Assembly: GCA_029210725.1 (NCBI GenBank)
Contig: JARGFM010000018.1
Location: forward strand, 1 to 64,000
Reading direction: 5' to 3'
Length of the DNA: 64,000 nt
Origin: Bacteroidales bacterium
Lineage (GTDB): Bacteria > Bacteroidota > Bacteroidia > Bacteroidales > GCA-2748055
The translations under genes and the position numbers were made by a program. Each line of letters begins with the position of its first letter. Position 1 is the stretch's first letter. The notes under the pieces are model-generated. The model was not told the DNA's origin. It saw only the letters and a list, made by a program, of their open reading frames with translations, and ran no database searches. Shown piece by piece: positions 1 through 64,000 of this stretch.

Positions 1-1
1 A

Positions 2-247
2 AACCTGACTACAACGCTTTCAAAAATAAAACCTGCCATAAAAATGAGTCAAAACTACAAGGGTAATATGACTTCCAGGAATGAAGAATTTGTAAAGCTT
101 GTATCTGAGAATAACGTAAGACATGCAATTTCAACAATCAGATCAAAAAGCCCAATCTTAAAAGAAATGGAAGAAAACGGAGAGATAAAAATAGTAGGCC
201 TTTTCTATACGTTGACGAAGGGAGAACTGCTTTTTGTTGAAAATTGA
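2..247 (+). CDS. beta-carbonic anhydrase, C-terminal part (gene enters from the left edge)
   Basis: The frame is open from base 2, so the gene continues outside the window. The visible 81 residues match the C-terminal third of beta-class carbonic anhydrases (CO2 hydration, zinc enzyme): a helix starting [14 protein letters not shown], a stretch ending in the family-typical block [17 protein letters not shown], then a short strand ending GELLFVEN. The zinc-binding Cys and His residues lie upstream and cannot be checked. An internal ATG at 44 is unlikely to be a start because homology continues before it. The last 43 bases overlap tail-to-tail with the methyltransferase remnant on the other strand. 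Confidence 0.85.
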
Positions 248-813
248 AAGTGTTGTGTTGCAACAGGAATGTATCCGGCTTTTTGCATTTGTTCCACTTT
301 TTTGGGAATAGTGTCTATTCCGGGATAAGCATCCATCCAGAATTTGTCGATCTCCCCGGGTCGATCCTCTGTAAACCATGAAGCTTCCGATACCGCCACG
401 TATCCTCCGGGCTTTAAAAATTTCCGCCATTCGTTCAGGCCACGTTCAAAACCTATATTATAAATAGCCCCTTCTGAACAAATGAGGTCCATTTCTTCGG
501 GCTGAAAAGGGAGTTTTTCCATAGAAGCAATAGAAGCAATGATGCCTTCCACGCGATCCTGGAGATTGAGTTTAGCGGCATTTGAATTAAACAGGTTTAT
601 AAATGCGGGGAACAGGTCAACTCCTGTAATTGTTCCGGTTGTATGCTGTGCCAGCACCATAGTTTCTCCCCCTGTTCCACAACCAAGGTCGGCAATCCGG
701 GATTTATCAGACAGATTGTCGATGAAGCTCAATGCTTTCAGGGTTATTTCTGGACTGCCCGGTCCCTGTCTTTCTATGCTCGAATAATATTCGCAGATTA
801 ACTGGATATCAAT
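205..813 (-). pseudogene. class I SAM-dependent methyltransferase remnant, truncated at both ends
   Basis: The minus strand encodes a SAM-binding core ([18 protein letters not shown], then TGVDLFPAF) and the family block [22 protein letters not shown]. From memory this family is about 250 residues long. Here the frame extends upstream of the TTG at 732 through [17 protein letters not shown] to about 813, where it meets an in-frame TGA with no ATG, GTG or TTG before it in this N-terminal stretch. At the C-terminus the family-like sequence stops at GYIPVAT (about 250-262) and is followed by a short unrelated tail inside the carbonic anhydrase gene, so about 60 residues are missing. I read it as a decaying gene fragment. 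A rare ATT start cannot be excluded. Confidence 0.7.
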
Positions 814-841
814 CGTTCAAAAAATCGATGTTCTCGAAGCC

Positions 842-1732
842 ATGAAGAAAGGTTTCATGGAATACAGTAAGGGGAACACCGTTGTTCCGCCGGTGGGAGA
901 GTTGCTTTTTGAGGACCCTCCCGGCGATGTCCACATTAAATACGGCTACATAAAAGGCGGCGAATTTTATGTCATTAAGATAGCATCCGGGTTTTATGAT
1001 AATCCCAAAATGGGGATTCCGTCCGGACAGGGATTGATGTTATTGTTCAAGCAGAAAACAGGCCAGCCGGAGGCGGTATTGCTCGACGAAGGTTATCTGA
1101 CCGATATCCGGACCGCCGCTGCAGGGGCCCTGGCGGCCAGGTATTTTGCGCCGGGGAAACTCAAAGCAGCCGGGATTATCGGGACCGGTGTTCAGGCCAG
1201 GTTACAACTGGAGTATTTGCAAAAAAACGCTGTTTGCAGGACCGTCTGGCTTTGGGGAAGAAACAGGGAACACGCCGAAAAGATGAAGGCAGAACTGGAC
1301 CATCAGTTTGAGGTGCACCTGGCTTCCACCTGCAAGGAAGTGGCTCAGAATGCCGGGATCATTTTCACCACCACTCCTTCTGAAGTTCCCTTGCTAAAAG
1401 CCGGGGATATTGAAGCCGGAACACTGATAGTGGCCGTGGGGTCCGATACCGCGGATAAGCAGGAACTGGAAAGTGCCCTCTTGCAGAAGGCGGATCTGGT
1501 TATTGCCGACAGTCTTCCGCAAAGTAAAAACAGAGGGGAGATCTATCAGGCAGTCAAAGCGGGTTCTATTTCGGATGATAAAGTAGTGGAGCTGGGTACG
1601 GCTATCCAACACCGGGAGCTGCAGCGCAGCGACGACCGGCAGATTATTGTGGTGGACCTTACGGGTGTTGCAGTACAGGATATTATGATTGCTTCGGCGG
1701 TATATGACCAGTATTCCAAAATGAAGAAGTAG
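842..1732 (+). CDS. ornithine cyclodeaminase / mu-crystallin family protein, 5' end apparently lost
   Basis: The 296-residue product is an NAD(P)-dependent ornithine cyclodeaminase/mu-crystallin/alanine dehydrogenase-family protein. The N-terminal part holds PPVGELLF and the substrate-site block LLDEGYLTDIRTAAAGALAA. The Rossmann motif GIIGTGVQAR follows, then TTTPSEVP and VGSD. The substrate cannot be told from sequence; ornithine, proline-related and opine-type reactions all occur in the family. The first ATG is at 842, but family-like sequence continues upstream in frame ([10 protein letters not shown]) to a stop at 785 without any ATG, GTG or TTG. The true N-terminus therefore seems deleted or uses a non-standard start. 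threonine synthase follows after 3 bases, suggesting co-transcription. Confidence 0.8.
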   Translation: MKKGFMEYSKGNTVVPPVGELLFEDPPGDVHIKYGYIKGGEFYVIKIASGFYDNPKMGIPSGQGLMLLFKQKTGQPEAVLLDEGYLTDIRTAAAGALAARYFAPGKLKAAGIIGTGVQARLQLEYLQKNAVCRTVWLWGRNREHAEKMKAELDHQFEVHLASTCKEVAQNAGIIFTTTPSEVPLLKAGDIEAGTLIVAVGSDTADKQELESALLQKADLVIADSLPQSKNRGEIYQAVKAGSISDDKVVELGTAIQHRELQRSDDRQIIVVDLTGVAVQDIMIASAVYDQYSKMKK

Positions 1733-1735
1733 ACC

Positions 1736-3193
1736 ATGCTGAACTATGTAAGTATTAAGGGCGGGGGAGACCCTGTGGATCTTGAGACCGCTGTGATAAA
1801 CGGCTTTGCCTCAGATGGCGGATTGTATGTACCGGAACACCTTCCCCGTATTTCCAAATCCGAATTAGAGGATTGGAAACGGCTGGGCTATAAAGACCTG
1901 GCTTTCGAGATTCTGTCACTGTTTATGGACAGAAGCACCCTTTCGGCAGAGGAGCTAAAGGGTCTGATCGACAGAGCCTATGGAACATTTGAGGCCGGGG
2001 AGGTTATCCCGATCCGGAAATTGCCGTCACGGAAGGACACTTATGTCATGGAACTTTTTTATGGTCCCACCCTCTCCTTTAAGGATATAGGCCTGGTATT
2101 TTTAGTGAACCTATTGAATTTCTTTTTGGAAAGAAGAGGAGAAAATCTTTCTGTCATTGTTGCTACCACGGGCGATACAGGACCGGCAACAGCCAGCTTT
2201 ATTGCAGGTTTGCCCGCACTGGATGCCTGGGTACTCTATCCCAGGGGAAAGATTAGCGAGGAGCAGGAGCGCCAGATGACCACCCTGCCCCAGCTGAATG
2301 TTCATCCGGTGGGTGTTTTTAATTATCCGGAAGGTGGTGATGATCTGGACGCGGCTATCAGGAAATTGTTTGCAAACCAGGCTTTTAAAGAAAAGGTAAA
2401 GCTCGGAAGTGTGAATTCCATAAACTGGGGACGGATCATGGTGCAGATTGTACACTATGTTTATGGATATCTGCAGGTGGTCGATGCGGTCGGAGAGGAG
2501 ATTAATTTATCCGTACCTTCAGGCGGGTTTGGAAATCTGTGTGCCGGCAGCCTGGCCCGTAATATGGGCCTGCCCGTTAAAACTCTTATGGTGGCCAACA
2601 ACCGGAATGCCTGCCTGGACCGTATTTTCCGAAAAGGAATCTTTTCAAAGGAGAAGATCCATGAAACGCTTTCTTCGGCCATAGATATTCTGGTCCCTGT
2701 CAACTTCTGGAGATATTTATACTTCGCCATCGGGAAGGATCCGGAGAAAATCAGACGGTGGATGGAAAAATTTGAGGAAAAGGGAATCGTTCAGTTTGAT
2801 CTGGAAAGCTACGAGGCCTATCAAAAGGGCTTTCTTTCTGTGAGCGTGGGGGATGAGCTTACCCAAAAGACTATCAGGGAAACTTACGAGACAGAGGGGT
2901 ATTTGCTGGATCCGCACGGAGCGCTTGCATTGGCTGCGGCTGATTTACTGGCGGAGAAAGCAGGCGATCATAAACTGATCTGCCTGGCCACGGCACATCC
3001 GGCGAAATTCCCGGATGCCATTAAAAAGTCGCTTGAGGCTGGAGCTTTACCCGCGGCGGCCATTCATCCTTCCCTGGAAAGAGCGAAGAAGCTTTGTCAG
3101 AAAGGATATAGCTGTGAGCAGGAGCATCTTGAAGAAGCTTTGTTAAATGCAATGGAAAGTTACTGGGAGCAAAGCAGGGGAGCAAATACATAG
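1736..3193 (+). CDS. thrC: threonine synthase
   Basis: This PLP-dependent enzyme converts O-phosphohomoserine to threonine. The 485 residues begin with the N-terminal threonine synthase domain (FASDGGLYVPE at about 24-34). The PLP lysine is in GPTLSFKDIG (Lys116), and the phosphate-site TTGDTGPA and the glycine-rich VPSGGFGNLCAG follow. The C-terminal block DPHGALALAAA and TAHPAKFPDAI is typical of the longer bacterial/fungal-type subgroup. The length is normal. The ATG lies 3 bases after the upstream stop, and the homoserine kinase gene starts 7 bases after this stop, so substrate-producing and substrate-consuming enzymes are encoded side by side. Confidence 0.95.
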   Translation: MLNYVSIKGGGDPVDLETAVINGFASDGGLYVPEHLPRISKSELEDWKRLGYKDLAFEILSLFMDRSTLSAEELKGLIDRAYGTFEAGEVIPIRKLPSRKDTYVMELFYGPTLSFKDIGLVFLVNLLNFFLERRGENLSVIVATTGDTGPATASFIAGLPALDAWVLYPRGKISEEQERQMTTLPQLNVHPVGVFNYPEGGDDLDAAIRKLFANQAFKEKVKLGSVNSINWGRIMVQIVHYVYGYLQVVDAVGEEINLSVPSGGFGNLCAGSLARNMGLPVKTLMVANNRNACLDRIFRKGIFSKEKIHETLSSAIDILVPVNFWRYLYFAIGKDPEKIRRWMEKFEEKGIVQFDLESYEAYQKGFLSVSVGDELTQKTIRETYETEGYLLDPHGALALAAADLLAEKAGDHKLICLATAHPAKFPDAIKKSLEAGALPAAAIHPSLERAKKLCQKGYSCEQEHLEEALLNAMESYWEQSRGANT

Positions 3194-3200
3194 TCCGGGT

Positions 3201-4146
3201 ATGGCCCATTACAGCAGATTATCACGAAAAGACATTGAGGCGATCTCCGCGGATTTCGGCCTTCATTCAATCAGCTCTTTTAAGGTTTTAAGCGGAGGAT
3301 GGGAAAATACCAATTATCTGGTAGAAGCAGGAAAGGGAAGATATGTTTTGACCCTTTGCGAACAAAAAAAACCGGAGCAGGCAAGGGACCTGGTTTTTCT
3401 GCTGGAGCATCTGGAAAGGAATCATTTTGGGACCTCCAGGGTAAAGCGCAGCCTTAAAAATGAACCCCTTATCCTCCGGGGGGGGGAAAGCCATCATCAT
3501 GAAGAGTTTTGTGGAAGGAAAGATTCTGAAAGAGTTGACACCTCCTCTGATTGAACTGGCAGGAAGGGAACTGGGCAGACTTCACAAAATTGAAGCTCCT
3601 GAATATCTGCCAAGGAAGCTCAGTTATGGAAGAGAGCAGTTTGGGCAGGTGGAGAAGTACGCAGCAAATACCGGGTTCGAGAGGTGGCTCAGGCAAAAGC
3701 ATGAGTATTTTTCTCCTTACCTGAGCCCGGATTTACCCAGAGCTTTTATTCACGGCGATGTCTTTTGCGACAATGTGATTGTCAGCGAGGATGATCGCTC
3801 CGTAGCCATCCTGGATTTTGAAGAGTCGGCTTTTTATTATCGAATCTTTGATATCGGAATGATGATCATAGGGACCTGCCCGGAGGGACAAGCAGTGGAT
3901 TTTAAGAAGGCCGGGGCACTGCTGAAAGGCTACCTGCAGGAGATTTCATTGCTGGATCTGGAAGAGCAGTACCTACAGGCATTTACCGTTTATGCCGGAG
4001 CCGCCATGACTTTCTGGCGGCACAGGAATTTCAATTATTCCCGGCCCGACTCCGGCCTGGCAGATCATTATCTGGGCCTGAAAGTACTCACAGATTTTGT
4101 GGAACAGCAAGACGCCGGGGATTTTCTGAACCGGGTTCTTCCATAA
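3201..4146 (+). pseudogene. homoserine kinase (ThrB type II, APH fold), frame broken at a G9 tract
   Basis: Two overlapping frames together make one APH-fold kinase of about 315 residues, placed directly after thrC as expected for homoserine kinase (ATP-dependent phosphorylation of homoserine). The first frame, from ATG 3201, carries SFKVLSGGWENTNYLV and YVLTLCE. The second carries the catalytic loop FIHGDVFCDNV and the metal-binding LDFEES. The switch falls at nine consecutive G (3478-3486); eight G would give LILRGGKAIIMKSF in one frame. The break may be a sequencing or assembly error, a true mutation, or slippage-dependent expression. An ATG at 3147 is upstream in the same frame but lies inside thrC and adds no family sequence. 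Confidence 0.8.
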
Positions 4147-4257
4147 GTGGATGGAGCGGTGCTTTGGAAGCCGGAACCTAGCCCTGTCCATGATCTCGCC
4201 AGGATTATTCCGTGAGACCTGTCTGAAACCGGACTTTTCCCTGTCTTTTTGAAGCAG

Positions 4258-4295
4258 ATGGTATAAACAGTTTGTGACCTGGACTGTTATACCAT
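4258..4295. promoter_or_regulatory. inverted repeat upstream of katG, candidate operator
   Basis: ATGGTATAAACAGT (4258-4271) is repeated in inverse as ACTGTTATACCAT (4283-4295), giving 13 paired positions with one extra A and an 11-base spacer. It ends about 40 bases before the katG start. No T-tract follows, so a regulator-binding palindrome is more likely than a terminator. The binding protein is unknown; peroxide regulators are an obvious but unproven guess. Confidence 0.35.
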
Positions 4296-4318
4296 TATTA
4301 AGAATTAATATTCGTTAA

Positions 4319-6544
<2,226 letters not shown>

Positions 6545-6593
6545 GTCCGGACACATGGACCTGGCCCGAGCCGGGAACCGGATATGTAACTTT

Positions 6594-6624
6594 TAAGGGT
6601 GTCTCACGGGGCACCTTTTTTTTT
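6594..6624 (+). terminator. probable intrinsic terminator after katG
   Basis: A short stem pairing AAGG.TG with CACCTT (one bulged G) is followed by ten T (6615-6624). It lies 50 bases after the katG stop. The stem is modest but the T-tract is strong. Confidence 0.6.
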
Positions 6625-6746
6625 ATGGAGCATTTTGTGAATGGATGAATGATATACAAAAACAGACAGGCTGGTAAGGGATAATTTCCAAAGTAATCAT
6701 AAATTGAGCTTAGTTTTAATTCTGGCCTGGCGCGGGAAATGCAAAT

Positions 6747-6806
6747 TTTGAATTACGCGAGCGCATTCCCCGTAGCTCTGCTGCGAGGTAAGCGAGCACA
6801 TTTAAA
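6747..6806. repeat. 60-bp palindromic (REP-like) repeat, copy 1
   Basis: This 60-bp unit runs from TTTGAATTACGCG to CGAGCACATTTAAA. It matches 9961-10020 at 59 of 60 positions, and flanking bases do not match. Its centre can fold as CCCCGTAGC / GCTGCGAGG with one mismatch. It sits in the katG-CGGC gap (6545-6860), which otherwise holds only the katG terminator. No REP-associated transposase is in the window. Confidence 0.8.
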
Positions 6807-6860
6807 TGGCGATATATGATACAAGCTTCTTATAAAAAATAAACTCAGGAGATTAATCAG

Positions 6861-7298
6861 ATGAAAGTAGGAATTATAATCTGCGACAGATACAGTAACT
6901 GTGCAGGAGGGAAATGCTTTCGGGCTATGCGAAACAGAGAAGGGGCCTTTGCTGTTTACAGTAAAAGTGAAGCCTTGGAAATTGCCGGATATACCAGTTG
7001 TGGTGGCTGCCCGGGTGGAAATATTGAATATGCCCCTGAAGAAATGATTAAGATCGGGGCAGAAGCTATTCATTTTGCGACGGGTTTTGTTGTTGCTTAT
7101 CCCCCCTGTCCTTACATTTCTCATTTTAAGAATTTTATAGAAGACAAATACAAGATAAAAGTGCTTGTTGGAACTCATCCTATACCCCAAAAGTATTATA
7201 TTACCCATGGGAACCTTGAAACCTGGCAAAGTGATGAGTGGAAGGAATTAATTGCCCCGACCCTGGCAGATGAAAAGATGAGAAAAGAATATGATTAG
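6861..7298 (+). CDS. CGGC domain-containing protein
   Basis: The 145-residue cytoplasmic protein matches the CGGC-domain family, small cysteine-rich proteins thought to bind metal and without an established function. Visible cysteine clusters are CDRYSNCAGGKC near the N-terminus, the name-giving CGGCPGG at about 52-58, and YPPCPY at about 80-85. ATG 6861 is preceded by a purine-rich AGGAG. It is followed after 75 bases by a methyltransferase gene, though a functional link is not evident. Confidence 0.8.
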   Translation: MKVGIIICDRYSNCAGGKCFRAMRNREGAFAVYSKSEALEIAGYTSCGGCPGGNIEYAPEEMIKIGAEAIHFATGFVVAYPPCPYISHFKNFIEDKYKIKVLVGTHPIPQKYYITHGNLETWQSDEWKELIAPTLADEKMRKEYD

Positions 7299-7373
7299 GA
7301 AAGTAAACTCCCCGGCAGGGAATCCCGGACCAGGTAAAAAATGGGATGAGCTGTTTTTTCAGACAGAACGTGT

Positions 7374-8213
7374 ATGAATTTAGACAAAGTGCATCTGGCA
7401 GCTCAGAAACCGGAACTCTATGAAAAAGGAGACTCCGTCATCTGGACGGATGAGCATATCTCAGGAAAGTTGCTGGAACTGCATCTGAATCCGGAAGTCG
7501 ATTCAGCGAGCCGCTCACTGGAAAGCATAAACCGGACCCATGAGTTTATTCTGTCATTCTGCCATACAACTCCCTTGACCATACTTGATCTGGGCTGCGG
7601 GCCGGGTTTATATTTAGAGAGGCTGGCCGGGACAGGACATTTTTGCACCGGTATGGATTTTTCAAAGAGCTCCATAGGCTATGCCACAAACAGGGCCCGG
7701 GAAAAGGGCCTTAAGATCAATTATATAATTCAGGACTATCTGAAACTGGATTACCAGAATCAGTTTGATCTTATTATCCTTATTTATACAGACCTGGGGG
7801 TCTTGCTACCGGATGAAAGAGTTGAATTGCTGGATAGGATCTACAGAGCGCTGAAACCTGGCGGACTTTTTGTCTTTGATGTGCTGAATGAGCGTAATGC
7901 AGATCAGAAATTCCAGGAGCAGCAGACCTGGTCGTATGAATTCAGCGGTTTCTGGAAGCCAACGCCCTATTTGGAACTGGCCAGTGGTTTTCATTATCCG
8001 GGATCAAAGGTGTTCCTGAAGCAGCATACCATCGTGGATGAATCGGACCGGATACAGAACTATCGATTCTGGACGCACTATTTTAATTGGGATGATATGA
8101 TGGAAATACTCTCTTCCAGAGGCTTCCGGGAGACAGAGCATTTTGAAAACATTCTGCCTGCCAGGGATATCTGGGATGGAGAAAATGTCACTTTCTATAA
8201 AACACGAAAATAG
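7374..8213 (+). CDS. class I SAM-dependent methyltransferase
   Basis: The 279-residue protein has a Rossmann-type methyltransferase core. Motif I is ILDLGCGPGLYL (about 70-81), an acidic end of strand 2 follows in GMDFSKSSI, and a post-core block ALKPGGLFVFDVLNE is typical of family 11/25 methyltransferases. No substrate can be inferred. There is no signal peptide or membrane segment. It lies downstream of the CGGC gene on the same strand and may share its transcript. Confidence 0.85.
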   Translation: MNLDKVHLAAQKPELYEKGDSVIWTDEHISGKLLELHLNPEVDSASRSLESINRTHEFILSFCHTTPLTILDLGCGPGLYLERLAGTGHFCTGMDFSKSSIGYATNRAREKGLKINYIIQDYLKLDYQNQFDLIILIYTDLGVLLPDERVELLDRIYRALKPGGLFVFDVLNERNADQKFQEQQTWSYEFSGFWKPTPYLELASGFHYPGSKVFLKQHTIVDESDRIQNYRFWTHYFNWDDMMEILSSRGFRETEHFENILPARDIWDGENVTFYKTRK

Positions 8214-8325
8214 CACTGCCCCGCATTACCTTTTAAGAAAAAAAAGGAAATGAAGATATTTAACACAGGTGCCGCTTATTAAGGGAATATGATAAGCAAA
8301 TCTCTGATAACTAAAAATACAAAGC

Positions 8326-9108
8326 ATGAAAAAGTCATTATTAGCCCTGCTTACGCTTGTTTTTTTCAGCAATTGCCAGACAAGGACCTCTGAATGGAAA
8401 TCTCTGATTATTGACAACTCCCTGAAAGGCTGGCATATTTTCCAGGATGAGGGAACAAAGAAAGGATGGATCGTGGAGGATCAGATTCTGATATTTAACG
8501 GGATATCGGACATGGAGAGCGGGGAAGGGGATGCCAGCCTCTTGTCGGACAAAGTATATGAGAGCTTCGAGATACAGTTTGACTGGAAAATAGCGCCCGG
8601 AGGAAACAGCGGATTCATGTGGGGTGTCCAGGAGGATGATAAGTACCATTATCCTTATCAGACCGGACCGGAAATTCAAATCCTGGATCCGGCCATTTAC
8701 GATAAGCCCGGGATAGCTCTCGGCGGAGAGATAGAAGTAAATAATGCCCGGGAGGATCTGGAGGCTCATAAGCACTTTGTGGGGGCCCTGTACGATCTGT
8801 CGGCACCTTCTGTCCTGGACGCAGCCAGGCCTGCCGGCCAATGGAACTCCTACCACATAAAAATAGATTACAAAGCCAACCGGGGAGATGTGGTTTTAAA
8901 CGAGGTACTTGTAAATTCTTTCCCGCTCAGGGGCCCCGGATGGGATTCCATGGTTCAACAGAGCAAGTTCAGCAGACCGGAGGAGGCCGAATATCTCGGC
9001 GATGCACGCTGGGATGGTTTTGGCAGGTTCTCCAAAGGACATATCTGTTTTCAGGACCATCCCGGGGAGGTCTCTTTCAGAAATATCCGGATCAGAGAAC
9101 TGGATTAA
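8326..9108 (+). CDS. DUF1080 (3-keto-disaccharide hydrolase-type) lipoprotein
   Basis: The 260-residue product has a short signal peptide ending FFSNCQ, a loose Bacteroidota lipobox, so it is probably an exported lipoprotein. The rest is a DUF1080 concanavalin-like beta-sandwich. It has the family's opening LKGWHIF, then [10 protein letters not shown], the ligand-site-like TGPEIQILD, and the closing [22 protein letters not shown]. Members act on 3-keto-glycosides or bind carbohydrate, but the substrate here is unknown. Its stop overlaps the stop of the glucokinase gene by four bases, tail to tail. Confidence 0.88.
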
Positions 9109-9863
9109 TCTTCCAGCTTGTTGTAGTATTTGCTGACCATGGCAGCACCCACGATGCCCGCTTCATTCATCAGTTTGGCGGGGACTACTTTGGCTTTGGT
9201 TGTCAGATGGGGAAAGAATTTGTCTCCTTTTTTGCTGGCTCCTCCTCCGATGATGATCAGATCGGGCCAGACCAGTTCTTCCAAACGGAGCAGGTATTCG
9301 TTGAAACGTCCGGCCCAGGTATCCCAATCCAGTTCAAGCCTTTTACGGGCCGCATCGGTGGCATAAAGCTCGGCATCTGCTCCATGAAGAAGGATATGGC
9401 CCATCTCCAGGTTGGGGACCAGTTTCCCGTTGCTGAAAATCACGGTCCCCAGTCCGGTACCCACGGTGACCAGCAGCAGGGTTCCCATTTTTCCTTTCCC
9501 TGCCCCGAATTCGACTTCGGCCATCCCGGCAGCATCAGCATCGTTGACCACATGCACCTTGCAGCCGGTGGCCTTTGAAAAGAGTTTATTCAGGTTCTTA
9601 TCTATCCAGCTATTATCCACATTGGCGGCTGTGCGGGCCACACCCTGCTGGATGACTCCGGGAAATCCGGCTCCCACAGGTCCTTTCCAGTCAAAGTGTT
9701 TCGTAATTTTTCCCAGCACTTTGGCTACGGCTTCGGGGGTGGCAGGTTGCGGGGTAGGGATGCGATATCTTTCAGTTAACAGCACTCCTTTTTTTGTATC
9801 AACAATGGCCCCTTTGACTCCGGAACCTCCGATATCAATTCCCAGGATCTTCCTCAGTTTCAT
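9105..9863 (-). CDS. ppgK: polyphosphate glucokinase (ROK family)
   Basis: The 252-residue ROK-fold kinase phosphorylates glucose with polyphosphate (or ATP) as donor. It starts with the phosphate-binding [16 protein letters not shown], followed by [18 protein letters not shown], which resembles the polyphosphate-glucokinase subgroup. The sugar-site [12 protein letters not shown], the second phosphate loop VTVGTGLGT and the [12 protein letters not shown] adenosine motif follow. It lacks the cysteine zinc motif of ROK repressors. The ATG is only five bases from the target duplication of an IS inserted upstream, so its original promoter is now about 1.4 kb away. Confidence 0.9.
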
Positions 9864-9868
9864 TTTAT

Positions 9869-9877
9869 AGATTTAAT
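9869..9877. repeat. 9-bp target-site duplication, left copy
   Basis: AGATTTAAT directly abuts the left terminal repeat of the IS and is repeated exactly at 11293-11301 beyond the right terminal repeat. Confidence 0.95.
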
Positions 9878-9960
9878 CATTAGTGTCCACTAAATATTAA
9901 AATACGTTCTTTGAAATCCTTTGTACATCGAGGTTGTAGAGCTTTTTGGGTGCGTGACGA

Positions 9961-10020
9961 TTTGAATTACGCGAGCGCATTCCCCGTAGCTCTGCTGCGG
10001 GGTAAGCGAGCACATTTAAA
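9961..10020. repeat. 60-bp palindromic (REP-like) repeat, copy 2, inside the IS
   Basis: This copy matches 6747-6806 at 59 of 60 positions. The single difference (G for A) restores a fully paired stem CCCCGTAGC / GCTGCGGGG, counting one G-U pair. It lies within the left non-coding part of the IS. Confidence 0.85.
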
Positions 10021-10040
10021 ATAAACAATTAATAGATGAT

Positions 10041-10062
10041 TCCTCGCAGCTTGCTGCGAGGA
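10041..10062. repeat. perfect hairpin upstream of the transposase gene
   Basis: TCCTCGCAGC pairs with GCTGCGAGGA around a TT centre. The stem sequence is related to the 60-bp repeat (shared GCTGCGAGG). It sits 47 bases before the transposase start and could limit read-through transcription or translation into the transposase, a known device in IS elements. Confidence 0.7.
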
Positions 10063-10109
10063 GAATCAATTGAAAATAGTGGTTTTAGCTTTGTTAAAAG
10101 CGATAAACC

Positions 10110-11279
10110 ATGAATCAAGGCAAATATGTCTTTGCTCAACTTACAGATTTTCTCCCTCAAAGAATCTTTGACCGTATGGTAGATAAGTACCATGGAAACA
10201 AGTATGTTAGGTTTTTCACGTGCTGGAATCAACTTCTAAGCATGCTGTTTGGTCAGCTTTCCGGCAGGGAAAGTCTGCGAGATCTTATGATTGGTCTGGA
10301 TGCTCACAAGTCCAAGTATTATCATCTGGGATTTGGGAAAAGCGTAACCCGTTCCAATCTGGCTAAGGCGAATGAAAAACGGAACTGCAAAATCTTTGAA
10401 GAGTTTGCATACCATATGATCGACCAAGCTAGACAATGTGCGGTAACCCGAGACTTTGAGCTGGACATAAAAGCTAACGTATATGCCTTTGATTCTTCAA
10501 CCATTGATCTTTGCCTGAGTGTCTTCTGGTGGGCGGAGTTCCGCAAAACCAAAGGAGCCATTAAGCTGCATGCTATGTTGGATGTAAAGACTTCTATCCC
10601 AAGTTATATCTATATTACTAATGCTTCGGTTCATGATGTAAATATCCTGGATCAGTTGAAGTATGAAACCGGTGGATATTACATCCTTGATCGAGGTTAT
10701 CTTGATTTTGGAAGACTTTACAGGATCCATCGCCATGAAGCATACTTTGTTACCAGGGCTAAATCAAATACCCAGTTTAAACGAATGTACTCACACAAAG
10801 CCGATAAAGAATCAGGTGTACTCTCCGACCAGACAGGTAAACTTGTGACGTATTACCCACTGAAGGAATATCCGGAAAAACTTCGCAGAATAAAATACTA
10901 CGATGAAGAAACAGATAAAACCTTGGTGTTCTTAACCAACAATTTTGACCTGACTGCCACAGAGATCGCACTTCTTTATAAGTATCGGTGGAAGATCGAG
11001 TTGTTTTTCAAATGGGTGAAACAACATCTGAAGATTAAGTCATTTTGGGGAACAAGCCCCAATGCGGTTAAGATCCAGATCTATTCAGCTGTAATTGCAT
11101 ATTGCCTGGTGGCCATAATCGGTTACAAATTGAAAGTAGACCGCTCAACCTACGAAATCCTACAGATATTAAGCATCTCCCTTTTTGATAAAACACCTAT
11201 AAAAGAGCTACTTACGAATCACGATTACAAAGATGTCAAAGAACTAAATTATATACAGTTGAAAATCAATAACTTTTAA
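10110..11279 (+). CDS. IS4-like transposase with DUF4372-type N-terminus
   Basis: The 389-residue DDE transposase has an N-terminal DNA-binding region of the DUF4372 type (FDRMVDKYHGNKYVRFFTCW). The catalytic aspartates are seen in VYAFDSSTIDLC and YYILDRGYLDFG. The IS4-family Y-(2)-R-(3)-E-(6)-K signature is exact in YKYRWKIELFFKWVK. The frame is uninterrupted over a normal length, so the element may be active. Start ATG 10110 follows the hairpin at 10041-10062. Confidence 0.95.
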   Translation: MNQGKYVFAQLTDFLPQRIFDRMVDKYHGNKYVRFFTCWNQLLSMLFGQLSGRESLRDLMIGLDAHKSKYYHLGFGKSVTRSNLAKANEKRNCKIFEEFAYHMIDQARQCAVTRDFELDIKANVYAFDSSTIDLCLSVFWWAEFRKTKGAIKLHAMLDVKTSIPSYIYITNASVHDVNILDQLKYETGGYYILDRGYLDFGRLYRIHRHEAYFVTRAKSNTQFKRMYSHKADKESGVLSDQTGKLVTYYPLKEYPEKLRRIKYYDEETDKTLVFLTNNFDLTATEIALLYKYRWKIELFFKWVKQHLKIKSFWGTSPNAVKIQIYSAVIAYCLVAIIGYKLKVDRSTYEILQILSISLFDKTPIKELLTNHDYKDVKELNYIQLKINNF

Positions 11280-11292
11280 GTGGACACTAATG

Positions 11293-11301
11293 AGATTTAA
11301 T
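11293..11301. repeat. 9-bp target-site duplication, right copy
   Basis: AGATTTAAT is identical to 9869-9877 and directly follows the right terminal repeat of the IS. Confidence 0.95.
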
Positions 11302-11438
11302 AATGATTAATTAGATGGTTTAAGGATTTTAAAATTAGTTTTTTTTTTGTCGCAGCCTAAATTATTGGAGTTAAAAAGGCTTATAGTGGAATATTTTTCC
11401 TTAACTTTCTATAAAGCATTAATTCATACCAGACCAAA

Positions 11439-11834
11439 ATGTTCATGGAAGAACAGCCCATATATCGTTGGAATTCAAAAACCATCCTGGTGGTGGAAGA
11501 TGATGAATCAAGTGCTTACCTTCTGGGCACTTTTTTAAAGGAAACCGGCGCCACGATCTCATTTACTGCAGATGGGGATGAGGCTGTGGATTATGTTCGC
11601 AGGCACCCGGAAACCGACCTGGTCCTGATGGACATTCATCTTCCGAAAAAAGATGGTTTCACTGCCACCCGGGAAATCAAAGCCTTTGCCCGCGACATCG
11701 TGGTGATTGCACAGACTGCCTATGCCTTCTCCACCGACCACCAGGAGGCTAAACTGGCAGGCTGTGACGACTATCTCACCAAGCCTTTGAACATGAGCCT
11801 GCTGCTTGATAAGATGGACAGCTATCTCTCCTGA
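11439..11834 (+). CDS. single-domain response regulator (receiver domain only)
   Basis: The 131-residue CheY-like receiver has the acidic pair in ILVVEDDESSA, the phosphoacceptor Asp65 in LVLMDIHLPK, a switch Thr in IAQTAYAF, and the conserved Lys in YLTKPLN. No output domain follows and no histidine kinase is nearby, so the partner is unknown. Translation may start at 11439 or at the second ATG, 11445. Before the IS landed, this gene and ppgK would have been divergent neighbours about 150 bases apart. Confidence 0.9.
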   Translation: MFMEEQPIYRWNSKTILVVEDDESSAYLLGTFLKETGATISFTADGDEAVDYVRRHPETDLVLMDIHLPKKDGFTATREIKAFARDIVVIAQTAYAFSTDHQEAKLAGCDDYLTKPLNMSLLLDKMDSYLS

Positions 11835-11838
11835 TCTA

Positions 11839-14229
11839 CTATTCAAATACCGCCTTATACAGGTGGTTATTTTCTACAGCCTCCCTGCTGTAAAAATCTC
11901 TGTGGTACTGATTGTTGATGTACAAGGGGGTCTGATTCAGGTAGTGGGGGGAAGCGGGGATCCCCGATATACCAGTGGGAATCACTGTCAGAGACTTGTC
12001 CCAGTCGGCTGTGTGAAAGATATGGCGCTCGGAGGCTCCGTGATTGGCCACAAAGCTTCTTCCTTCGGGATAACTGTAGGGTGATACCGTATGGGAACTG
12101 CCCCCGATGGCATAAGGCCCCCGGTTCACCTTGAAAAGCTTTTCCACGATGGAAACACTGCCCAGAGGATGCATCAGGGCCACTTTATGGAGCGCCCCCC
12201 ATTCCCAGGCAGACACATCAGGCCCGTACATGGTACCAATGGTATCTACAGCCTGACGAAAGGCGGTCCGGATATTGTCCTGGAAACTCTCTGTCCTGTC
12301 CGCTGTATTCACATTGTCGCACCACAGAGACTGGCCTGTTAACCTGGTTCTTTCCACCAGGTTACCGGCTATGGAGGTGAATGCCAGCAGGTCATATTGA
12401 TCGCCCAGTTCATCCTCAAACATGGCACTGTTCAGTTCCATCCACATGATCTCAAAGATCAGGGCGGCAGCAGATGAGACATGCATGTTATAATCCCATT
12501 CAGCCAGTACCTCATAGGCCTGCCGGTACTCCCCTGCAATATCATCCTGCAGGGCCTCCAGATAGACCGGTGTCATTGCCCTGGCCATATGGGAGTGCTG
12601 GTCCCGCAGCATGCGTTTGAAATCTTCTGTTCCCAGTACTTCTTTTTCTTCCAGCATTTCCCTGATCCGGCCGATGCGCCAGGGCAGGCTGAACCAGGTC
12701 CCGATGTAGTAGGGGTAGTCTGCACCCACCGTCTTGTTATTGGCACTGGAGACATACCCGCATGCGGGGTTATAGGAATAGGGCAGCTCCTCAAAGGGGA
12801 CCGTGCCCTGCCAGTCATAAAGAGAGGTATCGCCCGGGTAGACCAGAATGCCCCCCGAATGCCTGACGGGAACTCCCGCGGATGTCTGGAGCCCGATGTT
12901 TCCGAAACGGTCGGCGTAAACAATATTTTGACTCACAGAGGTGAATGTTTTAACCGCATCCCTGAATTCTTCCCAGTTTCCGGCGTGGTTCAGCAAATGA
13001 ACTGTTCGGACCTCATTGCTGAATTCATTACCCTGCCACCGGGCCGACAACACCTTATCTTTTACCCCTTTAAACTCACTGACCACCGGTCCCCGGTGGG
13101 TAAAGCGGTTGATCCGTACAGCCGGCGCCTCTTCTCCCTTCACCGGGATCTCTTCCTTTTCGATTCTCATATCCATCCACTGGCCATCCAGAAGGTACTG
13201 GTTGCTGTCGGACGGATTGATGGTCTCCAGGTAGAAATCCAGATCATCCACGGTCACATTGGTCATTCCCCATCCGATATCCTCGTTGTGCCCTGCAACA
13301 ATAAAGGGAGCGCCAGGCAGGGCCACGCCGGTCACATTCAATTTACCTTCTACTACCTGGTGCATCTGGTACCAGATCCCCGGGGCCATCAGTCCCAGGT
13401 GCATGTCATTGGCCATAAGGGGCATCCCTGTTTCACTTTTCTCCCCTGATACCGCCCAGTTGTTGGATGCTTCAAACACCTGCAGGCCCAGTTTATCGAT
13501 GATTTCTATGGCATCCTCCATGGCCGTCTGCAATGCCAGGGTTTTGTCTGACTGCATATACTCGGGGAAAACGGGAATCTCCTGGTAACTCAGGTCAGGC
13601 AACAGCTCCCTGAAGAGGGTGTCGGAGACCAGCTGCTGGATCTTGTAGAGCGCCATATCGGTGTTCCATCCCGAAGAGAGGTCCCAGGCCATATACCCGA
13701 TCAGGTTGAAGGAGTGTTCGACCATCCAGGGATCGGGTTTGTATCCCAGCATGGTAAATTCGAAGGGAAGTTTTTTCTGATGCTGTTTGATAAACTGATT
13801 GATCCCATCAGTGAATGCCTCCACATACAGCAGGATATCAGGATCTGTTTGTGAAATCAACTGTCGTGATTTTTTTGAAAACTCCAGCGCCCGGAAGAGA
13901 AGGTCCGCCTCCACCAGTCCCGGATCGAGCACCTCCGAAAGGCGACCGGTGGTAATACGCCGCAACAGGTCCATCTGCCACAGGCGGTCCTGTGCCATGA
14001 CGTAGCCTGCCGTCCGGTAAAGATCCGCTTCATTGTCTGCATAGATATGGGGAATCCCCATGGAATCGCGGAATACCGTTACAGGGGCACTCAGGCCGGC
14101 CAGGTCTGCACCTGCATTGTAATCAGGAAGGGCCCTGGTTTTTACACTGTTCAGAAAAATCATCCCGCCGGCCAGGGCCAGTACGATGACAATCAGAATG
14201 GCGGTGAGAATTCGCTTAAATAATTTCAT
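11839..14229 (-). CDS. penicillin acylase family Ntn-hydrolase
   Basis: The 796-residue protein starts with a hydrophobic signal/anchor segment (about 5-27), so it acts outside the cytoplasm. It belongs to the penicillin acylase family, made as a precursor that cleaves itself into alpha and beta chains. The expected beta-chain N-terminal nucleophile is Ser255 in EASNNWAVSG, followed by MPLMANDMHLGL. VTGVALPGAPFIVAGHNEDIGWGMTN and the late SHTVSPYSY block agree with the family. Natural substrates are unknown; N-acyl compounds such as homoserine lactones are candidates. The upstream endonuclease-type gene ends 14 bases before this start, suggesting one transcript. Confidence 0.9.
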   Translation of the reverse strand: MKLFKRILTAILIVIVLALAGGMIFLNSVKTRALPDYNAGADLAGLSAPVTVFRDSMGIPHIYADNEADLYRTAGYVMAQDRLWQMDLLRRITTGRLSEVLDPGLVEADLLFRALEFSKKSRQLISQTDPDILLYVEAFTDGINQFIKQHQKKLPFEFTMLGYKPDPWMVEHSFNLIGYMAWDLSSGWNTDMALYKIQQLVSDTLFRELLPDLSYQEIPVFPEYMQSDKTLALQTAMEDAIEIIDKLGLQVFEASNNWAVSGEKSETGMPLMANDMHLGLMAPGIWYQMHQVVEGKLNVTGVALPGAPFIVAGHNEDIGWGMTNVTVDDLDFYLETINPSDSNQYLLDGQWMDMRIEKEEIPVKGEEAPAVRINRFTHRGPVVSEFKGVKDKVLSARWQGNEFSNEVRTVHLLNHAGNWEEFRDAVKTFTSVSQNIVYADRFGNIGLQTSAGVPVRHSGGILVYPGDTSLYDWQGTVPFEELPYSYNPACGYVSSANNKTVGADYPYYIGTWFSLPWRIGRIREMLEEKEVLGTEDFKRMLRDQHSHMARAMTPVYLEALQDDIAGEYRQAYEVLAEWDYNMHVSSAAALIFEIMWMELNSAMFEDELGDQYDLLAFTSIAGNLVERTRLTGQSLWCDNVNTADRTESFQDNIRTAFRQAVDTIGTMYGPDVSAWEWGALHKVALMHPLGSVSIVEKLFKVNRGPYAIGGSSHTVSPYSYPEGRSFVANHGASERHIFHTADWDKSLTVIPTGISGIPASPHYLNQTPLYINNQYHRDFYSREAVENNHLYKAVFE

Positions 14230-14243
14230 ATCAGGAGTTCAGC

Positions 14244-15299
14244 TTAGTGGTCCGGCGACAAGCTTGCCCGTAATTCCACAGGCTGGTGGTCGCTGTATTG
14301 AAAATTCAGGTCGATGGCTTTTACCTCCAGCAACTCCACATTGGGTGATGCCAGGTAACAATCGATGACAGTGGTCAGCGTGCTGGACCTGTCATATGGA
14401 GTGGAAACGCGCCTGTTGGTAGGCATGTATGCGTCGAAAGCCCAGTGCCAGCCGGCAGCAGGGTAGTCCTTATCTATGTAGGTTAAATTCTCTGTATCGA
14501 AGCGATGGGAGGGGAGCTCCGCTTTCAGTCCGAATGGGGTCTGGTTCCAGTCGCCTCCCACGATGATGTAGTTGCCTTTCTTATATTCAGTAAGCAGATA
14601 ATCGCTCAGATAAGACATCTGCTGAGCTCTGAGTGAGCCGTCGTCGTAGGCTGAATTGTGGGTGTTGATAATAAGCAGTTCTTTCTGATTACTAAGGGGG
14701 TAACGGTTTACCAGAAAGCAGCGGTCCAGCATAAAGAGTTTCACGGGCCAGCTGTAGTTTCCCGGGAAGCTATGTCGTTCCACACTGCCGGGACACTGTA
14801 TAGAAAGGGACAGTAATCCCGATTTTACCTTTCCCATGGGTTCGGTGACAGGGATGGGGACAAAGCCCACGTCGTAGTTTGTTCCAAAATAGCTGGTATG
14901 CCCGGGAAACTGCTCCTGTATGGACTGAACCTGATTCATAAAATAACTCCTTTTGGAATCCTGATCCACTTCCTGCAGAAGGATGAAATCGTAAGCGGTG
15001 TAGGGAGCCAGGGTGTTGCTGATCCCTTCCATATTCCTGGTAACCCCTTCCCTGTCCGGACGCATCTGCTCCCCGCCATCGTAAAAGAAATCCATGGAGG
15101 CATCCAGACCGGCGTATCCAATGTTCCAGATCAGCAGCTTTAGTTCTGCAGAGTCGGATAAGATTTCCGGCTCGCATTCAATGGTCTGGTTGTTAACGGC
15201 ATCGGGCTTATAGTCGTCCAGGGTAGCATAGAGAAGGAAGAGCAATAATGCTCCCGCGAGAGTTAGAATCAGGAATAAAAAGGGGCGAATAATCTTCAT
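14244..15299 (-). CDS. endonuclease/exonuclease/phosphatase family protein, membrane-anchored
   Basis: The 351-residue product has an N-terminal hydrophobic segment (about 5-26), then an EEP fold. Catalytic motifs are seen as LLIWNIGYAG, the metal-binding Glu in ILLQEVDQDS, INTHNSAYDD, GGDWNQTP and the terminal SDHQPVEL. The family includes nucleases, phosphodiesterases and sphingomyelinases, and the substrate here cannot be read from sequence. It lies upstream of and close to the acylase gene on the same strand. Confidence 0.88.
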   Translation of the reverse strand: MKIIRPFLFLILTLAGALLLFLLYATLDDYKPDAVNNQTIECEPEILSDSAELKLLIWNIGYAGLDASMDFFYDGGEQMRPDREGVTRNMEGISNTLAPYTAYDFILLQEVDQDSKRSYFMNQVQSIQEQFPGHTSYFGTNYDVGFVPIPVTEPMGKVKSGLLSLSIQCPGSVERHSFPGNYSWPVKLFMLDRCFLVNRYPLSNQKELLIINTHNSAYDDGSLRAQQMSYLSDYLLTEYKKGNYIIVGGDWNQTPFGLKAELPSHRFDTENLTYIDKDYPAAGWHWAFDAYMPTNRRVSTPYDRSSTLTTVIDCYLASPNVELLEVKAIDLNFQYSDHQPVELRASLSPDH

Positions 15300-15401
15300 T
15301 TGTTTAGAAATAGGGTCACTTAAAAGTACACAATTATCTGATTCATTTGAGGCGGCCGATTGGAAATTATTCCTAAATTGCCCGGACCAAAACCAACATC
15401 T

Positions 15402-16757
15402 ATGAAAAACCGACTCTTCTCCACCGTACTTTTATTGCTCCTTTTCGTCCCGATGATCGCACAGGATGCGGAAAGCACTTCCACAAAAAGGGAGGAGAAA
15501 ATTAAGACCGGATTTAACCTGGGCGGAGTGCCCGTGGTAGCCTATGATTCGGATATCGGCTTCAAATACGGAGCCCTGGTTAACCTTTACTGGTATGGAG
15601 ATGGATCGCGCTATCCACAGTACGATCATTCGGTGTATTTAGAGTGGTCGCGTACGACCAAGGGAAACGGCATTAATCAGATCACCTATGAGACCGATAA
15701 ACTTTTGCCGGGAATCAGATCCCTGTTTGAAGCCAGCTACCTGACGGAAAAGGCCCTGGACTTTTATGGCTTTAACGGCTACCAGTCTGTTTACGATCTT
15801 GATTTTGAAGACACCTACGATTCGGAAGGTTTTGCCAATCGCCTTTTTTACAGGCATTCCAGGCAGTTATTACGCCTTAAAGCCGATTTTCAGGGAGAGA
15901 TCATCGGGCAGAAGTTGCGCTGGCTGGGAGGGATCGCCTATTATGGAAATTCCATTGATGCTGTGGATGTGGATGAACTGAATGAAGGAAAAGAGGAAGA
16001 CCTGCTTTCGGGCAATTCTTTATATGACAGTTATGTGGCCTGGGGACTGATCAAGGAGGATCAGGCCAGGGGAGGCAATCATACCATTCTGAAGGGGGGG
16101 ATTATTTACGATACCCGTGATAATGAGCCAAATCCTTTCACCGGACTCTGGTCGGAGATGCAATTACACTATGTTCCGGGCTTTTTAAGTAATACGGATT
16201 ATAGCTATGCTAGACTTATTTTGACCCACCGGCAGTATTTCACACTGATCCCCGAATGGATGAATCTGGCCTACAGGCTGTCCTATCAGGGAAAGATTGC
16301 TGGTGAAATGCCCTTCTATATGATGCCTTTTATGTTTCAAACGGCCCCGAAGCTGACCAGAGACGGGGTGGGCGGCTCAAAAACAGTCAGAGGGGTGAGG
16401 CGCAACCGGATTGTCGGGGATGGCTTTGCTTTTGGAAATCTCGAATTAAGGGGGAAAATCCTCCGGACGAGTCTGTTCAAACAGAATTTTTATATTTCGC
16501 TCTCTGCTTTTGTGGATGCGGGTATGGTGACCCAGAAATATGATTTCAGTACTGCAAATATGCCGGCTGTACTGCCGGTCGATCTGCCCGGCCAGATCCT
16601 GGACCTGGATGCCAAAGAGGTCCCGCACGTGGGTTACGGGGGGGGAATCCACTTTGCCCTGAACCAGAACTTTATTGTAACGGTCGATTATGGCATGGCA
16701 GCCAAAAAATCGGACGGCGATACAGGCTTATATATTAACCTGAACTACTTGTTCTAG
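15402..16757 (+). CDS. BamA/TamA-type outer-membrane beta-barrel protein
   Basis: A signal peptide (MKNRLFSTVLLLLLFVPMIAQ) places the start at ATG 15402 rather than the upstream in-frame ATG 15360. The remaining sequence resembles the C-terminal 16-strand barrel of Omp85 surface-antigen proteins. It has alternating aromatic strands, GGIIYDTRDNEPNPFTG, the barrel motif GGSKTVRGVRRNRIVGDGF (compare VRGF-type loops), and a closing strand ending LNYLF with a terminal aromatic. No POTRA domains precede the barrel, so it is more likely a stand-alone barrel of unknown cargo than the BAM core. Confidence 0.82.
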   Translation: MKNRLFSTVLLLLLFVPMIAQDAESTSTKREEKIKTGFNLGGVPVVAYDSDIGFKYGALVNLYWYGDGSRYPQYDHSVYLEWSRTTKGNGINQITYETDKLLPGIRSLFEASYLTEKALDFYGFNGYQSVYDLDFEDTYDSEGFANRLFYRHSRQLLRLKADFQGEIIGQKLRWLGGIAYYGNSIDAVDVDELNEGKEEDLLSGNSLYDSYVAWGLIKEDQARGGNHTILKGGIIYDTRDNEPNPFTGLWSEMQLHYVPGFLSNTDYSYARLILTHRQYFTLIPEWMNLAYRLSYQGKIAGEMPFYMMPFMFQTAPKLTRDGVGGSKTVRGVRRNRIVGDGFAFGNLELRGKILRTSLFKQNFYISLSAFVDAGMVTQKYDFSTANMPAVLPVDLPGQILDLDAKEVPHVGYGGGIHFALNQNFIVTVDYGMAAKKSDGDTGLYINLNYLF

Positions 16758-16801
16758 CCTGGATTATTAACGCTCGCTTTGATTAGCCCTGGCCGGACGG
16801 T

Positions 16802-17449
16802 TTATTTACCCGGATCCCATTCTCTGTAAAAGCGGTCGAGGAACTGGAGCATGTATTCGTGCCGCTCCTCTGCCATAGCCTTGCCCGTTGAGGTATTCAT
16901 CAGATCCTTCAGCTTCAGCAGCTTCTCGTAGAAATGGTTGATGGTGGGGGCATCTGATTTATGGTAGCTTACGGAATTGTGGTACTCCCGGAGGGGAACT
17001 TCCGGATTGTGGATCGGCCGGTTCTTATATCCCCCGTAATTAAATGCCCTGGCAATTCCAATAGCCCCGAGGGCATCGAGCCGGTCGGCATCCTGTACAA
17101 TCCGGAACTCGATGGTATTGATCTGATCCTGGGCAAATCCGCCCTTGTAGGAGATGTTTTTAATGATAAGCCGGATATGATCCACCCTTTCCCTGTCCAC
17201 CCCCTGTTTCAACAGGAATTCGCCGGCCAGGCGGCTGCCCGCCTCATCATCCCCGCCATTGAACTTGGCATCCGATATATCATGCAGCAGGGCAGACAAT
17301 TCGATGGTCAGAAAGTCGCCCTTCCCTTCCTGTTCCCGTATATACCTGGCCGTAAGCATGACCCGTTCGCTGTGGTGCCAGTCATGACCTCCCTCGGCTC
17401 CTGCCAGGGACTCCTTGACAAACTGGATGGTATCCCGGATGATGTTCAT
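16802..17449 (-). CDS. HD domain phosphohydrolase (YedJ-like)
   Basis: The 215-residue cytoplasmic protein has the metal-binding HD-superfamily pattern: His in HDWHHSERV, the HD pair in SALLHDISD, and a late Asp in VQDADRLDALGAIGIAR. The block GIARAFNYGG is typical of the YedJ-like group. Members are metal-dependent phosphohydrolases, often of nucleotides; no substrate is assigned. It stands alone between an outer-membrane protein gene and a long gap. Confidence 0.85.
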   Translation of the reverse strand: MNIIRDTIQFVKESLAGAEGGHDWHHSERVMLTARYIREQEGKGDFLTIELSALLHDISDAKFNGGDDEAGSRLAGEFLLKQGVDRERVDHIRLIIKNISYKGGFAQDQINTIEFRIVQDADRLDALGAIGIARAFNYGGYKNRPIHNPEVPLREYHNSVSYHKSDAPTINHFYEKLLKLKDLMNTSTGKAMAEERHEYMLQFLDRFYREWDPGK

Positions 17450-17555
17450 GAATTTGCCTGCTGATGATACAGGCTGATAAATATCGTTAGTTTTCGGAAC
17501 TAAAAGAAAAGAAACAGGTGAATCTATTTCTCGTGATATTTACTTTGATTAAAAG

Positions 17556-17760
17556 CTCCATCTGCTGCGCCTAACTTTGGTCAAATATTAGGCAGAACCT
17601 ATTTCCTATATTAAGCACAGCAGATCATTGAGTTATAGCCAGAGAGTATTTAGGGTAAAACCCATTATCACGATTTTAGCCACTCAATACGGAGCATAAA
17701 ACAAATAGGAACTTATCCGGTGGAATGGAAGGGATACGATCGCTAAGCACCGGATTTTTG
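17556..17760 (+). ncRNA. candidate structured RNA of unknown class
   Basis: Three nested or consecutive helices can form. ATCTGCTG (17560-17567) pairs with CAGCAGAT (17618-17625), enclosing GCCTAA..TTTG / CAAA..TTAGGC (17569-17593). ATTGAGT (17627-17633) pairs with ACTCAAT (17682-17688). ATCCGGTG (17715-17722) pairs with CACCGGAT (17748-17755) and is followed by TTTTTG. The T-tract favours the plus strand. It matches no RNA family I can recognise from memory. Chance pairing is possible, and transcription is not shown. Confidence 0.3.
17715..17759 (+). terminator. terminator-like hairpin in the gap
   Basis: A perfect 8-bp stem (17715-17722 / 17748-17755) with a 25-base loop is followed by five T. 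The long loop makes it weaker than a classical terminator. Confidence 0.35.
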
Positions 17761-17936
17761 TCTGAACTTATTTGCCATAACCTGTATCACCAGATATTCG
17801 TGTCGGGAAACACCTTATGACTTAAAAATGATACCGTATTGATTTATATTCCTGCCAGGAGCGACCCATCTCCTTTTGCTTTTCGGTGGAATACTGGGGC
17901 GCTTACAGCGGATCAAAGACCTTCTGTAAGAAGGAA

Positions 17937-18509
17937 TTACACGATCCCCGCAAATCCCATGAAGGCCAGGGCCATCAGTCCGGCCACAATAAAGGCAATA
18001 GGAACCCCCTTCATTCTTTTGGGAACGTTGAGCAGGTCCAGCTGTTCGCGAATCCCGGAAAAGGTAATCAGGGCAAGCCCGAAACCAATGGCGTTACCAA
18101 TAGCAAATACAGTGCTTTCCAGGAGGCTGAAGTCTTTCTGAACGGCCAGAACAGCTACCCCGAGAACGGCGCAGTTGGTGGTGATCAGGGGAAGGAAGAT
18201 CCCCAGGGCCTGGTAGAGCGGGGGGCTGATCTTTTTCAGGATGATCTCCACCAGCTGAACCAGAGATGCAATCACCAGGATAAAGGTGATGGTCCGCATA
18301 TAGACAATATCCAGAGGAACCAGCACGGAGTGATAGATCAGGTAGGTGACCAGGGTGGCAATGACCATGACAAAAGTAACCGCACCAGTCATTCCGATGG
18401 CAGTCTCCACTTTTCTGGAAACCCCGATAAAGGGGCAGATGCCCAGGAACTGGTTGAGTACGATGTTGCTGACAAATACAGCAGATATGATAATCAGTAT
18501 GTATTCCAT
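17937..18509 (-). CDS. rnfA: Rnf complex membrane subunit RnfA
   Basis: The 190-residue integral membrane protein has six hydrophobic segments. It carries the RnfA/NqrE signature [26 protein letters not shown] near the N-terminus and [11 protein letters not shown] in the middle, which hold the conserved cysteines. RnfA and RnfE form the pseudo-symmetrical membrane core through which electrons cross in Rnf. It is the last gene of the minus-strand operon rseC-rnfBCDGEA and starts 2 bases after rnfE ends. Confidence 0.95.
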
Positions 18510-18511
18510 GG

Positions 18512-19099
18512 TCAGGAGGTTTTTTCTTTAATCATGTTGGCCAGTACAATCAGGTAACCCAGGGCGAGAAAGGCTCCGGGGGGAAGGATGAAGAGAAGCA
18601 TGGCATCGCCGCTGATCAGCTTCATTCCAAAAAAGGCCCCGCTGCCAAGCAGTTCTCTCACAGCTCCCAGAACAGTGAGTGCCATGGTGAAGCCCAGGCC
18701 CATTCCAGCTCCGTCCACGATGGAGGTCCAGAGGGTGTTCTTGGAGGCAAAGGCTTCGGCCCGCCCCAGCACCACACAGTTGACCACAATCAGGGGAATA
18801 AAGAGACCCAGCGCATCGAAAAGGGCGGGGACATATCCTTTCATCACCAGTTCAACCACTGTCACAAAAGTGGCAATGATTACAATAAAGGAGGGGATCC
18901 GCACCTTGTCGGGGATCAGATTCTTCACCAGGGAGACCACCAGGTTGGACATCACCAGCACAAAGGTGGTGGCCAGTCCCATTCCCAGCCCGTTGGTGGC
19001 CGAAGTGGTTACCCCCAGGGTGGGACACAATCCCAGGAACAGGACGAATACCGCATTCTCCTTGATAAATCCTTTGCTAAAGTTTTTCCACTGGCTCAT
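18512..19099 (-). CDS. rnfE: Rnf complex membrane subunit RnfE
   Basis: This six-helix membrane subunit is homologous to RnfA/NqrD. It is identified by [27 protein letters not shown] and [17 protein letters not shown], with the conserved cysteines. I chose ATG 19099 ([11 protein letters not shown]) as the start because an upstream in-frame GTG at 19141 would lie inside rnfG and add non-family residues. This leaves 195 residues, the usual size. It starts one base after the rnfG stop. Confidence 0.95.
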
Positions 19100-19100
19100 A

Positions 19101-19682
19101 TCAGTTCTTGTTTTGACTTTCCATAAATACGGCGTAGGCACGTTTCACTGCATCGCAGTAGGCCCGGGAGGTGATGGTGGAGGCTGTAATGGCATCCACA
19201 TCGCCCCGGTCTTTTTTAACCGCCAGATTAAAACTATCGGGGTGCTTGCCCATAAACTGCACACTGAAATCACTCTTGTCCTTCTCCATCTTATCGCCCA
19301 GTCCCGGTGTCTCTGCATGCTTGATCACGGCAATATCGATGATGGAGCCGTCCGGGGCAAAACCCACCATCAGTTTGAATTGCCCGCTGAATCCCTGGTT
19401 GGTAAAGGTTTCCACAGCGGTCCCCAGTACTTCCTCCCCTTTCCGGGCCGTGTAGAGGTAGATGCTGTCCCCATCCAAAAACATCCGTTCCACCTCCTGC
19501 GAGGGTTCGTTGTCAAATCCGGGGACCACCACCTGAATGGCCTCGTTCTTCTTCTTCAGTTCGGCCAGACGGATGGGCTCTTTGGTGAGGGCAAAGACCG
19601 AACCGAGGAGTCCGGCTGCCACCAGGGTAACCACAAAAAGGGTGGCCACCATACTCAGAAATGTGGATTCCTTTTTAGCCAT
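19101..19682 (-). CDS. rnfG: Rnf complex FMN-binding subunit RnfG
   Basis: The 193-residue subunit has one N-terminal membrane anchor (about 11-31) and a periplasmic FMN-binding domain. The region [20 protein letters not shown] matches the site where FMN is attached to Thr by a phosphoester bond. The motif is slightly degenerate compared with the usual SGATxT. TPGLGDKM is also family-typical. Its ATG overlaps the end of rnfD by eight bases, which suggests translational coupling. Confidence 0.95.
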
Positions 19683-20667
19683 GTTTCACCTCCTTCCCAA
19701 AACGTAAAGGTTTGACGAATTTGTTGATCAGCGGTGTGAACCCGTTAAAGATCAGAATGGCAAACTGTACTCCTTCGGGATAGGCCCCGAAGACGCGGAT
19801 CAGCACCGTCACGATCCCGATCCCCGCCCCGTAGATAATCATGCCCTTGCGGGTCATGGGGGAGGTGACATAATCGGTGGCCATGTAAATGGCCCCCAAC
19901 AAAAGTCCCCCGGTAAGCAGATGGAAGAGCGGATCGGCGAAGCGGTCGGGATTAGCCAGCCAGAGAATCCCGGTAAAGACCGCCACGGTGGCCAGGATCG
20001 TAAGCGGAATGTGCCAGGAGATTATTTTCCGGTACATCATGTAGAGCATACCCAGCAGCAGGGCCAGGGCGGAGACTTCCCCGGCAGAGCCCGTGGTCCT
20101 CCCCACCAGGAGGTGAAGGAAGGAGGGCAGCTCGGGCATAATCTCACCCACTGTCCGGTTTGCAAGTCCCTCTTTCATTAAACCCAGCGGTGTGGCTCCG
20201 GTCACTGCATCGGTGTAATGCATCCACTGTCCCGGTTCGGGCCAGGAGGTCATGGCCACCGGGAAAGAAATAAAGAGGAACACACGGCCCACCAGGGCAG
20301 GATTAAAAATATTGTTCCCCAGTCCTCCGAAGGTCATCTTGCCGATCCCGATGGCTGCAAGAGCCCCGATCATTACCATCCAAAAGGGTATTATGGCCGG
20401 TAGACAGAAGGCCAGCAATAAGCCGGTAAGCAGGGCTGAACCATCCAGGTGGGTGGGCTTCACCTTAAGGATGTACCGCTGGATCAGGTATTCGAACAAG
20501 ATGCTGGACGCCACCGAAACGAAAGTGACAATGATCATCCCGATGCCGAAAAACCAGACCGATACGGCCAGGGCCGGAAGCAGGGAAATAATCACCCCAT
20601 ACATCAGTTTTGGGACCGACTCGCCCGTATAGGTATGGGGGGATGGTGATACAATGAATTTATTCAT
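19675..20667 (-). CDS. rnfD: Rnf complex membrane subunit RnfD
   Basis: The 330-residue polytopic membrane subunit resembles NqrB. The covalent FMN site is in DAVTGATPLGLMKEG. Further family blocks are SPSPHTYTGESVPKLMYGV at the N-terminus, FGGLGNNIFNPALVGRVFLF, and the C-terminal ATDYVTSPMTRKGMIIYGAGIG. With RnfG it carries flavins that pass electrons between RnfC/B and the membrane core. It starts 18 bases after rnfC ends. Confidence 0.96.
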   Translation of the reverse strand: MNKFIVSPSPHTYTGESVPKLMYGVIISLLPALAVSVWFFGIGMIIVTFVSVASSILFEYLIQRYILKVKPTHLDGSALLTGLLLAFCLPAIIPFWMVMIGALAAIGIGKMTFGGLGNNIFNPALVGRVFLFISFPVAMTSWPEPGQWMHYTDAVTGATPLGLMKEGLANRTVGEIMPELPSFLHLLVGRTTGSAGEVSALALLLGMLYMMYRKIISWHIPLTILATVAVFTGILWLANPDRFADPLFHLLTGGLLLGAIYMATDYVTSPMTRKGMIIYGAGIGIVTVLIRVFGAYPEGVQFAILIFNGFTPLINKFVKPLRFGKEVKHG

Positions 20668-20685
20668 CTTTGTGTATATGATTTC

Positions 20686-22020
20686 TTAAACAGCTTTGCG
20701 TGCTCTTTTGATTTTACCGACTTCGGCTTTTCCAAGCCGGATATAGTCGAGCAGGGGTCTCGAGGAGGGACAGGTATAACTGCAGCTTCCACATTCGATG
20801 CAATCCAGGACCTTTTCCGGCTCCATGCGTTCAAAAAGACTCTTTTCCGACAGGTTCATCAACAGGTAGGGCTCAAGCCCCATGGGACAAACACTTAAGC
20901 ACTTTGTACAACGGATACAGGGCTTTACCTCTTTCCTCCGGGCCTCCTGCTCGTCTATCAGGAGTATCCCCGAACTCCCTTTTACGACAGGGATATCCAG
21001 GGTGGAGAAAGCTTTTCCCATCATGGGGCCCCCATTGATCACCTTGGCCGTATGTTCGGGCAGGCCTCCTGCCTCTTTCACCAGGACAGAGACGGGAGTC
21101 CCGATCCTGACCAAAAAATTGGAAGGTTTTTTCAGGGACTTTCCGGTGACAGTGACCACCCTGTCAATCAGGGGGCGGTTCTTCATGACAGCTTCATAGA
21201 CCGCCAGTGCCGTACCTACATTGAATACCACTACTCCCACATCAATGGGCAGTCCGCCCGAGGGTACCTCCCGCTTCAACAGAGCCTGGACCAGCTGTTT
21301 TTCACCTCCCTGGGGATATTTTACTTTCAGGCCCTGGACACGGATACGGCTTCCCTCCACCACCTTTTTCATCTTTTCGATGGCATCCGGCTTGTTGTTC
21401 TCGATTCCGATAATGGCTTTTTCCACGCCCAGTCCTTTCATCAACAGCTGAATTCCTGAGAATAACTCTTCACTACGCTCTAACATCAGAGAATGGTCGG
21501 CCGTCAGGTAGGGTTCACACTCCACTCCGTTGATAATCAAGTATTCAGCAGTTTTCCCCTGCGGGACCATCAGCTTGACATGGGTGGGGAAGGTGGCTCC
21601 TCCCAGTCCCACGATTCCCGCTTCCAGAATCTTCTTGCGGATATCTTCCGCAGGAAGGACCGAATTTCGTACCAGGTCATCGGAGCGGTCGATGGTCTCC
21701 AGCCACTCATCGCCCTCCACCTGAATCTGCACCGCCATTTTCCGGTAGCCGGAGCTGTCCATAAACTCGTCTACTTTCAGTACTTTCCCTGAAACCGAAG
21801 AGTGGATATTGGTAGAAACAAACCCGCCGGATTCAGCGATCAGCTGTCCCACCTTCACCTGTTCGCCCCGATTTACAAGCACTTTGGCTGGTGCCCCCAG
21901 GTGTTGCGAAACGGGTATTACAACTATCTCCGGTGGCGGAAGTTCTTTGATTTTATTTCCCGCAGATAGTTTATGTTCGGGGGGATGCACTCCACCCCTG
22001 GAAAATGTTCTGAGACTCAT
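20686..22020 (-). CDS. rnfC: Rnf complex NADH-side subunit RnfC
   Basis: The 444-residue peripheral subunit binds NAD(H), FMN and two [4Fe-4S] clusters. The N-terminus has the RnfC barrel-sandwich block (GGVHPPEHK). The SLBB-type region is in the middle (VFNVGTALAVYEAV). The C-terminus has the clusters CIRCTKCLSVCP and CIECGSCSYTCPSSRPL. Length is typical. It lies between rnfB (gap 23 bases) and rnfD (gap 18 bases). Confidence 0.96.
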   Translation of the reverse strand: MSLRTFSRGGVHPPEHKLSAGNKIKELPPPEIVVIPVSQHLGAPAKVLVNRGEQVKVGQLIAESGGFVSTNIHSSVSGKVLKVDEFMDSSGYRKMAVQIQVEGDEWLETIDRSDDLVRNSVLPAEDIRKKILEAGIVGLGGATFPTHVKLMVPQGKTAEYLIINGVECEPYLTADHSLMLERSEELFSGIQLLMKGLGVEKAIIGIENNKPDAIEKMKKVVEGSRIRVQGLKVKYPQGGEKQLVQALLKREVPSGGLPIDVGVVVFNVGTALAVYEAVMKNRPLIDRVVTVTGKSLKKPSNFLVRIGTPVSVLVKEAGGLPEHTAKVINGGPMMGKAFSTLDIPVVKGSSGILLIDEQEARRKEVKPCIRCTKCLSVCPMGLEPYLLMNLSEKSLFERMEPEKVLDCIECGSCSYTCPSSRPLLDYIRLGKAEVGKIKRARKAV

Positions 22021-22043
22021 GGAATAGTCTGTTTATATGCGCT

Positions 22044-22910
22044 CTATTTGTTTTCCGTTTCGCTCACTTCTACCGGCTCCTTCTGCCTGGGAGGCGGAAA
22101 ATTCAGCTCAAGGATGGCATTGGTCGGGCACTCCGCCACACATTTTCGGCACAATACGCATTTGTCGGAATCGATAAATGCCTTGTTGTTCTCCATGGTG
22201 ATGGCATCATACTTACAAACCTTAAAGCATTTGGAGCATCCGATACAGGCCACACTGCAGTTTTTCTTTGCCACTGCACCTTTTTCCTCGTTGATGCAGC
22301 TTACAAATATCTTCCGGTCCTTTTTGTTTTTCTTCCGGAGCTCGATAATATTTCTGGGACAGGCTTCCACACAGGCCCCGCAGGCGGTGCATTTATCATC
22401 AATCACCACAGGAAGATCGGTTAGGGGATCCATGTGGATCGCATCAAAGTTGCAAACCACCACACAATCTCCGTTTCCCAGGCAGCCATATGGGCATCCG
22501 CCCTCGCCTGTGAACAGACTGTGGGCAATGGCACAGGTGGGGGCCCCGTCGTATTCTGTGACCCTGGGCCTGAATTCCGGAGTGCCATTACAGCGGACCA
22601 CTGCCACCCTTGGCGCCTGTTCGACGGCTTCTCTTCCCAGTATGGCAGCAGCCCTGGCCATGGTTTCATTGCCTCCAACCGGGCAGAACAGATTGTCCCA
22701 GGATTCCGACTTTACCAGTGTTTCCGCAAAATTGCGGCAACCGGGGAATCCGCATCCGCCGCAATTGGCTGCGGGGAGGGCCTCTTCCACTTCATCGATG
22801 CGGGGATCCTCATATACTTTGAACTTCCGGGCTACAAAGTACAGAATAATGGCGGCGGCAGACCCTATGGCAACCAGCGTGATAATGGTATAGATGATAA
22901 TCTGGCTCAT
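22044..22910 (-). CDS. rnfB: Rnf complex ferredoxin-type subunit RnfB
   Basis: The 288-residue subunit takes electrons from reduced ferredoxin. An N-terminal membrane anchor (about 5-25) precedes the Fe-S domain with AANCGGCGFPGCRNF, followed by cysteine sets CTACGACVEACP, CIGCSKCFKVC and CVLCRKCVAECP, each a [4Fe-4S] ligand group. The ATG overlaps the upstream rseC-like stop (ATGA), indicating coupling. The Rnf complex couples ferredoxin:NAD+ electron transfer to Na+ or H+ pumping. PFOR, encoded at 44.4 kb, is a likely source of reduced ferredoxin. Confidence 0.96.
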   Translation of the reverse strand: MSQIIIYTIITLVAIGSAAAIILYFVARKFKVYEDPRIDEVEEALPAANCGGCGFPGCRNFAETLVKSESWDNLFCPVGGNETMARAAAILGREAVEQAPRVAVVRCNGTPEFRPRVTEYDGAPTCAIAHSLFTGEGGCPYGCLGNGDCVVVCNFDAIHMDPLTDLPVVIDDKCTACGACVEACPRNIIELRKKNKKDRKIFVSCINEEKGAVAKKNCSVACIGCSKCFKVCKYDAITMENNKAFIDSDKCVLCRKCVAECPTNAILELNFPPPRQKEPVEVSETENK

Positions 22911-23323
22911 TGCACAGTGAGTGTTTTCTTTATGCTAAAAGTAAAAGACCTGGATAAACGGTTCCGGAACAGGTAGAGCAAGAGGTAGTAAGGAATGATG
23001 GACAGCAGGGCCGTAGCACCTGCTTTCATTTCTTCCACCCCTCCGGACAGCAGGCCGATAAGCACGGCCATCAGCAAAAGGAAGGGGTAGACATAAGCCA
23101 GCAATACAGCCTTGAATCCCAGGTGTTTTGCCACCTGAACAAAAACAGGATCACCCTGTTTGTACGGAGTGCCATGCAGGGGAACGTCCAGGTACTTTTC
23201 CTCCTGGCCGGCCGCGCTGCAGGCCCCTTTGGCATGGCAGCCGGCGCAGCCAGAGACACTGTTTATCCTGACATGTGCCAGGTCGCCGTCAATATGCTCG
23301 ATGATCCCCTCGTGCTCAATCAT
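22907..23323 (-). CDS. SoxR-reducing-system protein RseC family, first gene of the rnf operon
   Basis: The product has about 138 residues. The N-terminal domain holds a four-cysteine-type cluster CAGCHAKGACSAAG (about 26-39), followed by two hydrophobic helices, the RseC/MucC layout. In Escherichia coli RseC works with Rsx (Rnf homologue) in SoxR reduction. In Bacteroidota it accompanies rnf and probably assists the complex. A GTG at 23329 is possible, but ATG 23323 (MIEHEGIIEHI) fits the family start better. It overlaps rnfB by four bases. Confidence 0.88.
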   Translation of the reverse strand: MIEHEGIIEHIDGDLAHVRINSVSGCAGCHAKGACSAAGQEEKYLDVPLHGTPYKQGDPVFVQVAKHLGFKAVLLAYVYPFLLLMAVLIGLLSGGVEEMKAGATALLSIIPYYLLLYLFRNRLSRSFTFSIKKTLTVQ

Positions 23324-23505
23324 GAGCACAAAATTATTGATGTTGGATAAATCTCACCTGCTGAAGGTCATATTAATCTTTTTTAAGAGTTATTTATTCT
23401 GGATATAAATAGTTATGGTTCCTTTTGAATTATTCTTCTTAATTTGGCGCAGTTTTTGAGTGAACAGAGAGCTGAGACCGGGAGTGTCTGATAAAACCTT
23501 GAGTT

Positions 23506-24570
23506 ATGAGAAAATTGAGAAGGGCCCTGAAAGTGGTGTATGTGATCCCCTGGATACTTCTTTTCGCCTGCAGTGAAAAGGAGAATGAGACTCCCACGGT
23601 TGAAGTGGTGTACCCTGCAGATGGATCAACCATCATGCAGGGAGAGACGGTAAACATCCGGGCAGAGGCCGGGGATGTGGATGGTTCTGTCAAGGAGGTC
23701 ACTATCTATATCGAAGGAGAAGAGGTAGCCAGTGCAGAAGCCTCTTCGCTGGTTTATGCCTGGTCTACCGCCGGCAGGGAGGTGGCAGGCTATGTCCTGA
23801 GTGCAACCGCCAGAGATAATGAGGATGCCTCTGTCGCTGATAATATCACGGTACTGGTGGATAGCCCCGGGGGATTTAACCCCGCTCTTAGCTATGGAAC
23901 AGTCAGTGACATGGATGGGAACAGTTACGGGACCATCGAAATTGGCCAGCAGATATGGATGGCAGAAAATCTGAAGGTGACTAAGTACGCAGATGGTAGC
24001 GCCATTCCACTGGTCACCGGTGAGTCGGAATGGGAAGCGCTGTCAGCCGATGCAAAAGCCTATTGCTGGTATGATAATCAGAGTGTTTACGGGGATACCA
24101 CGGGTGCCCTGTACACCTGGGCGGCAGCAATGAATGGCTTTCCGGGGAGTCAAACCCTTCCCAGCGGAATTCAGGGGGTTTGTCCGGATGGATGGCACCT
24201 GCCCAGTGATGCAGAGTGGAAAGTGCTTGAGAGCTTCCTGGGCATGAGCCCGGAGGATGCTGACAGATATGACTGGCGGGGCAGCGATGAGGGCGGCCAG
24301 TTGAAGGAGATCGGCTTTTCCAAATGGGAAATGCCCAATGCTGGAGCCTCTAATTCAAGCGGATTTACTGCTGTTCCGGGAGGATTCCGGGGCAACAAGG
24401 GAGTGTTTTACAGCCTGGGTCATTATGCCACCTTCTGGACCGCGAGTGATGAGAGCGGAACGGATAAAGCGTGGTACCGGACCCTGTATTACAACTATCA
24501 ATCGGTCTATCGCCAGTATAATTTCAAGAACCAGGGGTTCTCGGTTCGTTGTGTGAAGGATGCCGTCTAG
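23506..24570 (+). CDS. lipoprotein with Ig-like domain and FISUMP domain
   Basis: The 354-residue product has a signal peptide ending in lipobox LLFAC. Residues of about 30-120 resemble a bacterial Ig-like domain (PADGSTIMQGETVNIRAEA..DGSVKEVTIYIEG). The rest matches the Fibrobacter succinogenes major paralogous domain: MDGNSYGTIEIGQQIWMAENL, GVCPDGWHLPSDAEW, GFTAVPGGFRG, FWTASDES and the closing GFSVRCVKD. These are surface proteins of unknown role, possibly in adhesion or carbohydrate contact. The stop overlaps the recG stop by four bases, tail to tail. Confidence 0.88.
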   Translation: MRKLRRALKVVYVIPWILLFACSEKENETPTVEVVYPADGSTIMQGETVNIRAEAGDVDGSVKEVTIYIEGEEVASAEASSLVYAWSTAGREVAGYVLSATARDNEDASVADNITVLVDSPGGFNPALSYGTVSDMDGNSYGTIEIGQQIWMAENLKVTKYADGSAIPLVTGESEWEALSADAKAYCWYDNQSVYGDTTGALYTWAAAMNGFPGSQTLPSGIQGVCPDGWHLPSDAEWKVLESFLGMSPEDADRYDWRGSDEGGQLKEIGFSKWEMPNAGASNSSGFTAVPGGFRGNKGVFYSLGHYATFWTASDESGTDKAWYRTLYYNYQSVYRQYNFKNQGFSVRCVKDAV

Positions 24571-26669
24571 CTGATTTTTCCCCAGTCGATCCGAGAAGGA
24601 TTCCCTTTTTTGATATGCTTGGCAAAGATGTAGTTTTTTTCGAGCTTCAGGCCGGGGTCCTCCCCGATAATCAGCTCCGCTGTATCCCTTGCCAGGTGGA
24701 GGATCTGGGTATCCCGGCCCAGGTGGGCAATCTTCAGGTTGAAGGGAATGCCGCTTTGTTGGGTTCCTTCAATATCGCCCGGTCCGCGCAGCTTCAGGTC
24801 CACTTCGGCGATCTCAAATCCATCGTTGGTCCGCACCATGGTCTCAATGCGTTTTCTTCCCTCATCCGACAGTTTATAACCCGACATCAGGATGCAATAA
24901 GATTGTTCGGCACCCCGTCCCACCCTGCCCCGGAGCTGGTGCAGCTGGGACAGTCCGAAGCGTTCGGCACTCTCAATGATCATGATGGTGGCGTTGCTGA
25001 CGTCCACCCCAACCTCTATCACGGTGGTGGCGACCATGATATGCGTGCGCCCGGCCACGAAATGAGCCATGGAGGCCTCCTTTTCCTCCGGCTTCATCTT
25101 TCCGTGAACCACACTTACCTGGTACCGGGGCGGGGGGAAGGCCCGGGAGATGCTTTCAAGTCCGTCCTCCAGGTCCTTGTAATCGAGCGATTCGGACTCT
25201 TTGATCAGGGGGTAGACAATGTAGGCCTGACGGCCCAGTGCCAGCTGTTTCTTTAAAAATCCAAAGACCATCAGTCTTTTGGAATCATAAGAATGACGGG
25301 TGATAACAGGTTTTCTGCCTGGCGGCAGTTCATCGATCACCGATACATCCAGGTCCCCATAGAGGGTCATGGCCAGAGTCCGGGGGATGGGGGTGGCGGT
25401 CATTACCAGCACGTGGGGGAGGACATCGGCCTTTTTCCAGAGCCGGGCCCTCTGGGCAACCCCGAAGCGGTGTTGCTCATCGATCACCACCAGTCCCAGC
25501 TGTCTGAACTGAACCGCATCTTCGATCAGGGCATGCGTACCAATAAGGATATTCAGAGTACCATCCAGCAATGCTTCATGGATAGGTCCCCGTCTGGCCT
25601 TCCGGACCGATCCGGTCAGCAGCTCTATCCGCACATCCATACCATTCAGGAAATCGCTGATACTCTTGTAATGTTGCTGGGCGAGGATCTCCGTGGGGGC
25701 CATCAGACAGGCCTGGTAACCATTGTCTATGGCTATCAGCATGGACATCAGCGCCACCAGGGTCTTCCCGCTTCCCACATCCCCCTGCAACAGGCGGTTC
25801 ATCTGTCGCCCCGATCCCATATCTCTCCGGATTTCCTTCATCACTTTTTTTTGTGCCTCTGTCAGCTCAAATGAAAGGTGTTCCCTGTAAAAGGTGTTAA
25901 AACCTTCGCCCACGGTTTTGAAAATATTTCCCCGGAAACGTCTGTTTCGTTCTGTCTTTCCGTGAAGGATATGTAACTGGATGTAAAAGAGTTCCTCGAA
26001 TTTAAGACGAAGTTCGGCCCTCTTATACTGCTCAGTGGCATCAGGAAAGTGGATCTGGCGCATGGCGGTGTCCAGAGTAACCAGGTGCAGCTTCTGTAAA
26101 AGCCAGGCAGGAAGGGTCTCTTCAAATTTTCCGGGAAGCCCTTTGATCAGGTTGGCCATCAGCTTACTGATTGCCTTGGAAGTGAGATAGTTATTCTTCA
26201 GTTTTTCAGTGGTGGAATAGACCGCCTGCAGCCTGGAACTGAGCACATGTTTTTTTTCGGGATCTTCCAGTTCCGGGTGAACCACATTTATTCTTTGTTG
26301 GTAAAGGGAGGGTCTTCCAAATACCACCAGCTCTTTGCCCACCGGGTAGTTTTCCGGAATCCATTTGGCCCCTCTGAACCAGACCAGTTCCAGATTCCCG
26401 CTATCATCTGCAAAATCGGCTACCAGTCTTTTGCCTTTTCCCTTTCCGATGGCGGCATAGCTCCGAATTTTGCCCTTGATCTGGATAAAAGGCATATCCG
26501 GGTTTATTTCCGAGATCTTGTAGAAGCGGCTACGGTCCACATAGCGGTAAGGATAGCAGGTCAGCAGGTCTTCAACCTTATGAATATTCAGCTCCTCTCT
26601 GAGCAGATCGGCTCGTTTGGGGCCCACCCCCGGAAGAAATTGAATGTCCTGCTGAAGATATTGTTGCAT
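24567..26669 (-). CDS. recG: ATP-dependent DNA helicase RecG
   Basis: The 700-residue helicase reverses stalled replication forks and branch-migrates junctions. The N-terminal wedge/OB part (FLPGVGPKRADLL, CYPYRYVDRS) is followed by helicase motif I LLQGDVGSGKTLVALM, motif II VVIDEQHRFGV, motif III MTATPIPRTLAMTLYGD, and the C-terminal helicase motif VATTVIEVGVDV with QLRGRVGRG. The conserved tail FNLKIAHLGRDTQIL is present. It is full length and stands alone. Confidence 0.97.
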   Translation of the reverse strand: MQQYLQQDIQFLPGVGPKRADLLREELNIHKVEDLLTCYPYRYVDRSRFYKISEINPDMPFIQIKGKIRSYAAIGKGKGKRLVADFADDSGNLELVWFRGAKWIPENYPVGKELVVFGRPSLYQQRINVVHPELEDPEKKHVLSSRLQAVYSTTEKLKNNYLTSKAISKLMANLIKGLPGKFEETLPAWLLQKLHLVTLDTAMRQIHFPDATEQYKRAELRLKFEELFYIQLHILHGKTERNRRFRGNIFKTVGEGFNTFYREHLSFELTEAQKKVMKEIRRDMGSGRQMNRLLQGDVGSGKTLVALMSMLIAIDNGYQACLMAPTEILAQQHYKSISDFLNGMDVRIELLTGSVRKARRGPIHEALLDGTLNILIGTHALIEDAVQFRQLGLVVIDEQHRFGVAQRARLWKKADVLPHVLVMTATPIPRTLAMTLYGDLDVSVIDELPPGRKPVITRHSYDSKRLMVFGFLKKQLALGRQAYIVYPLIKESESLDYKDLEDGLESISRAFPPPRYQVSVVHGKMKPEEKEASMAHFVAGRTHIMVATTVIEVGVDVSNATIMIIESAERFGLSQLHQLRGRVGRGAEQSYCILMSGYKLSDEGRKRIETMVRTNDGFEIAEVDLKLRGPGDIEGTQQSGIPFNLKIAHLGRDTQILHLARDTAELIIGEDPGLKLEKNYIFAKHIKKGNPSRIDWGKIS

Positions 26670-26714
26670 GCGTGAAGCAATTTATGTAAAATTAGCATTT
26701 TGCAGAAATGAGCC

Positions 26715-27431
26715 ATGGCCTGGCGAATATTCAAATACATATGGCATCTGTTTCACAGGAGGCACCGGAAGGGGCACGGAATTCATTCCCCTTACCTGTT
26801 TGAATTTGTGAACGGCGTGCTCTTCAATTCAAAGGCTTATCAGTTGCCTTCGGCCATTGCTGCCAGGCATCTTAAGCTTCGTTCGGAAAGCGCTTTTGTC
26901 AGGCGCTCCTCTGTTTCCGGGAAATCCGGCTTTCTCCTTTACAGGATCAGCAGGTGGTTCCGGCCCGGGATGATTGTTGAACTGGGTACCGGCGCAGGCA
27001 TCAGCACCATCTATCTTTCATCGGGGTCGCCCGAAACTCCCCTGCACTCGATTGAACAGGATAAAGAGCGGGCCGCACTGGCAGCGCAGCTGATCTGCAG
27101 GTGCGCTCCGGGACCGGTTTCCATCCACTGGGGTGAGATGGAGGAGAAACTGGAGGATATCCTGACATTGCTTCCTCCGCGTTTCCTGGCTTTTGTGGAT
27201 GGTAACCATCACTATGAACCCACTGTGGCTTATATCCGGAAGCTGATCGACAGGGCCGGGGAGGAATCGGTGATTGTTTTGGATGATATTTTCTGGTCAA
27301 GGGGAATGCAGCGGGCATGGAAGGAAGTGCTTTCCTGGCCGGAGGTGCGAGTAAGTATTGACCTGTTTCATATGGGAGTTCTGCTAACTAGAAAAGACCT
27401 GAATAAAACAGAAATAAAAATCAAGTTTTAA
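26715..27431 (+). CDS. class I SAM-dependent methyltransferase of unknown target
   Basis: The 238-residue protein has an N-terminal block HRKGHGIHSPYLFEFVNGV seen in a Bacteroidota methyltransferase group. SAM motif I VELGTGAGISTIYLS (88-102), a following acidic residue in HSIEQDKE, and FVDGNHHYEPTVAY, which resembles O-methyltransferases, follow. The target is unknown. The gene is divergent from recG with only 45 bases between starts. Confidence 0.82.
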   Translation: MAWRIFKYIWHLFHRRHRKGHGIHSPYLFEFVNGVLFNSKAYQLPSAIAARHLKLRSESAFVRRSSVSGKSGFLLYRISRWFRPGMIVELGTGAGISTIYLSSGSPETPLHSIEQDKERAALAAQLICRCAPGPVSIHWGEMEEKLEDILTLLPPRFLAFVDGNHHYEPTVAYIRKLIDRAGEESVIVLDDIFWSRGMQRAWKEVLSWPEVRVSIDLFHMGVLLTRKDLNKTEIKIKF

Positions 27432-27488
27432 ACCTTTTATGAAAAATATCTTCTTATAATATGTATTTTCGTCATCAATTAATTTAAT

Positions 27489-28187
27489 ATGGAAACAATT
27501 ATCAGTCTGGATAAGATTGTCAAGAACTACTATATAGGTTCGATTACCGTAGAAGCACTGCGTTCGGTAGATATTGATATCAAGAAAAATGAGTATGTGG
27601 CGATCATGGGGCCCTCCGGTTCAGGGAAGTCTACCCTGATGAACCTGGTGGGAGCCCTGGATACCCCTACCAGCGGGGAGTATATTCTGAACGGAACAGA
27701 TGTGAGTAAAATGGACGATAACCGCCTGGCAGAGATCAGAAACATGGAAATCGGGTTTATTTTCCAGATTTTCAATCTGCTGCCCAGGTATACGGCACTG
27801 GAGAATGTGATGCTTCCGCTGATTTATGCAGGAGTTCCTAAATCGGAACGTTCGGCAAGGGCCACCCAGACACTGACTGAAGTAGGGCTGGCCGACAGGA
27901 TGGACCATAAGCCCAATGAGTTATCGGGCGGACAGCGTCAAAGGGTGGCAGTGGCCCGTGCCCTGGTGAACGATCCTTCCATTATCCTGGCCGATGAACC
28001 TACAGGAAATCTGGATTCCAAAACCTCGGTGGATATCATGGAACTGTTTGGTCATATTCACCGGAGGGGAAATACCATTATCCTGGTGACCCATGAGGAG
28101 GATATTGCCCGCTATGCCCACCGGATCATCAGGTTGCTTGACGGGAAGATCGATAAGATAGAGATCAATAAAACTCCCCGGACATAA
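27489..28187 (+). CDS. ABC transporter ATP-binding protein (MacB/LolD type)
   Basis: The 232-residue ATPase has Walker [10 protein letters not shown] (41-49), signature LSGGQ (145-149) and Walker B IILADE (165-170), followed by the H-loop in LVTHEEDI. The insert [21 protein letters not shown] is typical of the lipoprotein-release/macrolide-export group. No permease gene is adjacent, so its membrane partner must be encoded elsewhere. Its stop TAA lies in the sequence ATAAA, where the cobalamin adenosyltransferase frame begins. Confidence 0.9.
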
Positions 28188-28741
28188 AAAAATCAACGAT
28201 TTATACCAAGGGTGGCGATAAAGGAAAAACTTCTCTTATCGGCGGACGCAGGGTACCCAAGTATCATTCCCGCATTGAGGCTTATGGCACGGTGGACGAA
28301 CTGATGGCCCATACCACCCTGTTGCGCGATCTGGTAGCCGATGAACAAATCCGGGAAGAGTTGCTGACCATTTTAAATATTCAGATGGCCACAGCCTCGG
28401 TACTGGCAGCCGACTGTGACGATTGTCCCGTGGAGCTCCCCGTGGTAGGAGATGAACAGGTCATTTTCCTGGAAGAGAGGATCGATGAAATGGACGCTTC
28501 GCTGGAACCGCTGCGCCACTTTATTTTGCCCGGCGGAAACCAGGCCGTTTCACAGGCACATATTGCCAGGACTGTTTGCAGGCGGACCGAGCGGTGCATT
28601 CTGAAGCTCGCCCAGGATGTTAATATCCAGGAAGACATCCTTCGTTTTTATAACCGCCTTTCTGACTATTTTTTCGTGCTTTCCCGCAAAATTGCTCAGC
28701 TTACCGGGGTCAAACAGCAAGCCTGGAATCCGGGCTTGTAG
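28184..28741 (+). CDS. cob(I)alamin adenosyltransferase (PduO type) with apparent ATA start
   Basis: The enzyme makes adenosylcobalamin from cob(I)alamin and ATP. The ATP-binding N-terminus [23 protein letters not shown], then [11 protein letters not shown] and [26 protein letters not shown], identify the PduO/EutT-like fold. Family-typical sequence starts right after codons ATA-AAA-AAA at 28184, with no ATG, GTG or TTG before GTG 28292. That GTG would remove the ATP site. Reading ATA as the mutated ATG of an ATGA overlap with the ABC gene gives 185 residues, the usual length. Either a rare start is used, the gene is silenced, or the base is wrong. Confidence 0.82.
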
Positions 28742-28765
28742 GAATTGAATTTTTTTTTATATTTG
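28736..28765 (+). promoter_or_regulatory. Bacteroidota-type promoter for the DUF2795 gene
   Basis: TTG (28736-28738) and TATATTTG (28758-28765) are separated by 19 bases. This fits the -33 TTTG / -7 TAnnTTTG pattern known from Bacteroides. The gene starts 40 bases downstream. Confidence 0.55.
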
Positions 28766-28805
28766 CGGCTTTTAAGGCAGCTTATAATACATAAACAAAA
28801 CGTAG

Positions 28806-29027
28806 ATGTACTGGACCCTGGAATTAGCTTCAAAACTGGAAGATGCGCCCTGGCCTGCAACAAAAGAGGAGTTGATAGATTTTGCTATCAGATCAGGTGC
28901 TCCTATGGAAGTTATTGAAAACCTTCAGGAAATTGAGGACGAAGGTGATGTTTATGAAAGTATAGAAGATATATGGCCCGATTATCCCAGCAAAGATGAC
29001 TTCTTTTTTAATGAAGATGAATATTAA
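28806..29027 (+). CDS. DUF2795 domain-containing small protein
   Basis: The 73-residue acidic protein matches the DUF2795 family, common and conserved in Bacteroidota: a helix-turn beginning YWTLELASKLEDAPWPATKEELIDFAIRSGAP and a tail rich in Asp/Glu (EDIWPDYPSKDDFFFNEDEY). Its function is unknown. It has its own promoter-like box and is followed tail to tail by the OstA-like gene. Confidence 0.85.
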   Translation: MYWTLELASKLEDAPWPATKEELIDFAIRSGAPMEVIENLQEIEDEGDVYESIEDIWPDYPSKDDFFFNEDEY

Positions 29028-29044
29028 TCCTTGTTTGCTGCCTT

Positions 29045-30577
29045 TTATTTCCAGATAAACACATCCTCCCATCGCAGAGGGCGCCATTTGTCAAGCCATT
29101 TGAAATCACTCAGAAGTGCTTCTCCTGCAGGAAACTTGTCCAATGGATAATACGTTCCCTTGGGCTGGGTGATATAAACCACTTTTGATATCTGATTATC
29201 ATGCAGATAGATGGTTAAATCTGAACATTCTGTTTTATTGGCTCCCACGATGATATCCTCATCGGTCGCATAGTAGATGGTCTGACCGTTTCCTTTCACC
29301 AGTAACCTGTCCAGTTTGTTCTCCACGAAATAGCCGGTCATCTCTTTGCCTCTCATCTGATCGAATTTAACCGAATCTTTTTGAGAGGCCACAAAGGCGA
29401 TCCCGCTGAGTTCCATACGATCGAGTTTCTGGTCTGCCATATAAATTCTCATCTGAGCAGAAGTCAGCTGGTTTTCATCAGACCAGAGTACCGGTTCCCC
29501 GTAGAAGTCAAACAGGCTGTCCGCTTCCACATAAACCAGCGAATCGCACATCACCTGCAGGTCGGAACGGAATATCTTCACTTTATAATAGGCCTTCAGG
29601 ATTCTGCTCTGCTCCTCGATTACCGGATTCTGCAAGGAGTGCAGTGTATCTGCATGAATGTACATGGTGTCGGAGCCATCGACCTTGATCATCAGGGCGC
29701 TATCGGTGACCATGGCGGTCTCCTGATCCCTGTAGTAGAGTCCGAAGTTACCCTTCAAAGTCATATTTTCGGCTGTGTCGATCAGTTCCACATTGGAGTT
29801 GGCCCTGCCGAATCCCTGTTCAGCCTCATAGTACAGAGTATCTCCTTTGAGGATCCGGCCCCCCTCTTCCATATAGGCATGGTCGGTCACGTAGGAGATA
29901 TCCTGCCTGGTGTCGTACCATCCGTTTTCACAGTATATATATCGCTCCTCCCCGGTGATCTCCGTGGGACCGCTAAAATAGGAGATCTCTGTCCGGGTAT
30001 CATATTTCATGCTGTCGGTATGGATGGAGTAGTCCGGGGCTGTGATGACCACGGAATCCATGAAGAAAAATATTTCCGTATCCAAAATGAAGCGTCCCCG
30101 GCCGCTGCTTAGCCTGCTGTCCTCCTGAGTAAGAACGCCCCCTCCCATATAGTAGGCGATACCTGCATCCCGGTCATAGTTGAGAGAGTCGGTCAGCAGG
30201 GTCATATCTTTATTTACCAGCTTCACATTGTTCCTGACACGGGCCAGCCGGCTTATCCCGTTATAATAGGCCAGGTCGCCTGTAAGAGTCAGGGTATCGG
30301 CCTGTTGCACCCGCACTCGACTGAAGGCATCCACGGAGGAGGTGGCCGGATAGAAATAGGCTGAATCGCAGGTCATCACCACGTCTTCGTGTTTTAAGCG
30401 TACATCGCCAATCAGTTTCCGGGCATCTTTCCCGATATTCACATCGAAGGCTGTGAGATCGGCATTCAGGATCTCCAGGGTAGTAACTTTCTGTCCCCAT
30501 ACCATGGATGCGGGGTCCAGTATGCTTAGTATAAGCAGGCTGAAACCGAAGGATCGCTTATACCGGGACAGGATCAT
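29045..30577 (-). CDS. OstA-like protein (LptA/LptD N-terminal-type), envelope lipid transport
   Basis: The 510-residue exported protein has a signal segment near the N-terminus (FGFSLLILSILDPASMVWG) and many beta-jelly-roll OstA repeats. The recurring pattern is of the type GDVRLKHEDVVMTCDSAYFYPATSS, ITADYSI-like strands and YCENGWYDTR. OstA domains form the periplasmic bridge for lipopolysaccharide in Lpt systems. The Bacteroidota OstA-like gene is usually found, as here, behind SurA-type chaperones. The start overlaps the surA-like stop (ATGA). Confidence 0.85.
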   Translation of the reverse strand: MILSRYKRSFGFSLLILSILDPASMVWGQKVTTLEILNADLTAFDVNIGKDARKLIGDVRLKHEDVVMTCDSAYFYPATSSVDAFSRVRVQQADTLTLTGDLAYYNGISRLARVRNNVKLVNKDMTLLTDSLNYDRDAGIAYYMGGGVLTQEDSRLSSGRGRFILDTEIFFFMDSVVITAPDYSIHTDSMKYDTRTEISYFSGPTEITGEERYIYCENGWYDTRQDISYVTDHAYMEEGGRILKGDTLYYEAEQGFGRANSNVELIDTAENMTLKGNFGLYYRDQETAMVTDSALMIKVDGSDTMYIHADTLHSLQNPVIEEQSRILKAYYKVKIFRSDLQVMCDSLVYVEADSLFDFYGEPVLWSDENQLTSAQMRIYMADQKLDRMELSGIAFVASQKDSVKFDQMRGKEMTGYFVENKLDRLLVKGNGQTIYYATDEDIIVGANKTECSDLTIYLHDNQISKVVYITQPKGTYYPLDKFPAGEALLSDFKWLDKWRPLRWEDVFIWK

Positions 30578-31914
30578 TTCTGGCTGCTAAGCTGGCCGCT
30601 GTTATCGCAATCTCTGAATGCAGGATCTCTTCGGATGTAGGTGGATTCTTTTTTCTCTTCATACCAGGCCTTCATCACTTCGTTGTTCTTATAGGCCAGG
30701 GCCATATTCTGCAGGAGCATGTAATCCTGCTTCAGATTGGCACGATGTGGCTCGGTCCTCGATTTCAGGTAAAGCATTTTATAGCACAGCTTATAATTCT
30801 GATCGGTCGATTCAAAGGGCTCGGAAAGATCTTTCACCTGCATGTTCCGGATCATATAGTATTCCTTGGTGGGAAGCTGGTCCAGCTCAAAGGAGGAGGC
30901 CTGTGTCTGCGGATTTACAAGTAATCCACCGTTCACACTTGTTTGCGGATCCTCAGAATATCGTTTGGCAGCCCAATCAAAGGAGATAGAGTCTGCTTCA
31001 ATCACCATTTTCAGGCTATCCATCTTGGCAATGGCTTTCTGCTTGGCATTGGCATCGGCCTTCGGATTCATCAGAATGTGCCTTGTATTGGCCCTGTCGC
31101 CTCTCCGCTCAATCATCTGAATAATATGGAAGCCAAAAGAGCTTTCTACAATTTTGGAAACCTGTCCGGGCTTCATCGACCAGGCTTCATCGGCATAGGC
31201 CTTATCCAGCTGTGAACGCATCATAAATCCGAGCTCCCCCCGGCGGGCAGCTTCAGGCGCTTCTGAATAAAGAATGGCCAGTGTCCCGAAATCTTCTCCC
31301 TCCTGTACACGTTTGCGAAGTTCAAGCAGCCTTTCCTTTACCTCAAAAACGGCCTCTTCGCTATACTGGGGATAAGCCACTATCTGGGCCAGCTCCACCT
31401 CTGTGTTGATATAGGGTATACTGTCGGGGTGCAGGGAACGGTAAAAACTTTTCACATCGGAAGGAGTGGTGGTGACGTCTGCCACTATGGTTCTTTTGAC
31501 ATCATCGGTGATCATCTGCTCCTGGATTGCCTCCCGCAGATCGTCCTTGATATCAAAAATGGATTTACTGAAATAGTCTTCCATCTCCTCCTCGCTTCCA
31601 AACTGACTGATAAAATAGTCCAGGCGTGATTCCATCTGCAGCTCCACCAGGCTTGGCCCCACTTCCACACTATCTATCTTGGCCTGGGCCATCAGAAGTT
31701 TCCGCTCGATAAAATGATTGTAGATATTGCAGCGAACATCTGAATTTACATACTGTCCCGACATTTTCATCTGAAGGTACTCCTGCTCTATATCAGACTG
31801 GAGGATATGAAAATCGCCCACCACTCCGACGACCCTGTCAATAACCAGCGGCTGGGCCAGCGCATTCCATGAAAGGAGTATTCCCAGCAATATATAAGTA
31901 ACTCTTTTTTTCAC
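30574..31914 (-). CDS. SurA-like periplasmic peptidyl-prolyl isomerase
   Basis: The 446-residue protein starts at a GTG with a signal peptide (VTYILLGILLSWNALAQP). A SurA-type chaperone part follows (VIDRVVGVVGDFHILQSDIEQEYLQ), then two parvulin-like segments. The first is INTEVELAQIVAYPQYSEEA..GELGFMMRSQLD..SFGFHIIQMIERRGDRANTRHILM, and a second, less complete one ends before residue 400. It likely helps fold outer-membrane proteins. It is part of a conserved run of PPIase-type genes transcribed with guaB upstream and the OstA-like gene downstream. Confidence 0.9.
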   Translation of the reverse strand: MKKRVTYILLGILLSWNALAQPLVIDRVVGVVGDFHILQSDIEQEYLQMKMSGQYVNSDVRCNIYNHFIERKLLMAQAKIDSVEVGPSLVELQMESRLDYFISQFGSEEEMEDYFSKSIFDIKDDLREAIQEQMITDDVKRTIVADVTTTPSDVKSFYRSLHPDSIPYINTEVELAQIVAYPQYSEEAVFEVKERLLELRKRVQEGEDFGTLAILYSEAPEAARRGELGFMMRSQLDKAYADEAWSMKPGQVSKIVESSFGFHIIQMIERRGDRANTRHILMNPKADANAKQKAIAKMDSLKMVIEADSISFDWAAKRYSEDPQTSVNGGLLVNPQTQASSFELDQLPTKEYYMIRNMQVKDLSEPFESTDQNYKLCYKMLYLKSRTEPHRANLKQDYMLLQNMALAYKNNEVMKAWYEEKKESTYIRRDPAFRDCDNSGQLSSQK

Positions 31915-31953
31915 AAGTAATTATTTAGTTTATTCTATTGGACGTTTTCTCTC

Positions 31954-32805
31954 TTACCGGTATATTTCAAATTGATTCCTGGTTACACCATCGGTATATA
32001 CCCGGTGCTCCAGATCTTTAATAAACTGGATTTTTCGCTTATTCAGGATAATAGTGGTGATGTCATCTTTAACCATATCCATCGGTGCCAACTCACCCAC
32101 GGTCAGGTAATCACTGAGATGCACCAGATACCTGTAGAGCGAATCCGTTCTTTCGATATTGCGGTAGCTTCTGAGGTAACTGACAGGATCTGAGATCCGT
32201 ATGGGCAATTGCTCTCTGACAGACTCGAAATCAATCCAGGTATCATTGAAATTACTGTACTTTTCTGCATAGCTCAGGCAATACTTCTCCATCTGATCCA
32301 GATCCTCCTCCCGGTTATTCCACGACCAGCGCCTAAGCTGATCAAGCCGGGGGGCAGAAAGGGGGATTTTAACAAAGGTGCCTTTAATCACATTCCGGTC
32401 CAGCAGGAAGTTATTGGGATTCTCCTCGTAATAGGCCCGTATTTCACTTTCATTTACCGTGGTATCCATCTTCTGTTGAAGCAGTTTCTGGCGATAGGTG
32501 TAAATCAGGAGGGAGCGGTGGTATTCCTCAATCTGCTTTTTAAAATCCATCTGCTCTTCGCTCAGGGACTCTTCGGCCCGGTGCTTCATAAGCTGGTCTT
32601 TCACCCAGGTTTCGATGTAGCGTTTGGCCATTTGTACGCTGTCCTGTGTTTGAGTCCCGGAGGGAATGACCTTTTGCAGGTCGGAAGGGTAGAGGTACTG
32701 CTCAAAAGCACGGGCTACCGGCTCCTCCTGGTTATTTTCCTTAAAGAGCGTACAAGCCTGGAGCAGGAATAAGCAGATCGCCAGTAAAGGTATCAGACTC
32801 CTCAT
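31954..32805 (-). CDS. lipoprotein of the PPIase/SurA-like cluster
   Basis: The chosen start, ATG 32805, gives a clean lipoprotein signal MRSLIPLLAICLFLLQAC; the in-frame GTG at 32880 lies inside the preceding gene. The 283-residue product is rich in charged helices. It has a SurA-N-like segment (AKRYIETWVKDQLMKHRAEESL) and a parvulin-like remainder lacking clear active-site blocks. I see no proof of isomerase activity; a chaperone role is inferred from its place between two PPIase genes. It starts 2 bases after the upstream stop. Confidence 0.78.
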   Translation of the reverse strand: MRSLIPLLAICLFLLQACTLFKENNQEEPVARAFEQYLYPSDLQKVIPSGTQTQDSVQMAKRYIETWVKDQLMKHRAEESLSEEQMDFKKQIEEYHRSLLIYTYRQKLLQQKMDTTVNESEIRAYYEENPNNFLLDRNVIKGTFVKIPLSAPRLDQLRRWSWNNREEDLDQMEKYCLSYAEKYSNFNDTWIDFESVREQLPIRISDPVSYLRSYRNIERTDSLYRYLVHLSDYLTVGELAPMDMVKDDITTIILNKRKIQFIKDLEHRVYTDGVTRNQFEIYR

Positions 32806-32807
32806 CC

Positions 32808-34763
32808 TTACGGTTTTATCTTGTTGAGCAATTCCTGGTTCACTTGTACCGGGTACTTCTCCTTCAGAGTTTTCAACCATTCGTCCTCCAGGTATTCCTG
32901 GTAGTCCGAGGTGACCTGTCCGCGTACCTCCTCCAGTTTTTTTGGTTCGGGCGAGCGAACTCCCTGCACGATTACAAAGATGCTTTTTCCTTCATTCTCT
33001 ATAAGGGGTCCGGGTCCTTTTTTACCGTTCTGGTCATCAATCAACTCATTTTCACCCTTTTCAACCAGGTAGTGTGTCAGACTGATGCAGGGGATGGAAT
33101 CCGAATTGCAATATTTTTCGTTCAGCTTTTCCTGATCCAGTTTGCCTTTGGCAATCTTCCTGTGGGCACTCCTGACTCCTGAAAGATCTGTGCCGCTGCT
33201 GCACTCAAGGATATAGGCTTCTGTCCGCTCCTTCCACATATAGTCTCTCCGGTGTTGTTTGAAGAAGTTTTCCAGGCCGAGCGTATCAGCAACAGCCTGA
33301 GACCACACCTTTTGATCCATGATATCGAAAAGCAGGATCCCATCGTGATACTCCTGATAAATATACCTGAAATCCGGGTACTTCCCGGGAAGCCTCTTTT
33401 CCTCATAGGCCAGAACAAACTCATCGGAAAAGCTCTTAAAAAGCATATCCACCCATACCTTCGGATCTCTGGCTTTTCCCTGGTACTGCTTCTCCTCCAT
33501 GTATCCGGCAAATTCACCAGTCAGAACCTCCTGCTCCCCGATCTTTATCAGGGGGCTTTTCAGGCTCTTTAATGCTCCCGCTTTCCAGGTTCCGAGCCGC
33601 AGGGTCGAATCAACAGCCTGGTATATAACTTCCAGAGCTTCCGGATTCTCGCTGTAATCATACTCCCTCTTGAGCGATGCGATAAACCTGTCCGACCGGG
33701 CCGCATTTCTATCGCTCCGGTCGATTTTCTGCTGCAGCTCCGGCTTCATCTCCTCATAACTGCCAATCTCTTTTTTGTCGATCAGCCTGACAATATGCCA
33801 TCCATAAAAAGTTTTAAATGGTTTGGAGTAGTCTCCCTTTTTCTCAAGAGCAAAACAGGCATTTTCGAATTCCGGGATCATCCGTCCAGTTCCAAACCAG
33901 GGAATCTCCCCACCTGTCCGGGCAGAGCTTCTGTCATCTGAATGATGCATGGCCAGGTCCCCGAAACTGCTTCCCATCAGCAGGCTGTCATAGACCATCT
34001 GTATTTTTTCATAGGCCTCTTTTTTCTGCTCTTCCCCGGCATTCGCAGGTGTACGGATAAAGATATGAGCAACTTTTATGCTTCCCCGGGCCGGTCTTTT
34101 ATCATGGACCTGGATAATATGATATCCATAGTTTGTGCGAAAGGGCATGCTTAACTGTCCCACCGGGGTGCTATATGCAGCTTTTTCGAAGGGATAGACC
34201 ATGGAAAAAGCGGTGAACCAGTTCAGGTCACCACCATTTTGCTGGACCGTGGCATCTTCAGAAGTAGCTCTGGCTACCAGGTCAAAGGGCTCCCCGCCGG
34301 CAATCCGGGTCCTGATCTCCATGATCTTCCCGTAGGCGGCCAGGGTGTCTTCCGGGGATGGGCTTTCATTCAGCCGGATGAGAATGTGACTGGCACGAAT
34401 ATCATATCTGGACCATTCGTATGCTTCCCGCATCATCTCCTCTTTGGCGGCCTCATCCACCAGGTAGGGTTTGGCCAGCTGTTTCCGGTAACCTTCCAGT
34501 TCATGGATGAATTTGGCAGTGGTATCCATCCCCAGCGCTTCGGCCTCTTTTACCTTGATCTTGAAATTGATATAGAGCTCCAGGTATTCCCCGGGATCCT
34601 GCCTGTTCAGGGAGCTTTCATTGTTATTCTTCCGGTAGATCCGTTCAAACTCCTCCAGGCTTACTTCCTCATCTCCGATATTTAGTAAAACCGGGGATAC
34701 CTGTCCAAACACTCCGGAAACAATAAACAGAGCAAAGATCAACAAGAGCATACTCTTTTTCAT
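32808..34763 (-). CDS. peptidyl-prolyl isomerase with two parvulin domains
   Basis: The 651-residue exported protein has a signal peptide (LLLIFALFIVSGVFGQ). Two complete parvulin domains follow at about 120-220 (RASHILIRL..GGDLNWFTAFSMVYPFEKAAY..YGYHIIQVHDKRPARG) and about 225-325 (IKVAHIFIRTP..GGEIPWFGTGRMIPEFENACF..YGWHIVRLIDKKEI), and a long C-terminal region has no recognised fold. The role is probably periplasmic folding of outer-membrane proteins. It is the first of three chaperone-type genes after guaB. Confidence 0.9.
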   Translation of the reverse strand: MKKSMLLLIFALFIVSGVFGQVSPVLLNIGDEEVSLEEFERIYRKNNNESSLNRQDPGEYLELYINFKIKVKEAEALGMDTTAKFIHELEGYRKQLAKPYLVDEAAKEEMMREAYEWSRYDIRASHILIRLNESPSPEDTLAAYGKIMEIRTRIAGGEPFDLVARATSEDATVQQNGGDLNWFTAFSMVYPFEKAAYSTPVGQLSMPFRTNYGYHIIQVHDKRPARGSIKVAHIFIRTPANAGEEQKKEAYEKIQMVYDSLLMGSSFGDLAMHHSDDRSSARTGGEIPWFGTGRMIPEFENACFALEKKGDYSKPFKTFYGWHIVRLIDKKEIGSYEEMKPELQQKIDRSDRNAARSDRFIASLKREYDYSENPEALEVIYQAVDSTLRLGTWKAGALKSLKSPLIKIGEQEVLTGEFAGYMEEKQYQGKARDPKVWVDMLFKSFSDEFVLAYEEKRLPGKYPDFRYIYQEYHDGILLFDIMDQKVWSQAVADTLGLENFFKQHRRDYMWKERTEAYILECSSGTDLSGVRSAHRKIAKGKLDQEKLNEKYCNSDSIPCISLTHYLVEKGENELIDDQNGKKGPGPLIENEGKSIFVIVQGVRSPEPKKLEEVRGQVTSDYQEYLEDEWLKTLKEKYPVQVNQELLNKIKP

Positions 34764-34809
34764 TCCTATTTTGTTTTGTTTAGTATAGAACGAGTGCCAG
34801 GCCTATATA

Positions 34810-36294
<1,485 letters not shown>

Positions 36295-36306
36295 TTATTT
36301 TTAAAT

Positions 36307-38244
36307 GTGGCAAAATTACAAAAAAAAAGCTTAGCAGATCGTGAGGAGATTCACCAGATTTTATCGGCCATCTGGGGCTATGATAAATTCCGGCCCCTGC
36401 AGGAGGAGATCATCCTTTCCATCCTGTCTGAAAAGGATACCCTGGCCCTTATGCCCACCGGGGGAGGAAAGTCTCTGACCTTCCAGGTTCCGGCTCTGCT
36501 GATGGAAGGTATCTGTCTGGTCATTACACCCCTGATTGCATTGATGAAGGATCAGGTGGACCATCTGCAGGGACGGAAAATCAAGGCTCTTGCCATCCAT
36601 TCCGGAATGAGCGCTTATGAAATTGATGTCGCGATGAACAATTGTGTCTATGGCGGGTATAAATTTCTCTATGTTTCACCTGAACGCCTGGGTACCCGGA
36701 TGTTCCGTGCCAGGGTCAAGGATATGAATGTCAATCTGATTGCCGTGGATGAGGCCCACTGTATTTCCCAGTGGGGCTATGATTTCAGGCCGTCCTACCT
36801 GGAAATCAGCTCCCTGAGGGAGTTGCTTGAAGGGGTGCCTGTACTGGCACTTACAGCCACAGCCACTCCGGAAGTGTGTGAGGATATTCAGGATCGCCTG
36901 GGATTCAGGCAGAAGAATCTGATGCAAAAAAGTTTCAACAGGGAGAATCTGGCTTACCTGGTGGTGCAAACGGCAGACAAAAGCAGGGAACTGCTGAAAC
37001 TTGCAGGGGAACAGGAGGGCTGCGGGATCGTGTATACCAGGAACCGGAAAAAGTGCAGGGAGCTCTCCCGCTTACTCTCTGAACATGGCATAAGCGCTGC
37101 TTACTACCATGCCGGACTGAAACAGGCTGACAGAGACGAGAGACAGCAACACTGGATGCAGGACCGCTTCAGGGTGATGGTAGCCACCAATGCATTTGGA
37201 ATGGGGATTGATAAACCCGATGTTCGTTTTGTGATTCATATGGATCTGCCGGACGGTCCGGAGGCTTATTTCCAGGAGGCGGGAAGGGTTGGTCGCGACG
37301 GGAAATACTCCTGTGCTGTTCTGCTGTTCAATGAGACTGATAAAAGAGTGCTTGAACAGCGCATTGCGGTCAGCTTTCCGGGTATCCCCAAGATTCGTGA
37401 AGTATACAGAGCCTTGTGCAACTACCTGCAGATCCCGCTTGGCAGCGGCAGGGGACAGCAATACGATTTTGAGTTAGGTGAATTCCTTCACCTCTACAGG
37501 TTCAGTGCCATGGTGGCTCACAGCTCCCTCCAGATACTTGCCAGGGAGGGTTACCTGGTGCTTACAGAGGCGTTTTACAATCCCTCAAGGATCAAGTTTG
37601 GTGTGGAACGGGATGAGCTTTATTCCTTCCAGGTGAAAAACGCAGAATTTGACGGCTTTACTAAACTCCTGCTTCGATCCTACAGCGGTCTCTTTTCACA
37701 GTTTGTAAAGATAGATGAGTCGGCCCTGGCCAAGCGGTCCGGGCTCCCCGTTGAAAAGGTATACAGCTATCTGAAGGCCCTTTCCAGGCGGCAGATTATT
37801 CATTATATTCCACGGAAAGAGGTTCCGGTTATTACTTTTCTGGAAGAACGATTGGAAGATAAGAATCTCCTGATCGCCCAGGACCGTTACAACTTCAGAA
37901 AGGAGCGTTATGAGAAACGCATCAGGGAGATGCTTCGTTATGCTTCCTCCGGAACCATTTGCAGGAACCAGTTTCTGTTGAGCTATTTTGGTCAGTTTGA
38001 CACCCCGCGCTGCGGACGCTGCGATGTATGCAGGGATGAGGAACAACTGCAGCCCGGCAGTGATGAGTTTAAGGCTATTGTTGAAGTCATAGCCACTCGG
38101 CTTTCGGAGCATCCGCTTTTTCTGGACGAACTGTCGCAACAGACCGGTGTGGATCCAAGGAAAGTGGCCAGGGTGACAGAATGGCTGGTGGACCAGGGGA
38201 AAGTTTCCCGCAAGAAGGACCTGAGCTTCATCTGGAAGGTTTAG
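36307..38244 (+). CDS. recQ: ATP-dependent DNA helicase RecQ
   Basis: The RecQ helicase has motif I LMPTGGGKSLTFQ, DEAH box AVDEAHCISQWGYDFRPSY, ALTATATPEV, the C-terminal helicase part ATNAFGMGIDKPDVRFVIH with QEAGRVGRDG, the zinc site (CRNQFLLSYF..CGRCDVC) and a winged-helix tail ending DLSFIWKV. It lacks an HRDC domain. An ATG at 36283 is 4 bases from the guaB start and adds a hydrophobic octapeptide without family likeness. I prefer GTG 36307 (MAKLQKKSLADREE), which still leaves only 27 bases between the divergent starts. The start choice is uncertain. Confidence 0.93.
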   Translation: MAKLQKKSLADREEIHQILSAIWGYDKFRPLQEEIILSILSEKDTLALMPTGGGKSLTFQVPALLMEGICLVITPLIALMKDQVDHLQGRKIKALAIHSGMSAYEIDVAMNNCVYGGYKFLYVSPERLGTRMFRARVKDMNVNLIAVDEAHCISQWGYDFRPSYLEISSLRELLEGVPVLALTATATPEVCEDIQDRLGFRQKNLMQKSFNRENLAYLVVQTADKSRELLKLAGEQEGCGIVYTRNRKKCRELSRLLSEHGISAAYYHAGLKQADRDERQQHWMQDRFRVMVATNAFGMGIDKPDVRFVIHMDLPDGPEAYFQEAGRVGRDGKYSCAVLLFNETDKRVLEQRIAVSFPGIPKIREVYRALCNYLQIPLGSGRGQQYDFELGEFLHLYRFSAMVAHSSLQILAREGYLVLTEAFYNPSRIKFGVERDELYSFQVKNAEFDGFTKLLLRSYSGLFSQFVKIDESALAKRSGLPVEKVYSYLKALSRRQIIHYIPRKEVPVITFLEERLEDKNLLIAQDRYNFRKERYEKRIREMLRYASSGTICRNQFLLSYFGQFDTPRCGRCDVCRDEEQLQPGSDEFKAIVEVIATRLSEHPLFLDELSQQTGVDPRKVARVTEWLVDQGKVSRKKDLSFIWKV

Positions 38245-38281
38245 TCTGTCCGGTTTTCACTCTTTTATCTATCTTTGTCCC

Positions 38282-38830
38282 ATGCAGGAAGAAGCTACTC
38301 CGGTTCATAATTTTGTTTACTCCCCGGAAATGGTGGAGTTTGTCAGGGCGGCCAATGCTTTCTGTACCTTCCTGGAACAGTTGCAAGGCAGCGAGGGAAG
38401 GGAATTTATGAAGGTCTCGCTTGAGCATCTGTCCACGGTGTACTCCACCTTTTTATTCACCGGTGAAACCGAACCGGTCATGGAATCTCCCGCTGAACCT
38501 ACGGTCACAGAACAGGAGTGGTCGGCCCTGTTTCAACGGGTCTCCCTGATCCTGGGCCCGCACAATGACATACTCCGCATGGCCAGGGAGGAGGAGTATG
38601 ACCGTTCCGAACTGGTGAATCATACCATTTCGGAGGATGTGGCCGACCTGTACCAGGAGCTCCGGGATTTTATCTACAGCTATAGTCTGGGGATGGAGGA
38701 GTTGATGAATGATGCTGCCTGGGAGCTGAAAGTAAGGTTTAATGAACACTGGGGGGCAAAATTACTACGGGCCCTGCAGGCGCTGCATGAATTATACGTG
38801 TCGGGTGTTGATCCTAATGAAAAAGAGTGA
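38282..38830 (+). CDS. DUF5063 domain-containing protein
   Basis: The 182-residue, mostly helical cytoplasmic protein resembles the DUF5063 family, largely confined to Bacteroidota. VYSPEMVEFVRAANAFCTFLE stands at the start and DLYQELRDFIYSYSLGMEELMNDAAWELKVRFNEHWG near the end. Its function is unknown. Its stop overlaps the start of the 3'-5' exonuclease gene (TGATG), so the two are translationally coupled and may work together. Confidence 0.8.
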   Translation: MQEEATPVHNFVYSPEMVEFVRAANAFCTFLEQLQGSEGREFMKVSLEHLSTVYSTFLFTGETEPVMESPAEPTVTEQEWSALFQRVSLILGPHNDILRMAREEEYDRSELVNHTISEDVADLYQELRDFIYSYSLGMEELMNDAAWELKVRFNEHWGAKLLRALQALHELYVSGVDPNEKE

Positions 38831-39408
38831 TGTTTCAAAGTGAGATAAGTAAAGAGGAGGTGGCAGCATTGGAACTGATCCAGTATGAGGGGCCCATTTA
38901 TCTGATCGACTCCAGAAAGGCTTTTGAGCAGGAGATCGGGCAAATTGCCCGGCAGCCGGTTCTGGGATTTGATACGGAGACCAGGCCCTCCTTTAAGAAG
39001 GGCAAGTTCTATCCCACTTCACTTATCCAGATATCATCACTGGATCGGGCGTGGATCCTGCGGGTGAACCGGATCGGCTATCCGGGGAAGCTCCTGGATC
39101 TGCTTTCCGGGGAGATTCCCCTGAAGATTGGCCTGGGCCTGCAGGATGATCTGAGAAGACTTCGGGCCGACTTTCAATTTGAACCCAAGGGGTTCCTGGA
39201 TCTTCAGCAATATGTGCAGGCCTTCCGGATTGACGAAAAGGGATTAAAAAAAATTAGCGGGATCGTGCTGAACAGGCGCATATCAAAATCACAACAGGTA
39301 TCTAACTGGGATGCAGATGTATTAAGCGAGGCCCAGTTGCGCTATGCTGCCACAGATGCCTGGATTTGCCTGATGATATACAACAGTCTGAGGGCATCCA
39401 TAGAATAA
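38830..39408 (+). CDS. 3'-5' exonuclease of the RNase D type
   Basis: The 192-residue DnaQ-like exonuclease has motif Exo I VLGFDTETRPSF, Exo II in KIGLGLQDDLRRLR, and Exo III in LRYAATDAWICLMIY, so all four acidic residues plus Tyr are present. It has no HRDC domain and so is a minimal RNase D/WRN-exonuclease-like protein acting on RNA or DNA ends. ATG 38830 overlaps the DUF5063 stop. The RlmI gene follows after 4 bases, which hints at an RNA-related operon. Confidence 0.88.
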   Translation: MFQSEISKEEVAALELIQYEGPIYLIDSRKAFEQEIGQIARQPVLGFDTETRPSFKKGKFYPTSLIQISSLDRAWILRVNRIGYPGKLLDLLSGEIPLKIGLGLQDDLRRLRADFQFEPKGFLDLQQYVQAFRIDEKGLKKISGIVLNRRISKSQQVSNWDADVLSEAQLRYAATDAWICLMIYNSLRASIE

Positions 39409-39412
39409 GAAG

Positions 39413-40600
39413 ATGAGCGAGCGAACAAGAATCATATTGAAATCGGGCAAGGATCAGTCTCTCAGAAGATTCCATCCCTGGGTATTTTCCGGTGCTATCA
39501 AAAAGATACAGGGGGCCGCCCGGGAGGGTGAACTTGTTGATGTCTACGACAATCATGATGAATTTCTGGCTTCGGGACACTATCAGCAGGGCTCCATCGC
39601 GGTACGGGTGATCAGTTTTGAAACGGTGGTGACAGACCAGGATTTCTGGGACCGGAAGATTAGTAATGCCTGGAGGCTGAGGGAGAACCTCGATCTGACA
39701 GGCAGTTCCCGGACCAATGTTTTCAGGTGGATCAATGCAGAGGGTGACGGGATGCCCGGCCTTATCGTGGATTATTATGCCGGGGTGGCCGTAATTCAGA
39801 TGCACTCCATTGGGATGTTCCGGAACCTGGATGCCATCGTGGAGTCCCTGAAAAGGGTGGCAGGGGAAAAGTTGCATACCATCTATAACAAGAGTGAAGC
39901 AAGCCTGCCTGATAAGCCGGGAGTTTCGGGGAAGTCCGGCTTACTTTTGGGTAAACACGAGCATGGAGAGGTGCTGGAGAATGGCTACCGTTTCCGGGTG
40001 AACTGGGTAGAGGGCCAGAAAACGGGTTTCTTTATTGACCAGCGCGAAAATCGCCTCCTGGTTGGCAACTACTCTGAAGGGCGAAAAGTGCTTAATATGT
40101 TTGGATATACGGGAGGATTCAGCATTTATGGCCTGGGGGGAGGCGCCCGGCTGGTCCATAGCGTGGACAGCAGCGGGAAGGCCATCGACCTGACCAGGGA
40201 GCATGTCGGGATAAACTTTGCGGGCGATACCCGCCACCAGGCTTTTGCCGTGGATGCTTTCAGCTACTTTAAGGATATGAAGGAATCCTACGACCTGGTG
40301 ATCCTCGATCCTCCTGCATTTGCCAAGCATCAGAATGTGCTCAGTAATGCATTACAGGGATATAAGCGTCTGAATCAAAGGGCTTTTGAGGCAATAGCCC
40401 CGGGCGGGATCCTCTTTACTTTCAGCTGCTCCCAGGCAGTTAGCCGGGAAAATTTCCGGAAGTCGGTTTTTGTGGCCGCGGCGAATGCGGGGAGGAATGC
40501 TCGTATTCTGCATCAGCTTTCTCAGCCACCCGATCACCCGGTCAGTATTTTTCATCCCGAAGGGGAGTATCTGAAAGGGCTGGTTTTGGAGGTGGAGTAA
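39413..40600 (+). CDS. class I rRNA methyltransferase, RlmI family
   Basis: The 395-residue enzyme has an N-terminal PUA-like domain (RRFHPWVFSGAIKKIQG..GELVDVYDNHDEFLASGHYQ), an EEHEE-type middle part, and a C-terminal Rossmann methyltransferase domain. That domain has VLNMFGYTGGFSIYGLGGGA, the acidic VDSSGKA, and DLVILDPPAFAKH, whose DPPAF matches the RlmI/RlmK catalytic block. It most likely methylates C5 of a cytosine in 23S rRNA, as RlmI does at C1962 in Escherichia coli. It is encoded in line with the exonuclease gene. Confidence 0.9.
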   Translation: MSERTRIILKSGKDQSLRRFHPWVFSGAIKKIQGAAREGELVDVYDNHDEFLASGHYQQGSIAVRVISFETVVTDQDFWDRKISNAWRLRENLDLTGSSRTNVFRWINAEGDGMPGLIVDYYAGVAVIQMHSIGMFRNLDAIVESLKRVAGEKLHTIYNKSEASLPDKPGVSGKSGLLLGKHEHGEVLENGYRFRVNWVEGQKTGFFIDQRENRLLVGNYSEGRKVLNMFGYTGGFSIYGLGGGARLVHSVDSSGKAIDLTREHVGINFAGDTRHQAFAVDAFSYFKDMKESYDLVILDPPAFAKHQNVLSNALQGYKRLNQRAFEAIAPGGILFTFSCSQAVSRENFRKSVFVAAANAGRNARILHQLSQPPDHPVSIFHPEGEYLKGLVLEVE

Positions 40601-40663
40601 CATTTCAAAGATTTGCTCGTCTATAAACTGGCAGCATCTTTAAAAATTTCAAATCTCTTAAAA

Positions 40664-41383
40664 ATGAAAAAAACAGCTTTTCTTAGTCTTGCAATTCTAA
40701 TGGCACTCTCCTCCTGTGTTATTGATGGATGGAACGAGAGTATATCCGGCAATGGCCGGGTGATTACGGATACCCGCGATATCACTGGTTTTACAGGGGT
40801 GCATGTGAGCTCGGGAATCGATGTTTTCCTGAGCCAGGGAAGCAATTTTGAAATAAGTGTGGAGGCCGATGAAAACCTCCAGGATGTGATCCTGACAGAA
40901 CGGGAGGGAAATATGCTGGTTGTGAAGACGGACCGGGTGAATATCCGGAATGCCAAATCCAAGAAGGTTCATATCAGCCTTCCTGAATTAATCGAGTTAA
41001 AGATCAGCAGCGCAGGTGATTGTGTGGGTCAGACCCCCTTTCTTTGCGAGGATCTCCGGCTTTCCATCAGTAGTGCCGGTGATCTGAGCCTGGAGGTGGA
41101 TGCCCACGAGATAAACCTGGATATTAGTTCAAGCGGAGATGCCTGTCTTTCGGGAAGTGCTGATTTACTGAATGTTAGTCTGAGCAGTGCCGGCGACCTG
41201 AATGCCTTTGACCTGATTGCCGCCAGGGTGGATGTGGTCGTCTCCAGTGCAGGCGATGCCCGGGTCCATGCCACGGAAGAAATCTCCATGAATGCTTCAA
41301 GTGCAGGAAATATTTATTACAAAGGGGATGCCAGCGTGATACATTCCCACAGCTCCAGCGCAGGGGATATTATCAGGAATTAA
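40664..41383 (+). CDS. head GIN domain (DUF2807) lipoprotein with seven SSAGD repeats
   Basis: ATG 40664 begins a lipoprotein signal ([13 protein letters not shown]); earlier in-frame GTG/TTG-type starts add no family residues. The 239-residue product is a DUF2807 putative auto-transporter adhesin fold, a right-handed beta helix. The first part reads [22 protein letters not shown]. Then the motif S-S-A-G-D recurs seven times at about 20-residue spacing ([63 protein letters not shown]), one per coil. Its role is unknown. It ends tail to tail with the sigma-factor gene. Confidence 0.88.
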
Positions 41384-42243
41384 CCCAGATAGCTTTTGAG
41401 GATTTTGCTCCTGGTGGTATGTTTCAGGCGCTTGATAGCTTTTTCCTTTATCTGACGGACCCGTTCCCTGGTCAGATTGAACTCTTCTCCGATCTCTTCC
41501 AGAGTATGCGGGTGTTTGCCGTTGAGGCCAAAGTAAAGCCTGATTATGCTGGCTTCCCTGTAGGTAAGTGTGCTGAGGGCCCGCTCAATTTCCTTTCGGA
41601 GTGAATCGTTAAGCAGTCCCCGGTCGGGCGAGGGAGTCTCCCCGTTGAGCAATACATCGTACATGTTACCATCCTCTCCGTCCTGAAGCGGAGCATCCAT
41701 GGAAACGTGCCTTCCGGAACTGCGGATGGCCTCCTTCACATCTTCAGGTGCAAGCTCAAGGGCCTCGGCTATTTCCATAATGGTGGGTTCCCTCTCAAAT
41801 TTCTGCTCCAGTTCTGCAAAAGTTTTGTTAATCTTATTGATGGACCCAATCTTATTTAGCGGAAGGCGGACAATGCGGGCCTGTTCTGCCAGGGCCTGGA
41901 GGATCGATTGCCTGATCCACCATACGGCATAACTGATGAATTTAAAACCCCGCGTCTCATCAAAGCGCTGAGCAGCTTTGATCAGTCCAAGATTCCCTTC
42001 GTTAATGAGGTCGGGCAGGCTTAATCCCTGATTCTGATACTGTTTGGATACGGATACCACAAAACGCAGGTTGGCTTTGATAAGTTTCTCCATGGCCGGA
42101 CCGTCTCCCTTGCGAATCCTGCGTGCAAGCTCCACCTCCTCTTCCGCGGTAATAAGATCCACCTTTCCAATCTCATGCAAGTACTTGTCAAGCGAAGGAG
42201 TCTCCCTGTTTGTGACCTGCTTGATAATTTTGAGTTGTCTCAT
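41380..42243 (-). CDS. rpoD: primary RNA polymerase sigma factor (RpoD/SigA, Bacteroidota type)
   Basis: ATG 42243 ([21 protein letters not shown]) is the family start; the longer frame to 42390 adds unrelated residues. The 287-residue factor lacks region 1.1. It has region 1.2 ([26 protein letters not shown]), region 2 ([37 protein letters not shown], then [24 protein letters not shown]), region 3 and region 4 ([27 protein letters not shown]). This short primary sigma factor recognises the TTTG / TAnnTTTG promoters of the phylum. Confidence 0.96.
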
Positions 42244-42427
42244 ACGCCCATCTACAGAGGTATTAAATCTGTTTGAATATAAATATATTTTTTGGTAGTT
42301 CACCATTTTTCTATTAATATTGCAGTGAATTCCATTCTGACGAACACAGGTTCCATTCTGATTAAATTCCAATTTATCTTGATTTAACATATCCTAACAG
42401 GATTATTATTTAATTATCTCAAATTAT

Positions 42428-44206
42428 ATGTACGATATACTTGAACTGAATAAAAAGCTCCTGGCTGAATTGCGCGATATTGCGAAAGAACTGAAAATTA
42501 GGCGAGTCGAATCGTTTAAGAAGCAGGATCTGATTTATAAAATTCTGGATACCCAGGCCATCGTGGTATCAGAAAGTAAATCAGTGAAGAAGGAGATCCC
42601 CAGGAAAGAAGGCTCCAGGAGAGATGACTCCAGGAAAGAGAGCCCCCAGAAAGAAAACGAGGCTAAATCTTCAGAGCAGCCTGTCTCCCAGTTAAAAAAA
42701 CGGCCGGGAAGGCCTAAGAAGGAGAAGAGGAAGGAGCCTGAAGCAGTCCCTGAACCAACAGGAGCCAGAACTTCTGAATCTGCACCCAGGCCCGACGCTC
42801 AGAAAGAGCAGAAGGAAGCCCAGCACTCTTCCCAGGAAGACAAATCTTTCAAGAAAGAGGGGGGACGCCGCGATTTTCGCGACCGGGGCAATCGAAATGA
42901 ACGCAACGAACAACGGGAAAGTGGGGATCGCCCTGAACGCAACGAACAACGGGAAAGTGGGGATCGCCCTGAACGCAATGATCAAAGGGAACGTGGTGAG
43001 CGGAGTGATCAGCGCGAACATGGTGAGCGGAGTGATCAGCGCGATCAGCGGACCCAGAAGAAGCGCGAGGTTGATAAATACGATTTCGAAGGTTTGATCA
43101 CCAATTCGGGGGTGCTTGAGATTATGCCTGACGGTTACGGATTCCTCCGTTCGTCCGACTATAACTACCTGAACTCTCCCGATGATATATATGTCTCCCA
43201 GAGCCAGATCAAGCTTTTTGGTTTGAAAACAGGGGATAATGTTACAGGGACTATCCGTCCCCCCAAAGAGGGCGAAAAATACTTCCCTTTGATAAAGGTG
43301 GAGTCGATCAACGGACGAAGTCCTGATTTTATTCGCGATCGTGTACCTTTTGATTATCTGACCCCACTGTTTCCAGAGGAGAAATTCACTCTGGTTGGTC
43401 AGGGACAGCACAATCTTTCGGTGAGGGTGGTGGACATGTTTGCTCCCATCGGGAAAGGGCAGCGCGGTTTAATTGTCGCACAGCCCAAAACAGGTAAGAC
43501 CGTGTTGCTGAAGGATATAGCTAATGCTATTGCAGCCAACCATCCTGAAGTTTATATGATCGTACTGCTGATTGATGAACGGCCCGAGGAGGTGACAGAT
43601 ATGGCCAGGAACGTGAATGCCGAGGTGATCTCATCCACCTTTGATGAGCCGGCGGAAAGGCACGTAAGGATTGCCAATATTGTACTGGAGAAGGCCAAAC
43701 GGATGGTGGAGTGCGGGCATGATGTGGTCATCCTGCTGGATTCCATCACTCGTCTTGCAAGGGCCTACAATACCATCTCACCAGCATCCGGCAAAGTACT
43801 CTCCGGGGGTGTGGATGCCAATGCACTGCACAAGCCGAAACGTTTCTTTGGTGCAGCCAGAAACATTGAGGACGGAGGCTCCCTGACCATTCTTGCCACG
43901 GCTCTCACAGAGACCGGGTCCAAAATGGATGAGGTGATCTTTGAAGAGTTTAAGGGAACCGGAAATATGGAGCTTCAGCTTGACAGGAAGCTCTCCAACA
44001 AGCGGGTATACCCTTCTGTGGATGTCAATCCATCGAGTACCCGTCGCGAAGACCTGCTGCTTGACAAGCCCATGCTTGACAAGATATGGATCCTGAGAAA
44101 TTATCTCTCCGATATGAATTCGGTGGAGGCCATGGAGTTCCTGCGTGACCGGATAAGCAAAACGGTTTCCAACGAGGAGTTTTTGATCTCCATGAACAGT
44201 GGCTGA
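42428..44206 (+). CDS. rho: transcription termination factor Rho with long charged insert
   Basis: The 592-residue protein has an N-terminal Rho_N helix bundle (1-48). About 165 residues of low-complexity Lys/Arg/Glu/Gln-rich sequence follow (about 50-215), then the RNA-binding cold-shock domain ([20 protein letters not shown]). The hexameric ATPase has Walker A PKTGKT (about 353-358), [14 protein letters not shown], the Q-loop region and [13 protein letters not shown]. The insert contains tandem peptide repeats (see findings). In Bacteroides thetaiotaomicron a comparable disordered Rho insert has been reported to drive phase separation; that role here is inference. A strong terminator follows at once. 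Confidence 0.96.
42899..43047 (+). repeat. tandem repeats inside rho
   Basis: Two identical adjacent 36-bp units (42899-42934 and 42935-42970) encode [12 protein letters not shown]-type repeats. A 27-bp unit occurs at 42994-43020 and again, with one change near its end, at 43021-43047, encoding GERSDQREH-type repeats. Both keep the frame, so copy-number change would only lengthen or shorten the disordered insert. Confidence 0.9.
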
Positions 44207-44223
44207 TCCACTCATATAATTTT

Positions 44224-44256
44224 AAAAAAAAGTGACGGCATCCCCGTCACTTTTTT
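44224..44256 (+). terminator. strong intrinsic terminator after rho
   Basis: GTGACGG (44232-44238) pairs with CCGTCAC (44244-44250) around a 5-base loop. It is flanked by eight A on one side and six T on the other, so it could act in both directions. Confidence 0.9.
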
Positions 44257-44335
44257 GTTTGCAGATACATTTCCCGGGAGTTATTTGAAATGATTTTATA
44301 TTACGGGCTTAGGATAGAAATTAAGCCTAATTTAT

Positions 44336-44343
44336 TAATTTTG
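44336..44343 (+). promoter_or_regulatory. possible -7 box for nifJ
   Basis: TAATTTTG fits TAnnTTTG and lies 58 bases before the nifJ ATG. No convincing -33 TTTG is present at 19-21 bases spacing, so support is partial. Confidence 0.3.
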
Positions 44344-44401
44344 GGAGACTTCAATGCAAATAGTTAACTTGTTGTAATATAAATATTTAAGTAAAAATAA
44401 T

Positions 44402-47400
44402 ATGGCAAAAAAGAAGAATTTTATGACCTGTGATGGTAATTATGCCGCAGCGCATATTGCCTACATGTTCAGTGAGGTGGCTGCCATCTATCCCATCACT
44501 CCTTCCTCCAACATGGCAGAACATGTGGACGAGTGGTCGGCAAATGGCAGAAAGAACATTTTCGGAGAGACCGTTAAGGTGGCTGAAATGCAGTCGGAGG
44601 CTGGTGCTTCCGGAGCTGTTCACGGATCCTTGCAGAGCGGTGCTCTCACCACCACATTTACTGCATCCCAGGGACTTCTGTTAATGATCCCCAACATGTA
44701 CAAAATTTCCGGGGAACTGCTCCCTGCAGTTTTCCACGTTTCGGCAAGGAGTCTTGCCGCTCAGGCACTCTCAATCTTTGGAGACCATAGTGATGTAATG
44801 ACGACACGCCAGACTGGATTTGCCATGTTGGCAACGGGCAGTGTACAGGAGGTCATGGATCTGGCTGCAGTAGCTCACCTGACTTCCATCAAAACAAGGA
44901 TTCCTTTCCTTCACTTCTTTGATGGTTTCCGTACTTCCCATGAAATCCAGAAGGTTGAAGCACCGGATCAGGATGCCCTGGCCAGCTTGCTGGACATGGA
45001 TGCGCTGAAAGCATTCAGAGACAATGCACTGAATCCGGAACATCCCGTGACCCGCGGACTGGCTCAGAATCCTGATATCTACTTCCAGACCAGGGAAGCC
45101 ATTAATAAGTTTTATACCGGAATTCCTGACCAGGTGGCTGAATACATGAAAGAGATCAGCAAACTGACAGGTCGTGAATACAAGCCTTTTACCTATTACG
45201 GGGCCAACGATGCCGAGAATATTGTGATTGCCATGGGCTCAGTAACTGAGACCCTGAAGGAAGTTGTAGATCACCTGAATTCCAAAGGTGAAAAGGTAGG
45301 CCTTCTTGTTGTTCATCTTTACAGACCTTTCTCAGCCAAGTACTTTATGGATGTACTTCCCAAGTCTGTGAAGCGTATTGCTGTACTGGACCGCACCAAG
45401 GAGCTTGGAGCTAATGGTGAACCTCTTTACCTGGATGTTAAGGAACTATTTTACGGTAAAGAAAATGCTCCTGTAATCGTGGGTGGCCGTTACGGTCTCT
45501 CGTCCAAGGATACCACTCCTGCCATGATGATCTCTGTTTATGAGAATCTGAAGATGGCAGAACCCAAGAATGGTTTTACAGTAGGTATTGTTGATGATGT
45601 GACTTTCACTTCCCTGCCACTTCTTCCCGAAATCTCACTGGGAGCTAAAGGAACATTTGAAGGGAAATTCTACGGACTGGGTTCCGATGGTACCGTGGGT
45701 GCCAATAAGAACTCCATCATGATCATTGGTGAATCGACCGACAAGTATTGCCAGGCCTATTTCGCCTATGATTCAAAAAAATCAGGGGGGATCACCACTT
45801 CGCACCTGCGCTTTGGTGACAGTCCCATCCGTTCCCCTTACCTGGTGGTCACTCCCGACTTTGTTGCCTGTCATGTGCCTGCTTACCTGGATAAGTATGA
45901 TATGCTGAAGGGACTGAAAGAAGGAGGGACCTTTCTGCTGAACTCCATCTGGAGTGAAGAAGAAACCATCAAGCATCTTCCCAACAAGATGAAAAAATAT
46001 ATGGCAGAGCACCATATCAATTTCTATGTCATCAATGCCACCAAACTGGCCCAGGAGATTGGGCTGGGTAACCGCACCAACACCATCATGCAATCGGCCT
46101 TTTTTAAGATTGCTAATATAATTCCTTATGACCATGCGGTTGAAGAAATGCGCAAGTTTATCATCAAGAGTTTCGGCCGCAAGGGCGAGGAGGTGGTGAA
46201 GATGAACTTTGCCGCCGTTGATAAGGGAGGAGATGTTACCAGAATTGAGGTAGATCCTGCCTGGAGCAAGCTGGGAGCTGATGCGAATAAGGCTGATGGA
46301 ATTGAAATTCCCGATTTTGTAAGAGAGGTCGTTCAGCCCATCAATAATCTGGCTGGTGATGATCTTCCTGTAAGTGCTTTTACTGGCCGTGAAGATGGGA
46401 CCTTCCCTGCAGGGACTTCTCAATATGAGAAGCGCGGTATCGCAGTGAACGTACCCGAATGGATCGCCGACAACTGCATCCAGTGTAACCAGTGCGCCTA
46501 TGTTTGTCCCCATGCTGCCATCCGTCCCTTCCTCATCGACGAGGAGGAGGCCAGGGCACTACCCGGGGGAGTTGAAACGATAAAGGCCACCGGAAAGGCA
46601 TTTGCAGGTCTGCAATTCAAGATCCAGGTATCGGTACTTGATTGTACCGGTTGCGGAAACTGTGCCGACGTTTGTCCGTCCAAAACCAAAGCTTTGGAAA
46701 TGAAGCCGCTGGAAACTCAGATGGATGAAGTTCCCCAATGGGATCACCTGATTAAGGAGATTTCCTATAAGGATACCCTGGTGGATAAGAAGCAGACCGT
46801 GAAGAACAGCCAGTTCGCCCAGCCCCTTTTCGAATTCTCGGGAGCCTGTGCAGGCTGCGGGGAGACTCCTTATATCAAGTTGATAACCCAGCTGTACGGA
46901 GACCAGATGATCGTGGCCAATGCCACAGGTTGCTCCTCCATTTATGGAGGCTCCGCACCTTCCACTCCTTACTGTGCCAATGAGAACGGACAGGGCCCTG
47001 CCTGGGCCAACTCGCTCTTCGAGGACAATGCCGAGTATGGATTCGGATTGGCTACGGGTGTGAATAAGAACCGGGATCGGATCAAGAATAAGATGATTGC
47101 TGCGATGGACGAAGTGAAGCCCGCTACAAAAGAGGCCTTCACTGCATGGATCGATTCCATGGAAAACATGGACGCATCCAAGGAAGCATCAGCAAATCTG
47201 CTGACCGCTCTGGATAATGAGTCACATGCCATTGCTGAAGAAATCAAGTGTCTGAAGCAGTACCTGGTGAAGAAATCTATTTGGATCTTTGGTGGTGACG
47301 GTTGGGCTTATGACATCGGATTCGGGGGCCTGGATCATGTGATCGCCTCCGGGGAGGATGTGAATATCCTGGTCATGGATACCGAGGTTTACTCCAACAC

Positions 47401-47941
47401 GGGTGGACAGGCCTCCAAGGCTACCCCGGTGGGTGCCGTGGCCAAGTTTGCCGCTTCCGGAAAGAAAATCCGTAAGAAGGACCTGGGAATGATGGCCATG
47501 ACCTACGGTTATGTTTATGTGGCACAGGTATCCATGGGCGCCAGCCAGAGTCAGTACCTGAAAGCAATCAGAGAAGCGGAAGCTTATCCCGGTCCCTCAC
47601 TCATTATTGCTTACTCTCCCTGTATCAATCACGGGCTGCGTTCAGGCATGGGTAAGACTCAGTCCCAGGGAAAATCTGCTGTTGATAGTGGCTACTGGCA
47701 TCTCTATCGCTACAACCCGGTTCTGGAAGAGGAAGGCAAGAATCCATTTTTACTGGATTCCAAGGAACCCCAGTGGGACCAGTTCCAGGGATTCCTGAAA
47801 TCGGAAGTACGCTATACCTCTCTGCAGAAGGCATTCCCGGAAGAAGCCGCTGTATTGTTTAAATCGGCAGAGACCAATGCCAAGTGGCGATATGACAGCT
47901 ATGTGCGCATGGCCAGCCTGGATTTTGCACCAAAGGTATAG
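44402..47941 (+). CDS. nifJ: pyruvate:ferredoxin (flavodoxin) oxidoreductase, single chain
   Basis: The 1179-residue fused enzyme decarboxylates pyruvate to acetyl-CoA, CO2 and reduced ferredoxin. Domain I starts with CDGNYAAAHIAYMFSEVAAIYPITPSS (pyruvate/TPP side). The gamma domain and DUF-type linker follow. Two [4Fe-4S] sets are seen at CIQCNQCAYVCP and CTGCGNCADVCP. The TPP domain has CAGCGETPYIKL, ATGCSSIYGGSAPSTPY, the Mg/TPP motif GGDGWAYDIGFGGLDH, and MDTEVYSNTGGQASKATP. Full length. Its ferredoxin product could feed the Rnf complex encoded at 18-23 kb. Confidence 0.98.
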   Translation: MAKKKNFMTCDGNYAAAHIAYMFSEVAAIYPITPSSNMAEHVDEWSANGRKNIFGETVKVAEMQSEAGASGAVHGSLQSGALTTTFTASQGLLLMIPNMYKISGELLPAVFHVSARSLAAQALSIFGDHSDVMTTRQTGFAMLATGSVQEVMDLAAVAHLTSIKTRIPFLHFFDGFRTSHEIQKVEAPDQDALASLLDMDALKAFRDNALNPEHPVTRGLAQNPDIYFQTREAINKFYTGIPDQVAEYMKEISKLTGREYKPFTYYGANDAENIVIAMGSVTETLKEVVDHLNSKGEKVGLLVVHLYRPFSAKYFMDVLPKSVKRIAVLDRTKELGANGEPLYLDVKELFYGKENAPVIVGGRYGLSSKDTTPAMMISVYENLKMAEPKNGFTVGIVDDVTFTSLPLLPEISLGAKGTFEGKFYGLGSDGTVGANKNSIMIIGESTDKYCQAYFAYDSKKSGGITTSHLRFGDSPIRSPYLVVTPDFVACHVPAYLDKYDMLKGLKEGGTFLLNSIWSEEETIKHLPNKMKKYMAEHHINFYVINATKLAQEIGLGNRTNTIMQSAFFKIANIIPYDHAVEEMRKFIIKSFGRKGEEVVKMNFAAVDKGGDVTRIEVDPAWSKLGADANKADGIEIPDFVREVVQPINNLAGDDLPVSAFTGREDGTFPAGTSQYEKRGIAVNVPEWIADNCIQCNQCAYVCPHAAIRPFLIDEEEARALPGGVETIKATGKAFAGLQFKIQVSVLDCTGCGNCADVCPSKTKALEMKPLETQMDEVPQWDHLIKEISYKDTLVDKKQTVKNSQFAQPLFEFSGACAGCGETPYIKLITQLYGDQMIVANATGCSSIYGGSAPSTPYCANENGQGPAWANSLFEDNAEYGFGLATGVNKNRDRIKNKMIAAMDEVKPATKEAFTAWIDSMENMDASKEASANLLTALDNESHAIAEEIKCLKQYLVKKSIWIFGGDGWAYDIGFGGLDHVIASGEDVNILVMDTEVYSNTGGQASKATPVGAVAKFAASGKKIRKKDLGMMAMTYGYVYVAQVSMGASQSQYLKAIREAEAYPGPSLIIAYSPCINHGLRSGMGKTQSQGKSAVDSGYWHLYRYNPVLEEEGKNPFLLDSKEPQWDQFQGFLKSEVRYTSLQKAFPEEAAVLFKSAETNAKWRYDSYVRMASLDFAPKV

Positions 47942-47975
47942 TTTAGTGAACATCCGAAGGATCAATCAGATAATT

Positions 47976-48001
47976 AAACCGTCCGGGCAACCGGGCGGTT
48001 T
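47976..48001 (+). terminator. intrinsic terminator after nifJ
   Basis: AAACCGTCCGG pairs with CCGGGCGGTTT (11 pairs, one G-T) around a GCAA tetraloop, 34 bases after the nifJ stop. The T-run after it is short (TTTATAATTT). Confidence 0.7.
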
Positions 48002-48078
48002 ATAATTTGCGGCCGGGTTATGGTCTTTCTTTTCGAATGGTACCTGGCATACTTTCGTTTTTTTCTCCTTAAATATCC

Positions 48079-48112
48079 CTTCGGGGCATTATCCCGAAGT
48101 TTACTAACTTTG
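48079..48112 (+). promoter_or_regulatory. ruvX promoter box with adjoining palindrome
   Basis: TAACTTTG (48105-48112) matches the -7 consensus. A 7-bp inverted repeat CTTCGGG / CCCGAAG (48079-48085 / 48093-48099) lies directly upstream, across where the -33 region would be. It could be an operator or simply a DNA palindrome. The gene starts 17 bases after the box. Confidence 0.4.
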
Positions 48113-48129
48113 CAGCAAAAACGGGGGTA

Positions 48130-48555
48130 TTGGGAAGGATAGTTGCTATCGATTACGGGACCAGGCGGACTGGAGTGGCAGTTACCGATCCGGGACAAAT
48201 GATTGCTTCCCCCATGGAGACAGTACCTACACATGCTTTGATGCATTTCCTGCAGGCTTACCTGGAGAAGGAGCATGTGGAGCTGCTTGTGGTGGGCCAT
48301 CCCCGGCAGATGGATCATAGCGAATCGGAGTCCATGAAGGAGATACGTTTTTTCGTGGCAGCTTTTAAAAAGCGCTTTAAGGAGATCCCGGTGGCTTACA
48401 TGGATGAGCGTTTTACCTCAAAAATGGCCATGGACGCAATGATCTCCGGAGGGATGAAAAAATCTGACAGGAGGGTAAAGGGGAATGTGGACAGGGTGAG
48501 TGCTGCCCTTATTCTGCAATCTTTTCTGGAAAGAAGGAACAATATGCGTCATTAA
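48130..48555 (+). CDS. ruvX: Holliday junction resolvase-like protein RuvX/YqgF
   Basis: The 141-residue RNase H-fold protein has the first catalytic Asp in GRIVAIDYGTRRTGVAVTD and the Glu-type strand in ELLVVGHPRQMDHSES. YMDERFTSKMA and a last acidic residue in VKGNVDRVSAALILQSFLE follow. YqgF proteins act in 16S rRNA 5'-end maturation and are anti-resolvase-like. The start is taken as TTG 48130 because no ATG or GTG precedes the conserved GRIVAIDYG in frame. def follows 34 bases downstream. Confidence 0.92.
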   Translation: MGRIVAIDYGTRRTGVAVTDPGQMIASPMETVPTHALMHFLQAYLEKEHVELLVVGHPRQMDHSESESMKEIRFFVAAFKKRFKEIPVAYMDERFTSKMAMDAMISGGMKKSDRRVKGNVDRVSAALILQSFLERRNNMRH

Positions 48556-48589
48556 GTGTTTTTTTTTGTTAAAAGGACTTAGATAGGAA

Positions 48590-49153
48590 ATGGTATTACC
48601 GGTATATGTTTACGGAATGTCGGTGCTTCGGAAAATTGCACCGGAGATTCCTGAAGATTATAAGGAACTGGATCAGTTGATTGCAGATATGTTTGAAACC
48701 ATGCGAGCCAGTGACGGGATTGGACTGGCAGCGCCCCAGGTTGGTAAATCAATGAGGATTTTTGTTGTCGATACTTCTCCCGTGGCTGATGCCGCCAAGG
48801 AACTGGAACTCGCTGAATTCAAGAAGGTTTTTATCAATCCCTATATTCTGGAAGAGTGGGGCGATCCCCGGACTTCCGAAGAGGGCTGTCTGAGTCTTCC
48901 AAATATTCGGGAAGATGTTACCCGCCCCAGTTATGTTCGCATTGAGTACTATGATGAGAACTGGAACCTGAAGGAGGAGGAGTACGACGGGATCCGGGCC
49001 AGGGTCATCCAGCACGAGTATGATCACCTGGAAGGAAAGTTGTTTGTGGACCGGATCAGTCCCCTTCGCCGCAAATTACTGTCGGCCCGTCTGAACGCCA
49101 TCAGTCACGGGCGCGCCGATTGCGATTACCGGATGGTCTATCCGAAAAAGTAA
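48590..49153 (+). CDS. def: peptide deformylase
   Basis: The 187-residue metalloenzyme removes the formyl group from nascent N-termini. All three signatures are present: GIGLAAPQVGK, EEGCLSLP with the metal Cys, and QHEYDHLEGKLF with the two metal His and the catalytic Glu. Length and C-terminal helix (LRRKLLSARLNAI) are normal. It lies downstream of ruvX, a frequent arrangement in Bacteroidota. Confidence 0.97.
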   Translation: MVLPVYVYGMSVLRKIAPEIPEDYKELDQLIADMFETMRASDGIGLAAPQVGKSMRIFVVDTSPVADAAKELELAEFKKVFINPYILEEWGDPRTSEEGCLSLPNIREDVTRPSYVRIEYYDENWNLKEEEYDGIRARVIQHEYDHLEGKLFVDRISPLRRKLLSARLNAISHGRADCDYRMVYPKK

Positions 49154-49185
49154 ATACAGCCACTTTAATTGCAGCTAAGCACAAA

Positions 49186-49220
49186 CGAAAGAGGGCTGCC
49201 CCTGTGGACGCCCTCCTTCG
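49186..49220. terminator. hairpin between the convergent def and DHOD-like genes
   Basis: CGAA..GAGGGC pairs with GCCCTC..TTCG around a 13-base loop, between two convergent stop codons. There is no clear T-tract. Confidence 0.4.
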
Positions 49221-49245
49221 CTAACTGTCTTGTACAGGGTGGTTT

Positions 49246-50253
49246 TTATATCACGGCGTTAAAATGCTCTTCAGATTTCAGGAGCAAATCGATGTACTGG
49301 GCGCGCTTATAGACAAAAGGATCGTTGATGGCTTTTGAGCTCAGCGTACCTCTGAATGCTTCGATGGAATCATATTCTTTGCGATCCATCCACTCTTCCA
49401 GCTCCTGTAACATCTCTGCGGCATGTCCCACCCCGTGGTGGTAGAAGGTACTGACGGCCTCCACGGCGCTGGCGCCGGCCAGGATCATCTTAACAATATC
49501 GATTCCTTCATAGATCCCGTTGTTCGCTGCAACGCTGGCATTCAGGTTTCCGTGTGTAAGTCCGACATAACGGATAGACAGACGGTGGTCGCTGTGTGTA
49601 CTTAAGTTCCAGGGAGAAACATGTTTCTCAGCTTCCACATCGATATCCGGTTCAAAAAGCCTGTTAAAAAGAATAAAGGCGTCTGCACCTGCTTCGTCCA
49701 TATCCTTAATGGTCTTAAGTACATTGGTATAGAAGGGACTCAGCTTAACGCTCACCGGGACCTTCACTGCGGCTTTTACTGCTTTCAGGACCTCAATCTG
49801 CTGAAGAATGACATCATGTCCCGATTTGTCAAAATCGCGGGGTACGGAGAAAAAATTCAGTTCCAGTCCAGCAACTCCTGTCTCTTCGAGCAATTTGGCA
49901 TACTCTACCCATGATTCTTTGTAGACAGCATTCAGGCTGGCAAAAACCGGAATGGAGAGTGCGTCCACTATCTGTTTCAGGTTATATATATGCTCTTTGG
50001 GACCCCCGTGTTCAATTCTCGGAAAGAGGCTGATCATTTCAGCATGACGTTCATCGTAGGCTTCCAGCTGATTGCTAAGTTCGTTGTCTTCTAACTGAAT
50101 CTGCTCTTCAAACAGGGAGCGGTATACCACTGCTGCGACTCCTGCCTTTTCTGCCTCTTTCAGTTTTTCGAGGTTATTTGAGAGATTACATGCACCCAGG
50201 ATCAGAGGGTTCTTCAGGGTGACTCCCATGTGTTTTGTTGTCAGTGTTGCCAT
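49246..50253 (-). CDS. dihydroorotate dehydrogenase-like protein
   Basis: The 335-residue FMN-barrel protein has the class 1 DHOD layout: GVTLKNPLILGACNLSNN at the start, SLNAVYKESWVEYAKLLEETGVAGLELNFF, and VPVSVKLSPFYTNV. GADAFILFNRLFEPDIDVEA and an FMN-phosphate-like end near AGASAVEAVSTFYHHG follow. Such proteins occur apart from the pyr operon and their substrate is often unproven, so I do not assign pyrD. It is about 1.3 kb from nifJ and on the opposite strand. Confidence 0.82.
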   Translation of the reverse strand: MATLTTKHMGVTLKNPLILGACNLSNNLEKLKEAEKAGVAAVVYRSLFEEQIQLEDNELSNQLEAYDERHAEMISLFPRIEHGGPKEHIYNLKQIVDALSIPVFASLNAVYKESWVEYAKLLEETGVAGLELNFFSVPRDFDKSGHDVILQQIEVLKAVKAAVKVPVSVKLSPFYTNVLKTIKDMDEAGADAFILFNRLFEPDIDVEAEKHVSPWNLSTHSDHRLSIRYVGLTHGNLNASVAANNGIYEGIDIVKMILAGASAVEAVSTFYHHGVGHAAEMLQELEEWMDRKEYDSIEAFRGTLSSKAINDPFVYKRAQYIDLLLKSEEHFNAVI

Positions 50254-50388
50254 TTGAAAAAGATTATCGTTTATATAAATCTAGTATATAAAACTACCAA
50301 CATATGGGAAAGGTTCACTTAAATGGAAAGAAAAGCAGATATTTTTCAATTCCCTGCATGAATCCGGTAAAGGACCTTTCGGGGCATC

Positions 50389-52512
50389 ATGTACGATTTG
50401 CGAAAACTGCCCGTGTTACGCGCCCTTGTTCCCTTTTTCGGGGGAGTGGTATGTGGAACAGCCTGTTTTACATCGATCCTCCCATGGAGAGTGCTCATTA
50501 TGTCTCTTATTATCTGGACATTGGCCCTCTTTTTGTACTTCCGTCAGGGAAGCAGGACAAGCTCGCATCCCTGGCTTCTTCCGGCCCTTCTCTTCCTGCT
50601 TATCTTTGTCCTGGGTTGGGGGAATGCGATGCTTTCAAAGCCTGCAGACCCCGGTTTTCCCATTGATGAACGAGTGCTTGTTAGGGGTGAAGTCAGCGGA
50701 GCTCCAATACCCGGACCTCAGGCGCACAGCTTTGATCTGGAGGTTCATCTGCTTGTTTCAGGCGATTCCCGGTTCAGGGTGCACACTCATCTCCGGGCTT
50801 ATTTCAGGATTCAGGCCGACTCCCTGATCCCGGATGCCGGAGAGATCTGGCAGTTTTCAGGAAAACTGGCAGCTATACAAAACAACGGGAACCCGGGCGA
50901 ATTCGACTATAAATCTCTGATGAGCAGGAGAAATTGCTGGTACCGCTTCTATATCTCCACCGGAGAGGAGTCGGATGTCTGCAACAGGAGGATAGAAGGG
51001 GATCAAAGGCGCCTTTCTTCCTCCCTGATTCGAAAAAGGATAACCGGACACTGGCACGGGGACACGGAGGAAATCTCTCTGCTGAAGGCTGTCTGCCTGG
51101 GCGATCGTTCGTCGCTGACCGATGAACTGCGCCAGGTTTATACCGCTGCAGGGGGAATGCACCTGCTCGCGGTGTCGGGATTGCATGTGGGGCTTATCTG
51201 GTGGGTCTTGCAGTATATGACAGCCTGGATGTACCTGCTTTTCAGGAGTGAGAAACAGAAAACTGTGGCCATACTGGGACTACTTTGGTTCTACGCCTTT
51301 GTGACCGGGTTCTCCTCTTCTGTCAGCAGAGCTGTATGCATGTTTTCCTTTTTTTCTGCCGGCAGGATCCTGGGTAAGCGAATCCATCCATTGAACGTGG
51401 TATTTGTGTCGGCTTTTCTACTGGTGCTGATCCAGCCTGTCCGGCTTCTGGATGTTGGTTTCCAGCTGTCCTACTGTGCCATAACGGGAATTGTAAGCTT
51501 TTTCCCGCTGTTGAAGAACCTGACCCGGATTAAAAACCGGCTGCTCCGAAAGATATGGGAAGCTGCCTCAGTGAGTCTGGCGGCCCAGTTAAGCACAGCT
51601 CCCCTGGTCATCTATTACTTCCATCAGCTGCCCCTCTATTCCTTATTGACCAGTTTGATTGCAATCCCCCTGCTCAGTGTATTGATTTCTGTCTTTGTCT
51701 GCTCTGTACCTTTTATATCTGCAGGTATCCTGGAGGATTTTTTCAATTTTCTGCTGGTAGGGCTGGCCCGCCTGATGAACGGGTTGATGGATCAGATTTC
51801 CACCCTTCCGGGTGCTTTACCGGACGGACTACAGATGGATCTGCTAAGTCTCTCTGTCGGGCTCCTGATTCTGCTGTTGCTTGCCACCTTCCTCCATGGC
51901 AACAGGCGGATCCCCCCTTACCTGATTTTATTGCTGATATCTGTATCCCTGATTTGGAGCTCCACTTCCTCCTTGAAATGCCAGCATTCTTCCGAACTGA
52001 TCATCACCCATTTCAGAGGGGCCTCCATGATCATTTTCCGGCAGGGGAGGGCACTTGACCAGTACTGCTGGTACAGGGACAGCAGCTCCAGGGATTATAT
52101 GAAAGCTTACAGTGATGGATGCTGGAGCAGGAGGAGGTATCAGAAACAACTGTATGCGCCGGAGGAGGCAGGGAGTTTCTCTGAGCGGATTTCCGGCTGT
52201 GTCTGGCTTGCGGAAGGACTCTGGTTGTTGGGAAATGATTTATGTTCCGGTCTCGTGTTTGGCCAGGGCCTGGAGGAAAACAGGTGGGGATCTGCATTTG
52301 GCGATTCGGCGAACGCTCTGACTTTCACTCCCTGTTTTATCCTGCTTTCGGGTGAACCTGAGCCTGGCAGTCTGCAGGAAGTCCCGTGGAGGGATCAAAC
52401 AGACCTGGTGATCGATGGATCGAACCGTAGCTGGTATAAAGACAGATTGGATGCCGGCTGGGATGGGAGCTATTTGACAGATCGCTCGGGAGCCTACGTG
52501 AAAAGATGGTAA
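50389..52512 (+). CDS. ComEC/Rec2-family DNA-uptake channel protein
   Basis: The 707-residue membrane protein starts with a DUF4131-type region (two or three helices, then an OB-like part PIDERVLVRGEVSGAP). The Competence domain follows with LKAVCLGDRSSLTDELRQVYTAAGGMHLLAVSGLHVGLIWW and several helices up to about residue 510. The C-terminal 190 residues sit where many ComEC proteins have a metallo-beta-lactamase domain, but no HxHxDH metal motif is seen. The likely role is DNA transport across the inner membrane. Confidence 0.88.
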   Translation: MYDLRKLPVLRALVPFFGGVVCGTACFTSILPWRVLIMSLIIWTLALFLYFRQGSRTSSHPWLLPALLFLLIFVLGWGNAMLSKPADPGFPIDERVLVRGEVSGAPIPGPQAHSFDLEVHLLVSGDSRFRVHTHLRAYFRIQADSLIPDAGEIWQFSGKLAAIQNNGNPGEFDYKSLMSRRNCWYRFYISTGEESDVCNRRIEGDQRRLSSSLIRKRITGHWHGDTEEISLLKAVCLGDRSSLTDELRQVYTAAGGMHLLAVSGLHVGLIWWVLQYMTAWMYLLFRSEKQKTVAILGLLWFYAFVTGFSSSVSRAVCMFSFFSAGRILGKRIHPLNVVFVSAFLLVLIQPVRLLDVGFQLSYCAITGIVSFFPLLKNLTRIKNRLLRKIWEAASVSLAAQLSTAPLVIYYFHQLPLYSLLTSLIAIPLLSVLISVFVCSVPFISAGILEDFFNFLLVGLARLMNGLMDQISTLPGALPDGLQMDLLSLSVGLLILLLLATFLHGNRRIPPYLILLLISVSLIWSSTSSLKCQHSSELIITHFRGASMIIFRQGRALDQYCWYRDSSSRDYMKAYSDGCWSRRRYQKQLYAPEEAGSFSERISGCVWLAEGLWLLGNDLCSGLVFGQGLEENRWGSAFGDSANALTFTPCFILLSGEPEPGSLQEVPWRDQTDLVIDGSNRSWYKDRLDAGWDGSYLTDRSGAYVKRW

Positions 52513-52583
52513 AAAAAAGGGCTGTCCATGTGTACTATTGGACAATTATCTGTTATTTTGTTGTGTAGTTTTTTTATAGATTT

Positions 52584-53924
52584 ATGCGTATTGTAATTGC
52601 CGGAGCTGGCGAAGTCGGAACACATCTGGCCAAGATGCTCAGTAATGAGGAACACGACCTGATTGTGATCGATAACGATGGCGATCGTCTGAAGACCATT
52701 GGCAGTACCCTGGATGTACTGACCATTGAAGGGAATGCCAACTCCATAGCCCAGTTAAAAGAAGCAAAGATCGGGAAAGCCGATCTGCTGATCAGTGTCA
52801 CCTCCTCGGAAGATGTGAATATTAACTGTTCCATACTTTGTAAGAGGCTCGGGGCCAAGAAAACCATAGCCAGAATTGATAATCAGGAATATCTCCTTCC
52901 TGCCAACAAAGAGATCTTCGAAAACCTGGGAGTGGATTATATGATCTACCCGGAAAAAATTGCTGCCCGGGAGATCGTGGGTTTACTTTCGGAGACCGGA
53001 AGTACGGAGGTGGTGGAATTCGGGGGAGGGAAACTGCATATGTATGTGATCAGACTGGATAAAGATGCCCCGATTATCAACAAATCCCTGAGGGAAATTG
53101 CCCCGGGCAATGAAAGCCTGGAATACAGGGCTGTGGCCATTACACGGAAGGGGCAAACCATCGTGCCCTCGGGCGATGACCGCTTCGAAGAGGGTGACCT
53201 GGTTTATGTGATCAGCAGCAGAACGGGACTGAAGCAGCTCTATAAATACTCGGGGAAGAAGCAGTTTGAAGTCCGGGATATCATGATCCTGGGGGGCAGC
53301 CGGATTGGAAGAAAAACCGCCGATGCCCTGGGGAAGCAACACTATGTGAAACTTATCGAAAAGGACAGGCAGCGCAGTTATGCCCTTTCCAATCTGCTGA
53401 ACAATACCCTGGTCATCCATGGCGATGGCACCGATATGGAGCTGTTAAGGCAGGAAGGGCTGGAGAAGATGGATGCCTTTGTGGCTGTGACGGGGAACTC
53501 GGAGACCAATATACTCTCCTGCCTGCTGGCCAAGCATATGGGAGTTAAAAGAACCATTGCCGAGGTGGAGAATATGGACTATATCCATCTGGCCGAGAAT
53601 ATCGGGGTGGATACCATCATAAATAAAAAACTGATCACTGCCAGCCGGATTTTCCGTTTTACCATGAGCGAAGAGGTTTCGAGCATCAAGTGTCTTACGG
53701 GTACCGCAGCGGAGGTGTTGGAGTTTGTAGTAAAACCTGATGCTCCTGCCACGGCGGGAAAACTGAAGGATATTCACTTTCATAAGGAGGCCATTATCGG
53801 AGGGGTGATCCGGGGAAAAAAAGCCTTTATCGCCCATGGGGAAACCCATATTAAACCTTACGACCGGGTGGTGGTTTTTGCTTTGCCGGGAGTGATCCAT
53901 ACCATTGGCAAGTTTTTCAACTAA
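52584..53924 (+). CDS. trkA: Trk potassium uptake regulatory protein TrkA
   Basis: The 446-residue cytosolic gating subunit has two RCK units. Each starts with a Rossmann NAD-binding motif: MRIVIAGAGEVGTHLAKML at 1-19, and IMILGGSRIGRKTADAL at about 233. Each ends with a TrkA-C ligand domain (IVPSGDDRFEEGDLVYVIS; the second near IAHGETHIKPYDRVVVF). It binds the TrkH channel, whose gene follows after 6 bases. Confidence 0.96.
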   Translation: MRIVIAGAGEVGTHLAKMLSNEEHDLIVIDNDGDRLKTIGSTLDVLTIEGNANSIAQLKEAKIGKADLLISVTSSEDVNINCSILCKRLGAKKTIARIDNQEYLLPANKEIFENLGVDYMIYPEKIAAREIVGLLSETGSTEVVEFGGGKLHMYVIRLDKDAPIINKSLREIAPGNESLEYRAVAITRKGQTIVPSGDDRFEEGDLVYVISSRTGLKQLYKYSGKKQFEVRDIMILGGSRIGRKTADALGKQHYVKLIEKDRQRSYALSNLLNNTLVIHGDGTDMELLRQEGLEKMDAFVAVTGNSETNILSCLLAKHMGVKRTIAEVENMDYIHLAENIGVDTIINKKLITASRIFRFTMSEEVSSIKCLTGTAAEVLEFVVKPDAPATAGKLKDIHFHKEAIIGGVIRGKKAFIAHGETHIKPYDRVVVFALPGVIHTIGKFFN

Positions 53925-53930
53925 CGAAGG

Positions 53931-55379
53931 ATGCTGAATCCCAGAACCATTGTCCGGATCCTGGGTGTGATTTTGATCACCGAGGGATTTTTTATGTGGC
54001 TGGCAATTCCTATCTCCCTGTACTTCGGAGAGAAAGATTTTCTTCAGTTCCTGCTTTCCGGAGCCATTACGGTGATCTTCGGTTTGTCCGGCTTTCTGCC
54101 TGTGAGGAGAGCGGAACTGGTGGTTAACCGCAGGGATGGGTACGTGATTGTTACCGGGGCCTGGATTCTCTTTTCTCTTTTCGGAACGCTTCCCTTCCTG
54201 CTAACCGGGTCCATCCCCGGTCTGAGCAATGCTTTCTTTGAAACCATTTCGGGTTTTACCACCACCGGGGCTTCCATCCTGAATAACATAGAAGAGCTCT
54301 CACATGCAGTTCTATTCTGGAGAAGCCTGATACAATGGCTTGGAGGAATGGGAATTATCCTGCTGACCCTGCTACTGCTCCCTTTCCTCGGGATTGGCGG
54401 CATGCAGTTATTTTCGGCAGAGGTACCCAGTCCCACCCCTGATAAACTGCATCCTCATGTAAAAGATACGGCCAAGCGGCTTTGGCTAATTTACCTGGTT
54501 TTTACTTTTCTGGAGACTATGTTGCTCTGGGCCGGTGAGATGGATCTGTATGATGCTGTCTGTCATTCCCTGACTACCATGGCCACTGGGGGATACTCTA
54601 CCAAACAGGATAGTATTGCTTACTGGAATTCTCCCTATATCCACTATGTCATAACAATATTTATGTTCCTGGCGGGAACCAATTTTACCCTGGCCTATTT
54701 CGGAATGCACGGACAGTTCCGGAAAATCTGGAAGAATGAGGAGTTTAGATGGTACCTGGGTTTTATTGGAGGATTTACCCTGCTGGTTACCCTTGGACTC
54801 TTCTTCTCCAACGGAAGCGGATTCGAACTGGCATTCAGGAAGGCCATTTTCCAGGTAGTTTCGATTATCACTACTACGGGGTATTCCACAGATGACTACC
54901 AGCTCTGGGCTCCCTGGCTCGTAGTCAGTATCTTTATCCTGATGTTTTTCGGGGGCTCTGCCGGCTCCACGGGGGGTGGCCCTAAGATTATGAGGATCGT
55001 TGTTATGCTGAAAAACTCCACCCAGGAGTTAAAGCGTATGATACATCCCAACGCAGTCATTCCAGTCAGACTGAATAAAACAGCCGTGGAGGATCCGGTG
55101 GTGACCAGCGTACTGGCCTTTATGACCTTTTACGGCATCATTGCATTGATCTCCATGCTCATCATGTCCATCCTGGGGAACGATCTGAATACCTCCATTG
55201 GTGCAGTGGCAGCCACCCTGGGAAATATAGGTCCCGGAATTGGCCAGGTGGGGCCTGCCCTGAATTATTCTGAAATCCACGTGGCGGGCAAATGGTTCCT
55301 CTCTTTCCTGATGCTGGTAGGCAGGCTGGAACTCTTTACAGTCCTGGTGCTTTTCTCCCCCATGTTCTGGAGAAGGTAA
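53931..55379 (+). CDS. trkH: Trk potassium uptake channel subunit TrkH
   Basis: The 482-residue membrane protein has the four-repeat SKT fold. Selectivity-filter loops are visible in ISGFTTTGASIL, TTMATGGYST, IITTTGYSTDDY and a degenerate fourth loop in AATLGNIGPGIGQVGP. The intramembrane-gate-like GGSAGSTGGGPKIMR block lies between repeats. It forms the K+ channel of the Trk system gated by TrkA. Confidence 0.96.
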   Translation: MLNPRTIVRILGVILITEGFFMWLAIPISLYFGEKDFLQFLLSGAITVIFGLSGFLPVRRAELVVNRRDGYVIVTGAWILFSLFGTLPFLLTGSIPGLSNAFFETISGFTTTGASILNNIEELSHAVLFWRSLIQWLGGMGIILLTLLLLPFLGIGGMQLFSAEVPSPTPDKLHPHVKDTAKRLWLIYLVFTFLETMLLWAGEMDLYDAVCHSLTTMATGGYSTKQDSIAYWNSPYIHYVITIFMFLAGTNFTLAYFGMHGQFRKIWKNEEFRWYLGFIGGFTLLVTLGLFFSNGSGFELAFRKAIFQVVSIITTTGYSTDDYQLWAPWLVVSIFILMFFGGSAGSTGGGPKIMRIVVMLKNSTQELKRMIHPNAVIPVRLNKTAVEDPVVTSVLAFMTFYGIIALISMLIMSILGNDLNTSIGAVAATLGNIGPGIGQVGPALNYSEIHVAGKWFLSFLMLVGRLELFTVLVLFSPMFWRR

Positions 55380-55385
55380 GCGGGA

Positions 55386-55859
55386 TTAATTTTGGGAAAG
55401 CTGGTATTCGCCGGGCAATGTCCCGAAGGTTTTCCTGAGCCACAGATGGAACTTGTGCATGCCCCCACCGTAAAACATCAGGGGACAGAAGCCGTATACC
55501 ACCTCTATCTGGTTTTCGTTAAAAATCTTATGGGCCTTTTCGGAGTAAGCCCCTTTCCCAACCCCGCGAACCATCCAGACTCTTTTTATTCCTGAATCAA
55601 TACAATGTTCTGAGATCTCTTCGCATAAGCGGGGAGGGACGGCCAGGATCAGACTCTCCACCTCCTCAGGAAGGTCCCTGACAGAAGAGAAACATGTGTT
55701 TCCATTAATTTCCTTGTAAAGAGGGTTTACCGGGTAGACCTTTTTTCCCAGTTTTCCCAGTTCGGTCATCAGTGACAAGCCAAAATTGTCTTTCTTCGGT
55801 GAGGCTCCTGCAATGGCTACTTTGCCCGAATCCAGAAATGCCTGTATGGTATCTTTCAT
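55386..55859 (-). CDS. CoA-binding domain protein (YccU-like)
   Basis: The 157-residue Rossmann-type protein has KVAIAGASPKKDNFGLSLMTELGKLGKKVYPVNP, VESLILAVPP and a late IEVVYGFCPLMFYGG. These match the small CoA_binding family related to the N-terminus of succinyl-CoA synthetase alpha. The biological role is unknown. Its stop is 6 bases from the trkH stop, so the genes converge. Confidence 0.88.
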   Translation of the reverse strand: MKDTIQAFLDSGKVAIAGASPKKDNFGLSLMTELGKLGKKVYPVNPLYKEINGNTCFSSVRDLPEEVESLILAVPPRLCEEISEHCIDSGIKRVWMVRGVGKGAYSEKAHKIFNENQIEVVYGFCPLMFYGGGMHKFHLWLRKTFGTLPGEYQLSQN

Positions 55860-55946
55860 ATCGTGATCCTTTATTTCTGCAAGTTAATACAGAGGAACTG
55901 AAAATGAAAACCCGCCGGGAGAGATCCGAGGCTTATTTTGATAAAT

Positions 55947-56561
55947 CTACAATTCAATTTCACCAAGTCCTTGCCTGATTACTTCAGGTTCATCTCCGCT
56001 GCAATCGACGATGGTGGAGGGAACCATGCCTCCGTATCCTCCGTCTATAACCGCATCCACCAGGTCGCGGTATTCTTCGAAGATAAGTTCAGGATCGGTG
56101 GGGTACTCCAGGATCTGGTCGTCCTCCTTCAGGGAGGTGGTCAGGATGGGATTGCCCAGTTGCCGGACGATCTCCAGGATAATGTTATTATCCGGAACCC
56201 GGATTCCAACGGTTTTCCGTTTCTGCTTGATGGATTTGGGAACCTGTGTGCTGGCAGTCAGAATGAAGGTAAAGGGACCGGGCAGGTAGGATTTCATCAG
56301 TTTAAAGGTCCGGTTGTCCACCTGCCGGGCAAAATCGGACAGGTGACTCAGATCGGAACAGATAAAGGAAAAGTTGGCCTTCTCCGCTTTGATCCCCTTG
56401 ATCCTGGCCACCCTTTCGACGGCCCTGGCCCTGGTTATATCGCAGCCCATGCCATAGACGGTATCGGTGGGATAAATGATCACCCCCCCGTTCCGGAGCA
56501 GTTCCACAATCTTATTGATCTGCCTTTGATCCGGGCTCTTTTCATATAATTTCAGCAGCAT
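55947..56561 (-). CDS. L-threonylcarbamoyladenylate synthase (Sua5/YrdC/YciO family)
   Basis: ATG 56561 (MLLKLYEKSPDQRQ) is the family start; the longer frame to 56717 overlaps the GNAT gene on the other strand. The 204-residue protein has GGVIIYPTDTVYGMGCDI, RIKGIKAEKANFSFICSDLSHLSDFA, LPGPFTFIL and GIRVPDNNI, the YrdC/YciO core that makes threonylcarbamoyl-AMP for tRNA t6A. The C-terminal Sua5 domain is absent, so it is of the short YrdC/YciO type. Confidence 0.9.
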   Translation of the reverse strand: MLLKLYEKSPDQRQINKIVELLRNGGVIIYPTDTVYGMGCDITRARAVERVARIKGIKAEKANFSFICSDLSHLSDFARQVDNRTFKLMKSYLPGPFTFILTASTQVPKSIKQKRKTVGIRVPDNNIILEIVRQLGNPILTTSLKEDDQILEYPTDPELIFEEYRDLVDAVIDGGYGGMVPSTIVDCSGDEPEVIRQGLGEIEL

Positions 56562-56631
56562 CCTTTGCGATAAATCGCGTAAAAATAATATAATAACCGC
56601 ATATATGGAGCGGGTTTTGTATTTTAGGTAA

Positions 56632-57177
56632 ATGCACCTGCCTGTTTTTGACCTGAACGGATTTGCCCTCAGGCCCTGGCATCCCGATGATGCCCGGTCC
56701 CTGGTAAAACATGCCAATAATCCCCGGGTTGCTTCGAACCTGCGGGATGGCTTTCCCTGTCCCTATACCCTGCAGGACGCGAAGAACTGGCTTAAAATGG
56801 CAGGGGAAAACAGGGAGGACGTGATCCTGGCTATTGAAGTGGCTGGAGAGGCAGCAGGAGGAATCGGTCTGCACGGACTGAAAGATGTGTATCGTTATAA
56901 CGGGGAGATCGGATACTGGCTTTCGGAGCGGCACTGGGGAAAGGGGATTATGTCGGAGGCCGTGGCGGCCATGGTGGAATTTGCATTTACCCGGCGTTCC
57001 TGGCTCAGGCTATTTGCCTGTATTTTCGAAAATAATCTCTCATCCATGCGGGTGCTGGAAAAAAACGGGTTCAGGCAGGAAGCCGTTCACCGGAAGGCGG
57101 TGATGAAAGAGGGAAAACTACTGGATGAGCATCTCTATGCCCTGCTTAAAGATCAGTGGGAAGCTTCATCTTCCTGA
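56632..57177 (+). CDS. GNAT-family N-acetyltransferase (RimJ/RimL type)
   Basis: The 181-residue enzyme has the RimJ/RimL-like order: LRPWHPDDARSLVKHANNPRVASNLRDGFPCPY, GGIGLHGL, EIGYWLSERHWGKGIMSEAVAAMVEFAF with the acetyl-CoA loop, and NLSSMRVLEKNGFRQEAVHRK. The acceptor (protein N-terminus, amino acid or drug) is not predictable. The last 25 bases overlap the end of the rhomboid gene on the other strand. Confidence 0.9.
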   Translation: MHLPVFDLNGFALRPWHPDDARSLVKHANNPRVASNLRDGFPCPYTLQDAKNWLKMAGENREDVILAIEVAGEAAGGIGLHGLKDVYRYNGEIGYWLSERHWGKGIMSEAVAAMVEFAFTRRSWLRLFACIFENNLSSMRVLEKNGFRQEAVHRKAVMKEGKLLDEHLYALLKDQWEASSS

Positions 57178-57785
57178 CTCTGTTCCAGGGGATCCTCCTC
57201 CTCTTCCAGCATGGTTTTTTCAGGCACGGGTCCCTGCCCGCGATAGAGGATGGCCAGGAGCACCCCGGAAACGGCTCCTGTGATATGGGCCTCAAAGGAG
57301 ACCTCAAAATCAAAAGGCAAAAGGCCCCAGACCATGCTGCCATACCAGAATACCACCAGCAGCGAGATGGCGGTCAGGCTTCTGACCCGCCGGATGATGC
57401 CGCTCAGAAAGAGAAATGCTGCCAGCCCGTATATCAGGCCCGAGGCACCAATATGATAGGCCTCCCTGCCCACCCCCCACAGTAGAATGCCGCCAATCAG
57501 ATAGATCAGCAACCAGATCATGTAGGCAATATCGCGATAGAAGTAGAAAAGTGCCAGGCTCAGCAGAAATGCAGGCATGGAGTTATCAATCAGGTGTTTC
57601 CAGTTTCCATGGATCAGGGGTGAAAAAAGGATGCCCTGCAGCCCGCTCCATCTTCTTGGATAGACACCGCCCCCGGCGAAATCGAGTTCCATACTGACCT
57701 CGAAGAATTTTACAGCCCAAAGCAAAAGCAGGAAGAATCCGGGAAACACAAGGCTGTAGATAAACCGTTTCTTCTCTTCCGACAT
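57153..57785 (-). CDS. rhomboid family intramembrane serine protease
   Basis: The 210-residue protein has about six hydrophobic segments, the nucleophile Ser in YHIGASGLIYGLAAFLF (GxSG) and the catalytic His in FEAHITGAVSGVLLAILY. HLIDNSMPAF supplies the polar residue of the oxyanion side. Length is that of a minimal bacterial rhomboid. The substrate is unknown. The acidic C-terminal tail (EEEEDPLEQSQEDE) is notable. Confidence 0.9.
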   Translation of the reverse strand: MSEEKKRFIYSLVFPGFFLLLLWAVKFFEVSMELDFAGGGVYPRRWSGLQGILFSPLIHGNWKHLIDNSMPAFLLSLALFYFYRDIAYMIWLLIYLIGGILLWGVGREAYHIGASGLIYGLAAFLFLSGIIRRVRSLTAISLLVVFWYGSMVWGLLPFDFEVSFEAHITGAVSGVLLAILYRGQGPVPEKTMLEEEEDPLEQSQEDEASH

Positions 57786-57842
57786 ATAACAAAGATATCT
57801 TTTTTCCGATTGTGTTATCTTTAAAGGATAAAACCGGAAAAT

Positions 57843-59189
57843 ATGACTGACATTTTGCTGGGAATACTGGTAATGCTTGCCATTGTGAACGTGGTATTCG
57901 CTTTAATAAACAGGAAATCGCATGATTCCGGGGCCCAGCTGAAGGAGGTGGAAAAATCCATCCTGAAGTTCCAGACCGTACTCGAAAAGAGTGAGAGGAC
58001 CGTGAAGGATGAATTTGAAAGGAACCGCCGGGAGAGTCAGGAGAGTGCCAAGGCCAACCGGGAAGAGCTGACCCGGGCCCTTCAGTCTTTCGAGGAGAAG
58101 TTTGCTTCCAATATCAGGGAGCTGAATGAGCTGATCCGTCAGAAGTTCGGGGATTTCAACAAACAACAGATCGATAACAATAAGCTGGCTACCGATCATA
58201 TGAAGGGGATCCAGGAGACCATTGAAAAGCAACTTACAAGTATACGGGATGACAATGCCAGGCAACTCACAGAGATGCGCCTTACGGTTGATGAGAAGCT
58301 GCAGACAACCCTGGAAAAGAGGCTTGGCGAGTCTTTTAAACAGGTGAGTGAAAGGCTGGAGCAGGTTCATAAGGGACTCGGAGAGATGCAGACCATTGCC
58401 TCCGGAGTGGGGGACCTGAAAAAGGTGCTGTCGAATGTAAAGACCAGGGGAGTCCTGGGTGAATACCAGCTGGGCAATATCCTGGAACAGATCCTTACCC
58501 CCGAGCAGTACAGCCTGAATGTGGCTACCAAAAAAGGGAGCCAGGCTCATGTGGAGTTTGCCATTAAACTGCCCGGGAAGAGTTCCGATGAGGAAGTCTG
58601 GTTGCCGGTGGATTCAAAATTCCCCATCGAAACCTTCGAGTTATTGCTTGCAGCCTATGACCAGGGGAACACCGAACAGATCGAAGCAGCACAGAAGATA
58701 CTGATCAAATCGGTGGAGGGATTTGCTAAAGAAATCAGTGAAAAATACCTGGATCCTCCCCATACCACAGACTTCGGGATCATGTTCCTGCCTGTTGAGA
58801 GCCTGTATGCCGAGGTGTTAAGGCACCCTGGACTCTTTGAAAACCTCCAGCGAAACCACCGGATCACTGTTACCGGTCCCACTACACTTTCGGCCCTCCT
58901 GAACAGCCTGCAGATGGGATTCCGCACTCTGGCGGTACAGAAAAGAAGCAGCGAAGTATGGAAGGTGCTGGGTGCGGTTAAGGCGGAGTTTGTGACTTTT
59001 TCAGAACACCTGAAGAAAGTCCGGAAGCAATTGGAAACGGCCACCGGGACGCTGGACAGACTGCAAACCACACGGACCAGTCAAATGGAAAAGAAGCTGC
59101 GCACTGTGGAAACCCTGGATACCCCGGCCTCCAGAGAGGTCCTGGAGCTTCCTTCCGAATCGGAAGAAGAATACCCTGAAGTTGAATAA
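57843..59189 (+). CDS. rmuC: DNA recombination protein RmuC
   Basis: The 448-residue protein has an N-terminal membrane segment (about 3-22) and a long coiled coil (about 30-190, rich in Glu/Lys/Arg/Gln). The RmuC nuclease-like domain follows: VKTRGVLGEYQLGNILEQILTPEQY, LPVDSKFPIETFELLLAAYD and FGIMFLPVESLYAEVL. It limits DNA inversions in Escherichia coli. It is the last gene before the ilv attenuator region. Confidence 0.94.
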   Translation: MTDILLGILVMLAIVNVVFALINRKSHDSGAQLKEVEKSILKFQTVLEKSERTVKDEFERNRRESQESAKANREELTRALQSFEEKFASNIRELNELIRQKFGDFNKQQIDNNKLATDHMKGIQETIEKQLTSIRDDNARQLTEMRLTVDEKLQTTLEKRLGESFKQVSERLEQVHKGLGEMQTIASGVGDLKKVLSNVKTRGVLGEYQLGNILEQILTPEQYSLNVATKKGSQAHVEFAIKLPGKSSDEEVWLPVDSKFPIETFELLLAAYDQGNTEQIEAAQKILIKSVEGFAKEISEKYLDPPHTTDFGIMFLPVESLYAEVLRHPGLFENLQRNHRITVTGPTTLSALLNSLQMGFRTLAVQKRSSEVWKVLGAVKAEFVTFSEHLKKVRKQLETATGTLDRLQTTRTSQMEKKLRTVETLDTPASREVLELPSESEEEYPEVE

Positions 59190-59215
59190 ATTGTTATTTT
59201 TTCCGCCTTTTATGC

Positions 59216-59243
59216 TTGCGAATTGATTTTATCTTTATATTTG
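59216..59243 (+). promoter_or_regulatory. probable ilv operon promoter
   Basis: TATATTTG (59236-59243) matches the Bacteroidota -7 box, and TTG (59216-59218) is a weak -33 element with 17 bases between them. Transcription would begin near 59250, about ten bases before the leader peptide. Confidence 0.5.
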
Positions 59244-59260
59244 AACGGTGTTTTAAAACT

Positions 59261-59329
59261 ATGCTAAACAACATTCTGCATATTCTGCTCGTGGTGCTCG
59301 TGCTGGTGATCGATCCAGGGGAGGCCTGA
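59261..59329 (+). CDS. ilv operon leader peptide (22 residues)
   Basis: ATG 59261 opens a 22-codon frame ending in TGA 59327. Its residues 8-17 are ILLVVLVLVI, ten branched-chain amino acids in a row, and 13 of 22 are Leu, Ile or Val, exactly the products of the operon that follows. It sits between a promoter box and a terminator preceding ilvD. The peptide itself is presumably not functional. Ribosome stalling on these codons when branched-chain aminoacyl-tRNA is scarce would favour the antiterminator. Confidence 0.85.
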   Translation: MLNNILHILLVVLVLVIDPGEA

Positions 59330-59390
59330 GAGTGGTATTTTACAGATAAAAATATACCAAGCCATTCTCAGGACAGAGAATGGCTTTTTT
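59328..59390 (+). promoter_or_regulatory. transcription attenuator of the ilv operon
   Basis: Two exclusive folds are visible. Fold 1 has hairpin TGGTAT (59333-59338) / ATACCA (59354-59359) plus terminator GCCATTCTC (59361-59369) / GAGAATGGC (59376-59384). Fold 2 pairs GAGAGTGGT (59328-59336) with the same GCCATTCTC (nine pairs, two of them G-U), which destroys both. The 5' half of fold 2 overlaps the leader stop codon, so a ribosome finishing the leader would block it and allow termination. Confidence 0.8.
59361..59390 (+). terminator. attenuator terminator before ilvD
   Basis: A perfect 9-bp stem GCCATTCTC / GAGAATGGC with a 6-base loop is followed by six T (59385-59390), 26 bases before the ilvD start. 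Confidence 0.92.
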
Positions 59391-59415
59391 AATGGACAGT
59401 TAAAAAGAGCAAGGC

Positions 59416-61245
59416 ATGAAAATCCAATACCGGAGTTTTACCAGTACCATGGGGCGCAGAATGGCAGGAGCGAGGAGCCTGTGGCGTGCCAACGGGATGA
59501 AAGAGAGTCAGTTCGGAAAACCTGTCTTTGGTATTGCCAACTCCTTCACCCAGTTTGTTCCTGGTCACACTCACCTGCATCATATCGGCCAGGAGGTAAA
59601 GCAGATCTTCGAGGAGGCGGGCTATTTTGCGGCTGAATTTAACACCATTGCCATCGATGACGGTATTGCCATGGGACATGACGGGATGCTTTACTCTCTT
59701 CCCTCCAGGGATCTGATTGCAGACAGCATAGAATATATGGCCAATGCCCACCAGGTGGATGCCCTCTTCTGTATTTCCAACTGTGATAAAATCACGCCGG
59801 GCATGCTGATGGCAGCCATGAGACTGAATATTCCTGTGATTTTTGTATCGGGCGGACCCATGGAAGCTGGCCGAGACGGCGATACGGCTCTGGATCTGGT
59901 CGATTCCATGGTTTTGGCAGCCGATCCGGCGGTCAGTGATGAAAAGATCGCACGCATCGAAAAGCTGGCCTGTCCCACCTGCGGATCCTGTTCCGGAATG
60001 TTCACTGCCAATTCCATGAACTGTCTGAATGAGGCCATCGGACTGGCCCTGCCCGGAAATGGAACCATTGTGGCCACCCATGTGGAACGTAAAAACCTCT
60101 TTATCAGAGCGGCTCATCAACTGATTGAGAATACCCGCAGCTATTATGAGGAGGGTAAGCAGAAGGTGCTTCCTCGATCCATAGGAACCTACGCCGCCTT
60201 TGAAAATGCCATGACCCTGGATATTGCCATGGGGGGATCCACCAATACGGTCCTGCATCTTCTGGCTATTGCGTATGAGGCCGGGGTGAATTTCGGAATG
60301 AGAGATATTGACCGCCTCTCGCGTCATACGCCCGTGCTGTGTAAGGTTGCACCAAGCTCCAGCTACCACGTGGAAGATGTGAACCGGGCCGGGGGGATCA
60401 TGGGCATTCTGGCGGAACTGGACCGGGGCGGACTGATCAACCGGGATGTGTACCGGGTGGATGGACGAACCCTCGGCGAGGCCATGGAGTGCTGCGATCT
60501 GATTAACAACGATCCCTGTAAGCGGAACGAAGAGCTCTATTCCGCTGCTCCGGGAGGCAGGTTTAACCTGAGTTTGGGATCGCAGGATACACGTTATGAC
60601 GAGTTTGACCTGGACAGGGAGACCGGCTGTATCCGAAGCAAGGAACATGCATACAGCAAGGATGGCGGACTGGCTGTCCTGTATGGGAATATTGCAGAGA
60701 AGGGCTCTATCGTGAAGACGGCTGGGGTCTCCGGGAAGGTATTACAATTTGAGGGTCCTGCCAGGGTTTACGATTCGCAGGATGAAGCCTGTGATGCCAT
60801 TCTTGAAGGCAGGGTGGCAGCCGGAGATGTGGTGGTTATCCGTTACGAGGGACCAAAGGGAGGACCCGGCATGCAGGAGATGCTCTATCCCACCTCCTAT
60901 ATAAAATCCAGGCATCTGGGAGAGAAATGTGCCCTGATAACCGATGGCCGTTTTTCCGGGGGGACCTCGGGTCTCTCCATTGGCCACATTTCGCCGGAGG
61001 CGGCAGATGGAGGCGTCATCGGTCTGATCCGGGACGGGGATCTGATCCGGATCGATATTAAGGCGCGCTCCATGGACCTGCTGCTCGGCGATGCCGAGCT
61101 GGATCAGAGAAGGAAGGAGGCCGATCAGGATCCCGATGGATGGAAACCAAAAAGGGAACGAAGTGTATCCAAAGCCCTGAAAGCTTATGCCAGTATGGTA
61201 TCATCGGCAGACCAGGGAGCTATCAGGTTAATAAATGAGTCTTAA
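59416..61245 (+). CDS. ilvD: dihydroxy-acid dehydratase
   Basis: The 609-residue Fe-S enzyme dehydrates 2,3-dihydroxy acids to the 2-keto acids of valine and isoleucine. Cluster cysteines and signatures are [22 protein letters not shown] and [39 protein letters not shown] and, at the C-terminus, [26 protein letters not shown] follow. The length is that of the IlvD subgroup. It is the first gene of ilvD-ilvB-ilvN-ilvC and is controlled by the attenuator just upstream. Confidence 0.98.
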
Positions 61246-61268
61246 TAAGAAATATAAATTTTAAGAGC

Positions 61269-63014
61269 ATGGAAACAGAAACAGAAACAGAAACAAAAAA
61301 GAAGGCTGCCGGAGAGAGCAGGACCATACAAAAGATTAGCGGAGCGGAAGCCCTTGTGAGAGTTTTGCTGGAGGAGGGCGTGGATACCGCTTTCGGCTAT
61401 ATCGGAGGGGCCATTATGCCCGTATATGACGCCCTGTATGACGTGGAGGACCGTCTGAAGCATGTGATGGTCAGGCATGAACAGGGAGCTGTGCATGCCG
61501 CCCAGGGATATGCCAGGATTTCCCGCAAACCGGGGGTGTGTTTTACCACATCGGGACCCGGTGCCACCAACCTGGTGACCGGTCTGGCCGATGCCATGCT
61601 CGATTCCACTCCCCTGGTCTGTATCACCGGTCAGGTGAGTGCGCCGCTGCTGGGTTCGGATGCCTTCCAGGAAACGGACATGGTCAGTGTTTCCATGCCA
61701 ATCACGAAATGGAACTACCAGATCACCAGCGCCGACGAGATTTGTGATGTGATGGCCAAGGCTTTCTTCTATGCCAATTCGGGGCGGCCCGGACCCGTGC
61801 TTATCGATATCACCAAGAACGCCCAGGTGGAAGAGGTGGAGTATAACTATAAGAAACGAAAGCAGGTCAGAAGCTATATTCCCAAACCACAGCCCGATCC
61901 AAAAGCTATTGATGCGGCTGCCGAGCTGATCAATGCTGCTGAAAAACCCTTTGTGCTCTGCGGACAGGGGGTAACTATTTCCAGGGCTGAGAAGGTTTTC
62001 AGGGAGTTTGTGGAGAAGGCGGGGATCCCTGTAGCACATACACTAAACGGAATATCCGCTTTTCCGGAGGATCATCCTCTGCATGTGGGTATGCTGGGCA
62101 TGCATGGAAATTATGCTCCTAACATCAATACCAACAAGTGTGATGTGCTGATAGCCATCGGGATGCGTTTTGACGACCGGGTGACCGGAAGTGTGAGTTC
62201 TTATGCCAAACAGGCCAGGGTGATTCATATTGAGATTGACCGTTCGGAGATTGATAAAAATATCCAGACCGATGTGGCCATCAATTCCGATGCCAGACAG
62301 GCCCTAAAACTGCTGCTTCCCAAGATCAAGCCGGCCGAACATGCCGAATGGCTGGAGTCGTTCCGCGAACTGGAAATCCTTGAACGGGAGAAGGTGATCC
62401 AAAAGGACTGTTTTCCCACAGAGGGCCAGATGAATATGGGAGAGGTGATCCACAAGCTGTCAGAGAAGACCGATGGCAGGGCCATCGTTGTAACCGATGT
62501 GGGACAGCACCAGATGGCTGCAGCCAGATACTACAGGCATAAAGAAAAAAATTCGTGGGTTAGTTCGGGCGGACTGGGAACCATGGGGTTCGGGGTTCCG
62601 GCTGCCATGGGGGTGGCTTTTTCCCGGCCCGGCCGTCCGGTGGTCTCTATTTCCGGCGATGGAGGTTTCCAGATGACCATCCAGGAACTGGGAACCATTG
62701 CACAGTATAAGTTGCCCGTGAAGATGATACTGCTGAATAACCAGTATCTGGGAATGGTACGCCAGTGGCAGGAACTATTTTTCGAGAAGCGCTATGCCAG
62801 TACCGGGCTGACCAATCCGGATTTCACCAGGATTTCGGAGGGATTCGGCGTTCCAGCCAAAAAAATCACCGAACGGAAGGATCTGGATAAGGCCCTGGAT
62901 GACCTGCTGGCCAGGGAAGGGCCCTGTGTCCTGGAGATTCTGGTAAAGCAGGAGGGGAACATCTTTCCCATGGTTCCGGCCGGGGCTTCGGTATCGGATA
63001 TCCGGCTGGAGTAA
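61269..63014 (+). CDS. ilvB: acetolactate synthase large subunit
   Basis: The 581-residue TPP enzyme makes acetolactate or acetohydroxybutyrate. After a short tail of Glu/Thr repeats ([12 protein letters not shown], encoded by near-perfect ACAGAA hexamers), the pyrimidine domain has [15 protein letters not shown] and [15 protein letters not shown] with the catalytic Glu. The middle domain follows, then the PP domain with [34 protein letters not shown]/herbicide-site residues in [21 protein letters not shown] are family-like. It starts 23 bases after ilvD. Confidence 0.97.
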
Positions 63015-63059
63015 GCACCTGTGTGGATCCCGAAAACTCAATTCAAAAAAAAATAAGCG

Positions 63060-63617
63060 ATGAAAAAGGAATATACCATATCGGTTTTCAGTGAGCACAA
63101 AGTGGGGCTCCTGCACCGGATTACCGTGATCTTTTCCAGGCGGAAGATCAATATTGAAAGTCTCAATACCTCCGAATCGGAGGTCAGGGGAATCTACCGG
63201 TTCACTATCGTGATCCAGGCCACCGAGGCCATGGCCAAAGTGGTAACCAAGCAGATTGAAAAGCAGATCGGAATTCTTAAAGCCTTCTATCATACCCTGG
63301 ATGAAATTGTTTACCAGGAGATTGCCCTTTACAAGGTGCCTACCGAGGCCTTTGCCAATGGCGACGAGGTGGAGAGCCTGATCAGGCTGCACAATGCCAG
63401 GATTCTGACCATCGAGCCCGAATATATCGTTGTGGAAAAGACCGGGCACAAAGACGAAACCAGGCAACTGTTCCGGGCCCTGGAGCCCTATGGAATCCTC
63501 CAGTTTGCCCGTTCGGGCCGTATTGCCCTCACCAAGCAGATCAAGGAGATATCCTCCTATCTGAAGGAGATCGACCGGCACCACGAGGTGACGGCCAATG
63601 ATACCGTAACCTATTAA
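63060..63617 (+). CDS. ilvN: acetolactate synthase small (regulatory) subunit
   Basis: The 185-residue subunit has an N-terminal ACT domain (EYTISVFSEHKVGLLHRITVIFSRRKINIESLNTSESEVRGIYRFTIV) that binds valine for feedback inhibition. A C-terminal domain follows with VDEIVYQEIALYKVPTEA-like order and YGILQFARSGRIAL. The length is usual for the phylum. It lies 45 bases after ilvB and 44 before ilvC. Confidence 0.95.
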   Translation: MKKEYTISVFSEHKVGLLHRITVIFSRRKINIESLNTSESEVRGIYRFTIVIQATEAMAKVVTKQIEKQIGILKAFYHTLDEIVYQEIALYKVPTEAFANGDEVESLIRLHNARILTIEPEYIVVEKTGHKDETRQLFRALEPYGILQFARSGRIALTKQIKEISSYLKEIDRHHEVTANDTVTY

Positions 63618-63661
63618 CTGTTGAAGTAAAACGCATATTCACATATTAACATGATTTAAAA

Positions 63662-64000
63662 ATGGCAAAATTGAATTTTGGCGGCGTTGAGGAGAATGTC
63701 GTAACCCGGGAAGAATTTCCCCTTTCGAAAGCACAGAAGGTGCTCAAGGATGAAGTAATTGCAATCATCGGATACGGCGTGCAGGGCCCCGCCCAGGCAC
63801 TGAACCTGAAAGACAACGGGATGCAGGTGATCATCGGTCAGGCCCCTGAGTTTAAAGCCGACTGGGACCGGGCGGTCAAAGACGGTTTTGTTCCGGGCGA
63901 ATCTCTATTTCCTATCGAGGAAGCAGCAGAGAAAGCTACCGTGATCCAGTACCTGGTCTCGGATGCGGCCCAACGCGCTGTATGGCCCCGGCTGAAGCCC
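63662..64000 (+). CDS. ilvC: ketol-acid reductoisomerase, N-terminal part (runs off the right edge)
   Basis: The first 113 residues are present. The N-terminus reads AKLNFGGVEENVVTREEFPLSKA, followed by the NADPH-binding IAIIGYGVQGPAQALNLKDNG with the GxGxxG fingerprint, then VIIGQAPEFKADWDRAV. The motifs AAEKATVIQYLVSDAAQRAVWPRLKP agree with ketol-acid reductoisomerase, which converts acetolactate to dihydroxyisovalerate. The metal-binding helical domain lies outside the window. ATG 63662 is the only sensible start. It is the fourth gene of the operon. Confidence 0.95.
   Translation, partial: MAKLNFGGVEENVVTREEFPLSKAQKVLKDEVIAIIGYGVQGPAQALNLKDNGMQVIIGQAPEFKADWDRAVKDGFVPGESLFPIEEAAEKATVIQYLVSDAAQRAVWPRLKP

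Follow-up and report, generated by a model that had tools for sequence, protein, structure and literature searches.

In the Bacteroidales genome studied here, a complete IS4-family insertion sequence (IS) lies between ppgK and a divergent response regulator gene and carries in its leader a second, 103-bp palindromic unit that has ten full-length copies in the genome. The reading we favour, with a probability of roughly 0.8, is that an IS4 insertion displaced the ppgK promoter and that a PATE-like unit, of the kind defined by anatomy as palindrome-associated transposable elements of Haloquadratum (PMC3119063), then entered the IS leader. Positions below are those of the window, the 64,000-nucleotide stretch of contig JARGFM010000018.1 that was analysed.

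An IS4-family element upstream of ppgK

The complete element occupies 9878–11292 on the forward strand (1,415 bp, nested unit included) and is the sole full-length match to its sequence in its own genome. The left terminal inverted repeat, CATTAGTGTCCACT (9878–9891, forward strand), has identical ends in the relatives L068, L070 and L071 and is matched perfectly over 14 bp by the right repeat, AGTGGACACTAATG (11279–11292, reverse strand); in a repeat search the match could be extended to 18 nt at 94%. Exact 9-bp target duplications (AGATTTAAT) stand on either side, at 9869–9877 and 11293–11301. The transposase ORF (10110–11279, forward strand; 389 aa) is intact, with DUF4372 (2e-30) and DDE_Tnp_1 (7e-30) domains in a domain search, and matches the NCBIfam IS4 family transposase model at 3e-84. 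The original prediction, an IS4-like element five bases before ppgK with an intact transposase, exact 14-bp repeats and an exact 9-bp duplication, was thus borne out, although the interval it gave (9863–11301) is wider than the element itself, starting at the first ppgK base and ending with the right duplication. An assembly artefact is unlikely: the IS lies well within an 81-kb contig of a 3.8-Mb assembly (70 contigs, 98.6% complete), and the copies of the 103-bp unit have differing flanks. An Rfam search of 9850–11450 gave no match at E ≤ 1.

Every family-defining feature that we examined in its sequence places the element in the IS4 family. The YREK signature that defines the family, Y(2)R(3)E(6)K (De Palmenaer et al. 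2008, PMC2266710), is present with its catalytic glutamate at transposase residues 290–304 (YKYRWKIELFFKWVK). The DDE triad (D128, D194 and E297, assigned by motif, not structure) has 65 and 102 residues between its members, within the family spacing of D(60–110)D(100–150)E, and, as is typical of the family, the element has a single-ORF transposase and a target duplication close to one helix turn in length (here 9 bp). Among the seven published subgroups, IS4Sa is a candidate: in a tree-free comparison its entry in Table 1 of PMC2266710 agrees best with the CATTAG ends and the 9-bp duplication. Related-transposase loci in many Bacteroidota repeat both the matching ends and an exact or near-exact 9-bp duplication, so these features are not chance; the duplication is likewise exact in most complete relatives. 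The nearest transposase that we found (L068) is 78% identical. Partial relatives are present in other genomes of the taxonomic family (L057 at G005:C86, L056 at G016:C399 and L059 at G019:C86; further ones are L058 at G014:C278 and L060 at G004:C190). In these a left or right end is present but the transposase is truncated, absent or past the end of the contig; none of L056–L060 has the 103-bp unit in its leader.

A mobile 103-bp unit within the IS leader

The IS leader is 232 bp long, rather than the 117–131 bp of relatives with complete matching ends, because a 103-bp unit (9968–10070, forward strand) is inserted 3' of a TTGAAT hexamer (9962–9967, forward strand). Relatives elsewhere match IS positions 1–91 and then resume from 191 onward. 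The leader alignment places the extra 103 bp immediately 3' of TTGAAT, a region that runs uninterrupted as TTTGAATTG in several unit-free relatives. By this comparison the IS is a chimera, an insertion sequence carrying a second mobile unit; the original prediction had the family right but treated the element as a plain one, overlooking the nested unit.

Two G+C-rich hairpins are predicted in the unit, CCCCGTAGC-TCT-GCTGCGGGG (9982–10002, forward strand) and CCTCGCAGC-TT-GCTGCGAGG (10042–10061, forward strand), both from folding and from paired changes in relatives. Folding of the whole unit gave z = -3.8, and 5 of 26 pairs are altered on both sides between species with pairing kept, a number reached in 0 of 500 shuffles.

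When the IS was searched against its own genome, 15 short matches to IS positions 80–199 were returned besides the IS; aligned with one another, they delimit a repeat containing the two hairpins. The ten full-length copies of the unit are each 103 bp long and 98–100% identical, have differing flanks and lie directly 3' of TTGAAT. Empty sites in sister species align contiguously, mostly gap-free, and several keep the hexamer; at several copies (L002, L007 and L005), excising the 103 bp restores the reading frame. Removal of intragenic units at the RNA or translation level, as an intron or by bypass, is unsupported, as any recent insertion re-opens the frame on excision of 103 bp.

L002 (G000:C6:80566–80674) lies in an NrfD-like membrane protein gene and L007 (G000:C13:91966–92074) in an S9-type peptidase gene, both named by eye from the translation, and L005 (G000:C29:10132–10240) in an unnamed ORF. 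L006 (G000:C8:32978–33086) is within or at the end of an apparent gene, at a sulfatase-like C-terminus, and L010 (G000:C3:44819–44927) is in an ImmA/IrrE-like peptidase gene that seems to have been frameshifted already (both again by eye). A truncated copy in the window (6748–6840), just upstream of an ORF at 6861–7298, keeps the left hairpin half, the right half having diverged. In copies L011 and L012 hairpin 1 is preceded by an additional palindromic segment (AGCTGCGCTGAGCTCGTAAACTCGG), which makes the unit family modular. With a covariance model the unit family was detected in 14 of the 28 genomes from the taxonomic family and, among 80 genomes sampled across the order, in 1 outside it.

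The insertion site and the ppgK promoter

ppgK (9105–9863, reverse strand) is intact and encodes a 252-aa putative glucokinase, known from sequence, that matches the polyphosphate–glucose phosphotransferase model NF045942 at 320 bits, above the cut-off of 250. Five bases (9864–9868) separate its ATG (9861–9863) from the left duplication, and the IS landed 14 bp upstream of the start codon in the short gap before the single-domain response regulator gene (11439–11834, forward strand; ORF and domain match). Throughout the genus the two genes are divergent neighbours whose short intergenic gap contains conserved boxes, and the response regulator lies a short way upstream of ppgK in sister species. 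Our comparison set comprised 13 same-genus ppgK loci with upstream sequence, from draft genomes, one per species (L037–L049; proteins 81–94% identical, the nearest sister being the 94% match). The IS was absent from all 13 sites, and rejoining the window flanks without it gives the same arrangement as in these orthologues.

A Bacteroidota-type box resembling TAnnTTTG, the promoter consensus published for this phylum (PMC7366714, PMC9330008, PMC9723704), lies 48–52 bp upstream of ppgK at 10 of 14 sites (the 13 orthologues and the reconstructed site of this genome), with a partial -33-like motif 18–20 nt further upstream. The motif is short and degenerate, and the boxes near -50 are imperfect, matching five of six defined bases. 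In the window, the probable native -7 box (TAATTTTA; 11330–11337, reverse strand) is a conserved block in the orthologue alignment and has a -33-like TTAG (11357–11360, reverse strand) on its 5' side. The insertion moved this box from -50 in the empty-site arrangement to about -1474. The claim of a clean insertion that parted ppgK from its native upstream region therefore holds, and, judged from position and conservation, native ppgK transcription is probably much reduced.

Closer to the gene, the final 14 nt of the leader are preserved by the duplication, so that the start-codon context is as before; with these 14 nt restored, the region in which adenines at -3, -6, -12 and -13 tune initiation in Bacteroidota (PMC6847099) is also unchanged. 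The insertion made a six-codon upstream ORF, MIKSIK (9860–9880, reverse strand), which starts with an extra ATG provided by the IS tip and ends in a TGA overlapping the ppgK start codon. We did not accept a sigma-70-like TGGACA-16-TAAAAT across the IS/ppgK junction as a promoter of ppgK, since its -10 and the start codon overlap and a transcript would begin inside the gene. On the other side, rightward of the insertion, the response regulator gene still has its own upstream TTAACTT box, which is conserved in the orthologue alignment. This gene is now downstream of the transposase and co-directional with it; we found no intrinsic terminator between the two, where shuffles of the region lead one to expect 1.1, which makes the absence uninformative.

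The nested unit as a PATE-like element

The unit looks like a PATE-like element, that is, a palindrome-associated, IS200/IS605-style non-autonomous element. At 103 bp it is too short to code for a transposase; its ends (TACGCGAG.. and ..GAATCAAT) do not form inverted repeats; and its two hairpins with paired changes are the near-terminal palindromes expected of a PATE. No target duplication is obvious, as removal of 103 bp fits gap-free or nearly gap-free empty sites, with an AAT overlap of at most 3 bp possible. No relation of the ends to an IS605-type transposon was found, and we therefore say only PATE-like. A profile search for Y1 transposase (PF01797) gave no match in the unit's own 98.6%-complete genome, and the unit has neither a sequence match nor shared ends with the Y1 loci of the taxonomic family; on these grounds Y1 was rejected as its partner.

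The unit borne by the IS is identical to the copy at G000:C6:80566–80674, and a C-to-A change common to these two is absent from the other full-length copies. Because the twins share this change, the unit moved within this lineage after the change arose. The simplest order of events is IS first and unit second, in place. Relative to sister species, with 13 of 13 sites empty, the IS insertion is recent, as the original prediction had it. The perfect repeats cited for that recency are a weak basis, being short, and the IS has been in this lineage long enough to gain the 103-bp unit, so it is no pristine newcomer.

Discussion

A single copy of a DUF4372/DDE-type IS4 element, a kind widespread in Bacteroidota, entered the gap between ppgK and the response regulator gene and left a 9-bp duplication. 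With the native promoter now 1.47 kb away, ppgK transcription would most likely be much reduced, with the proviso that the IS left end might provide a substitute in the form of a weak or fused promoter. A 103-bp double-hairpin unit would then have entered the IS leader 3' of TTGAAT. Its family appears to have been active in the lineage and may most simply have been mobilised in trans by IS200/IS605-type single-strand chemistry; the two added hairpins, which stand between the conserved part of the IS leader and the start of the transposase, may dampen transposase expression. The IS insertion itself is ordinary, another IS parting a gene from its promoter, and makes the ppgK site a natural test of the loss or rewiring of glucokinase expression in Bacteroidota. 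Of more use is the nested unit: a sharply bounded, target-specific short palindromic element with several empty sites in sister species, several intragenic copies and a mobilising enzyme that is not apparent in the lineage.

Alternatively, ppgK expression might be kept up or raised by a promoter reading outward from the IS left end, as for Bacteroides resistance genes. IS-borne activation is established in bacteria, where it depends on the host promoter type, and Bacteroides fragilis boxes have been named (PMC9330008); moreover, ppgK is still intact at 252 aa and 94% identical to its nearest sister, and the last 14 nt of its leader are unaltered. We nevertheless regard such activation as unlikely. 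The transposase reads away from ppgK, toward the response regulator, ppgK now has an extra ATG and a six-codon ORF ahead of its start codon, and in the 246 nt of the left end read toward ppgK no TTTG-N17..23-TAnnTTTG candidate reached 8 of 10 matches. Such candidates average 0.48 per shuffle, and shuffles thus usually give none either, so that this absence is only mildly informative, and the original either-or, with ppgK dependent on the IS left end or silent, is unsupported as worded.

The history and the kind of the nested unit also admit other readings. The sequence is compatible with either order of events, and the IS is complete with an intact transposase, so the IS could have gained the unit elsewhere, at another genomic site or in another strain of the lineage, and carried it along when it moved to ppgK. 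This is possible but doubtful: the genome holds no second IS copy, none of the IS relatives examined has the unit in its leader, and acquisition in place takes fewer events. As to kind, two short G+C-rich palindromes in dispersed copies, halves that occur alone (as at 6748–6840) and a hairpin loop found as both TT and AA would suit a REP/REPIN element of a REP-associated tyrosine transposase (RAYT) instead of a PATE. Full copies are, however, fixed at 103 bp, modest in number, placed 3' of a fixed hexamer target and in several cases within reading frames; no GTAG/CGTC tag was recognised at the hairpin foot, unlike in PMC3733652, and no RAYT/Y1 gene (PF01797) was found in the 98.6%-complete genome. 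We consider a REP/REPIN identity rather improbable. A newly described Bacteroidota family of TTGAAT-specific palindromic elements, spreading in a genome that lacks any Y1 transposase, moved by an unrecognised enzyme and silencing the IS by landing in its leader, seems to us very unlikely. We thus retain the reading of an IS4 insertion followed by entry of a PATE-like unit.

Comparison with known systems

IS elements that activate downstream genes, including those of Bacteroides (PMC9330008), share with this one a position between gene and promoter and a host of the TAnnTTTG type, but here no outward promoter was detected and the target is a probable glucokinase, not a resistance gene. With REP/REPIN sequences (PMC3733652, PMC3116915) the nested unit shares paired imperfect palindromes scattered through the genome; it differs in having only about 16 copies, a fixed target hexamer, several intragenic sites and no associated RAYT gene. 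Like the PATEs of Haloquadratum (PMC3119063), the unit is short, too short to encode a transposase, has palindromes near its ends but no terminal inverted repeats, shows no obvious target duplication and resides within another mobile element; the host here, however, is a Bacteroidota, and neither an end-sharing IS605-type transposon nor, in the genome, a Y1 transposase was found. With the IS4 family (PMC2266710) and its DUF4372 and DDE_Tnp_1 elements of Bacteroidota (NCBIfam NF033592) the IS shares the YREK signature, DDE spacing, a single ORF, 5'-CA ends, a 9-bp duplication and a size of 1.3–1.4 kb. Extra leader DNA has been called unusual in the IS231 subgroup, where passenger genes are possible (PMC2266710); the window IS differs from the IS4 family in bearing an extra 103-bp mobile unit between its left end and the transposase.
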